Shown: positions 1-38,773 of the stretch, one piece after another
Layout: every line of letters begins with the position of its first letter
Numbering within the stretch: position 1 is the first letter of the stretch
IMG/VR virus record: IMGVR_UViG_3300046389_000491
Span: 1-38,773 of that record
Direction: 5' to 3' (one strand)
Source: a virus
Length of the DNA: 38,773 nucleotides
Notes under the pieces: model-generated
Databases searched by the model: none
What the model saw: the letters and a program-made list of their open reading frames with translations, nothing else
What the model was told of the DNA's origin: nothing
Made by a program: the position numbers and the translations under genes

Positions 1-237
1 TATGATTTTATTGAAGACATGAAAAAAGTATTCCCAACACTTAAAGATGATTGGGGTATTTATGTGCCTGAAGTAAAATACTTATCACCTGAACCACTTG
101 TCGATTATTCCGATTTAGCTCTTACTAAGTATCCTAACGTCCACTTTGTTGGTGATGCTCTTTCTGCTAGAGGTATAACGGTAAGTGGTGCACAAGGTAC
201 ATATGTTGCTGAGAGTTTACTAGGAAAATTAAAATAA
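1..237 (+). CDS. C-terminal fragment of a FAD-dependent oxidoreductase-like protein
   Basis: The reading frame is open from the first base, so the N-terminus and the dinucleotide-binding fold lie outside the window. The visible 78 residues end with VHFVGDALSARGI followed by a small-residue helix (GAQGTYVAESLL). That pattern of hydrophobic strand, GD, RG(I/L) and an Ala/Gly helix resembles the last FAD-contacting segment of flavoprotein dehydrogenases of the COG2509/HI0933 kind, where the GD aspartate binds the flavin ribityl phosphate. Family membership is inferred from this tail only. A phage copy would be an auxiliary metabolic gene. The next gene begins about 12 bases after the stop, at a TTCGTATATT motif. 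Other Rossmann-type oxidoreductases cannot be excluded. Confidence 0.5.
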   Translation, partial: YDFIEDMKKVFPTLKDDWGIYVPEVKYLSPEPLVDYSDLALTKYPNVHFVGDALSARGITVSGAQGTYVAESLLGKLK

Positions 238-238
238 A

Positions 239-249
239 TTTCGTATATT
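239..249 (+). promoter_or_regulatory. TTCGTATATT motif, copy 1 (candidate non-late promoter)
   Basis: TTTCGTATATT sits directly against the first possible ATG (250) of the next gene. The same 10-mer TTCGTATATT precedes the polymerase-like gene (29370-29379) and the ssDNA-binding protein gene (31137-31146). If it is a promoter -7/-10 element, the transcript here would be almost leaderless and the second ATG at 256 would be the more likely start. The function is inferred only from recurrence. Confidence 0.35.
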
Positions 250-519
250 ATGGGCATGAAAAAACAAGATACAAACAATGATTGGCCTAAGAGTCAAAAA
301 TTAAAAAAAGCAGATGGAACTATAGCTTATCTTTGGGATAATAAATTACATAACTGGGAAGGACCAGCTTTGATTCCTGAAGGTAATGAGAAAAAAAGAG
401 AATATTATCTATATGGTATTCAGTATAGTGAAGCTGATCATAAAGAAGCAATTAGAAATCAAACAGGATTGCCTTGGTATAAACAACCAGCACCTAAAGG
501 ACAAAATCATAGAAACTAA
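250..519 (+). CDS. small phage protein with a GPA motif, function unknown
   Basis: This encodes 89 residues from the ATG at 250, or 87 from the ATG at 256, which gives a more typical MKK start. The core reads LHNWEGPALIPEGN and then KREYYLYGIQYS, resembling the H-x-x-x-GPA...YY-x-x-G pattern of small hypothetical phage proteins with one unit of a beta-rich repeat. Aromatic residues are frequent, and there is no signal peptide or membrane segment. The Pro/Gln/Asn-rich tail is probably disordered. It lies 12 bases after the flavoprotein fragment and 3 bases before the P-loop gene, so it is probably co-transcribed with the latter. No function can be assigned. Confidence 0.6.
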   Translation: MGMKKQDTNNDWPKSQKLKKADGTIAYLWDNKLHNWEGPALIPEGNEKKREYYLYGIQYSEADHKEAIRNQTGLPWYKQPAPKGQNHRN

Positions 520-522
520 GAT

Positions 523-1053
523 ATGAAAATAGGTTTATGCGGTACAATGAGTGTGGGTAAAACTACATTAGTAAATGCTTTAAAAGAAACAAAGCAATTT
601 AAAGATTATATGTTTAGAACAGAGCGTTCTAAGTATTTGATGGAGCAAGGTATTCCACTCAATACAGATTCAACATTAAAAGGTCAAACTATATTTTTGG
701 CTGAACGTTGTGCTGAATTAATTCAAACAGATATTATAACAGATAGAACTGTTATTGATGTTATGGCATTTACACAAAATGCTAAGTCTATACCTTATCA
801 AGATAAAGATAAATTTATTGATTATGCGAAAGAATTTATTAGAGAATATGATTATATTTTTTATATTTCTTCTGATGGCTTGCCTATTGAAGATAATGGA
901 GTACGCGAAACAGATGAACATTATAGGGATATAATTGATTTTACTATTACAAGTTTTATTAGAAAGTATGCATATATGATGAAAAATATAGAAACAATTA
1001 AGGGTTCAACAGAGGAACGAATTGAACAAATATTGAATATTACTGGTCTTTAA
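523..1053 (+). CDS. P-loop ATPase / nucleotide kinase-like protein
   Basis: The 176-residue protein starts with a strand and a Walker A loop, GTMSVGKTT at residues 7-15. A strand ending in TDRT near residue 74 follows, matching the DR(S/T) step of nucleoside and nucleotide kinases. The strand YDYIFYISS near residues 109-117 is the next core beta strand. Size and layout fit the AAA_28/NadR-like kinase group of single-domain P-loop proteins, which in phages often act as deoxynucleotide kinases or ligand-specific kinases. The substrate cannot be read from sequence. The gene follows the small GPA-motif gene by 3 bases and is followed by a late-type motif, so it is probably the last gene of an earlier transcription unit. 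Confidence 0.75.
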   Translation: MKIGLCGTMSVGKTTLVNALKETKQFKDYMFRTERSKYLMEQGIPLNTDSTLKGQTIFLAERCAELIQTDIITDRTVIDVMAFTQNAKSIPYQDKDKFIDYAKEFIREYDYIFYISSDGLPIEDNGVRETDEHYRDIIDFTITSFIRKYAYMMKNIETIKGSTEERIEQILNITGL

Positions 1054-1054
1054 C

Positions 1055-1068
1055 ATATTTATAATAAA
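1055..1068 (+). promoter_or_regulatory. late-type motif ATATTTATAATAAA, copy 1
   Basis: An exact copy of the recurring 14-mer lies in the 27-base gap before the gene at 1081. The core end is 16 bases from the ATG. The core TATTTATA is the reverse complement of the T4 late promoter TATAAATA. The promoter role is inferred. Confidence 0.55.
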
Positions 1069-1080
1069 AACTCTAATATA

Positions 1081-1701
1081 ATGAAGAAATCTGAATTAAA
1101 ATCGTTTATAAAAGAAAACATCGTAGATACTTTAAATGAAAGCCCTTCATCTGAAGAAATTAGAATGGCAAGACAAGCTGTAGCTAGGTTTATGAAGTAT
1201 AGAAATGTAGGTGAAAGCCAAGCAATTCGTGATCTAATGAATGCTTTAAAAGAAATCCAACCTAAAGAAGATGATCAACGATATATAGATTATTTAAGAA
1301 GAAGTGGTAGAGATAAAGAAGCAGATGAGTTAGTAGGAAAAAATGCTAATCTAAAAGAAGTAGACCCTAAAGATGTTAAACTTCAACAAGATTTAAACGC
1401 AGAACTTGAAAAAACTGTACAGTTAAAAAAAGATGCTGGTATTGAAGAAGATATTGATGACGATGATGTAGATGCTGATGCAATTAAAGCTGCAAAAGGA
1501 GCTAGAGGTAAACATAAAAAATTAGATTTAGCACTTAAAGCTTTAAAATCAATCACTGCAGAAATGAAATCATTAGCTAGAAAATATAGTCAAGGTGATG
1601 AAGCAGAAAAAGAAAAAATTAAAGATATATTAAGGAAAAAAACTCCACAAAAGAAAGAACTAGAATCATTAGTTGCAAAGTTAGAAAAAGATGTTGTCTA
1701 A
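1081..1701 (+). CDS. charged helical protein of unknown function
   Basis: This 206-residue protein is very rich in Lys, Glu, Asp and Ala and predicted to be almost wholly helical. It opens with MKKSELKSFIKENIVDTLNE, an N-terminal style I recall from proteins of marine T4-like phages. An acidic stretch, EEDIDDDDVDADA, lies near residues 122-134, followed by a basic coiled-coil-like half. There is no signal peptide or membrane segment. It has its own late-type motif upstream and overlaps the next gene by 11 bases, so it belongs to the late head/lysis region. A small terminase subunit is conceivable from its position two genes before terminase large, but no diagnostic motif supports that. Confidence 0.65.
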   Translation: MKKSELKSFIKENIVDTLNESPSSEEIRMARQAVARFMKYRNVGESQAIRDLMNALKEIQPKEDDQRYIDYLRRSGRDKEADELVGKNANLKEVDPKDVKLQQDLNAELEKTVQLKKDAGIEEDIDDDDVDADAIKAAKGARGKHKKLDLALKALKSITAEMKSLARKYSQGDEAEKEKIKDILRKKTPQKKELESLVAKLEKDVV

Positions 1702-2074
1702 AGAAAGATTAATTACTTATAGTATAATTTTTATTCTATTAAGTGCACTAGTTTATTTTGTATTTTTAGGAGATGAAAAATATGTAGAGGACTATAATAT
1801 TAAAATAGATGCTTTGGAAGCTAAAGTAGATTCTTTACACCATATAAACGATGATTTAGTATTTAAAATAGATACTTTAAATCAACAAATCGTAAAGTTA
1901 GATACAGAAATAGACAAGCAAGATAAAAAGATTGTCACTTTAAAATATAAAGTAAATGAAAAAGTTAATTCCGTTGATTCTTTTAATGATGATGAGCTTA
2001 CAAGGTTTTTCACAGAGCGTTATAGACACTACGAAGATTCAATTAAAAAAGCCGATAGCGCGTCTAGTAATTAA
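1691..2074 (+). CDS. membrane-anchored coiled-coil protein, candidate inner-membrane spanin
   Basis: The protein has 127 residues. A short basic N-terminus (SKER) precedes one hydrophobic segment at about residues 8-26, and the rest is a long heptad-like coiled coil (about 35-95) with a charged tail. This N-in, C-periplasmic layout is that of inner-membrane spanins (lambda Rz type), which join inner and outer membranes in the last step of lysis of Gram-negative hosts. It overlaps the previous gene by 11 bases. Its last 119 bases are shared, in another frame, with the start of the next gene, an arrangement common in Rz/Rz1-type pairs. The assignment rests on topology and gene overlap, not on sequence identity. 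A virion or assembly role is the alternative. Confidence 0.55.
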   Translation: MLSKERLITYSIIFILLSALVYFVFLGDEKYVEDYNIKIDALEAKVDSLHHINDDLVFKIDTLNQQIVKLDTEIDKQDKKIVTLKYKVNEKVNSVDSFNDDELTRFFTERYRHYEDSIKKADSASSN

Positions 2075-2366
2075 AGACCTAATAATAGGGGACGGTGCCA
2101 AAGAAGAATTAAAATTATTATCTAATAAATTAGGTTTATTAGAAACAAAAATAGTTGTTAAAGATAGTGTTATATTTAATTTAAATAAAAGTGTTATGAA
2201 TTTTGAAAATATATTATTAGCAAAATCTGACCAATTAGCTATATCACAAGAATTATCTCTAAAATTACAAACAGATTTAAAAAAACAAAAAGCCAAAACT
2301 AAATTGTTTCAATTAGGTTCGGGCGCATTAGTAGTTGGAGGAATAGTACTACTATTAGCAAAATAA
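1956..2366 (+). CDS. secreted coiled-coil protein with C-terminal membrane segment, candidate spanin partner
   Basis: The start ATG is embedded in the preceding gene in another frame, with a 119-base overlap. The 136-residue product begins with a clear Sec signal peptide: a KK N-region, a Leu/Met-rich core, and a probable cleavage after GFSQ near residue 20, typical of Bacteroidota. A helical coiled-coil region (about 50-115) follows, then a hydrophobic Gly-rich segment at residues 117-135. There is no cysteine anywhere, so it is not a classical lipid-anchored outer-membrane spanin. A C-terminal membrane segment recalls unimolecular spanins, but those begin with a lipobox. The overlap and paired topology still suggest a lysis role. 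The stop is 1 base before the terminase gene. Confidence 0.6.
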   Translation: MKKLIPLILLMMMSLQGFSQSVIDTTKIQLKKPIARLVIKDLIIGDGAKEELKLLSNKLGLLETKIVVKDSVIFNLNKSVMNFENILLAKSDQLAISQELSLKLQTDLKKQKAKTKLFQLGSGALVVGGIVLLLAK

Positions 2367-2367
2367 T

Positions 2368-3939
2368 ATGTCAGATTTAAAAAAAGTAATACGTCAAGAA
2401 TATTTAAAATGTGCTAAGGATCCAGTGCATTTTATGCGTAAATATTGTTATATACAACACCCACAACGTGGACGTATACAATTTAATTTATATCCATTCC
2501 AAGATAAAGTATTAACGCTATGGCGTGATAATCCTTATTCTATTGTATTAAAATCTAGACAGTTAGGTATATCTACTCTATCAGCAGGTTATTCTTTATG
2601 GTTAATGACTTTCCATAAGGATAAAAACGTACTTTGTATTGCAACAAAGCAGGACACAGCTAAAAACATGGTAACAAAGGTAAAATTTATGTATGAAAAT
2701 TTACCATCATGGCTTAAAATAGATGCACCTGAAAATAATAAATTAACACTACGATTAGCAAATGGATCCCAAATTAAAGCAACATCAGCTTCAAGTGATG
2801 CCGGTAGATCAGAAGCAGTATCTTTACTACTAATTGATGAGGCAGCCTTTATTGAAAATATTGGTGAAATATGGGCATCAGCACAACAAACACTAGCAAC
2901 TGGGGGTGGTTGTATAGCATTATCTACACCTTATGGTACAGGTAATTGGTTTCACCAAACATGGTCAAGAGCAGAAGCAGCAGAAAATGACTTTTTACCT
3001 ATCAAATTACCTTGGTATGTACACCCAGATAGAGATGAAGCATGGAGAAAAAGACAAGATGAATTATTAGGTGATCCTAGAATGGCAGCACAAGAATGTG
3101 ATTGTGATTTTAGCACCTCTGGTGATATTGTATTTTATCCTGAATATATAGAATACTATGAAAAATCATTTGTTAAAGACCCCTTAGAAAGAAGAGGTAA
3201 TGATCAAAATTTATGGGTTTGGGAACAAGCAGATTATTCAAGAAATTATATGGTAGTAGCTGATGTATCTAGGGGTGATGGTAAAGATTATTCTGCATTT
3301 CATGTTATAGATACAGAAACAAATGTACAAGTAGCTGAATATAAAGGACAAATTGGAACTAAAGAATATGGACACTTATTAGTAGGTATAGCTACAGAAT
3401 ATAATGAAGCAATGTTAGTAATAGAAAATGCTAATATTGGGTGGGCAACTATACAAGTTGTTATTGATAGACAATATCAGAACCTCTACTATTCACAAAA
3501 GGGTGGAGAAGCCAATGTTAATTCGTATTTTGATAAATATCAAGATCATTCAAAAATGGTTCCTGGATTTACTATGTCATCAAGAACGAGACCTATGGTA
3601 ATTGGTAAATTTCAAGAATACATAGGTGATAAAGGAGTAACAATACAATCTAAAAGATTAGTAGAAGAAATGAAAACATTTATATGGCGTAATGGAAGAC
3701 CAGAAGCTCAATCAGGATACAATGATGATTTAGTTATGGCTTTTAGTATTGCTATGTACATTAGAGATACAGCATTAAAATTTAAACAAAGAGGAATAGA
3801 CTTAACCAGACAATCCTTAAATAATATGCAAGTTAATAGAACAGCATATCAAGGGAGTTATGGTAATAACCAACAAATGAAAAATCCTTATCAAATTGAT
3901 ACAAATAAGGGTAAAGAAAACATTGATTGGTTATTATAG
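2368..3939 (+). CDS. terL: terminase large subunit (T4 gp17 family)
   Basis: This is the DNA-packaging motor ATPase and headful nuclease. The 523-residue protein is shorter than T4 gp17 (610). The N-terminal ATPase domain has a Walker A-like loop in KSRQLGIST (residues 62-70), a Walker B VSLLLIDEAA with D157 and E158, and an STP coupling motif near 186-188. The C-terminal RNase H-like nuclease domain shows D299 in ADVSRGDGKD, E353 in VIENANIGW and D453/D454 in GYNDD, matching the three metal-binding acids of the family. It would act at the portal vertex with the product of the next gene. The small terminase subunit was not recognised nearby. Confidence 0.97.
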   Translation: MSDLKKVIRQEYLKCAKDPVHFMRKYCYIQHPQRGRIQFNLYPFQDKVLTLWRDNPYSIVLKSRQLGISTLSAGYSLWLMTFHKDKNVLCIATKQDTAKNMVTKVKFMYENLPSWLKIDAPENNKLTLRLANGSQIKATSASSDAGRSEAVSLLLIDEAAFIENIGEIWASAQQTLATGGGCIALSTPYGTGNWFHQTWSRAEAAENDFLPIKLPWYVHPDRDEAWRKRQDELLGDPRMAAQECDCDFSTSGDIVFYPEYIEYYEKSFVKDPLERRGNDQNLWVWEQADYSRNYMVVADVSRGDGKDYSAFHVIDTETNVQVAEYKGQIGTKEYGHLLVGIATEYNEAMLVIENANIGWATIQVVIDRQYQNLYYSQKGGEANVNSYFDKYQDHSKMVPGFTMSSRTRPMVIGKFQEYIGDKGVTIQSKRLVEEMKTFIWRNGRPEAQSGYNDDLVMAFSIAMYIRDTALKFKQRGIDLTRQSLNNMQVNRTAYQGSYGNNQQMKNPYQIDTNKGKENIDWLL

Positions 3940-3941
3940 TA

Positions 3942-3955
3942 ATATTTATAACAAT
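3942..3955 (+). promoter_or_regulatory. late-type motif, copy 2 (variant ATATTTATAACAAT)
   Basis: The 10-base core ATATTTATAA is intact and the last four bases differ. It lies in the 31-base gap between terminase and portal, with the core ending 19 bases before the ATG. Confidence 0.5.
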
Positions 3956-3970
3956 AATTAATATATAGAA

Positions 3971-5863
3971 ATGGCAAATACAAGCATATTTTCAAGATTA
4001 CAAAGATTATTTTCAACTGACGTTGTTATCAGGAACGTTGGTGGTAATCAAATTAAAACAATAGATTCAGGTCATATACAATCAAGTGGCGAATATGAAA
4101 CTAATGCTTTAGTTGACCGATTTAATCGAGTATACTCAACAGCTCCTTCATCTTTATATGGAGCCCAATTTAACTTAAATTATAATTATTTAAGACCCCA
4201 ACTATATTCAGAATATGATATAATGGATCAGGATGCTATTATTGCCTCTGCTTTAGATATATTAGCTGATGAATCTACCCTTAAAAATGATATGGGTGAA
4301 GTACTTCAAATTAGAAGTTCAAATGAAGATATACAAAAAATTCTTTATAATTTATTTTATGATGTATTAAATATTGAATTTAATGCTTGGATGTGGATTA
4401 GACAAATGTGTAAGTATGGTGATTTTTTCCTAAAAATGGAAATATCAGAAAAATTTGGTGTTTATAATGTAATACCTTATACTGCTTATCACATTGAAAG
4501 AATGGAAGGTCAAAATCCTGAAAACCCATCAGAAGTAAAATTTAGATGGAATCCTGATGGATTCGCAGGTGGTTCTTATGGTTACTATAATGTACCTAAT
4601 CAAAATGTAAATGATGATAGAGGTGGTATTGTGTTTGATAATTACGAAATGGCACATTTTAGATTTGTAGCTGATGTTAATTATCTTCCTTATGGTAGAG
4701 CATATATTGAACCAGCTAGAAAATTATTTAAACAATATACATTAATGGAAGACGCGATGTTAATTCATAGAATTGCTCGTGCTCCAGAAAAAAGAGTATT
4801 TTATGTAAACGTTGGAGCTATTCCACCTAATGAAGTAGAAGCATTTATGCAGAAAACTATTTCAAGTATGAAACGTACTCCTATGATGGATGAAAAAACA
4901 GGTGAATATAACTTGAAATATAACATGCAAAATATGTTAGAAGATTTCTATATTCCTGTTCGTGGAAATGATAACGCAACAAAAATAGATACTACTCCAG
5001 GATTATCATATGATGGTATTCAAGATGTAGAATATCTAAGAGATAAATTATTTGCTGCTCTTAAAATACCTAAAGCATTCTTAGGATATGATGAAAACAC
5101 AGAAGGTAAAGCTACATTAGCAGCTGAAGATATTAGATTTGCTCGTACAATTGATAGAATACAAAGAATTATACTATCAGAATTTAATAAAATAGCATTA
5201 GTACACTTATATACTCAAGGCTATACAGATGAGACATTGACAAACTTTGAATTATCAATGACTACTCCATCTATTATATATGACCAAGAAAAAATTGAAT
5301 TATTAAAAGCTAAAACAGAATTAGCAGGTTCATTATTAGAACAAGGTTTAGTTCCATCTGATTGGATTTATCATAATGTATTCCACTTTAGTGAAGATCA
5401 ATATGATGAATATAGAGATTTAGCTCGAGAAGATGCTAAACGTCAATTTAGATTAGATCAAATAAAAGCAGAAGGTAATGACCCAGTTGCAACTGGTAAA
5501 TCATATGGTACACCTCATGATTTAGCTTCATTATATGGTATGGGTAGAACACAATCAGACCCAGCAAATGTACCTGATGGATATGCTAAAGATGATCCTA
5601 AAAAAGGAAGACCAATTGATTCAATGACTACAAGAGGTAAACAAGAAAATAATTTTGGTAAAGATCCATTAGGCGTAAAACGTATGAAAGATACAGATAA
5701 AAATGATGGTGATGGAAGACCAAGTTTAAGTGAATCAGAAAGTGCCCATGTAACTTATTTAAAAAACAAGGACATTTTTAGATCTCTTAACAAGAAAAAA
5801 TTAATATTTGAGGAAGATGAAAACACATCGTCACTACTTGATGAATCTCAACTAAAAAGCTAA
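3971..5863 (+). CDS. 20: portal protein (T4 gp20 family)
   Basis: The portal forms the dodecameric ring at the unique vertex, through which DNA enters and to which the neck attaches. At 630 residues it is longer than T4 gp20 (524), mostly through a charged C-terminal extension after about residue 500. Family hallmarks seen here include the helical block around ALDILADES (residues 93-101), the stem/clip region around IARAPEKRVFYVNVG, and the block LRDKLFAALKIPKAFLGYDE followed by an Ala-rich helix and DRIQRI. It is placed directly after terminase and before the prohead genes, as in T4. Its stop overlaps the next late-type motif. The C-terminal tail, rich in Asp, Lys, Gly and Ser, may be disordered. 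Confidence 0.95.
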   Translation: MANTSIFSRLQRLFSTDVVIRNVGGNQIKTIDSGHIQSSGEYETNALVDRFNRVYSTAPSSLYGAQFNLNYNYLRPQLYSEYDIMDQDAIIASALDILADESTLKNDMGEVLQIRSSNEDIQKILYNLFYDVLNIEFNAWMWIRQMCKYGDFFLKMEISEKFGVYNVIPYTAYHIERMEGQNPENPSEVKFRWNPDGFAGGSYGYYNVPNQNVNDDRGGIVFDNYEMAHFRFVADVNYLPYGRAYIEPARKLFKQYTLMEDAMLIHRIARAPEKRVFYVNVGAIPPNEVEAFMQKTISSMKRTPMMDEKTGEYNLKYNMQNMLEDFYIPVRGNDNATKIDTTPGLSYDGIQDVEYLRDKLFAALKIPKAFLGYDENTEGKATLAAEDIRFARTIDRIQRIILSEFNKIALVHLYTQGYTDETLTNFELSMTTPSIIYDQEKIELLKAKTELAGSLLEQGLVPSDWIYHNVFHFSEDQYDEYRDLAREDAKRQFRLDQIKAEGNDPVATGKSYGTPHDLASLYGMGRTQSDPANVPDGYAKDDPKKGRPIDSMTTRGKQENNFGKDPLGVKRMKDTDKNDGDGRPSLSESESAHVTYLKNKDIFRSLNKKKLIFEEDENTSSLLDESQLKS

Positions 5864-5876
5864 TATTTATAAATAA
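5863..5876 (+). promoter_or_regulatory. late-type motif, copy 3 (variant ATATTTATAAATAA)
   Basis: This copy starts on the last base of the portal stop codon and contains both TATTTATA and TATAAATA overlapping, so it reads as a T4-style late element on either strand. The core ends 15 bases before the next ATG at 5888. Confidence 0.5.
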
Positions 5877-5887
5877 ATATATTTTTG

Positions 5888-6751
5888 ATGAAAATAAAAC
5901 ATTCAAAATTTAAAAATACTGGTATATTATTCGAATTGCTAGTAAGACAGATTACCGCGGATACTTTAAAAGGGGGAGATTCTCCTGCAATTGATATACT
6001 TAAAGAATATTTTGTAAAAACAGAACTGGGACGTGAGTATAAATTGTATGAATCCATATTGAAATCAAAGGTAATATCAGAAGGAAAAGCTAATTCTTTA
6101 ATATCTACTATTTTAGAAAGTTCTAAAAAGTTTAATAGATCTGTACTTAGAAAACAAAAGTACAATCTAATTAATGAAATTAAAAAACATTATAACTTAG
6201 AATCCTTTTTTGGGTCTAAAGTAAAAAATTATAAAGAAATAGCTTCTATTTATACTTTAATAGAAAGTTATAACTACAAAGAAGTTACTAATATAGATCA
6301 AATTAACAATAATAAAGTTACTATATTAGAATTTTTAACTAAAACTAAAGTAGTTAAAGCACCAAAAGAAAAAGTAGTTCAAGAATTTACATCTTATGAT
6401 AAAGATTTAAGAACTTTAACTTATAAAATATTATTAGAGAAATTTAATGATAAGTATGATGGGTTAAGTATAGAGCAAAAAGAAATACTAAAAGAATTTA
6501 TATACTCAGTAGATTCAACACCTTCATTAAGAGAATTTTACAATAATAAAGTAAATACTTTAAAATCAACTTTAGAAACTATATCAGAATCAATAAAAGA
6601 TACAGCTACTAAAATTAAAATTACAGAAGTAGCTAAATTATTGACTGAATTAAATAAAACTGATAAAGTAGATAATGATAATTTAGTTGATTTGTTACAA
6701 TATTACGAACTAGTAAAAGAAATACAAGTAGCAAATGGCGTACAAATATAA
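5888..6751 (+). CDS. conserved head-region protein, function unknown
   Basis: A TTG in frame at 5885 could extend it by one codon, but the ATG at 5888 is preferred. The 287-residue product starts MKIKHSKFKNTGILFELLVR; I recall similar KH...NT...ELLVR starts in uncharacterised proteins of marine T4-like phages. The protein is Lys/Glu-rich and largely helical, without membrane segments or cysteines. Its place between portal and prohead protease is where T4 has small prohead core genes, so a role in head assembly is plausible but unproven. The last 17 bases overlap the next gene, suggesting translational coupling. Confidence 0.65.
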   Translation: MKIKHSKFKNTGILFELLVRQITADTLKGGDSPAIDILKEYFVKTELGREYKLYESILKSKVISEGKANSLISTILESSKKFNRSVLRKQKYNLINEIKKHYNLESFFGSKVKNYKEIASIYTLIESYNYKEVTNIDQINNNKVTILEFLTKTKVVKAPKEKVVQEFTSYDKDLRTLTYKILLEKFNDKYDGLSIEQKEILKEFIYSVDSTPSLREFYNNKVNTLKSTLETISESIKDTATKIKITEVAKLLTELNKTDKVDNDNLVDLLQYYELVKEIQVANGVQI

Positions 6752-7808
6752 ACTTAGTGAAATGTCCAAAACTGCTTCACCAGAAGCAGCAGCAAAAGAA
6801 CTTGAACGTAAAGATGGAGAAGGATTCCAAGTAGGTCAAGTTACTTATGCTGCAGATGGTCAATCCAAATCTACTATTACTAATATAGATAGTGAAACAG
6901 GTGCTGTTTCTTGGAAAATTACACAATTACCTGGATTTGATAAATTATATGACGAAATGGATCAGTTAGTTGATGTATCTAAAAGAGTTTATGTTAAAAC
7001 TAAGGATGATGATAAATTTAGAGAAATTTATGATGAAGCTCGTAAATTAAGAAATAAAGTAAGAACACATCTTAGAAACGAATACCCAGACGAGTATAAA
7101 AGAATGACTAGGATTGGTGAAGCTTATAGTGGTTTTATAAGAAACCCAGAAGACCCAGATTACAAAAAATTTGAACCAACTTCTCAAAGAATAAAGGGAA
7201 AAGTAGATCAATTTAAAGAAGATTTAAGAACATTATTTGGTAAATTTAAAGGTGATTTAAATAATCCTGATTTTATAAGAGGAGTAGCTGAAATAATGGT
7301 TAGTTGGAAATCACTTTTAAGAAGTCAAATGTCTGAAACTGATGTAGATGAAGCGTCAATGTCAGGTGCAGCTGGTGCTTATAATACACCATATGCTTTT
7401 GTAAGAAAAAAATTAAAAAAAGGTAAAAAGAAAAAAGGAGTTAAAATGAATAAACCTTCAGGTTTAGTCAATTATATGGATTATTCTGTTAATGAAGGTA
7501 ATGAAGAAGCTATTACTTATTTTCAACAAGCAATAAAGTTAAGTCATACTAATAAAGTAAGAAACCTTATATTAAAAGCTGCTAAAGAATTAGGGTTAGA
7601 AATCCCTAAAGTATGGACAGAAACTGTAAATGAAAATAACAAAAACCCAGGAGCAACATTAGGCCCAGGCCCTAAAGCAAGTGAAAATGGGGTAGCAGAT
7701 AATGCATATGTAAAACAATTTAAATATAAACTAGTTAAGAAAAATAAAGACGGTACTTATGTACAGCCTCCATCAACTTTACCAGTTCGTAAACTTTGGG
7801 GAGAATAA
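6735..7808 (+). CDS. head-region protein of unknown function
   Basis: This 357-residue protein starts inside the end of the preceding gene. Its N-terminal third is charged and helical. A low-complexity linker with a SMSGAAGAYNTPYAF segment and a Lys-rich patch (KKLKKGKKKKG) follows near residues 210-235, then a helical domain (about 250-290) and a C-terminal Gly/Pro/Lys-rich tail. The 'GAYxTPYAF' linker style recurs in proteins near the protease and scaffold genes of marine T4-like phages, as I recall. No enzymatic motif is visible. A minor core or scaffold-associated protein cleaved or lost during maturation is one guess. The next late-type motif follows 2 bases after the stop. Confidence 0.6.
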   Translation: MAYKYKLSEMSKTASPEAAAKELERKDGEGFQVGQVTYAADGQSKSTITNIDSETGAVSWKITQLPGFDKLYDEMDQLVDVSKRVYVKTKDDDKFREIYDEARKLRNKVRTHLRNEYPDEYKRMTRIGEAYSGFIRNPEDPDYKKFEPTSQRIKGKVDQFKEDLRTLFGKFKGDLNNPDFIRGVAEIMVSWKSLLRSQMSETDVDEASMSGAAGAYNTPYAFVRKKLKKGKKKKGVKMNKPSGLVNYMDYSVNEGNEEAITYFQQAIKLSHTNKVRNLILKAAKELGLEIPKVWTETVNENNKNPGATLGPGPKASENGVADNAYVKQFKYKLVKKNKDGTYVQPPSTLPVRKLWGE

Positions 7809-7810
7809 TA

Positions 7811-7824
7811 ATATTTATAACATG
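7811..7824 (+). promoter_or_regulatory. late-type motif, copy 4, running into a start codon
   Basis: The core ATATTTATAA ends 1 base before the ATG at 7822. If it is a -10-like promoter element, transcription would begin inside the small gene, so it would serve the downstream gene at 8067. Alternatively the motif has another role. Confidence 0.4.
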
Positions 7825-8061
7825 AAGGATAGACTAGTTAAAGAAGAAGAAGCTAAATTAGAAAAATTCCAACAAAGCCGTATTGATGCTTTTGGGGAAA
7901 TTGAAGATGAATTAAAATCTCTAATTAAACCCTTAAGACAGGCAAAAATAGATACGGTTAAATATTATAGACAAGATGAACCTAAAAGTTATTCTGTCGT
8001 TTATGGAACAGATTTAATTAAAGATTATATTAAAGATATTAAAACATTATTAGAAAAATAA
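7822..8061 (+). CDS. small charged protein, possible prohead core (gp67-like by position)
   Basis: The frame is open upstream to 7759, but the ATG at 7822 (MKDRLVKEEEAKLEKF) avoids overlap with the previous gene and gives a natural 79-residue protein. It is helical and highly charged, with no hydrophobic segment. In T4, the 80-residue prohead core protein gp67 lies between the portal and protease genes; size, charge and location agree here, but there is no sequence motif to confirm it. The start codon abuts a late-type motif. The next gene follows 5 bases after the stop. Confidence 0.55.
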   Translation: MKDRLVKEEEAKLEKFQQSRIDAFGEIEDELKSLIKPLRQAKIDTVKYYRQDEPKSYSVVYGTDLIKDYIKDIKTLLEK

Positions 8062-8066
8062 AAACA

Positions 8067-9401
8067 ATGAAAAAAACAGCTGAACAACTACACAAGGAGT
8101 TAACAGATAAGTTAATTACAGAAAATTATGTTGATTTAAAACCAATCAACAAAATCGAGGCAACCCCTAAAGAAGGATGGGAAGCTAAATATTTTAATTA
8201 CATTAATGAAGCAGGTGAAAAATCACTTAATCCTATCGTTAACGATGATATGAAAGCTAATACCCTAAAATCAGAAGAAAAGGTATCTGCAGATCCTAAT
8301 TATAAGTTTTCTATGGATAATAAATTGGCGGGTTCATATAAAGTCTCTGATGGTGTAGAAAATATCGCTTCACATAATTACGACTATTCTCCAAAAGTAG
8401 ATAACATTAACAATGTTAATGCTCAAGAAATGATGAATGGTGTATACTGTGAAATAAAAAATAATCCAAAACTAACATTAGAAGAAGCTCAAGCTAAAGT
8501 AATTAAAAATTTAGCTAAAGATCAAATGTATTATGTAAAAGAAGGACAATTTGGTGTTGCAGGATTAGGATACCAAGAAGAATCAGCTGGTTTACCTGCA
8601 ATTGATAATCAAATGGAAGTAGTTAAAGAATCAACTACATCAAAAATTAAAAATATACTTAAAGAACACTTTATGGGTGTTAGTAATGGTAACAAAAGTA
8701 GCTTTGCTTCAATATCAGGTGAAGTTATTAATAAAATGTTAGCTGAAGAAGGATTAGTTGAAACTCCAAATTCATTAGATAATTTTGTAAATGAATTAAA
8801 TAAAGAAGATGATCTTCCAATGAGTGAAGATAAATTTGATGAAGCAAGAGAAAAAGCTATAGAATCATCTCAAGAAAAAGCAGGTATGGCTGAAGAAGCA
8901 AGACCAGATTATCCAGATATCGATGGAGATGGTGATAGAAAAGAGCCAATGGCTAAAGCAGCTAAAGATAAAGAAAAGAAAAAGAAAGTAAAAAAAGAAT
9001 CAATCGATACTAAATTAGCTGAAATAGGTAAAGAAGCTGAAGCAGTAAAATTAGAGGCACAGTTAGATTTCTTACATGATCATATTGCTGAAAAAGTAGA
9101 TAGAGTAAATTCAATTAATGAAGATGAAAATCTTAAAGAATTAATTGATAAAGCTAAGATGAAGCAAATGCAGAAAGAAATTAAAGAACTAGAAAAGAAA
9201 AAATCTAAAATGGAAAAGATTTACGAAAAATCTTGTGGTAAAAAATATGCTAAAAAAGAAATGGTAGACGAAACTGAAGAAGTAGAGGAATCATTTGATA
9301 GTGTAGTAGATGATATCATGGATCAAGGTAAATCAAGAGAAGATGCTGAAAAAATTGCAGGTGCAATTAACGCTAAATACGTAGGCAACTACAAAGATTA
9401 A
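8067..9401 (+). CDS. acidic/basic prohead-region protein with a DxDGDGD motif
   Basis: This is a 444-residue, highly charged protein. The N-terminal 170 residues look folded, with tyrosine- and asparagine-rich segments such as ASHNYDYSPK. A linker from about residue 185 leads to PDYPDIDGDGDRKEP (280-294), which has the spacing of a short EF-hand or thrombospondin-type calcium loop. Lys-rich and coiled-coil helices (about 300-400) and a C-terminal acidic segment follow. I recall the PDIDGDGD...EP element in proteins of marine T4-like phages. The position just before the protease suggests a prohead core component. The function is inferred from context only. Confidence 0.6.
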   Translation: MKKTAEQLHKELTDKLITENYVDLKPINKIEATPKEGWEAKYFNYINEAGEKSLNPIVNDDMKANTLKSEEKVSADPNYKFSMDNKLAGSYKVSDGVENIASHNYDYSPKVDNINNVNAQEMMNGVYCEIKNNPKLTLEEAQAKVIKNLAKDQMYYVKEGQFGVAGLGYQEESAGLPAIDNQMEVVKESTTSKIKNILKEHFMGVSNGNKSSFASISGEVINKMLAEEGLVETPNSLDNFVNELNKEDDLPMSEDKFDEAREKAIESSQEKAGMAEEARPDYPDIDGDGDRKEPMAKAAKDKEKKKKVKKESIDTKLAEIGKEAEAVKLEAQLDFLHDHIAEKVDRVNSINEDENLKELIDKAKMKQMQKEIKELEKKKSKMEKIYEKSCGKKYAKKEMVDETEEVEESFDSVVDDIMDQGKSREDAEKIAGAINAKYVGNYKD

Positions 9402-9413
9402 TCAAGTTATTAT

Positions 9414-10013
9414 ATGAAGACATTACTAATAGAAACTCACGAGTTTAAGGCCTCACCCCAACAGCTAACTGAAAATGTATCTGAAAATGGTAATTTATTA
9501 GTTGAGGGTGTTTTAGCAACTGCTGAAGTTAAAAACGGTAATGGTCGTTACTACTCTAAAGATTTATGGGAAAGAGAAATGAATAAATATGCTGAACTTG
9601 TTGAACAAAGACGTTCAATGGGAGAACTAGATCACCCTGAATCATCAGTAGTAAATTTAAAAAATGTATCTCACCTAATATCTGATTTTTGGTGGGATGG
9701 AGATAACGTAATGGGTAAAATAGAAATTTTACCTACTCCCTCAGGAAATATACTTAAAGAACTAATAGGACATGGTGTTACAGTAGGTGTATCATCAAGA
9801 GGAATGGGTTCATTACAAGATAGAGGTGGTGTAATGGAAGTACAAGATGACTTTGAATTACTATGTTGGGATTTTGTTTCAACACCATCAAACCCAGGTT
9901 CTTATATGCATACTATTAAAGAAGGTAAAGAAATGGTTAATTATGATTATACAAAAGTTAACCAAATTGTTACTGAGATCCTTTGCTCAAAAGGCTCTTG
10001 TCCTGTAATGTAA
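9414..10013 (+). CDS. 21: prohead maturation protease (T4 gp21 family)
   Basis: This serine protease cleaves scaffold and capsid proteins during prohead maturation. The 199-residue length is close to T4 gp21 (212). Family motifs are GELDHP with the catalytic His at residue 74, and VGVSSRG with the catalytic Ser at 127 or 128. DFELLCWDFVSTPSNPG (146-162) matches the conserved C-terminal strand block. The N-terminal NGNGRYYSKDLW (41-52) is also typical. It stands immediately before scaffold and capsid, as in T4. The short C-terminal tail has two cysteines (ILCSKGSCPVM), which is unusual. The 127-base leader that follows contains inverted repeats. Confidence 0.95.
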   Translation: MKTLLIETHEFKASPQQLTENVSENGNLLVEGVLATAEVKNGNGRYYSKDLWEREMNKYAELVEQRRSMGELDHPESSVVNLKNVSHLISDFWWDGDNVMGKIEILPTPSGNILKELIGHGVTVGVSSRGMGSLQDRGGVMEVQDDFELLCWDFVSTPSNPGSYMHTIKEGKEMVNYDYTKVNQIVTEILCSKGSCPVM

Positions 10014-10029
10014 TTTTAAGATATTTTCA

Positions 10030-10116
10030 TATACGTATAACCGTAATACATCATGATTATCTTTATATGATGTTAGACTATTAATAATTTTCTATTACGT
10101 CTCATGAATAGACGTA
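10030..10116 (+). promoter_or_regulatory. gap with palindrome and two hairpins upstream of scaffold/capsid genes
   Basis: The 127-base gap between genes 21 and 22 lacks an ATATTTATAA motif but has three symmetric elements. These are the perfect palindrome TATACGTATA at 10030-10039, the inverted repeat ACATCAT/ATGATGT at 10048-10054 and 10067-10073, and the inverted repeat TACGTCT/AGACGTA at 10096-10102 and 10110-10116 (7-base loop). There is no long T-tract, so terminator function is doubtful. RNA leader structures or operator-like sites controlling the highly expressed 22-23 genes are possible. Confidence 0.4.
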
Positions 10117-10140
10117 TTTCACAAACTAAATTTTGGGATT

Positions 10141-11352
10141 ATGGCAACAAACAGAGATTTGCTAAAAGAGGCAATTGCCGATGCGAAGTCCGTAAGGGAA
10201 ACAGCAATCGCAAACGCCAAACTTGCTCTTGAAGAAGCTTTCACTCCACATCTAAAATCTATGCTAGCTGCAAAGTTAGAAGAAATGGACAAAGATGATG
10301 AAGTAAAAGAAGAAAAAGAAGACAAAGTTGAAGAAATGGATGCTTCTAGTTTCGAAAGAAAGAACTCTCCAGCCGGTGACTCTTTAAAAGATCTTGCGCC
10401 GAAAAAAGTAGGTCAATCTACAGTGCAAGAAGAAAAAGAGGAAGTGGATGAAGAAATCGATCTTGATGAACTATTAGCTGAACTTGAAGATTCTAAAGAT
10501 TTATCTGAGGACGCTAGAACTGACGCAGAAGAAGAAGGCTACAAAGATGGCATGAAAGACGAGAAAGAAGATCTTGAAGAAGATGCTCGTACTGACGCAG
10601 AAGAAGAAGGGTACAAAGATGGAATGAAGGACGAAAAAGAAGACATGGAAGACGAGGAAATTGATCTCGAAGATATGTCAGAAGACGACCTTAAAGGATT
10701 TATCGAGGATGTCATTAAAGACATGGTCGCTGACGGCGAAATTGAGCCAGGTGACGAATTCGTAGAAGACGAAGTTGAAGTTGAAGACGTTGAAGACATT
10801 GATGTTGTAGACGACTTAAGCGTAGATGTAGAAATCGACGAAGCCAAAAAAGAAGAAATGGATGAAAGTGAAAAAGTTGATGAAGCAAAAGACGAGATCG
10901 ATGAAGCATCTCGTGTAAAAGGTGAAAAAGGTGTCGGAAACGAGGATGGAGACAAAGATGACTCTAAAATCGAAAAAGAAACTGAAAAAATGAGATTCAA
11001 AGAAGCAATGGATGAAATTCAAGCGCTTAAAGTTGAATTGAATGAAGTTAACCTTTTAAATGCTAAGTTACTTTACACTAACAAAATTTTCAAGGCAAAA
11101 AACTTAACTGAAAGTAAAAAAGTTAAGGTATTAAAAGCGTTTGACAAAGCGAAGGATGTACAAGCAGCGAAAACAATTTTTGAAACATTATCAGAAGGTT
11201 TACTAGATAAATCTCCAGTAAATGAATCAAGAAACTTAGGATCTGCATCGAAAGCTAGTGGTTTAGAACCAAAAGCGACGTCAACAAAACAACCAATCAT
11301 TGAGTCAAATGACGTTTACAACCGTATGCGTAAGCTAGCGGGATTAATTTAA
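10141..11352 (+). CDS. 22: prohead scaffold protein (T4 gp22-like)
   Basis: This is the 403-residue core scaffold around which the capsid assembles, normally degraded by the gp21 protease. The N-terminus (ATNRDLLKEAIADAK...) is helical. The middle is extremely acidic, with an imperfect 24-residue tandem repeat and many EE/ED/DD runs. The C-terminal third (about 275-403) is a more typical mixed helical region ending in YNRMRKLAGLI, which fits the scaffold C-termini that contact capsid. It stands directly between protease and major capsid protein. Length is above T4 gp22 (269), mainly from the acidic insert. Codons ending in C are more frequent here than in neighbouring genes. Confidence 0.87.
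   Translation: MATNRDLLKEAIADAKSVRETAIANAKLALEEAFTPHLKSMLAAKLEEMDKDDEVKEEKEDKVEEMDASSFERKNSPAGDSLKDLAPKKVGQSTVQEEKEEVDEEIDLDELLAELEDSKDLSEDARTDAEEEGYKDGMKDEKEDLEEDARTDAEEEGYKDGMKDEKEDMEDEEIDLEDMSEDDLKGFIEDVIKDMVADGEIEPGDEFVEDEVEVEDVEDIDVVDDLSVDVEIDEAKKEEMDESEKVDEAKDEIDEASRVKGEKGVGNEDGDKDDSKIEKETEKMRFKEAMDEIQALKVELNEVNLLNAKLLYTNKIFKAKNLTESKKVKVLKAFDKAKDVQAAKTIFETLSEGLLDKSPVNESRNLGSASKASGLEPKATSTKQPIIESNDVYNRMRKLAGLI
10507..10644 (+). repeat. tandem 72-base coding repeat in the scaffold gene
   Basis: Two in-frame units at 10507-10572 and 10579-10644 encode the same 22 residues, beginning EDARTDAEEEGYKDG, with a Leu-Glu spacer between them. The units differ only at synonymous positions (aga/cgt, ggc/ggg, gag/gaa), so the amino acid repeat has been kept while the DNA has drifted. 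Confidence 0.9.
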
Positions 11353-11383
11353 AAATTATTATTAACAATTTAAACTATTTATT

Positions 11384-13096
11384 ATGAGCTTAAATACTCT
11401 TTTAGAAAGCGCTAACCCATATCAGTCTCTACAGTCTGATGCAGCTAAATTAGCTGGTAAATGGGAAAAAACAGGTCTTTTAGAAGGTTTAAATGGTGCC
11501 CACAAAAACAACATGGGAATCATTTTAGAAAACCAAGCTAAACAACTTGTAGTAGAATCTTCTCAAACAGGAGGAGGTACTGCGTCTTCAGGTACATTCT
11601 CAAGCCAAACTGCTGTTAACATCGGTGGTCAATGGGCTGGAGTTGCTTTACCATTAGTAAGAAAAGTATTTGGTCAAATCGCAGCAAAAGAATTTGTTAG
11701 CGTTCAGCCAATGAACTTACCTTCTGGTCTAGTATTTTACCTAGATTTCCAATACGGAAATGACAAAACTCCATTCGCTGCCGGTGATTCATTATACGGT
11801 AACGAAGGTGGAAATGCACCATTCGGAAACACTAACGAAGGTGGTCTTTATGGAGCAGGTAGATTTGGATATTCTATTCAAAATACTTCTTCACAAGTAA
11901 ACGTTGCTGCAGTAGCAACAGCTAAATGGTCTGACTTTAACTATGATTCTGATTACTCAGCATCATTCGGAGACTATAAGAAATTCTCATTCGCTAAATC
12001 AGGTTTAGGAATGGCTGATTTCGAAGGTGTTAAAGGATTCCAATTATACTCAGGTTCAGCTGCATCAAGAATTCCTTCTTTACTAGTTAAAACAGGATCT
12101 GCAGGTAAACAAGTATCAGCATTTACTTCAGTAGATGATACTAATGTACATTTCCTTGCACTAGCCGCTGATTGGGCTGGAGCTACAGGTAATGCTGCAA
12201 CTGCACAATCAATTGTATTCCAAGTACAACCTACTGATCAATACAGAGGTGACTTTGAAGCTGGAAACAGCGTACCAAACACTTGGAATGATTCAGGTTC
12301 AAACGGAAACAGCGGATGCTGTCCTCCACAAGTTATTCCAGAAATCAACATTCAGATGAAATCATCTGCAATCGTTGCTAAAACTAGAAAACTTAAAGCA
12401 GTTTGGACTCCAGAATTCGCACAGGATTTAAATGCATACCATGCATTAGATGCTGAAGCAGAATTAACTTCTATCCTTAGTGAGTATATCTCATTAGAAA
12501 TTGACCTAGAAATTCTTTCTATGTTGATCGAAGGAGCAGGAGCTGGAACTGAAAACTGGTCAGCAGTTAACAATACTGCAATTTCAACAGCTGCTAACGG
12601 TAATGCTGTTGTTACTGACTTAGGATTCTATAACTCACAAGGACAATGGTTCCAAACTTTAGGAACTAAAATCCAAAAGTTGAGTAATATCATTCACCAG
12701 AAAACTCTTAGAGGTGGTGCTAACTTCTTAGTATGTTCTCCAACTGTAGGTACAATTTTGGAAAGTATTCCAGGATTTGCTGCTGATTCAGATGGCGATG
12801 CTGCTAAAGCTAGCTACGCATTTGGTGTACAAAAAGTAGGTTCAATTAATGGACGTTACAAAGTATACAAAAACCCTTACATGACTGAAAACAAAATCTT
12901 ATTAGGATTTAGAGGTTCTCAGTTCCTTGAAAGTGGTGCTGTATTTGCTCCGTACATTCCGTTAATCATGACTCCACTAGTATACGATCCAAATACTTTC
13001 ACACCAAGAAAAGGATTGTTAACTAGATATGCTAAGAAAATGGTAAGACCAGAATTTTATGGTACTATCAACATCTCAGGATTAAACACTCTATAA
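11384..13096 (+). CDS. 23: major capsid protein (T4 gp23 family)
   Basis: This is the main shell subunit, 570 residues (T4 gp23 is 521). The N-terminal propeptide region has KWEKTGLLEG (27-35) and IILENQAKQ (46-54), which align with the T4 segments around KWKPLLEG and FENQ. The mature domain shows the family block ALPLVRKVFGQIAAKEFVSV then QPMN, and ends in TPLVYDPNTFTPRKGLLTRYAKKM. Cleavage by gp21 after a glutamate is expected; E58 in LVVESSQ or E49 in IILEN are candidates. It is followed by a strong terminator. Codon use leans to C-ending codons (AAC, TTC, TAC), as expected for a very highly expressed gene. Confidence 0.97.
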   Translation: MSLNTLLESANPYQSLQSDAAKLAGKWEKTGLLEGLNGAHKNNMGIILENQAKQLVVESSQTGGGTASSGTFSSQTAVNIGGQWAGVALPLVRKVFGQIAAKEFVSVQPMNLPSGLVFYLDFQYGNDKTPFAAGDSLYGNEGGNAPFGNTNEGGLYGAGRFGYSIQNTSSQVNVAAVATAKWSDFNYDSDYSASFGDYKKFSFAKSGLGMADFEGVKGFQLYSGSAASRIPSLLVKTGSAGKQVSAFTSVDDTNVHFLALAADWAGATGNAATAQSIVFQVQPTDQYRGDFEAGNSVPNTWNDSGSNGNSGCCPPQVIPEINIQMKSSAIVAKTRKLKAVWTPEFAQDLNAYHALDAEAELTSILSEYISLEIDLEILSMLIEGAGAGTENWSAVNNTAISTAANGNAVVTDLGFYNSQGQWFQTLGTKIQKLSNIIHQKTLRGGANFLVCSPTVGTILESIPGFAADSDGDAAKASYAFGVQKVGSINGRYKVYKNPYMTENKILLGFRGSQFLESGAVFAPYIPLIMTPLVYDPNTFTPRKGLLTRYAKKMVRPEFYGTINISGLNTL

Positions 13097-13125
13097 TCAG
13101 AGATAACTCTTAGTTAGTAAGAATT

Positions 13126-13155
13126 AGCCCGAACTCACGTTCGGGCTTTTTTTTT
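13126..13155 (+). terminator. strong intrinsic terminator after the capsid gene
   Basis: A perfect 9-bp stem AGCCCGAAC/GTTCGGGCT (13126-13134 and 13139-13147) with a TCAC loop runs straight into nine T residues. It lies 30 bases after the capsid stop and just before the next late-type motif. Confidence 0.95.
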
Positions 13156-13157
13156 CA

Positions 13158-13171
13158 ATATTTATAATAAA
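13158..13171 (+). promoter_or_regulatory. late-type motif ATATTTATAATAAA, copy 5
   Basis: This exact copy begins 3 bases after the capsid terminator and has its core end 14 bases before the ATG of the neck gene. Its place directly after a terminator is what a promoter restarting transcription would show. Confidence 0.6.
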
Positions 13172-13181
13172 ATACTCAACT

Positions 13182-14678
13182 ATGAATGTACCAATTTATG
13201 ATGGTTGTCCAATTTGGAACGAAAAATCCGTACCATTTGGATTCTATAATACCGATACTACATTTCAAATCGATGCTATAAAAGTCACAAAATTTTGTGC
13301 TTCAAGGTTAGGTTATCCTTTAGTAGATGTTGAACTACAATCAAGTTCATTTTTTACGGCATTTGAAGAAGCAGTAACTACATATGGAAATGAATTATAT
13401 GCATATAAAATACGTGATAATCAATTATCACTTGAAGGAATTACAACAGGGTCATCTTTAAACCAGGCATTAATAACACCAAGTTTTGAACCAATTGTTA
13501 GATTAACTGAACAATATGGTGAAGAAGCAGGTAGTGGAGGAAATGTACCGTATTACTCAGGCTCATTCCAATTAACTTCTAGTATTCAAGATTATGATTT
13601 CCAAACTTTTATGACAGGAAGTGGATTAACAGGGTCTGAATACGAAAATGGTATAGAAGTAAAAAAAGTATATTATGAACCAAAATTCCCAGCATCAGCA
13701 AGATATTTAGATCCTTATAATGGATTTGGATTTGGAGGTGCTGTAGCAGCAGGTATTGTTGGATTTGGAGGATTTGGTCAAGGAATGGGATATTTAATGG
13801 CTCCATTAAATTATGATTTACAAGTAATACAACAAATAGAAATGAATGAAATGGTTAGAATGTCTAACTATTCATTTAGAGTACAAGATGATAAATTAAG
13901 AATATTCCCTATACCTAATTTTGATGGGACATTCCATTCAGGTTCATCTTTACTATTAAATAATGCTTTATCAGCATCCAATCCACCATCAATAACATTT
14001 GCAAGTGATTTAACTTCATCTTTAATTGATATAACTGGAGGAACTGGTGAAGGTAAAGATGCACAAGGTGTTATTATAGGAAGTCAAGGAACAAATACTA
14101 CATATGAATTTAAAGTAAAATCATCAGGTAGTGGATACACAGCTGGTGATGTAATTACAATATCAGCAGCTACTATAGATGGTTCTAGTAATGATATTAG
14201 TAATGCATCTGGAGATTTAGTATTTACTTTAAGAGAACAAGACATAACAGCTATTTGTGGTGGAGGAACTTTATGGTTTGATTACATTTTAAGAGATGAA
14301 AGAATAAATAGTTCAGTTAAACAAACTCCAACTAAAGTTACAAATGTATCAAATGCACCATTTGAAAATCCTACATATGAATTTATTAATTCAGTAGGTA
14401 GACAATGGATATTCGAATACACACTAGCTTTAGCAAAAGAAATGTTAGGGTATGTAAGAGGAAAATATAGTAGTATTCCAATACCAAATGCTGAAGTTAA
14501 TTTAAATCAAGGTGATTTAATATCAGCAGCAACAACAGAAAAAGCAGCATTAATAGAAAGATTAAGAACATATCTTGATGAAACATCAAGACAAGCATTA
14601 TTAAATAGAAGAGCATCTGAGGCTGAATCTAAGATGATTGAGTTACAACAAGTGCCTTACACAATTTATATAGCATAA
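13182..14678 (+). CDS. 13: neck protein (T4 gp13-like) with a beta-rich insert
   Basis: The 498-residue protein is much longer than T4 gp13 (309). The N-terminal region has the pattern LGYPLVDVEL followed by FFTAFEEAVTTYGNELYAY, which I recall from gp13-type neck proteins of marine T4-like phages. It contains a Gly-rich membrane-like segment (181-205, GFGFGG...GMGY) and a stretch at about 252-356 that interrupts FPIPNFDG...GGTLWFDYIL and looks like an inserted domain. The C-terminal half is helical with RQWIFEYTLALAKEMLGYVRGK. It lies just before the gp14- and gp15-like genes. It would join the portal to the tail after packaging. The numbering is by synteny and moderate similarity. Confidence 0.75.
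   Translation: MNVPIYDGCPIWNEKSVPFGFYNTDTTFQIDAIKVTKFCASRLGYPLVDVELQSSSFFTAFEEAVTTYGNELYAYKIRDNQLSLEGITTGSSLNQALITPSFEPIVRLTEQYGEEAGSGGNVPYYSGSFQLTSSIQDYDFQTFMTGSGLTGSEYENGIEVKKVYYEPKFPASARYLDPYNGFGFGGAVAAGIVGFGGFGQGMGYLMAPLNYDLQVIQQIEMNEMVRMSNYSFRVQDDKLRIFPIPNFDGTFHSGSSLLLNNALSASNPPSITFASDLTSSLIDITGGTGEGKDAQGVIIGSQGTNTTYEFKVKSSGSGYTAGDVITISAATIDGSSNDISNASGDLVFTLREQDITAICGGGTLWFDYILRDERINSSVKQTPTKVTNVSNAPFENPTYEFINSVGRQWIFEYTLALAKEMLGYVRGKYSSIPIPNAEVNLNQGDLISAATTEKAALIERLRTYLDETSRQALLNRRASEAESKMIELQQVPYTIYIA
13935..14249 (+). other. inserted beta-rich domain in the neck protein
   Basis: Residues about 252-356 are rich in Ser, Thr and Gly and contain SSGSGYTAGDVITISAA followed by a strand LVFTLRE. 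They split a continuous neck-protein sequence. The same pattern (G-x-x-Y-x-x-G-[DN]-x-[IL]-T-[IV] then a short hydrophobic strand) appears in the sheath protein insert at 16872-17123. Confidence 0.55.
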
Positions 14679-14679
14679 T

Positions 14680-15210
14680 ATGGCAATGTTTACAAGACAA
14701 AGGGACTGGTCCCTTATGAGGCACTTAAATAGAGAAGTAATGGGTAACATTATAACTCAACAAGCCGCTATCTATCAGTTTCAATTAGAAGAAACAAAAG
14801 TTAATATTTACGGTGAAGCAGCTGAAGAAAAATATTATAATGGTCCTTTTCTATTCAATGTTTTAATTAATAGGTCAAATGAAGAATATGGTGAAAATGT
14901 AGAAGGTATCCAATTTAACCAACCTATTGAATTTTATTTTTTAAGAGATGATTTAGTAGAAAAAGATATAGTACCTAGAGTAGGTGATATCATATTATAT
15001 CAAGAAGGATATTATGGAGTACAAAGTACAGTAGCAAACCAATATTGGGGAGGTAAAAATCCTGAATATCCTAATAATGATTCTGATGGAGAACCTAATC
15101 CACTTAATCCTGGATTAGAAGAATTTGGTAATAACATATCAATTCTAGTTTCAACTTATTATATACCTGCTGATAAAGTAGCTATTTCACCATATCAAGA
15201 AAGATTCTAA
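14680..15210 (+). CDS. 14: neck protein (T4 gp14-like)
   Basis: The 176-residue protein has the gp14-type opening region VNIYGEAAEEKYYNGPFLFNVLI (in part residues 41-63) and a conserved middle with FYFLRDDL and a strand GDIILYQEGYYGV. The T4 protein is 256 residues, so this is a short version. It starts 1 base after the gp13-like stop and its own stop shares a TAATG with the gp15-like start, so the three neck/tail-completion genes are translationally linked. It would act in the collar between portal and tail. The assignment combines similarity and gene order. Confidence 0.75.
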   Translation: MAMFTRQRDWSLMRHLNREVMGNIITQQAAIYQFQLEETKVNIYGEAAEEKYYNGPFLFNVLINRSNEEYGENVEGIQFNQPIEFYFLRDDLVEKDIVPRVGDIILYQEGYYGVQSTVANQYWGGKNPEYPNNDSDGEPNPLNPGLEEFGNNISILVSTYYIPADKVAISPYQERF

Positions 15211-16157
15211 TGGCAAAACCAAGAAAACCCATACCAAAATCACAATTAACCTTAAGCACAAATAAACATACGGCTTTTAGGGGTAGAGAAGAACAAGGGA
15301 TACAAACTAATCCTAATAATGATATTATCCCTAATAATCCAAATTACTCAGAAACTGGTATCCAACATAATAGATCGGATCAAATGAGTTTTAGAGATGA
15401 TGATACTAAACAATTTTCTGTAGGTGTTAAAGATATTGATGAAGCAGTATTTTATTATTTTGAAAATAAAATTAAACCTTTTGTTTATCAAAATGGAGCT
15501 AGAAGAGAAGTACCTATAATATATGGTGCTCCTGAAAGATGGAAATCATTTCAACGTGATGGATATTATAGAGATAAAAAAGGTGCAATTATGTTACCTA
15601 TTATCGTATTAAAAAGAGATAAAATAACAAAAGATAGAACAGTTGCAAATAAATTAGATGCAAATCAACCAAATTTAACTGGGGTATTTTCTAAACAATT
15701 TAGTGCTAAAAACTTTTATGGTAATTTTGCAGCTCTAAATAATAGAATACCAGTAGACACATTTCATGTAGTAGCACAACCAGATTATGTTACTATGGAC
15801 TATAGTTGTTTAATACAAACTTATTATATGGAACAACTAAATAAAATTATTGAAGCATGCGAGTATGCATCAGATGCGTATTGGGGCAATCCTGAAAGAT
15901 TTATGTTTAGATCATTTATAGATAGTTTTTCTACAGCCACAGAATTAACAATTAATAAAGATAGGTTGGTTACTGGAACTTTTAATATTAGATTACGTGG
16001 ATATTTAATCCCTGATACTATACAAAAAGATTTAGCATCAACTAAAAAATATAATTCAAAAGCAAAAGTTACAATTAACATGGAAACTGTAAGTGATGTA
16101 GAAGGAGCAGGAATACAAACTTCAAACCCTACTACAGACCATAGAAGTAGAAGTTAA
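15210..16157 (+). CDS. 15: tail sheath stabiliser / tail completion protein (T4 gp15-like)
   Basis: This 315-residue protein (T4 gp15: 272) caps the finished tail and binds the neck. The key block is REVPIIYGAPERWKSFQRDG (98-117) followed by RDKKGAIMLPIIVLKRD, which is the signature of this family. A later block, YSCLIQTYYMEQLNKIIE, and a C-terminal strand, GTFNIRLRGYLIPD, also fit. The N-terminal 60 residues are polar and probably disordered. The start codon overlaps the preceding stop (TAATG). Confidence 0.87.
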   Translation: MAKPRKPIPKSQLTLSTNKHTAFRGREEQGIQTNPNNDIIPNNPNYSETGIQHNRSDQMSFRDDDTKQFSVGVKDIDEAVFYYFENKIKPFVYQNGARREVPIIYGAPERWKSFQRDGYYRDKKGAIMLPIIVLKRDKITKDRTVANKLDANQPNLTGVFSKQFSAKNFYGNFAALNNRIPVDTFHVVAQPDYVTMDYSCLIQTYYMEQLNKIIEACEYASDAYWGNPERFMFRSFIDSFSTATELTINKDRLVTGTFNIRLRGYLIPDTIQKDLASTKKYNSKAKVTINMETVSDVEGAGIQTSNPTTDHRSRS

Positions 16158-16174
16158 TCTTAACAAATAATAAC

Positions 16175-16188
16175 ATATTTATAATAAA
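16175..16188 (+). promoter_or_regulatory. late-type motif ATATTTATAATAAA, copy 6
   Basis: An exact copy lies in the 47-base gap before the small coiled-coil gene, with the core ending 20 bases before the ATG. Confidence 0.55.
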
Positions 16189-16204
16189 TTAAAAACCAAA
16201 AATT

Positions 16205-16456
16205 ATGGCGAGTAAAAAGTTATCAGAAAGTGAGTTGCAAATTTTAGAAGAATTCCAAACTAGAAACAATGATATTGTAGTACAGACAGGAGCAACTGAA
16301 TTAAGAATTGATGTCCTAGAGAGACAAAAGGAACAACTTTTAGAAAAGTTTCAAAAATTAACAAAAGACCAAGCTAAATTTGGTAAGGAGTTACAAGAAA
16401 AGTATGGTGATGGTAATATAGACTTAGAAAAAGGAGAATTTACCACAGCAGAATAA
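16205..16456 (+). CDS. small coiled-coil protein, conserved between tail completion and sheath genes
   Basis: The 83-residue helical protein has heptad-like spacing over residues 5-65 and ends KYGDGNIDLEKGEFTTAE, a tail I recall from short proteins of marine T4-like phages. There is no signal peptide, membrane segment or cysteine. It has its own late-type motif on both sides, so it may be transcribed separately from the sheath gene. A virion or assembly-chaperone role is plausible from its position; no function is known to me. Confidence 0.65.
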   Translation: MASKKLSESELQILEEFQTRNNDIVVQTGATELRIDVLERQKEQLLEKFQKLTKDQAKFGKELQEKYGDGNIDLEKGEFTTAE

Positions 16457-16475
16457 ATTTTTGAGATATTTTCTA

Positions 16476-16489
16476 ATATTTATAATAAA
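16476..16489 (+). promoter_or_regulatory. late-type motif ATATTTATAATAAA, copy 7
   Basis: An exact copy lies before the sheath gene. Its core ends 29 bases before the ATG, the longest spacing in the set, leaving an A/T-rich leader. Confidence 0.55.
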
Positions 16490-16514
16490 ACAATATTAAA
16501 TATAATATAAGACA

Positions 16515-18521
16515 ATGGCAGAAACATTAATATCTCCAGGTGTATTAGCAAGAGAAAATGATCAATCCTTCATTGGAGCACCACCAATTTCATTTGGTGC
16601 TGCAATAATTGGACCAGCAGTTCAAGGTCCAGTTGGAATTCCAACGGCAGTATCTTCATTCTCGCAATACGAAGCTATATTCGGAGGGTCAATTGAAAGT
16701 GGCTCACGATCATACTCATACCTAAACTCAGCAGCAGCATCTAATTACTTCCAACAAGGTGGTGAATCATTACTAGTCGTAAGAGTAGTTAGTGGATCAG
16801 CAGGATGGTCAGAAGCTTCATCTTCAATTGATAATATAGCTACTACCCCAGCAGGAGTACTGAGAACTGACATTAATATGTCTGCTTCTATTTCAGCAAA
16901 TACTCTTGCAAGTCAAGTTGCAGGAACACATGCTTTAGGTACAGTTACTGGTGGAGCAGGAAATTCAGCAGCAGGAACATATACAGTAACTGCAGATGGA
17001 GTTGTTACTTCAGTTAATTTTACAGCAGGACAAGCTTATGTAGCTGGTAACGCATTAACCGTTCAAGGAAGTCAAGGAGGAGGAAGTGGAACATTTGTAA
17101 TTACTCTTAAAGCTTCAGATTTAGAAAGTGAAGTAGCATTTAAATTATCTACAATATCAGAAGGTGCTGTAATGAATAATTACCAAGCAGGACCAGATAG
17201 TGCAAATGGTACATTAACAAATGGTACTAGAAATAATGTAAGATGGGAAATTACAGGTGCTAATACAGGATCTGGACAATTTTCATTAGCTATTAGACGT
17301 GGTAATGACACAGCTACTCAAAAAGCAGTATTAGAACAATACAATAACTTATCAATGGATCCATTGGCTGCAAATTATGTAGAAAAAGTTATTGGTAATA
17401 CTTACTACTCAGTAGAACAAGATGGTGTTGATTATTATGTAAAATCAAATGGTGAATATCCAAACAATAGTGCTTATGTTTATGTAAGCGCAGTAAATTC
17501 ACCTACACCAAATTATTTTGATAATAATGGAGCAGCTAAACCAGCATATTTTACAAGCATTCCAGCTATAGGATCAGGTTCGTTCCAAGGTGGTAGTGGT
17601 AATAATATAGCAATGGGGCCTGTGAAATTTAACGAAAATATCACGAATACAAACATTCAAGGATTAATTGCAGCAGAATATACACAATCATTAAACTTAT
17701 TGTCAAATACCGATGCTTACAACTTTAATGTAATTACAGCTCCAGGACTAATTAACTCATTATCAGATCACTCACCAGTAGTATCTCAGATGGTAGCATT
17801 AGCTCAATCAAGAACTGACTGTATTGCAGTAGTTGATTTAGTACCTTATAACAGTACAGTAAATACTGTAGTAACTCAAGCATCAGCATTTGATAGTTCA
17901 TATGCAGCAACATATTGGCCTTGGCTACAATCAATTGACGCAAACGCTCAGTATGTTTGGTCGCCAGCTTCTGTGTTTATACCGGGAGTATACGCATTTA
18001 CAGATGCTTCTTCAGACCCATGGTTCGCACCAGCAGGTCTAATTAGAGGTGCGCTAGGTAACGTAGTTAAAGCAGAAAGAAAATTAACATCAGGTAACAG
18101 AGATAACCTATATGAAGCAAATGTTAACCCAATTGCAACATTCCCAGGAAGTGGAGTTGTAGTATTTGGACAGAAAACATTACAGAAAAGAGCAAGTGCT
18201 TTAGATAGAGTAAATGTACGTAGATTATTAATAGCATTAAAATCATACATTGTACAAGTATCAGATAACTTAGTATTTGAACAAAATACAATAAGCACAA
18301 GAAATAATTTCTTAGCACAAGTTAACCCATACTTAGAAAGTGTACAACAAAGACAAGGTTTATACGCGTTTAAAGTTGTAATGGATGCTACAAATAACAC
18401 ACCAGATGTAATCGATAGAAACGAGCTAGTAGGACAAATTTACTTACAGCCAACTAAAACAGCTGAATTCATAATTCTAGATTTCAATGTTTTACCAACT
18501 GGAGCAACATTTCCATCATAA
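16515..18521 (+). CDS. 18: contractile tail sheath protein (T4 gp18 family)
   Basis: The sheath surrounds the tail tube and contracts during injection. The 668-residue length is near T4 gp18 (659). The N-terminus SPGVLARENDQSFIGAPPIS matches the sheath opening, and SQYEAIFGG and NYFQQGG are typical. The C-terminal half has AYVWSPASVFIPGVYAFTD-type segments and the conserved AERKLTSGNRDNLYEANVNP and NVRRLLIALKSYI blocks that form the inner, tube-contacting domain. Residues about 120-203 form a Gly/Thr/Val-rich insert similar to one in the neck protein. The tube gene follows 46 bases downstream. Confidence 0.96.
   Translation: MAETLISPGVLARENDQSFIGAPPISFGAAIIGPAVQGPVGIPTAVSSFSQYEAIFGGSIESGSRSYSYLNSAAASNYFQQGGESLLVVRVVSGSAGWSEASSSIDNIATTPAGVLRTDINMSASISANTLASQVAGTHALGTVTGGAGNSAAGTYTVTADGVVTSVNFTAGQAYVAGNALTVQGSQGGGSGTFVITLKASDLESEVAFKLSTISEGAVMNNYQAGPDSANGTLTNGTRNNVRWEITGANTGSGQFSLAIRRGNDTATQKAVLEQYNNLSMDPLAANYVEKVIGNTYYSVEQDGVDYYVKSNGEYPNNSAYVYVSAVNSPTPNYFDNNGAAKPAYFTSIPAIGSGSFQGGSGNNIAMGPVKFNENITNTNIQGLIAAEYTQSLNLLSNTDAYNFNVITAPGLINSLSDHSPVVSQMVALAQSRTDCIAVVDLVPYNSTVNTVVTQASAFDSSYAATYWPWLQSIDANAQYVWSPASVFIPGVYAFTDASSDPWFAPAGLIRGALGNVVKAERKLTSGNRDNLYEANVNPIATFPGSGVVVFGQKTLQKRASALDRVNVRRLLIALKSYIVQVSDNLVFEQNTISTRNNFLAQVNPYLESVQQRQGLYAFKVVMDATNNTPDVIDRNELVGQIYLQPTKTAEFIILDFNVLPTGATFPS
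16872..17123 (+). other. inserted beta-rich domain in the sheath protein
   Basis: Residues about 120-203 contain TVTGGAGNSAAGTYTV and AGNALTVQGSQGGGSGTF and then the strand VITLKAS, after which the sheath sequence resumes (FKLSTISEGAVMNNY). The pattern matches the insert at 13935-14249 in the neck protein. Confidence 0.55.
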
Positions 18522-18536
18522 GAATTAAAAAACAGA

Positions 18537-18550
18537 ATATTTATAATAAA
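18537..18550 (+). promoter_or_regulatory. late-type motif ATATTTATAATAAA, copy 8
   Basis: An exact copy lies in the 46-base gap before the tail tube gene, with the core ending 21 bases before the ATG. Confidence 0.55.
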
Positions 18551-18567
18551 ATAAATAAAATAATAAA

Positions 18568-19056
18568 ATGGCAGTATTAGACCCAAACGAAATATTTTTC
18601 ACAGCTTTTGAGCCAAAACAAAAGAATAGATTTATTCTTTATGTAGATGGAATCCCATCTTACCAGATTAAAGGTATGGGAGCTGTAACAATCTCACAAG
18701 GCACAGTAGCTTTAAATCATATCAACGTTCAAAGATTTGTAAAAGGTAAATCTACTTGGAACCCAATTTCAATGACGTTATTTGATCCAATTACACCATC
18801 AGGTGCTCAAGCAGTAATGGAGTGGGTTAGATTACATCACGAATCAGTAACAGGTAGAGATGGATATAGTGATTTCTATAAAAAAGATCTAACATTAAAT
18901 GTACTAGGACCTGTAGGTGATATCGTATCTGAATGGATTATAAAAGGTGCAATCATTACTTCAGCAGATTTCGGAGATTTCAATTGGGACACTGAAAATG
19001 CCGCTCAAGAAATTAGCTTAGAAGTACAACCAGATTACTGTATATTAAATTTCTAA
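18568..19056 (+). CDS. 19: tail tube protein (T4 gp19 family)
   Basis: The tube subunit stacks in hexameric rings inside the sheath. The 162 residues are almost identical in length to T4 gp19 (163). Characteristic features are the start DPNEIFFTAFEPKQKNRFIL, the strand YQIKGMG, and a central ISMTLFDPITPSGAQAVMEW. The C-terminal strand pair includes WIIKGAIITSADFGDFNW and ISLEVQPDYCIL. It lies directly after the sheath gene with its own late-type motif and is followed by a hairpin terminator, suggesting strong, separately controlled expression. Confidence 0.96.
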   Translation: MAVLDPNEIFFTAFEPKQKNRFILYVDGIPSYQIKGMGAVTISQGTVALNHINVQRFVKGKSTWNPISMTLFDPITPSGAQAVMEWVRLHHESVTGRDGYSDFYKKDLTLNVLGPVGDIVSEWIIKGAIITSADFGDFNWDTENAAQEISLEVQPDYCILNF

Positions 19057-19082
19057 GAAATTTTACGCATATTTTGAAAAAT

Positions 19083-19109
19083 AGCTTGGCTTCGGTCAAG
19101 CTTTTTTTT
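19083..19109 (+). terminator. intrinsic terminator with UUCG loop after the tube gene
   Basis: An 8-bp stem, AGCTTGGC with GTCAAGCT (one G-U pair), closes a C(TTCG)G tetraloop and is followed by eight T residues (19102-19109). The UUCG loop is an exceptionally stable RNA tetraloop. It lies 27 bases after the stop of the tube gene. Confidence 0.95.
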
Positions 19110-19158
19110 ATATTGATATGTATAACTAGAAACACGTTACGAACTAAATAAAGATTAT

Positions 19159-19887
19159 ATGAGTGATTTTAAATTCCCCACGGAAGAAGTAGATTTACCC
19201 TCTAAAGGATTAATTTATTCAAAAGAAAACCCACTATCAAGCGGTAAAGTAGAAATGAAATATATGACTGCTAAAGAAGAAGATATTCTTTCTAACCAAG
19301 CTTATATTCAAAAAGGTGTAGTATTAGATAAATTATTAAAATCATTAATTGTTGATGATAAAATTAATATTGATGATTTAATTGTAGGAGATAAAAATGC
19401 ATTATTGATTGCATCTAGAGTATTAGGTTACGGTAAAGATTATAAAGTAACAGTAGATGAATCAGAACATACTATTGATGTATCTACTTTAGAAAATAGA
19501 AAATTCGATGAATCTAAATATGAAGCAGGTAAAAATGAATTTTCATTTACATTACCAACCTCAGGAACAATTATTACATACCAATTAGTAACTGGAAAAC
19601 TTGAAAAAGCAATTGAAAGAGAAATTGCTGGACTAAAGAAAATAAGTAAAGATTCTGCAGCCACTTTAAGTACAAGATATAAACATATGATATTATCAGT
19701 TGATGGTAATGAGGAAAAGAAATATATCAGAGAATGGGTTGATAAAGCATTTTTAGCACGAGATTCTAGAGCCTTCAGAGAACACATTAAAAATAGTCAA
19801 CCAGATGTTGATTTGTCCTATATTTTGGACAATGGGAAGGAGGTAGTTGTACCCATTGGGTTGAACTTTTTTTGGCCTGACGCTTAA
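19159..19887 (+). CDS. 26: tail/baseplate hub assembly protein (T4 gp26-like), possible frameshift donor
   Basis: The 242-residue protein shows DLPSKGLIY (12-20) and YMTAKEEDIL (35-44), motifs I recall from proteins annotated as baseplate hub subunit gp26 in marine T4-like phages (T4 gp26: 208). The later RYKHMILSVDG and DKAFLARDSRAFREHI fit the same family. It ends NFFWPDA. In T4, gene 26 is followed by gene 51; here a gp51-like frame follows in the +1 register, and the overlap contains a T7 run in the final codons. By position before the tape measure it corresponds to the tail-assembly chaperone gene of other phages. The likely product in zero frame is an assembly factor, not a virion part. 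Confidence 0.78.
   Translation: MSDFKFPTEEVDLPSKGLIYSKENPLSSGKVEMKYMTAKEEDILSNQAYIQKGVVLDKLLKSLIVDDKINIDDLIVGDKNALLIASRVLGYGKDYKVTVDESEHTIDVSTLENRKFDESKYEAGKNEFSFTLPTSGTIITYQLVTGKLEKAIEREIAGLKKISKDSAATLSTRYKHMILSVDGNEEKKYIREWVDKAFLARDSRAFREHIKNSQPDVDLSYILDNGKEVVVPIGLNFFWPDA
19865..19884 (+). other. candidate programmed +1 (or -2) ribosomal frameshift window
   Basis: The +1 frame has a TGA at 19862-19864 and is then open to 20170, while the zero frame stops at 19885-19887. The only place to change frame is therefore this 20-base window, which holds a run of seven T residues at 19867-19873 (zero frame TTT TTT TGG). A +1 slip on Phe TTT would join gp26-like residues 1-238 to 98 residues of the downstream frame. 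A -2 slip would give the same fusion with one extra Phe. A sequencing indel in the T run is the main alternative. Confidence 0.55.
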
Positions 19888-20170
19888 GACCGCACCCCTA
19901 GCAAGGAAGAATTTATTTAAAGTGATCCATGATATAGTATTTCATGGTAATGGTGGATTTGATTATCACACTGTTTATAATATGCCTATCTGGCTACGAA
20001 AATTTACATTTAAAGAAATCCAGGACCATTTTGACGCTCAGAATGCTGAAATGAAAAAATTAGATAAAAAGAAAGGGGAAAAAAATATGGTAAATGCAGA
20101 TGGTAAAATAAATGTACCTGACTTCAAACAAGCAAGTGCTCCATATAAAGGTAAAACAAGTTATAAGTAA
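19874..20170 (+). CDS. 51: gp51-like hub assembly frame, probably expressed as a frameshift extension
   Basis: Read in the +1 frame relative to the gp26-like gene, this encodes GLTLKTAPLARKNLF followed by a segment with FHGNGGFDYHTVYNMPIWLR. I recall the GGF...VYNMPIWLR(K/R)F pattern from small proteins after gene 26 in T4-like phages (gp51, baseplate hub assembly). There is no ATG before the internal Met of YNMPIW (19982); the only alternative start is a GTG at 19922, with no obvious initiation signal. The C-terminal part is Lys-rich and ends QASAPYKGKTSYK. Expression as a gp26-gp51 fusion would parallel the G/GT tail chaperones. The stop is 24 bases before the tape measure ATG. Confidence 0.6.
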   Translation, partial: GLTLKTAPLARKNLFKVIHDIVFHGNGGFDYHTVYNMPIWLRKFTFKEIQDHFDAQNAEMKKLDKKKGEKNMVNADGKINVPDFKQASAPYKGKTSYK

Positions 20171-20172
20171 TA

Positions 20173-20186
20173 ATATTTATAATAAA
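20173..20186 (+). promoter_or_regulatory. late-type motif ATATTTATAATAAA, copy 9
   Basis: An exact copy begins 2 bases after the gp51-like stop. Its core ends 12 bases before the tape measure ATG. Confidence 0.55.
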
Positions 20187-20194
20187 ACCTATTA

Positions 20195-22564
20195 ATGGCG
20201 GCCGATCCTAAAAAAATTCAAGAACAATTAAAGCAAATCCAGTCTTTATATGATAGACTTGGAAAAATCAACCCTTATGCAGGAATGGATGCTGGGGAAA
20301 TTTCTAAGTCTGTAAATGAAGTTAAAAAGTTAGAAAATGCTTTAATGGGGGTTCAATCTCAAGTAGAGAATATGAGCCAGTCTTTCTCTGATTTAAGTGC
20401 CCAATTAGAAGCAACCATAAATGAAATATCAAAAGGACCTACTGCAACACAAAAATTTGCTAAAGGTTTTAAAGGGGTACTTGCTGAAGTAAAAAAATTA
20501 AAATATGAAGAAGAAGGCCTTGATAGTTTAAATCTAAGACAGCTTCAAAACCTTAAAAAAAGAGCTCTTAAAAGAACAGCAGATGCTAAAGAGGCAGCGA
20601 TCCAATTGCTTCAAGAATCTGGTCTTCAAGGTATGATCAATGAAAAAATTGATAAAAGAACAAAAGCATATAAAGACCTTACTGACGCTCAAAAATCAGC
20701 ACTTGGATTCTTACAAAAAGAAGACAAAACTGTTGAGTCTATAAACAATAAGATTAATAATAGAATAAAGAAAGAGAAAGAGTTATTAGAAAGAATGGGC
20801 GGCACAGGTGCTGCGTTAAAGGGGATAGAAGGGCTTCTACAAAAAATAGGTTTAGGTGATTTATCGAATGCCATGGGCTTCGATCAAATTAATGCGGATT
20901 TAAGAGAATTTGCTGAAACTGGAGCAAGCAGTCAAGAAATATTTCAAAAAGGAATTGAATTATCTGGTGAAGCTATCGAAACAGCCCTCAAAGATCCACT
21001 AGTTCAAGTAGCTATAGCAGCAAAAGCCTTTGCTACTGGGTTTAAAATGTCAATTGGGGCAGTAATAAAAGGCATAAAACAACTAGAAGAAGATACAGGA
21101 AAACTAGCTAAAAATCTAAATGTAGGTGCTCAAGAAGCTAGACAAATGTCAGAAGACTTTGCAGCAGCAGCTATCGGAAGTGATAGATTATTTGTTTCTA
21201 GTGAAGGGTTAGCACAAAGTACTGTAGATATAAATGATGCTTTAGGTACAACTGTTAGATTTAATGCCGAAAACTTAGCTACATTTACAAAGTTAAGAGA
21301 AACAGCAGGTCTAACTAGTGAAGAAATGATGGGGATACAAAAATTATCCCTTGCAACAGGACAATCTTTTGATGATATTGCAGATTCAACATTAAAACAA
21401 GTAGCAGCCCTAAATGAATCAACAGGAATACAGATAAATTCTAAAAAGGTTATGGCTGAGATTGCAAATACATCTGAAGCCACACAATTATCTTTAGGAA
21501 AAAGTGGTCCTGCATTAGCAGCAGCAATTACTACTGCAAAAGGTTTAGGTATGGAATTATCTAAAGTAGAGGATATTGCAGGAAGTATTTTAAATTTCGA
21601 ACAATCAATACAAGATGAATTAGCAGCTGAATTACTGTTAGGTAAAAATATTAATTTAGAAAAAGCAAGACAAGCAGCATTAAATAATGACCTTGAAACA
21701 GTAGCAACAGAAATAGCTAAACAAGCAGGATCAGCAGCTGAGTTTGCAGAAATGAATAGAATTCAACAAGATGCATTAGCTAAAGCTGTTGGTATGTCTA
21801 GAGATGAGTTAGGTAAAACTTTATTTATACAAGAACAATTAAAAGGAGCTAGTGGTATTGATAAAGAGAATAGAGCTAAAATGCTAGAATCTCTAACAGA
21901 TCAATATGGTTTAGAAAAAGCCCAACAAATGTTAAAAGAAAAAGGGTTAAAAAACTTATTAAACCAAGCTAGTGAAACAGAAAAAATACAAGCATCATTT
22001 GATAAAATAAATGAATTTGTTAAAAAGATAGGAGCTGCATTTGCTCCTGTTGTAGAAATGATGGGTAGTGTAGCATCCGCCCTTGCACAATCAGAAGTTG
22101 CTATGGCAGCTTTAGTAGGTATTCTTGGTGCTGTTGGAGTAGCATTAACAGTAGTAGCAGGTAAAGCATTATTAAATTTTGCAATTTCTGTTGGTCAGAT
22201 GTTTGCAAAAGTAGTTGGTGGAATGTCAGCTTTAGGACCTCCAGGTGTTATAGCAGGTTTAGCATTAGGGGGAGTAGCAGTTGCTGGTGCCATAGGTGCT
22301 TATCAGTCATTAAAAGCAGATGATATGGCAATGGCTCCTTCATCACCTGGTTATGGTGATAGAATATTATCAACACCTAAAGGTTCAATTTCATTAAATA
22401 ATGAAGATACTGTAGTAGCAGGAACTAACTTAGGAGGAGGTAATGGTAAAGCAATGGCAGCAATGGCTAATTCTTTAAAAACAATAGCACAATCATCAGC
22501 TGAAACGGCTAAAGGTCTTAAACGACAAAAACCAGTACCTTTATATCAAATAACGAGAGGTTAA
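20195..22564 (+). CDS. tail tape measure protein (role of T4 gp29)
   Basis: This 789-residue protein is mostly helical, with long coiled-coil stretches at about 5-75 and 120-200. The Ala-rich middle resembles phage tail tape measure proteins (for example LATGQSFDDIADST near 390). Two hydrophobic segments lie at about 636-665 and 683-702, as in other tape measures that insert into the host membrane. The C-terminus contains GYGDRILSTPKGSISLNNED, which I recall from tape measures of marine T4-like phages. Its position after the chaperone-like genes and before baseplate genes fits. T4 gp29 is 590 residues, so a longer tail may be expected, but length rules differ between families. Confidence 0.87.
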   Translation: MAADPKKIQEQLKQIQSLYDRLGKINPYAGMDAGEISKSVNEVKKLENALMGVQSQVENMSQSFSDLSAQLEATINEISKGPTATQKFAKGFKGVLAEVKKLKYEEEGLDSLNLRQLQNLKKRALKRTADAKEAAIQLLQESGLQGMINEKIDKRTKAYKDLTDAQKSALGFLQKEDKTVESINNKINNRIKKEKELLERMGGTGAALKGIEGLLQKIGLGDLSNAMGFDQINADLREFAETGASSQEIFQKGIELSGEAIETALKDPLVQVAIAAKAFATGFKMSIGAVIKGIKQLEEDTGKLAKNLNVGAQEARQMSEDFAAAAIGSDRLFVSSEGLAQSTVDINDALGTTVRFNAENLATFTKLRETAGLTSEEMMGIQKLSLATGQSFDDIADSTLKQVAALNESTGIQINSKKVMAEIANTSEATQLSLGKSGPALAAAITTAKGLGMELSKVEDIAGSILNFEQSIQDELAAELLLGKNINLEKARQAALNNDLETVATEIAKQAGSAAEFAEMNRIQQDALAKAVGMSRDELGKTLFIQEQLKGASGIDKENRAKMLESLTDQYGLEKAQQMLKEKGLKNLLNQASETEKIQASFDKINEFVKKIGAAFAPVVEMMGSVASALAQSEVAMAALVGILGAVGVALTVVAGKALLNFAISVGQMFAKVVGGMSALGPPGVIAGLALGGVAVAGAIGAYQSLKADDMAMAPSSPGYGDRILSTPKGSISLNNEDTVVAGTNLGGGNGKAMAAMANSLKTIAQSSAETAKGLKRQKPVPLYQITRG

Positions 22565-22571
22565 AAAATCA

Positions 22572-22585
22572 ATATTTATAATAAA
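22572..22585 (+). promoter_or_regulatory. late-type motif ATATTTATAATAAA, copy 10
   Basis: An exact copy lies in the 44-base gap after the tape measure gene, with the core ending 27 bases before the ATG at 22609. It is the last copy seen in the window. Confidence 0.55.
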
Positions 22586-22608
22586 TTAATTAACATAAAC
22601 TAAAAATC

Positions 22609-22839
22609 ATGGGTCTATTAGATAAATTAACATCAGGTAAAACTCAATTATCAGGCTTGAATGGTCAAACACCAAGTGTTCCTAATTTTCAACAGTCTAC
22701 TTTACATAAGGATTATTCTATAGTAGGAAAACCTAATGCACAAGAAGTAAAACCAGAAAACGGAGTACTACCTTTACCATCAACTTTGGAAAGAGCAGTA
22801 TCACCACAAGACAAATATTTGAATAATTTGCCAAAATAA
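22609..22839 (+). CDS. small proline/asparagine-rich structural-type protein, unknown
   Basis: The 76-residue protein starts MGLLDKLTSGKTQLSGLNGQ and has a central STLHKDYSI and a C-terminal LPLPSTLERAVSPQDKY. It has few predicted helices and many polar turns, suggesting an extended peptide that wraps a partner. I recall short proteins of this style beside the baseplate genes of marine T4-like phages, without known function. It leads an apparent operon of baseplate genes (six bases to the next start) behind the last late-type motif. Confidence 0.6.
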   Translation: MGLLDKLTSGKTQLSGLNGQTPSVPNFQQSTLHKDYSIVGKPNAQEVKPENGVLPLPSTLERAVSPQDKYLNNLPK

Positions 22840-22845
22840 AACAGT

Positions 22846-24741
22846 ATGCCATTAGTCAATTTGACAACAAACCTTAAATCTTTAAGGTATGGCAAGGATA
22901 CAGTAGGTGGTGGTAATAGTAATCAACCTTATGTAACTAGGTCAATTCCTAAAGATATTGACGATGTAGGAAGAACAGGGGGACCTGACTTTCTATTACG
23001 TGGGGGAACTTTATTACCTAGAAGAATAGGTAATGATGTATCTAGATTGGCACAAATGTTTTTTGATTTTAAATCACCAGCAGGTCCATTATTTATAGCA
23101 AAACAAAATGTATTATCATTAACTAACGTTAATGGTGAAGCAGGATTTGCAGAACCTGCAAAACTAGTAATGAATCAAGGAGTTTATACTCCTTTAGAAG
23201 CAATTATACAAGCAGGAACTAATGCAATTGGAATGCACGTTCCAAAACAAGGTTACAATCCATTTGATAACTTAAACCCAGATGGTCCAAGAAATTTTGG
23301 ATTTAGTTCAAATCGAAATCAACCATTAGCATTTCCAACTTATTTACGTACTATTATGCCTGATGGTGTAATAAGAAGTAGATTAGAAAATTTACAATTA
23401 ACAAAAATTGATAATATAGCAGCTCCAAGTGAGCAAAATTTACTAACATACTCAGGAGGACCAGGAGCAATATTAGGTGTTGGTAAAACAAGAATTCCAA
23501 TTACTAGTAGAACAACATTTCAACCAACAGATGTAAATTTTTATGGTAGTGGTACAAGCAACAGTATAGGTAAATCAGTATTATCCTATAATCAATTATT
23601 TAATGTATCAAGTGATCCTTTAAATGCTGTTACATCAGTTGTTAATACAATTTCTGGATTATTTGGTATCCCCTCACTTCCTTTAATTCCAGGTAATTCA
23701 ACTCCAAGAATACCAAACAGTCAAGGAGGTACTAATTTAACTAACCCTAATTTCCAACAAACATTAGGTCCAAGTCAAACAAGACCTTCAACTATAGCTT
23801 GGGAATTTGATAAACAATTTGAACAAAGAGTTAACTTAGGTAATCCTGGTAAAAGAGGAAATTTATCAAGTTATACTATAGGTAAAAGAGACATTAATAC
23901 TTCAATATCTGGATCAATATCTAATAATTCAGGATATAAAAATGCTGTAGATAAAATTAATGCCTTTCCATTATATAAGTCGACTTCAGTAACATCTGAC
24001 AATGATAAAAATGATTTTGTTAAATTTAGAATTGGTGTTATAGATAATAATAATCCTAGTGAAAAAACTTATATCCATTTTAGAGCCATAATTAATTCTT
24101 TAAGTGATTCATACCAATCAGAATGGGGAGGTCAAAGATTTATGGGAAGATCTGAAGAGTTTTACAAATATAAGGGGTTTGGCCGAACAGTTTCATTAGA
24201 TTGGACCGTAGCAGCACAATCAAAACAAGAACTAATACCAATGTATCAAAAATTAAATTATTTAGCTTCAGTTTGTGCTGGTGATTATTCAGATGTTGGG
24301 TATATGAGAGGAAATTTAATAACATTATCTGTAGGTGGTTGGTTCCAAGAACAAGTTGGATTTATGAGTGGTATAACATTAGATGTACCACAAGAAGCCC
24401 CATGGGAAATTGGAATAACAGACGCAGGGAATGTAACATCAATAGGAGCAGGAGATAGAACACGAGAAATAAACTCAGATCCTAGTGTACAAGAAATGCC
24501 TATGATAGTTAATGTATCAGGATTCCAATTTACTCCAATTCATGACTTTGTTCCTAGATTACAAAGAAATTCATTTAATGGAGGTAAAGTAGAAGGTGGT
24601 GGTAATTTCATTTCAAGATATGGACAAGAAAGGTTCATTAACTTGAAAGGTGGATTAGGATCTAACTATGATGGAGGACCAGGCAATACAGAAGTTTCAA
24701 ATGGGTCTTTAAATTATATGCCACCTAAATCTGGAGAATAA
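22846..24741 (+). CDS. baseplate/tail-tube cap-like protein (role of T4 gp48/gp54 proposed)
   Basis: This is a 631-residue protein. The N-terminal 250 residues are Pro/Asn/Gly-rich with irregular structure. The C-terminal part has a well-formed beta region with FRAIINSLSDSYQSEWGG and SEEFYKYKGFGRTVSLDW. It continues with LNYLASVCAGDYSDVGYMRG and GNLITLSVGGWFQEQ, a layout shared, as I recall, with conserved baseplate structural proteins of marine T4-like phages that carry a tube-like fold. In T4 the tube starts on gp48 and gp54, so that role is proposed by position between tape measure and wedge/hub genes. The stop overlaps the next start (TAATG). The exact T4 counterpart is uncertain. Confidence 0.55.
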   Translation: MPLVNLTTNLKSLRYGKDTVGGGNSNQPYVTRSIPKDIDDVGRTGGPDFLLRGGTLLPRRIGNDVSRLAQMFFDFKSPAGPLFIAKQNVLSLTNVNGEAGFAEPAKLVMNQGVYTPLEAIIQAGTNAIGMHVPKQGYNPFDNLNPDGPRNFGFSSNRNQPLAFPTYLRTIMPDGVIRSRLENLQLTKIDNIAAPSEQNLLTYSGGPGAILGVGKTRIPITSRTTFQPTDVNFYGSGTSNSIGKSVLSYNQLFNVSSDPLNAVTSVVNTISGLFGIPSLPLIPGNSTPRIPNSQGGTNLTNPNFQQTLGPSQTRPSTIAWEFDKQFEQRVNLGNPGKRGNLSSYTIGKRDINTSISGSISNNSGYKNAVDKINAFPLYKSTSVTSDNDKNDFVKFRIGVIDNNNPSEKTYIHFRAIINSLSDSYQSEWGGQRFMGRSEEFYKYKGFGRTVSLDWTVAAQSKQELIPMYQKLNYLASVCAGDYSDVGYMRGNLITLSVGGWFQEQVGFMSGITLDVPQEAPWEIGITDAGNVTSIGAGDRTREINSDPSVQEMPMIVNVSGFQFTPIHDFVPRLQRNSFNGGKVEGGGNFISRYGQERFINLKGGLGSNYDGGPGNTEVSNGSLNYMPPKSGE

Positions 24742-25061
24742 TGGGAAGATATACAAGAAGAAAAATAGTTAGAAAAATTAATCCTAAACAACAGTTAGGA
24801 GTTAAAAATTATTTAGGTACAAGATATCCAAGAATCCCTTTATCTGTAAATGACACTTATGTATATGCAGAACAGGGAGATCGTTTTGATACCTTAGCTT
24901 TAGAATATTATGGTAATTCTGATCATTGGTGGGTTATATCAATTGCAAATGAAAATTTAAAACAAGATTCATATTACTTACCTTTAAATCAACAGATTAG
25001 AATTCCAACAAACATTGAAGCTATTATAAAATTATATAATGCAATAAATGGAGTTATTTAA
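24741..25061 (+). CDS. 53: baseplate wedge protein with LysM-like core (T4 gp53-like)
   Basis: In this 106-residue protein, residues 40-90 form a LysM-type unit: YVYAEQGDRFDTLALEYYGN then a WWVISIANEN helix, and a PLNQQIRIPT end strand. The pattern GDR(F/Y)D-x-LA-x-x-(Y/F)YG-x-x-x-WW is the hallmark of gp53-type wedge proteins and of the related tail protein X family. It is shorter than T4 gp53 (196). The N-terminal basic stretch (RYTRRKIVRK) may bind a partner. It shares a TAATG junction with the preceding gene and is 2 bases from the next. Confidence 0.8.
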   Translation: MGRYTRRKIVRKINPKQQLGVKNYLGTRYPRIPLSVNDTYVYAEQGDRFDTLALEYYGNSDHWWVISIANENLKQDSYYLPLNQQIRIPTNIEAIIKLYNAINGVI

Positions 25062-25063
25062 TC

Positions 25064-28000
25064 ATGGGGAACATTGTAGGAGAACAATTTGAAAATTATG
25101 TCCTTAACCAAATAAGAGTAAGGCAAAATCTCTATGGAAGTGGGGTAGGGGAAGATTCTCTACGAAATCAAAACCAACTTCAATTACTCAATAATAAACA
25201 AGCTTGGTTAAAAATGGCATCATCAGTTGCTGTAGTAGGTAATTCTTCACCTTCAATATTTAATAAAACTTCAGGAGAATATGTAGACGCTAATATTAGT
25301 ACTGGAGAGAAAAGATTAAGGGATATAGGTATTACAAATACAGATGAATTTGTAGGTAGTGGATTAGCTGAAAAAACAGTATTATTTAATACATTATCAA
25401 CTTTAAATCCAACATCTTACGATGATGATGGAACTACGGTTGATATTGAAGGTAATTACAATTTTAGATCTGGGGTAAGTAAAACTAATTCTTTATGGAA
25501 TAATTCAAATTCATACGGTTTAGGAGGTACAAATAAAGGTTTAGTACCTGCACCTGGATTAATTTCATTTACTATGGATTCCCAAAATAGAGGATCTATT
25601 AGAAAAGGTACAATAGAGTTAAAATGTTATAATAGGTTCCAGTTTGAGTTAATAGAATTAGTATACCTTAGATTAGGTTTTACTTTAATGATTGAATGGG
25701 GATGGGATAAGTATACTACAAATGGAAAAGATATAAATAATGTTGGTAATACAATTATTGAGGATAAATGGTTCCAAAATAATACTAACATGACTCAACT
25801 TGAAATGATTAATTCTATTAAGGCTTATCAAGAATTATATCATGGTAATTATGATGGTTTTTATGGTAGGGTAACTAACTTTAATTGGTCATATGATACT
25901 GATGGTACTTATGGTGTTAGTATAGATTTAATATCTGTAGGAGATGTAATTGAATCATTAACATTAGCTACAAAATCAACAGCATTATCAGTAAAAGAAA
26001 TAAATGCCACTACAGGATCAAATGCTTTTGAAAATACAGGATTAACAGCTGATGATTCACCAATAGTATCAAACGCGGGTAGTACAGCTTTATCTCAAGA
26101 TATGTTTACTGATATATTAGGACAAAAATGGGATGCTGAGCAATCCAATTTTACTAACCCATCATTATACTTTAATAATTTTGAGTCTTCTCAAAAAGCT
26201 AATGAAGCAGGTTCTTTAGATAAATATAATTACTATATGACTTTTGGGGAGTTAGTAAGAAAATTAGAAACATATTGTATCCCAAAATTATTAAATGATT
26301 TCGGAGAAGCATCAGAAATGATTTATTTTGATTCTAATACAGACACAAATTTATGTGTAGCTTTTCCAAATCAAATATCATTAGACCCTAGAGTTTGTCT
26401 TATAAGACCTCCACTTGCAATTAATTCTCAAGAACAAAGTTCAACAACTTGGTTATACAATAACGCTGGGTGGGCAAGATTAAAACCATTTGCACAAACA
26501 CAAGATTTTGGAGATAAAACTGTTATATATGGGCAAATAATGAATATTTATCTTAATTATGATTTTATTTCAAAATTATTAGCAAAAGCAACTGATGAAA
26601 CTGATAGAGGTAAACAAGTTTCTATATTTTCATTTTTAACAAATATATGTGATGGTATTAATGATGCTTTAGGTGGTATTAATAACTTAGAGGTAGCATT
26701 AAAAAATGATAATACTATTACCATAGTAGAACAAAATACTATACCAGGAATAGAAGCACTTTCTTTTAATAAAGGAAAAATGAATTCTATCCCTTCATTT
26801 AATGTTTATGGAGTAAAAAAAGATAGAGGAAGTTTTGTAACTGATTTTAATTTTGATACAAAAATTACACCCGAATTAGCAACTATGATTTCTGTTGGTG
26901 CAACAGCAGCGGGAGGGAATACTAAAGACTATGATGCAACTGCTTTTTCTAAATGGAATGTTGGGTTATATGATAGATACAATAAAGAATTTATAGATCC
27001 TGCTTTAGATGCTATAATGAAAGAACAATTAGCATTAGCAGATCAAGCTAATGAATTAGGAATAACGAGTTTTAGAGATATTACATCAATACAAGCAACA
27101 CAATTATATAATGCTTGGACAGGAGGTGAAGAAGATAGAGGTCACGACGAAGTAGTACAAGATGCATTTAATGCTGTAGCAGATGGAGCATACACAGCAG
27201 TTGAAGGTTTAGGTCATGCCACAGATGCAGCAGCAGAATTTGCCGTAGATATTTACAACTCAGTTGGTAACTGGTTTAGGGATGATGATGAACAAGTATC
27301 TACTTTTGGAACAGACAATGTAGCAAATATAACTAATCCTGATTTATCAGAGAGAAGAGATGATAATTATTCTCAAAACAAAACTTTTAAAGCTTGTGGG
27401 GTTGAAAATAAAGGATATAGAATAGCTTTAGTTAACTCAGTTTACCCCTTTGTAGGTGAAGACACTAATGGTGGGTTAAACTGGGAAGAGTATGTTAATA
27501 AAGTAGCAGATTATTTACATGCTGAGAAGATGAAGAAAATTACAGGGCAAATGAGCCATGAAGAATTGGCAGCTAAATTTTCAAATAATTATATTTTTTA
27601 TTTAACAAGACTATTAGGGGGTGATTTTGCAGCAGGAACTAATGATTCTGCTGGTGCAGTCGCAAGTAAAGATAAAATAGGTTATACGGCTAAAAATAAA
27701 TACGCTTACTTTTTATATAACGACGCTATTATAAAAGAAGGAAAAGCTGCATTTAATGCTTATGTTACAACTATTAATAATACACTTTATCAAAAAACTG
27801 GAGCACCATCAGGAATGATAGGTTTTATTCCTATAGATATGAGTTTAACATTTGAAGGATTATCAGGTGTTAAAATATATAATCAAATTAATGTTGAACA
27901 AGGGTTTTTACCTAATCAATATCCTAAAACTTATAAATTTTTAGTTTCAAAGGTAAACCATGAAATATCAGAAAATTCATGGTCAACATCTATTGATACT

Positions 28001-28675
28001 GTCACTATCCCAAGAACATTCGTTTCAGGTAAATTTAATTTCTCAGAATTATCAGAAGCAGCAGAAACTTATGTTACAGGTGGAGGAAATGGAAAACCAG
28101 AATATTTAGGACCAACACCAAATGCTGATAGAGTTAGAGAATATATAAAACCAATACCACAGATAGAAGAAAAACTATCAGGCCAAGATGGTGGAGGAGG
28201 ATATACAGTAGGTATAGATGCAGATGGTAATTTAAAAGGAGAATTAACTAGTGGAGGAGATATTTCATCTGCAGGTGCTGATATGACAATTGCTGTTTTA
28301 CAAGCTATGAGAACAGAAGCTCCAAATATAAGAATTACAATAACAGCAGGTAATGATTTATATCACCATAATAAAGTTAAAAACTATACAAGTAGACATG
28401 AGATAGGTAACGCTATTGATTTTACCATTAATAACCCAACAGCTACTAATTTAGAATTAGTTAAAAAAGTATTAAATAGTTTCATTGTAGGTCCTAAAAA
28501 TTGGTATTATTTAGATGAATATGGAGAACCAACAGCAGTAGCATCAGGTGCTCACTTCCATTTATCGTTACCAAGACCTGAAAGAGTTATAAAAGGATCG
28601 GATCCAAGAGTAAATGCAGAAATATTAGATGCTCAAGCACAGTTTAGAGCAGGAAAAATAACTAAATTACCATAA
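25064..28675 (+). CDS. baseplate hub protein with C-terminal M15-type peptidase domain
   Basis: This is a 1203-residue protein. The N-terminal region has FTMDSQNRGSIRKGTIELKC and LRLGFTLMIEWGWDKY, segments I recall from hub proteins of marine T4-like phages. The later part has GFIPIDMSLTFEGLSGVKIY, typical of gp27/gp5-like hub cores. Residues about 1060-1180 form a separate domain with SRHEIGNAIDF (H1112, D1119) and AHFHLSL (H1164, H1166), the zinc-ligand pattern of M15/VanY-type peptidases that cut peptidoglycan peptides. T4 uses a lysozyme in gp5 for the same step, so this domain probably opens the cell wall during injection. A Gly-rich linker (near 1040, QDGGGGYT) joins it to the hub. Confidence 0.8.
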   Translation: MGNIVGEQFENYVLNQIRVRQNLYGSGVGEDSLRNQNQLQLLNNKQAWLKMASSVAVVGNSSPSIFNKTSGEYVDANISTGEKRLRDIGITNTDEFVGSGLAEKTVLFNTLSTLNPTSYDDDGTTVDIEGNYNFRSGVSKTNSLWNNSNSYGLGGTNKGLVPAPGLISFTMDSQNRGSIRKGTIELKCYNRFQFELIELVYLRLGFTLMIEWGWDKYTTNGKDINNVGNTIIEDKWFQNNTNMTQLEMINSIKAYQELYHGNYDGFYGRVTNFNWSYDTDGTYGVSIDLISVGDVIESLTLATKSTALSVKEINATTGSNAFENTGLTADDSPIVSNAGSTALSQDMFTDILGQKWDAEQSNFTNPSLYFNNFESSQKANEAGSLDKYNYYMTFGELVRKLETYCIPKLLNDFGEASEMIYFDSNTDTNLCVAFPNQISLDPRVCLIRPPLAINSQEQSSTTWLYNNAGWARLKPFAQTQDFGDKTVIYGQIMNIYLNYDFISKLLAKATDETDRGKQVSIFSFLTNICDGINDALGGINNLEVALKNDNTITIVEQNTIPGIEALSFNKGKMNSIPSFNVYGVKKDRGSFVTDFNFDTKITPELATMISVGATAAGGNTKDYDATAFSKWNVGLYDRYNKEFIDPALDAIMKEQLALADQANELGITSFRDITSIQATQLYNAWTGGEEDRGHDEVVQDAFNAVADGAYTAVEGLGHATDAAAEFAVDIYNSVGNWFRDDDEQVSTFGTDNVANITNPDLSERRDDNYSQNKTFKACGVENKGYRIALVNSVYPFVGEDTNGGLNWEEYVNKVADYLHAEKMKKITGQMSHEELAAKFSNNYIFYLTRLLGGDFAAGTNDSAGAVASKDKIGYTAKNKYAYFLYNDAIIKEGKAAFNAYVTTINNTLYQKTGAPSGMIGFIPIDMSLTFEGLSGVKIYNQINVEQGFLPNQYPKTYKFLVSKVNHEISENSWSTSIDTVTIPRTFVSGKFNFSELSEAAETYVTGGGNGKPEYLGPTPNADRVREYIKPIPQIEEKLSGQDGGGGYTVGIDADGNLKGELTSGGDISSAGADMTIAVLQAMRTEAPNIRITITAGNDLYHHNKVKNYTSRHEIGNAIDFTINNPTATNLELVKKVLNSFIVGPKNWYYLDEYGEPTAVASGAHFHLSLPRPERVIKGSDPRVNAEILDAQAQFRAGKITKLP

Positions 28676-28677
28676 TT

Positions 28678-29361
28678 ATGCCATATTATCCTTCATCCCA
28701 AGTCAAAACCAATCTATACACTAATGGAAGTGAACTTTCTATTAATGGGGCTGACTATAAAGGATTTTATTACATAAATTCAAAAGGAGAATATTATAGT
28801 GGAGCTACGCCCCAAGCAAATGGTAGTAGACAACTTGAACCTAAAAATGGGGTTAATAATGAAAGTCCATTATATTTAGAAAATTTAGACCGAAAACCTG
28901 AAAGTGGTAGAATATCATCTTTTTATAATATAGATTATCCTTACTACGGTGCTACAGGAAGAAATTATAATACTACAAATAATGCCCCTATCAAACCAGT
29001 ACAAGAAATTTGTATACCAACAGAAAGTGATTATGAATTAGGAGAGTACCAAAGATACTTTTTAAAGAAAAATAATGAAGTACAATATATAGAAGTAAAA
29101 GGAAAACAACAACAACTATATAAGGATAAAAGTGGTAAAGTACAATGGCAATTATATACTCCAATTACTATTAATTGGGTTTTAGAGGGTAAATTAGAAG
29201 ATGTTTATAATACAAATAAAAATATTGTAAAATTATATGAAACCCAAAATAAAATAATGGGGTTTGTAAGTTATTTTAATAATCGATTTACTAAATTTCA
29301 TATTGAAGAAACTCCATCAAGAAAACAATCAACCGCTTCTCCAAGAATAAGTGGTTACTAG
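28678..29361 (+). CDS. baseplate-associated structural-type protein, unknown
   Basis: This 227-residue protein starts MPYYPSSQVKTNLYTNGSEL and soon has YKGFYYINSKGEYYSG. I recall this opening (a tagged NLYTNG then a Y-x-G-x-Y-Y motif) from structural proteins beside the hub genes of marine T4-like phages. The central part is beta-rich with Tyr-rich strands, and a helix of NTNKNIVKLYETQ type follows near 180. It has no cysteine pattern or membrane segment. It starts 2 bases after the hub stop and ends the virion gene block. A peripheral baseplate role is inferred. Confidence 0.6.
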   Translation: MPYYPSSQVKTNLYTNGSELSINGADYKGFYYINSKGEYYSGATPQANGSRQLEPKNGVNNESPLYLENLDRKPESGRISSFYNIDYPYYGATGRNYNTTNNAPIKPVQEICIPTESDYELGEYQRYFLKKNNEVQYIEVKGKQQQLYKDKSGKVQWQLYTPITINWVLEGKLEDVYNTNKNIVKLYETQNKIMGFVSYFNNRFTKFHIEETPSRKQSTASPRISGY

Positions 29362-29369
29362 CAAAATAA

Positions 29370-29379
29370 TTCGTATATT
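29370..29379 (+). promoter_or_regulatory. TTCGTATATT motif, copy 2, overlapping an inverted repeat
   Basis: This is the second copy of the 10-mer, 21 bases before the ATG at 29400. It overlaps the perfect inverted repeat ATATTCA/TGAATAT at 29375-29381 and 29387-29393 (loop TGTCC), which might be an operator or a short RNA hairpin. It marks the change from virion genes to replication genes. Confidence 0.4.
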
Positions 29380-29399
29380 CATGTCCTGAATATGGTTAT

Positions 29400-30668
29400 A
29401 TGTACTGGTTAGTAGAAGAAGAAGATCAAATAAAATTTTTAATTAATAGTGGTTACAAACAAGCATTTATTGAGGTAATCCCTTATAGTGACCACGTACA
29501 CCCCACATTAAATAGCATTAGTTTAGTGTATATTAGACCGATTAATGCAAGTAAAGGCTATATGTTATGCGTTTCACATAGTGAAACATTGAATGCGTTA
29601 AATACGCGTATAGACGAATTGATAAATAAGTTTGATATTTTGTATTGTCGCGATAAAAAGGAGATGTTACATTATTTTCCAAACAAAGCTCTTTACGACA
29701 TAAATGTGCCTCCTACTACGTATATACGACCATATACAAAAGCACATGAGGTATTAAATTATAAACATAAAGATAACCCAAGTATTAATACTTTTATTCC
29801 AGTTGTTAAACACTATGAAATGTGTGAGCAAATATACAATGATTTAAAAGATAATATTAACCATAAAAAAACAGACTATGACGAATTTTTTAACCATAGA
29901 GTATCCGTGGTGTTCAACGCCATCGAAAGGATGGGAATACAAATACATCCCGAACAATTCAAAAAACACTTTTATGATGAGAGTAGACCCAAAGTTTACA
30001 CTCAATACAACCTTAAAACTACAACAACGAGACCATCAAACAAATTTAAAGGAGTAAACTATGCAGCACTTAATAAGGAAAATGGATGTAGAAAATCGTT
30101 TGTACCAAGCAATGATATTTTGTACGAAATTGATATTAGCGCTTATCATCCTAGTTTGTCTTGTCGTCTCATCGATTATAATTTTGCCACTGTGGATATT
30201 CACAGTCATTTACAACAACTCTATGGAGTAAGTTACGGTAAATCAAAGGAACTGACATTTAAGCAATTATACGGAGGAGTATTTGATCAATATAAACATA
30301 TCGAATTTTTTAAGAAAATTGATATATACGTAAAAGAACTCTGGTATAAATTTCAAAGCGACGGAGAGATAACGTGTCCGGTTTCAAAATTTGTTTATAA
30401 AAAGGATACGTTAGAAAACATGAATCCGCAAAAGCTGTTTAATTATTTGTTACAAAACTTGGAGACGTCAATGAACGTTCGTATACTATGGGACGTACTT
30501 CGTTTATTAAGAGGTAAAAAAACAAAACTGGTATTATATACTTATGATTCGTTTTTGTTTGATTGGGATAAAGAAGAAAAAGAATTAATAGGAGACATAA
30601 AGAATGTTTTCAAAAAATATAAATTTAACATAAAAACAAAAGAAGGTTATGATTACGACTTTAAATAG
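29400..30668 (+). CDS. diverged family A DNA polymerase-like protein (palm/fingers)
   Basis: This is a 422-residue protein. The N-terminal ~160 residues are not recognised and show no clear exonuclease acids. The C-terminal half follows the family A polymerase order. TTTTRPSNKFKG (207-218) with NYAALNK and CRKSFV corresponds to the TGR...N...R region. Motif A has D245 in YEIDISAYHPSL. The fingers helix KELTFKQLYGG matches K-x3-F-x3-YG (K283, F287, Y291). Motif C has D383 in LVLYTYDSFLF. The usual O-helix Arg is absent, and the motif A steric-gate Glu is His250. Upstream ATGs at 29381 and 29392 run into stops, so 29400 is the start. It may be a replicative, repair or regulatory polymerase; activity is not assured. 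Confidence 0.65.
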   Translation: MYWLVEEEDQIKFLINSGYKQAFIEVIPYSDHVHPTLNSISLVYIRPINASKGYMLCVSHSETLNALNTRIDELINKFDILYCRDKKEMLHYFPNKALYDINVPPTTYIRPYTKAHEVLNYKHKDNPSINTFIPVVKHYEMCEQIYNDLKDNINHKKTDYDEFFNHRVSVVFNAIERMGIQIHPEQFKKHFYDESRPKVYTQYNLKTTTTRPSNKFKGVNYAALNKENGCRKSFVPSNDILYEIDISAYHPSLSCRLIDYNFATVDIHSHLQQLYGVSYGKSKELTFKQLYGGVFDQYKHIEFFKKIDIYVKELWYKFQSDGEITCPVSKFVYKKDTLENMNPQKLFNYLLQNLETSMNVRILWDVLRLLRGKKTKLVLYTYDSFLFDWDKEEKELIGDIKNVFKKYKFNIKTKEGYDYDFK

Positions 30669-31116
30669 ACCCTTAAATACGTATAAGATGAATTATGATG
30701 TTGAAACATCATTAAATAATATAGGAGATTTGAATAACAAGCTGTTTTGTACATTTACCACGCTAGAGCACTTAGATGATCTAATCCAGAATATAACATC
30801 CCAATACGTAATTATTTATAATAAGATGTTTGTTTTAGAGATTGTCGGAAGTGATGAATATGTTGTTACATACAACGTAGACCAGGGTAATGTTCACTCT
30901 ATTCCAGATAATACTATTCTAGTACATAGAAAAAAGGAGTCTAATACCTTATACACTATTAATGCTTTAAATGAATTAATTAAAAAGCTTAATAATGGTG
31001 TTGTTGATACTAAATTTAAAGTAGATTGGCAACATTATAGAAATTGTGTTTTACTTACCCAACACAATGAATTGAATCAATTAAATACAAAAATACACAA
31101 AATAATCGAAGTATAG
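30649..31116 (+). CDS. protein of unknown function between polymerase-like and ssDNA-binding genes
   Basis: The longest form (155 residues) starts inside the end of the polymerase-like gene with a 20-base overlap; an ATG at 30688 gives a 142-residue form free of overlap. The sequence is Asn/Thr/Ile-rich with alternating strands (SQYVIIYNKMFVLEIVGSDE, EYVVTYNV) and a C-terminal helical part. It has no known motif, signal peptide or membrane segment. Its place before the gp32-like gene suggests a replication or recombination accessory role, but nothing in the sequence shows which. Confidence 0.6.
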   Translation: MITTLNRPLNTYKMNYDVETSLNNIGDLNNKLFCTFTTLEHLDDLIQNITSQYVIIYNKMFVLEIVGSDEYVVTYNVDQGNVHSIPDNTILVHRKKESNTLYTINALNELIKKLNNGVVDTKFKVDWQHYRNCVLLTQHNELNQLNTKIHKIIEV

Positions 31117-31146
31117 TTTGGCTCCCCAAATTTGGCTTCGTATATT
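31117..31146 (+). promoter_or_regulatory. candidate promoter/operator for the ssDNA-binding gene
   Basis: The 75-base gap holds TTTGG at 31117-31121, the perfect palindrome CCAAATTTGG at 31126-31135 and the third TTCGTATATT copy at 31137-31146. TTTG followed 20 bases later by TATATTGG resembles the Bacteroidota -33/-7 promoter pattern (TTG and TAnnTTTG). The palindrome between the two elements could be a repressor or autoregulation site. The transcript would begin about 40 bases before the ATG. Confidence 0.45.
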
Positions 31147-31191
31147 GGTGTTACATTTAAAACAGTTATAATTAAAAAAAGTTATTAAATT

Positions 31192-32031
31192 ATGGATTTA
31201 TCAATGCTTAAACAGAAGTTGGATACGCTCCAACAAAAAACACCTGCTGGTGGTGCCAAAAGAGATTATTCTCTTACATTTTGGAGACCTACAGTAGGAA
31301 AACAACAAATTAGAATTGTGCCTAGTGCATTTAATTCTAATAACCCATTTACAGAATTAAAATTCTATTATGGTATTACAAACAAGGTGATGTTATCACC
31401 TGAAACTTGGGGTGAAAAAGACCCGATTGCTTTATTCGCTAGTAAACTTAGAGAAGAATATAGCAAAGAAAATTATCTACTTGCTAAAAAGTTAGATGCA
31501 AAAACTAGAATTTTTGCTCCGGTTATTGTTAGAGGAGAGGAGGACAAAGGAGTTCGACTATGGCAATTCGGAAAGCTAATATATGAAGAATTACTTTCAC
31601 TAGCTGTAGATGATGAAATTGGAGATTACACTGATATCGTTTCAGGTAGAGATCTTACAATTGAAACAGTAGGACCAGAATCAACAGGTACTCAGTATAA
31701 TAAATCATCAGTGAGAGTTAGATTAAAAGAAACTCCATTAAGTGATGATGCTGAATTAGTTGATAAGTGGATTTCAGATCAACCAAACCCAACAAAAGAA
31801 TTCAAACAATTTACTTTTGATGAAATGAAGTCAGCATTAGAAAAGTGGTTAGCGCCAGAAACTAATGATGATACAGATGGTGATGTTACACCTGCTGCAG
31901 TTGAAACACCAGCTAAGTCTAATTTTAGTTTAGATACTACAAAAGATAATGTTAAGAAAAATAAAGCAGATGCTTTTGATACATTATTTGATGATAAAAA
32001 GAGTAACGAACCAGATGATCTTCCTTTCTAA
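31192..32031 (+). CDS. 32: single-stranded DNA-binding protein (T4 gp32-like)
   Basis: This is a 279-residue protein (T4 gp32: 301). The N-terminus has a helical LKQKLDTLQQK, then LTFWRPTVGKQQIRIVPS, the FW(R/K)PT...IR(I/F)(V/L)P pattern of phage gp32 cores. The C-terminal 70 residues are acidic and flexible and end EPDDLPF, close to the DDIPF tip of bacterial SSB, which recruits partner proteins. It contains no cysteine at all, so the zinc-binding site of T4 gp32 is missing. It is the first gene of the replication block after a candidate promoter; the recombinase gene follows 2 bases after its stop, as expected since gp32 and UvsX work together. Confidence 0.87.
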   Translation: MDLSMLKQKLDTLQQKTPAGGAKRDYSLTFWRPTVGKQQIRIVPSAFNSNNPFTELKFYYGITNKVMLSPETWGEKDPIALFASKLREEYSKENYLLAKKLDAKTRIFAPVIVRGEEDKGVRLWQFGKLIYEELLSLAVDDEIGDYTDIVSGRDLTIETVGPESTGTQYNKSSVRVRLKETPLSDDAELVDKWISDQPNPTKEFKQFTFDEMKSALEKWLAPETNDDTDGDVTPAAVETPAKSNFSLDTTKDNVKKNKADAFDTLFDDKKSNEPDDLPF

Positions 32032-32033
32032 AT

Positions 32034-33107
32034 ATGGCAAGAAAAGTATCAAAGTCTCTCTCGGCAGCAGTGTCTGCCGAGATTAAGACAAAATTTGATT
32101 TAAATAAATTTAAAGCCACTAAAGGTTTAGATAAAAACGTCAAATTTAAGGAACAACAATGGATACCACTATCTCCTGCATTTCAGGAAATATCTGGAGT
32201 ACCAGGTATTCCAATGGGACATATTTCATTACTTAGAGGACATTCTGATACAGGTAAAACAACTGCTCTACTTGAAGCAGCAGTATCAGCACAAAAAATG
32301 GGTGTATTACCTGTTTTTATAATTACTGAGATGAAATGGAATTGGGAACATGCCGCTCAAATGGGATTAGAAGTAAAACTAATCAAAGATGAGGAAGATA
32401 ATGTTGTAGATTATGAAGGTAATTTCATTTATGTTGATAGAGAAACATTACATACAATTGAAGACGTAGCAGCATTTATTATGGATCTACAGAATGAACA
32501 GAAAAAAGGTAATTTACCTTATGATTTAGCGTTCTTCTGGGATTCAATTGGATCTATTCCTTGTGCAATGTCAGTTGAAAAACTGAAAAACAACAATGAA
32601 TGGAATGCAGGAGCAATGTCAACACAATTTGGTAACACAGTTAATCAAAGTATTGTAATGTCACGTAAAGAATCATCACCATATACTAATACACTTTGTG
32701 CTATTAATAAAGTATGGACTGCTAAAGCAGAATCACCTATGGGTCAACCTAAAATGATGAACAAAGGTGGAATGGCAATGTGGTATGATGCAACTTTCGT
32801 AGCTACTTTTGGTAATGTATCAAATGCAGGAACATCTAAAATTAAAGCAATTAAAGGTGGTAAGCAAGTAGAATGGGGTAAAAGAACAAATTTACAAATT
32901 GATAAAAACCACGTTAATGGTATGCAATCAAGAGGTAAAATTGTTATGACAAACCACGGTTTTATTACTGATACTGACAAGGATAAAAATGCATATAAAA
33001 AAGAACATGCTGATGAATGGTCTAAAATCTTAGGAGGAGGAACATTCACAATCCAAGAAGACGAAGAAGATCATACACCAGTATTATTTGATTCTCAGGA
33101 CATTTAA
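32034..33107 (+). CDS. uvsX: UvsX/RecA-type recombinase
   Basis: This strand-exchange ATPase acts in recombination-dependent replication and repair. The 357-residue protein is slightly shorter than T4 UvsX (391). The P-loop is GHSDTGKTT (69-77), the catalytic Glu is E98 in FIITEMKW, and Walker B is LAFFWDSIGS (164-172, D169). The block INKVWTAKAESPMGQPKM fits the L2/DNA-binding region of UvsX-type proteins. A C-terminal acidic tail (EDEEDHTPVLFDSQDI) is present. The start lies 2 bases after the gp32-like stop, so both are co-expressed. Confidence 0.93.
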   Translation: MARKVSKSLSAAVSAEIKTKFDLNKFKATKGLDKNVKFKEQQWIPLSPAFQEISGVPGIPMGHISLLRGHSDTGKTTALLEAAVSAQKMGVLPVFIITEMKWNWEHAAQMGLEVKLIKDEEDNVVDYEGNFIYVDRETLHTIEDVAAFIMDLQNEQKKGNLPYDLAFFWDSIGSIPCAMSVEKLKNNNEWNAGAMSTQFGNTVNQSIVMSRKESSPYTNTLCAINKVWTAKAESPMGQPKMMNKGGMAMWYDATFVATFGNVSNAGTSKIKAIKGGKQVEWGKRTNLQIDKNHVNGMQSRGKIVMTNHGFITDTDKDKNAYKKEHADEWSKILGGGTFTIQEDEEDHTPVLFDSQDI

Positions 33108-33116
33108 AAAGAAAAC

Positions 33117-34157
33117 ATGAAGCATAAAGATTTATTTAAGTTGCTGGACGAAGTTCAGGAGCAAGGGGAAGAAACTACTCCAAAAAGACATGATAAAGTA
33201 TTAATTTTAGATGGATTAAATCTATTTTTTAGAAACTTTGCAATGATGAATATGGTAAATCCTGATGGGGTTCATATTGGAGGGTTAGGAGGGTTCTTTC
33301 GTTCTTTAGGCGCCATGATTAGACAAACAAATCCAACATCTGTTTATGTAGTATTCGACGGAGCAGGTTCAACAGTAAATCGTAAGAACCTGCTCTCCGA
33401 ATACAAAAGTACAAGAAATTTACAACGAATTACTAATTGGGAAGCATTTGACAATTTAGAGGAAGAACATGACTCAAAAATTGACCAAATAGTGCGTATA
33501 ATCCAGTATTTAAAGCTATTACCTGTTAAAACCACTATATTGGATAAAGTAGAAGCTGATGATATTATAGCCGTGTTAGCTGAAAAACTAGTAGAAAAAC
33601 ATAATTCAACTTGTTTTATAGTATCTTCAGATAAAGATTTCTTACAATTAGTTACTGATAAAATTATTGTATATAGACCAATGGAGAAAGAATATTATAC
33701 TCCAAAAGTTGTAGAAGAAAAAGTAGGTTTATTACCATCGAATTTTTTATTACATAAAGTATTATTAGGGGATAAATCAGATAATATTCCAGGTATAAAA
33801 GGATTAGGTGCTAAAGGTATATTTAAAAAGTTTCCTGAATTAAAAACACATGACTTAACATTAGATGACATTTTTGACATTTGTGCTAGGAAATTTAAGG
33901 ATCATGTCGTATATTCACGCATAATCCAAGATCAAAAACGGATTGAAACTAATTATAAAGTTATGGATTTAAGTATTCCAATGATTGATGATAAAGGAAA
34001 GGAACATATTGATGATCTAATAGTTGAGGAATTACCTGAATTTAATGCTGAAATGTTTGTTTCATTTTATAATGAAGACAAATTAGGGGGAATGATTAGA
34101 AATCTAGATACATGGTTAAAAGATATTTTTTCACAATTCCCCATTTATAAACAATAA
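33117..34157 (+). CDS. rnh: 5'-3' exonuclease / RNase H flap nuclease
   Basis: This structure-specific nuclease removes RNA primers and flaps. At 346 residues it is near T4 RNase H (305). The metal-site acids are visible in order: D32 in ILDGLN, D81 in VFDG, E146/D148/D149 in EADDI, D172/D174 in SSDKDF, and D219/D222 in GDKSDN. The helix-hairpin-helix follows as IPGIKGLGAKG (224-234). The arrangement is the same as the N-terminal nuclease of bacterial DNA polymerase I. This is notable because the window also encodes a polymerase-I-like domain as a separate gene, about 2.4 kb upstream. Confidence 0.94.
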   Translation: MKHKDLFKLLDEVQEQGEETTPKRHDKVLILDGLNLFFRNFAMMNMVNPDGVHIGGLGGFFRSLGAMIRQTNPTSVYVVFDGAGSTVNRKNLLSEYKSTRNLQRITNWEAFDNLEEEHDSKIDQIVRIIQYLKLLPVKTTILDKVEADDIIAVLAEKLVEKHNSTCFIVSSDKDFLQLVTDKIIVYRPMEKEYYTPKVVEEKVGLLPSNFLLHKVLLGDKSDNIPGIKGLGAKGIFKKFPELKTHDLTLDDIFDICARKFKDHVVYSRIIQDQKRIETNYKVMDLSIPMIDDKGKEHIDDLIVEELPEFNAEMFVSFYNEDKLGGMIRNLDTWLKDIFSQFPIYKQ

Positions 34158-34174
34158 AAACTATAATATAGGTT

Positions 34175-35560
34175 ATGACATTACAAACACTGAATCAATA
34201 TGGTCCTGATTTCCAAATCAAAGCAATATCAGCATTGCTTACCCATAAAGAATTATTAGTTAATATCCATGATATTATCAGTGAAGAATTTTTTGAAAAT
34301 AGTGCACATAAGTGGGCTGTAAAAGAAATATTAAAATATTACGATAAATACCATACAACACCTTCATTAGATGTTTTAAAAGTAGAGTTAAAAAAAGTTG
34401 ATAATGATGTTCTACAAGTATCAATTAAAGAACAATTAAAACAGGCTTATGTATCATCTGATGAAGATTTAAAGTATGTACAAGAAGAATTTACTAATTT
34501 TTGTAGAAACCAACAATTGAAGAAGGCCTTAATGTCGTCTGTGGACTTATTGAAAGCAGGCGACTTTGATGGTATTAGATATATTGTTGATGGAGCTTTA
34601 AGAGCGGGACAAGATAAAAACGTAGGACATGAATATGTTAAAGATATTGAAGAAAGGTATAGAGAAAATTCGAGGACAACTATACCTACACCTTGGGAAA
34701 AGATCAATAATTTACTACAAGGTGGATTGGGAAATGGAGATTTTGGTCTCATATTTGGTAATCCAGGAGGTGGTAAATCTTGGTCATTAGTAGCTATTGG
34801 AGGTGAAGCTGTTAGATTAGGATTTAATGTAATTCACTATACTTTAGAGTTAGGTGAAGATTATGTTGGAAAAAGATATGACGCCTTTTTCACTAATATA
34901 CCAGTTAATAAAACTCATCTACTTAGGCCTAAGGCAGAAGAGATCATACCTCAATTACCAGGTAGGTTAATAATTAAAGAATTCCCCACAGGTCGTGCGA
35001 CTATGTCAACAGTTGAATCACATATTAAGAAAGTAGAAAGTATGGGAGTTAAAGCTGATTTAGTAATTATTGATTATGTTGACCTCCTTTCATCAGGACG
35101 TAAAAATAGGGAGCGTAAGGACGAAATTGATGATATTTATGGCAGCACAAAAGGCCTAGCTCGAGAATTGAACATACCTATTTGGTCAGTATCTCAAGTA
35201 AATAGAGCTGGTTCGAATGATGACATTATAGAAGGAGATAAAGCAGCTGGATCTTATGATAAGCTGATGATCACTGACTTTTGTATGTCTCTTTCAAGGA
35301 AAAAAGAAGATAAAGTAAAAGGAACTGGTAGATTTCACATTATGAAAAACAGATATGGAACTGATGGTCTAACATTTGCTGTTAAAGCAGATACTTCTAC
35401 AGGCCACTTTGAAGTACATAACTATAATACGGATCTAGACGAACAAGAAAATTTCACTCCTGCTACTAAGTCAAATAAGTTTGATACTGACACAGACAAA
35501 TTTGACAAACAGAAACTTCGTGAGTTATATGACCCAGGTTTCTTTGAACTAAGTAAATAA
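34175..35560 (+). CDS. 41: replicative DNA helicase (T4 gp41/DnaB family)
   Basis: This hexameric 5'-3' helicase works at the replication fork. The 461 residues match T4 gp41 (475). The N-terminal helical domain spans about 1-150. The RecA-like core has PTPWEKINNLLQGGLGNGD (171-189), Walker A GNPGGGKS (195-202), Walker B LVIIDYVDLL (296-305, D300), and motif H3/H4-type IPIWSVSQVNRAG. The arginine-containing end FHIMKNRYGTDG is typical. A Thr/Asp/Lys-rich tail ends the protein. No primase gene was recognised in the window. Confidence 0.95.
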   Translation: MTLQTLNQYGPDFQIKAISALLTHKELLVNIHDIISEEFFENSAHKWAVKEILKYYDKYHTTPSLDVLKVELKKVDNDVLQVSIKEQLKQAYVSSDEDLKYVQEEFTNFCRNQQLKKALMSSVDLLKAGDFDGIRYIVDGALRAGQDKNVGHEYVKDIEERYRENSRTTIPTPWEKINNLLQGGLGNGDFGLIFGNPGGGKSWSLVAIGGEAVRLGFNVIHYTLELGEDYVGKRYDAFFTNIPVNKTHLLRPKAEEIIPQLPGRLIIKEFPTGRATMSTVESHIKKVESMGVKADLVIIDYVDLLSSGRKNRERKDEIDDIYGSTKGLARELNIPIWSVSQVNRAGSNDDIIEGDKAAGSYDKLMITDFCMSLSRKKEDKVKGTGRFHIMKNRYGTDGLTFAVKADTSTGHFEVHNYNTDLDEQENFTPATKSNKFDTDTDKFDKQKLRELYDPGFFELSK

Positions 35561-35580
35561 ACAATTAAAACAATTTTAAA

Positions 35581-36567
35581 ATGGCAAAAACATCATTATT
35601 ACAAGAACGTATCGTTTACAAACCCTTTGAATATCAGGAGGCATCGGATTATTGGTTAAAACAACAACAAGCACATTGGTTACATACAGAAGTACCTATG
35701 ATGTCTGATGTTAATGATTGGAAACAGAATCTTACTGATTCTGAAAAGAATATTATAGGAACTATATTAAAAGGATTTGCTCAAACTGAAACTGTAGTAA
35801 ATGATTATTGGTCAACATTAGTTACTAAATGGTTTAGAAAACCAGAAGTAATTAAAATGGCTGTTACATTTGGTGCTTTTGAAACTATTCATGCAGAAGC
35901 CTATTCTTTATTAAATGAGGAATTAGGATTAGATAATTTTGCTGAATTTTTAGAAGATGAAGCAACAATGAATAAAATAGAAACATTAATGCAAGTAAGA
36001 GATTCTCATGATGGTACTCCTAACTGGCATGAAAGAGCTAAATCATTAGCAATCTTTTCTGCATTTACAGAAGGTGTAAATTTATTTTCTTCTTTTGCAG
36101 TATTACTTTCTTTTAAATTAGATAATAAACTTAAAGGAGTAGGACAGATTGTAGAGTGGAGTATTAGAGATGAATCATTACATTCTGAAGCAGGATGTTG
36201 GTTATTTAGAACACTAATGCAAGAACACCCAGAATTTAATACACCAGAATTACAAGCTGATATTGAAGAAGCAGCTAAGTTATCTTTAAAACTAGAATTA
36301 GATTTTATTGATAAAGTGTATGAAATGGGAGATTTACAAGGTTGTCCTAAATATGATTTAATTTCATTTATTAAACATAGAGTAAATACTAAAATGAGTG
36401 ATTTAGGATATGGACCAATTGTAAACGGAATAGATAAAGAAGCAGTACAAAGAATGAGTTGGTTTGATAATTTATCAGGTGGAAAACAACATACAGATTT
36501 CTTTGCAAATAGAGTAACAAATTATAGTAAAGGTGTTCAAAATTGGGATGCCGCATCAATATTTTAA
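35581..36567 (+). CDS. nrdB: ribonucleotide reductase class I, beta subunit (NrdB)
   Basis: This is the radical-generating subunit that makes deoxynucleotides with NrdA. The 328-residue protein has the full metal ligand set: E70 in AQTETVV, E101 and H104 in ETIHAEAY, E164 in FTEGVNLF, and E198 and H201 in RDESLH. Tyr108 is at the radical position, four residues after H104, as Y122 follows H118 in the E. coli protein. The C-terminus after the last helix contains FDNLSGGKQHTDFFANRVTNY-type sequence, which joins the alpha subunit. The NrdA start codon lies 1 base after its stop, reversing the A-B order of many hosts. Confidence 0.95.
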   Translation: MAKTSLLQERIVYKPFEYQEASDYWLKQQQAHWLHTEVPMMSDVNDWKQNLTDSEKNIIGTILKGFAQTETVVNDYWSTLVTKWFRKPEVIKMAVTFGAFETIHAEAYSLLNEELGLDNFAEFLEDEATMNKIETLMQVRDSHDGTPNWHERAKSLAIFSAFTEGVNLFSSFAVLLSFKLDNKLKGVGQIVEWSIRDESLHSEAGCWLFRTLMQEHPEFNTPELQADIEEAAKLSLKLELDFIDKVYEMGDLQGCPKYDLISFIKHRVNTKMSDLGYGPIVNGIDKEAVQRMSWFDNLSGGKQHTDFFANRVTNYSKGVQNWDAASIF

Positions 36568-36568
36568 T

Positions 36569-38281
36569 ATGGATAATAACTTACAAGTAGATTATAGTAA
36601 TTGGGAAGCTGGAAAGCAATACCCAATATGGATGGATGAAATTTCTTTAGCAACAATTTCAAAAGGTTATTTACTACCTGGAGAAACTGTAAGAACAGCA
36701 TATAAAAGAGTAGCAAATGCTTCAGCAGCTAGACTAAAAAAACCAGAATTAGCAAATAAATTCTTTAAATATATTTGGAATGGTTGGATTGGATTAGCAT
36801 CTCCTGTTATATCAAATATGGGAACTGATAGAGGTTTACCAATATCATGTTTTGGTATTGATACGCCAGATTCAATACGTGGAATCGGTTTAACTAACGC
36901 AGAACTAATGAAATTAACAGCATCCGGCGGAGGTGTAGGTATTTCGTTATCTCGTATTAGACAACGTGGAGAATATATTTCAGGTAATGGTAAGAGTGAA
37001 GGTGTAGTACCTTGGGCTAAAATTTATGATTCATCAATTATTGCAACTAATCAAGGAAATGTAAGAAGAGGAGCAGCATCAGTTAATTTAGATATTGAAC
37101 ATGGTGATATTGAAGAATTTATGCAAATTCGTAGACCGAAGGGTGATCCAAATAGACAATGTTTAAACTTACATCAATGTGTTGTTGTAGGAGATTCATT
37201 TATGAGGAAATTAGAAGCAAGAGACCCAGAAGCAATGAATAGATGGGCTACTGTTTTAAAATCAAGAATGGAAACAGGTGAACCTTACATTATGTACAAG
37301 GATAATGTAAATAAAAATAACCCTATAGCTTATAGAATGCATAATTTAGATGTTTCTATGACTAACATTTGTTCTGAAATTACATTATTTACAGATGAAG
37401 AACACTCATTTATTTGTTGTTTATCTTCTCTTAATTTAGCTAAGTGGGAAGAATATAAAGACACAGATTGTATTGAGACTGCAATTTGGTTTTTAGATGG
37501 TGTAATGCAAGAATTTATTGATAAATCAAATGGTAAAGAAAGTTTAAAACGAACTCATAAACATGCAGCTAAAGGTAGAGCTTTAGGTTTAGGTGTAATG
37601 GGATGGCATACTTTCCTTCAACAAAAAGGATTACCATTTAATTCTGTAGCATCTACAGTTCATACTAGAAATATTTTTAATAAAATTAGAAGTAAAGCAG
37701 AATCAGCATCTATGAATTTAGCAGCTGAATATGGAGAACCATTATGGTGTAGAGGAACTGGTATGAGAAATACTCACTTATTAGCAGTAGCCCCAACAGT
37801 ATCAAATTCTGTTATTTGTGGTGGTATTAGTGCAGGAATTGAACCCCTACCTGCTAATGTTTATACTTTTAATGGTGCTAAAGGTACTTTTATTAGAAAA
37901 AATAAAGTATTAGAAGCATTACTTGAAGAAAAAGGACAAAATAAAACTAAATGGTGGGATCAAATGCTACAAGAAGGTGGATCAGTATTAGGTTTACCAG
38001 ATAATATACTATCTGCAGAAGAAAAAGAAGTATTTTTAACCTTCTCAGAAACAAATCAATTAGAATTAGTAAAACAAGCAGCTGAAAGACAAAAATATAT
38101 AGATCAAACTCAATCTTTAAACTTATCATTTGACCCTAATGATTCTCCTAAATGGATTAATCAGGTTCATATGGAAGCTTGGAAATTAGGTGTAAAAACT
38201 TTATATTACCTACGAACTGATTCAGTAATCAAAGGTGATTTAGGATCTAGAATGGCAGATTGCATCAGCTGTGATGGATAA
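36569..38281 (+). CDS. nrdA: ribonucleotide reductase class I, alpha subunit (NrdA), short form
   Basis: The frame is open upstream to 36533, but the ATG at 36569 (MDNNLQVDYSNWE) follows the NrdB stop by 1 base and is preferred. The product has 570 residues, against about 760 in E. coli. Active-site residues are C94 in PISCFG, N266/C268/E270 in NICSEI and C284 in CCLSSLNL. The radical-relay pair Y546/Y547 is in LYYLRT, and the C-terminal shuttle pair is C565/C568 in CISCDG. The N-terminal ATP cone is missing, so overall dATP feedback inhibition is probably lost, as in several phage enzymes. The central barrel appears complete. Confidence 0.95.
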   Translation: MDNNLQVDYSNWEAGKQYPIWMDEISLATISKGYLLPGETVRTAYKRVANASAARLKKPELANKFFKYIWNGWIGLASPVISNMGTDRGLPISCFGIDTPDSIRGIGLTNAELMKLTASGGGVGISLSRIRQRGEYISGNGKSEGVVPWAKIYDSSIIATNQGNVRRGAASVNLDIEHGDIEEFMQIRRPKGDPNRQCLNLHQCVVVGDSFMRKLEARDPEAMNRWATVLKSRMETGEPYIMYKDNVNKNNPIAYRMHNLDVSMTNICSEITLFTDEEHSFICCLSSLNLAKWEEYKDTDCIETAIWFLDGVMQEFIDKSNGKESLKRTHKHAAKGRALGLGVMGWHTFLQQKGLPFNSVASTVHTRNIFNKIRSKAESASMNLAAEYGEPLWCRGTGMRNTHLLAVAPTVSNSVICGGISAGIEPLPANVYTFNGAKGTFIRKNKVLEALLEEKGQNKTKWWDQMLQEGGSVLGLPDNILSAEEKEVFLTFSETNQLELVKQAAERQKYIDQTQSLNLSFDPNDSPKWINQVHMEAWKLGVKTLYYLRTDSVIKGDLGSRMADCISCDG

Positions 38282-38286
38282 ATAAC

Positions 38287-38773
38287 ATGAAAACCAGAAT
38301 ACTTTGTTTTTTTATTTTAATTAGTGGATTTATAAATGCACAGACTACAGTAAACATAAGGTCACTTAAGACTCATTATGGTGGGAGCCAATCAGGTCAA
38401 TATTATACAGGTAATGCTAATTCTCACTCAGAATTTGATAACATGGTTAATCTTGCCGATGGCGGTACTACACTCTATACAGAAGGACCTGTAGATATAA
38501 CAAGTTATCAAGGTCCAAGAGGTGGTAATCATACTCCTTATCAACTATGGAATCCACCAAGATGGGGTACTCAAAGATATGCAATTATCTATTCTGGTTG
38601 GTTTAAACCCAATAAATCAGGCGTATATTCATTTAGAACATTTACTGATGACTCACATGAGTTTATGATTAAAGGTATTGGTAAGACTAATGATATAGTT
38701 ACTAAACATTATGGTTGGAATGTATGGGCTTATGGTACGGCAACCCTAGATAAAAATACATGGTATGAGTTTG
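38287..38773 (+). CDS. secreted PA14-domain protein (N-terminal part)
   Basis: The frame starts ATG AAA ACC six bases after the NrdA stop and stays open to the window end, giving 162 residues plus one partial codon. Residues 1-20 are a Sec signal peptide with a Phe/Ile/Leu core and a probable cleavage after INAQ, typical of Bacteroidota. The domain that follows shows YAIIYSGWFKPNKSGVYSF then RTFTDDSHEFMIKG, the PA14 pattern (G-W/Y-hydrophobic...SG-x-Y-x-F...DD). PA14 domains bind glycans on cell surfaces and occur in adhesins and glycosidases. A surface or capsule-binding role is inferred. Its location beside ribonucleotide reductase genes is unusual. The C-terminus is outside the window. Confidence 0.75.
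   Translation, partial: MKTRILCFFILISGFINAQTTVNIRSLKTHYGGSQSGQYYTGNANSHSEFDNMVNLADGGTTLYTEGPVDITSYQGPRGGNHTPYQLWNPPRWGTQRYAIIYSGWFKPNKSGVYSFRTFTDDSHEFMIKGIGKTNDIVTKHYGWNVWAYGTATLDKNTWYEF

Follow-up and report, generated by a model that had tools for sequence, protein, structure and literature searches.

The window, i.e., the whole stretch of 38,773 nucleotides analysed here, is an IMG/VR virus record and carries the T4-like markers T4-type terminase, gp20 portal, and gp23 capsid, and its tail genes are arranged in the order sheath, tube, tail assembly chaperone (TAC), and tape measure. The TAC pair is placed between the tube gene (18568-19056) and the tape measure gene (20195-22564). The features at the locus, all on the plus strand, are as follows:

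16515-18521, plus strand: tail sheath protein (PF04984, PF17482; phrog_23, E 4.6e-74)
18568-19056, plus strand: tail tube protein, gp19-like (phrog_4542, E 1.5e-23; PF06841, E 1e-4, below the curated cut-off)
19159-19887, plus strand: ORF of the short tail assembly chaperone, TAC-N, gp26/gp51-like, 242 amino acids, zero frame (phrog_150, E 2.4e-7)
19867-19881, plus strand: conserved shift region TTT TTT TGG CCT GAC (from the 15-mer scan of viral contigs)
19870-19873, plus strand: putative slip tetramer, P-site TTT at 19870-19872 plus the first T of the A-site TGG (variants keep YTT-T)
19874-20170, plus strand: candidate frameshift extension, T-like domain, 98 amino acids plus stop, +1 frame (open, conserved, and constrained by pN/pS)
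19885-19887, plus strand: zero-frame stop TAA, end of the short form (read from the sequence)
19922-19924, plus strand: GTG once proposed as an independent start, not conserved (comparison of relatives)
19982-20005, plus strand: MPIWLRKF motif of the extension, conserved (alignment of 54 distinct extensions)
20195-22564, plus strand: tape measure protein, 789 amino acids (BLASTP against the annotated Flavobacterium phage immuto tape measure, E 1e-45)

The positions that an earlier note on this DNA gave for the locus (the ORF at 19159-19887, the frame open over 19865-20170, the run of seven T residues, the TAA at 19885, and the GTG at 19922) hold to the base. The +1 frame is closed upstream by a TGA at 19862-19864 and is then open from 19865 to 20170, and the T run, at 19867-19873, is read TTT TTT TGG in the zero frame. 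The short form has 242 amino acids; the joined product had been expected to have 336-337 residues, and is computed to have 336 amino acids after a +1 shift and 337 after a -2 shift. The pair had also been placed directly before the tape measure gene, and the ORF at 20195-22564 is indeed homologous to the immuto tape measure. Because immuto infects Flavobacterium, a Bacteroidota host is our guess for the window's phage. Right behind the tape measure gene is a 76 amino acid ORF with no family match (window 22609-22839), and a 1203 amino acid ORF further on (window 25064-28675) has a weak endolysin-family match near its C-terminal end.

The zero-frame protein of the window matches phrog_150 over residues 5-118 (E 2.4e-7) and no Pfam family above cut-off, PF12322 included; among its relatives, 49/49 match phrog_150 (best 3e-24) and 28/49 match PF12322 (best 7.9e-21). 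T4 gp26 and gp51 both belong to these same two families and are thus paralogues. By hhalign, the TAC-N profile matches the cyanophage-type gp26 profile (E 2.6e-9), which in turn matches T4 gp26 (E 3.9e-15), the C-terminal FF being in register in both comparisons. A first, narrower profile of the extension compared weakly with the cyanophage and T4 extensions, and a deeper profile was needed. The window-type extension matches the cyanophage extension with E 3.2e-7 (4.7e-8 with more members), and the cyanophage extension matches the C-terminus of T4 gp51 with E 1.6e-9; reversed-profile decoys for the extension comparisons gave E of at least 0.19, and of at least 0.36 beside the window-type/cyanophage comparison. 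The label "gp51-like" given to the second frame therefore stands by way of the cyanophage extension (E about 1e-7, then 1.6e-9), whereas the direct match of the window extension to T4 gp51 is weak (E 0.009-0.017).

The AlphaFold model of TAC-N (pLDDT 90.8) has BFVD matches that include the Bacillus SP-15 baseplate hub subunit and T4-like baseplate hub assembly proteins, and a Foldseek search of the PDB gave no match under E 0.001 for either this model or that of the T4 gp51-like protein. When the TAC-N model was compared with PDB chains by VIA-align, the best was the HK97 TAC (2ob9; Z 4.0, rmsd 3.5, with the next row within Z 1), an alignment of 76 residues at 7% identity that is too weak to build on; the rows listed for the T4 gp51-like model included no tail chaperone.

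A homology search with the zero-frame protein yielded 80 IMG/VR loci, and nearly all of those reaching far enough carry TTT(T/C)TT_TGG_CCT_GA near the stop, together with a homologous +1 extension. Viral contigs were also scanned for the 15-mer TTTYTTTGGCCTGAC, so that these loci were not picked by homology. There were at least 120 matches; 118 of the 120 listed form the end of an ORF matching the TAC-N profile, and a homologous +1-frame extension lies behind 113 of the 120. Bacterial genomes scanned in the same way had 118 matches, 0/118 of them in a TAC-N gene or with an extension, and since none is in a TAC-N gene the bacterial matches are chance. Conservation of the junction is confirmed as far beyond chance and is not a sequencing artefact.

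Codon columns were compared over 135 distinct genes with identities reaching as low as about 40%. Of the 238 columns, that of the P-site codon shows the strongest synonymous constraint, and the three columns highest in synonymous identity are the P-site TTT, the CCT, and the GAC. The P site holds TTT in 130 genes, CTT in four, TTG in one, and TTC in none, compared with 21% TTC among Phe codons elsewhere. CCT is present in 134/135 genes, and the Asp codon is GAC in 84 of the 86 genes with Asp, versus 19% elsewhere; dual coding would by itself suffice to conserve CCT and GAC in this way, the +1 frame reading GGC CTN ACN. Conservation of the P-site TTT is better explained by a slip because the codon preceding it does vary (121 TTT, 13 TTC, and one CTT); AAC and AGC are the commonest codons one position further upstream. 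The A-site codon is TGG in 132/135 genes and TAY in the other three, the replacements being TAT or TAC only, with the T retained. The site variants TTTCTTTGG, TTCTTTTGG, CTTTTTTGG, and TTTTTTTAY (variants in codon form: TTT_CTT_TGG, TTC_TTT_TGG, and TTT_TTT_TAY) retain YTT in the P site with a T after it, and L272 is the only variant that does not. The earlier expectation that the slippery T run would be conserved is thus correct for the junction but not for the run of seven T residues itself.

Downstream of the site, pN/pS in the +1 frame across 46 distinct sequences is 0.52 over codons 7-16, which precede the GTG, and 0.21 beyond it, against 1.0 to 1.5 in the other frames. The residues upstream of 19922, which had been thought to look like real protein, accordingly behave as such, and the ratios indicate purifying selection on the extension from the shift site onward.

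The sequence basis for our reading is thus the conserved junction, +1-frame coding, the family, and the gene order, and we consider it highly probable that the TAC of this T4-like phage is made in two forms from one gene by a programmed +1 frameshift. A programmed frameshift was the central claim of the earlier note, and it is supported by the conserved junction and extension and by the variants, some of which have no long homopolymer. We infer the occurrence of shifting, its rate, and the binding partners of the two products. Most ribosomes would finish at the TAA at 19885 and release the 242 amino acid short form; in a minority, the peptidyl-tRNA-Phe would stand on UUU 19870-19872 with UGG waiting in the A site, move forward one base, and re-pair with UUU 19871-19873, whereupon GGC would enter the A site and a 336 amino acid long form with a 98 amino acid C-terminal domain would be made. 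If the products act as lambda gpG/gpGT do, the tape measure protein should be coated by the short form and receive tail tube subunits through the extension. In both systems a short chaperone gene lies between the tube and tape measure genes and continues, through a frameshift close to the 3' end (putative in the window), into an extension without its own start (Xu, Hendrix, Duda), but lambda shifts -1 whereas the window site would shift +1 at UUU_UGG. Conservation, synteny, and family membership support the G/GT-like chaperone reading that had been offered for the pair.

Whether the shift would be +1 or -2 had been left open. In a -2 shift the ribosome would move back by two bases along the T run and arrive in the same frame, adding one extra Phe for a product of 337 amino acids, and the window's own seven T residues permit this. 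However, in the TTC_TTT_TGG genes (L261-L273) a -2 slip would put tRNA-Phe on UCU, with a mismatch at the middle base, and nearly every site variant keeps the YTT-T that a +1 shift requires; the +1 shift is thus the one that fits the variants, and a -2 shift is unlikely.

The variants fit a +1 slip in the P site from YUU to UUU, like that of the RF2 gene prfB, in which the site is CTTT_GAC as compared with YTTT_GGC in the window's lineage; in both, a P-site YTT is followed by T. The slippery sequence of prfB is CTTT, and some prfB genes have a T tract (PMC12421855). The A site of prfB is a TGA stop, whereas here it is a Trp codon. Furthermore, prfB has a Shine-Dalgarno-like stimulator, whereas no purine-rich stretch of this kind was found before the P site at the prfB spacing, and seven folded stretches at or just after the shift site gave no RNA structure (z -0.71 to +0.75). 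The slip would therefore take place without a known stimulator beyond the codons themselves, and such a compact +1 site would be a suitable object of study. The influenza PA-X site, UCC_UUU_CGU (PMC3498833), also uses a UUU codon for a +1 shift, but it belongs to an unrelated gene of a eukaryotic virus and has CGU where the window has UGG in the A site; the TTT CGT of GXN1 and L282 resembles it.

We judge it slightly less likely again than a -2 shift that the extension is a separate gp51-like protein, begun at an internal start such as the GTG at 19922 or by coupling at the overlap. This is how annotators have treated it: in immuto (L001) the extension is a separate hypothetical ORF at 6903-7013, and in Mel-JY01 (L084) an overlapping one at 4776-5012. 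It is also the arrangement in L272 and L276, in which the extension follows the TAC-N stop as an ORF that has its own ATG and lies in another frame. Nevertheless, the GTG, which is the first in-frame start codon of the window extension, is not conserved among relatives, no other start is conserved at or after 19922, and in 27/46 relatives none of the first 36 extension codons is ATG, GTG, or TTG; the earlier view that the gp51-like frame has no independent start thus survives the comparison. Purifying selection is already apparent before the GTG is reached, and coupling would require much less constraint than the shift-site codons show. As to L272 and L276, the former has lost the slip codon itself (TTC_TTG_TAT_CCT) and the latter the CCT_GAC context (TTC_CTT_TGG_CCA_GAT), and the two may be regarded as a natural control, having apparently switched from a frameshift to a separate gene. 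Misannotation of the extension is suggested for published genomes such as immuto and Mel-JY01. In L073 the +1 extension ends after 28 residues where those of close relatives go on, which is either an assembly error or a broken copy.

The seven T residues are also a possible site of polymerase slippage, which would yield mRNAs in both frames, but conserved relatives with TTTCTTTGG or TTCTTTTGG have runs of only three or four T residues at the same junction, making transcriptional slippage very improbable. Least probable of all is that a sequencing error in the homopolymer, or decay of the gene, accounts for the frame break, error prone though homopolymers are and without an evident start though the extension alone would be, because the junction recurs in 118 of the 120 contigs listed from the scan and in 135 distinct genes to about 40% identity, and is kept in independent contigs at sites without a long homopolymer.

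T4 gp26 and gp51 resemble the window's products in belonging to the phrog_150/PF12322 family and in consisting of a short form and one with a C-terminal extension, but in T4 these are two divergent genes with no frameshift between them, whereas the window has one gene with a putative +1 shift. The earlier note was right that T4 genes 26 and 51 are adjacent, but they are divergently transcribed, so that no frameshift in T4 itself could join them. T4 gene 26 ends in GAG TTC TTT GAG TTA CTA TAA, with no YTT_T shift site of the window type. T4's two genes may replace frameshifting.

Other members of the T4 superfamily have sites at the same place. In the cyanophage S-PM2 and all the relatives read, gp26 ends in T_TTT_TTC with a conserved extension in the -1 frame; in S-PM2 this is annotated as a gp51 starting at an internal ATG that many relatives lack. 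The same T_TTT_TTC is found in Vibrio ValKK3, Aeromonas G2, and Stenotrophomonas BUCT608, and T_TTT_TTT in Sinorhizobium phiM7. The gp51 of cyanophages and marine vibriophages is without its first ~200 residues (Sullivan et al. 2010, PMC3037559), a shortness that would be accounted for by a -1 shift out of gene 26. The distant relatives SP-15, L282, GXN1, and LR756508, few in number as sequences, have a +1-frame extension with TTT then C at the site, and SP-15, L282, and GXN1 share (V/T)PD after the Phe codons. The TAC-N of cyanophages and schizoT4 vibriophages thus has the same FF codons followed by an extension in another frame, the cyanophage one being homologous to the window's, but the frame is -1 rather than +1. 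On balance we favor a single homologous FF site at which direction has changed: -1 in cyanophages and schizoT4 vibriophages, +1 in the window clade and probably in SP-15 and GXN1, and none in T4. A direction switch at one conserved position, with both products kept, would be unusual if true, and the presence of +1 and -1 sites at homologous FF codons suggests that the T4 superfamily makes wide use of frameshifting.

A review (PMC5009743) described G-T frameshifting as widely conserved "except T4"; its +1 case for a TAC gene is one, graded very likely, in the archaeal virus HSTV-2. That gp26/gp51 is the T4 version of G/GT, as the earlier note proposed, is supported but is not a new idea: as reported in PMC10885494 and PMC12846349, T4 gp26 and gp51 were recognized as the short and long TAC forms by Vladimirov, Gautam, and Davidson (2022). 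According to these secondary accounts that work proposed another mechanism, and its title suggests a non-frameshift route; the PRFect paper (PMC10885494) cites it for certain T4-like phages having a short gene and a long fused one. PMC12846349 describes polyT -1 signals as known for T4-like TAC-N genes. The TAC assignment is therefore already known and the -1 sites probably are. In the literature searched, which did not include the 2022 paper itself, there was no report of a +1 site in a T4-like TAC gene, and a conserved +1 frameshift in the window's lineage looks new, its site falling on the FF codons that hold a -1 site in cyanophages and vibriophages.

Several single genomes gave further observations. 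Streptococcus phage GXN1 (L086) has TTC TTT CGT in place of the shift site, and L282 also has TTT CGT. In the uncultured phage LR756511 (L088), an ATG in another frame comes after the TAC-N stop, and the -1 frame carries the extension. Finally, the Ackermannviridae phage Marshall (Salmonella, L523) has a -1-frame ORF behind its hub gene, with no clear slippery site.

Follow-up and report, generated by a model that had tools for sequence, protein, structure and literature searches.

A divergent kind of family A polymerase, divPolA1, was described in 2024 with the immuto phages named as carriers, and in the passages of that paper dealing with it the enzyme has a truncated thumb and a dead exonuclease and accompanies a regular polymerase, which may belong to family A, B or C (PMC11348598). 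In a full-text literature search the name divPolA1 was found only in this paper and its preprint. The same source, in the passages concerned, presents divPolA2 of the barbaviruses, which like divPolA1 is family A-like, comes in addition to a regular polymerase and lacks an ordinary thumb; it is described as having an unrelated N-terminal globular domain and a variable gene context, and on this description it is set apart here (PMC11348598). By sequence comparison, the polymerase analysed in the present study is a member of divPolA1, with 35.2% identity to immuto gp001 at 96% coverage (E 4e-72), and since divPolA1 was published with immuto as an example, the kind is already known. The two share the catalytic residues of the palm, the truncated thumb, the inactivated exonuclease and the replication genes downstream (gp32-like, UvsX, 5' nuclease, DnaB and ribonucleotide reductase), and the protein studied here differs from the immuto group in nothing essential. 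What is added to the published account is a universal histidine at the steric gate, a derived form of motif A and a linked gene for a 155-aa partner, together with members in the Microcystis phage Mel-JY01 and the 484-kb phage LR756508 and hundreds of relatives in IMG/VR.

The window, i.e., the whole stretch of DNA that was analysed, is a 38.8-kb fragment from a marine, T4-like phage. Its upstream part encodes a T4-like terminase, gp20 portal, gp23 capsid and tail sheath, which mark a phage of the T4 superfamily, and after these structural genes the replication block opens with the divPolA1 ORF (Table 1). The divPolA1 gene is linked to a gp32, UvsX, 5'-nuclease and DnaB operon, and the separate 5'-3' exonuclease that had been proposed nearby is indeed part of this block. 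The order of polymerase, single-strand DNA-binding protein, recombinase and nuclease-sized ORF is kept in most relatives, and in immuto the same order extends through DnaB and ribonucleotide reductase. Directly 5' of the polymerase gene lies a 227-aa ORF (28678-29361), for which Pfam and PHROG searches returned no match. Relatives also occur on four MAG contigs binned as Flavobacteriales or Winogradskyella, hinting at flavobacterial hosts; a further MAG contig carrying a relative was binned with Nitrosopelagicus, possibly in error.

Table 1. Replication block of the window and landmarks within the divPolA1 gene (window positions).
Feature	Position	Strand	Evidence
divPolA1, predicted small family A DNA polymerase, 422 aa	29400..30668	+	ORF; fold; 35% identity to immuto gp001 'DNA polymerase family A'
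Predicted degenerate 3'-5' exonuclease domain, residues 1 to ~125	29400..29774	+	Bst alignment; residue tally; equivalences placed by hand
Site of predicted missing thumb subdomain, residues 175-211, IERMG to TTTTR	29922..30032	+	Landmark distances; model
Motif A DISAYHPSL, D245 and steric-gate His250	30132..30158	+	Sequence; residue tally
Motif B / O helix KELTFKQLYGG (K283, F287, Y291, G292)	30246..30278	+	Sequence; landmarks; residue tally
Motif C YDSF (D383)	30543..30554	+	Sequence; residue tally
155-aa partner gene, matching no known family	30649..31116	+	20 nt overlap with polymerase gene
gp32-like single-strand DNA-binding protein	31192..32031	+	PF08804 43.4 bits, phrog_1192
UvsX/RecA-like recombinase	32034..33107	+	phrog_97 E 6.9e-15
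5'-3' exonuclease (Pol I 5'-nuclease type)	33117..34157	+	PF02739 122 bits
DnaB-like replicative helicase	34175..35560	+	phrog_19 E 9e-80
Ribonucleotide reductase small subunit	35581..36567	+	PF00268 E 3.9e-62
Ribonucleotide reductase large subunit	36533..38281	+	PF02867 E 1.1e-99

The polymerase gene looks orphaned because single-sequence searches see nothing: as a single query, the window protein retrieved no polymerase from Pfam, PHROGs or PDB sequences. A profile of its close relatives likewise found no match among PDB sequences. The Pfam family PF00476 gave no match to the window protein and only weak ones to 8 of its 23 close relatives (best 7.5e-4), and it was above cut-off for immuto gp001 and reached E 3e-6 for the LR756508 homologue. 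An AlphaFold2 model of the 422-aa ORF, built on an alignment of 23 relatives, was obtained with a pLDDT of 86.9 and a pTM of 0.86, and among the Foldseek matches listed from the PDB all the top ones were family A polymerases, including an apicoplast polymerase (E 3.9e-16, the lowest) and Klenow (1kfd, query TM 0.75). VIA-align superposed 389-394 of the 422 residues on the Bacillus Pol I large fragment with Z 24-25 (about 25), and the alignment to Bst places model residue 1 on Bst residue 300, in the exonuclease-like domain, and runs from there through to the C-terminus. The profile of the polymerase was also matched by hhalign to that of E. coli, T7 and immuto PolA (E 1.3e-7). By predicted fold, profile and residue tally, the ORF is a family A DNA polymerase, as the original prediction had proposed from its motifs; the reading frame itself is real, and its dN/dS of ~0.15-0.2 relative to moderately diverged relatives indicates that the gene is under purifying selection.

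The proposal of a stand-alone palm does not survive the model, in which divPolA1 retains a dead exonuclease domain and fingers together with the palm. That no exonuclease would be recognisable is correct for the sequence and wrong for the fold, which the model contains and which superposes from residue 1 onwards. Its carboxylates are gone: at the ExoI positions of Pol I D355 and E357 stand I24 and V26, while the exoII and exoIII equivalences were set by hand. Sequence and model together describe a 3'-5' exonuclease domain that has kept its fold and is predicted to be catalytically dead. IERxG and TxR lie 35 residues apart, compared with 127 in E. coli Pol I, ~90 residues are absent at the position of the thumb, and the sole helix that the model places within residues 183-229 is short (184-190); judged by these landmarks and the model, the thumb is deleted in divPolA1. 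The fingers are shorter as well, motif A and the lysine of motif B being 38 residues apart versus 53 in E. coli Pol I. Compared with Klenow and Bst, divPolA1 shares the order and fold of exonuclease, fingers and palm, motifs A, B and C and the equivalents of R668, R682, N845 and Q849, but differs in the absent thumb, the shorter fingers and the replacements E710 to His, R754 to Tyr, R841 to Lys and H881-D-E to Y-D-S. The exonuclease domain of Bst is likewise inactive. T7 gp5 resembles divPolA1 as a family A polymerase that works with a small partner, thioredoxin, and is without a 5' nuclease domain, which a separate protein supplies, yet its exonuclease is active and its thumb, to which the partner binds, is complete.

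All motifs lie where they were first placed, with T209-x-R211, N220-x-A-x-L and R231 ahead of motif A, the K283-x3-F287-x3-Y291-G292 spacing in motif B and D383 in motif C. Among 107 distinct relatives, D245, H250, K283, F287, Y291, G292, Q352 and D383 are invariant, as are the equivalents of E. coli D705, K758, F762, Y766, G767, Q849, R668 and D882, where equivalences to Pol I were derived from the motif alignment and not from coordinates. Both peculiarities singled out by the original prediction recur in the group: the equivalent of the steric-gate residue E710 is His in 107/107, and at the position of the O-helix arginine R754, 104 sequences have Tyr and the other 3 have Arg. The R841 equivalent is always Lys, that of H881 always Tyr and that of E883 always Ser or Ala. 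In distant members motif A reads DYDAFHLRL (LR756508), DFDGYHLRL (immuto) or DYDAFHIKL (Mel-JY01), which corresponds to DYSQIELRL of family A except that His takes the place of Glu. On these alignments, DISAYHPSL is a late, derived form of motif A, and its likeness to family B is convergent.

A family B polymerase was found in 14 of 18 longer divPolA1 contigs from IMG/VR (6/8 and 8/10), mostly as two ORFs, of ~560-590 aa and of 310-324 aa, while immuto has a 778-aa PolA besides divPolA1 and Mel-JY01 an 855-aa PolB. The presence of a full-size polymerase in most longer relatives identifies divPolA1 as an additional polymerase, so that the idea of a stand-in for gp43 is not supported; this evidence comes from relatives, the window being a 38.8-kb fragment with its own replicase outside view. 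Of the two ORFs of a split PolB, one carries the exonuclease and motifs A and B, and the other motif C; in one relative (G002) they overlap by 4 nt (L087:499-2181 and 2178-3110). PolB is also split in nine further relatives and unsplit, at 880 aa, in one. The 484-kb phage (LR756508.1) carries PolB ORFs (frames of 1022 and 625 aa), a Pol III alpha match and divPolA1, that is, three polymerase families in one phage. A T4-type sliding clamp (PF02916, PF09116) was not detected in three near-complete relatives from the same set, in immuto or in Mel-JY01, although divergent clamps could be missed in such searches. Most of these clamp-negative, near-complete relatives carry a family B polymerase.

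We give about an even chance to the reading that divPolA1 is an active, thumb-deleted family A polymerase, which carries out distributive, short-patch synthesis beside the replicase. Polymerisation would follow the two-metal mechanism, with D245 and D383 as the catalytic aspartates and the triphosphate held by K283. An enzyme that lacks thumb and proofreading would be distributive and, as such, suited to the filling of short patches, which might be Okazaki gaps, recombination intermediates or lesion sites, while the main replicase works alongside. The 155-aa partner and/or gp32 and UvsX are putative tethers on DNA, and in combination with the separately encoded 5' nuclease the system would resemble Pol I split into pieces. 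Because the equivalents of the triphosphate-binding R754 and of H881 and E883 are replaced and that of R841 is Lys, the activity could be weak or altered.

The roles could also be reversed, with divPolA1 as the main polymerase of the replisome (on one of the strands, for instance) and the 'regular' polymerase as the accessory, which we regard as unlikely. The gp32-UvsX-5' nuclease-DnaB context of divPolA1 is constant and the regular polymerase switches family between genomes, in line with the published description, which in the passages at issue has divPolA1, and not the regular polymerase, in the constant replication neighbourhood (PMC11348598). However, the absence of a thumb and of a proofreading active site would be odd for the replicase of a ~160-kb genome, and the relatives keep a PolB with the sequences of the exonuclease domain and of motifs A, B and C. 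A divPolA1 without catalytic activity, acting as a decoy or as a structural subunit, is improbable: several nucleotide-contacting residues are replaced, the exonuclease domain is dead and the thumb absent, but both metal-binding aspartates and the equivalents of Lys758, Phe762, Tyr766, Gly767 and Gln849 are invariant in 107 sequences, which is more than a structural role would require.

Replacement of the Glu gate by His, together with Tyr at the R754 position, could instead point to a ribonucleotide-tolerant polymerase that makes primers or synthesises RNA, an explanation that we rate as quite improbable. The palm is common to family A and T7-type RNA polymerases, which is consistent with such a function, and no DnaG zinc ribbon above cut-off was found in Mel-JY01 or LR756508. 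On the other hand, the top structural matches are DNA polymerases, and His, being bulky, could still provide a gate. A DnaG primase is annotated in immuto, and the DnaG zinc ribbon is weakly matched in two IMG/VR relatives, so that a separate primase seems to be present there and divPolA1 is not favoured as the phage primase. Least of all is divPolA1 a hybrid of families A and B, as had been suggested by the resemblance of DISAYHPSL to D-x2-S-L-Y-P-S-I and of YDS to DTDS, which is scarcely credible given that hhalign of the polymerase profile with T4 gp43 returned a probability of 0.1% over 16 stray columns, against the E-value of 1.3e-7 with PolA, that motif spacing and the motif A of deep members are of the family A type, and that the top structural matches, among those listed, are all to family A.

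The partner ORF begins before the polymerase gene ends and is read in a different frame, and similar overlaps are seen in nearly all relatives. In a tblastn search of 50,697 phage records, partner and polymerase matched the same six records, in which the partner lies just downstream of the polymerase, in LR756508 with one ORF between. The partner was present and downstream in 207/207 testable loci, fetched with either protein as query, some of which share contigs, and the five loci without both genes are contig or stretch ends; in public genome contigs, from MAGs labelled mainly Flavobacteriales, the pair is likewise found together. Occurrence in the same six records and the constant downstream position suggest that polymerase and partner form a two-gene unit. 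No account of the partner gene was found in the passages of PMC11348598 that describe divPolA1. Relative to immuto the partner is conserved at 55% and the polymerase at 35%. The C-terminal half of the partner is very conserved (NTILVHRKKESNTLYTINALNELIKKLNGG). PHROG and other family searches did not match the protein to a known family, and its AlphaFold2 model is an alpha/beta structure of low confidence (pLDDT 56). None of the fold matches of this model was strong (Z 6.3 at most), and they were left out of the interpretation. Synteny with T4, where regA lies beside gene 43, suggested RegA as a candidate, which was rejected on an hhalign probability of 0.4% versus 57 RegA sequences and the lack of a PF01818 match; a helical thumb supplied in trans is disfavoured by the low-confidence alpha/beta model, which has no helical hairpin.

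A bolder version, which we consider a long shot, makes divPolA1 one of two obligate subunits of a polymerase and the 155-aa protein the other. The partner would then take over the thumb's grip on DNA and the conserved His gate would alter the choice of sugar, and as a result the primers or patches laid down or extended by the pair would contain ribonucleotides. If this were true, the two-subunit enzyme would be a new architecture within family A. For divPolA1 as a whole, the unchanged retention of a thumb-less, non-proofreading polymerase beside replicases that switch among families A, B and C points to a separate and constant job in phage DNA metabolism, and direct handles on what that job may be are offered by the partner gene and by the steric-gate histidine common to all 107 relatives.
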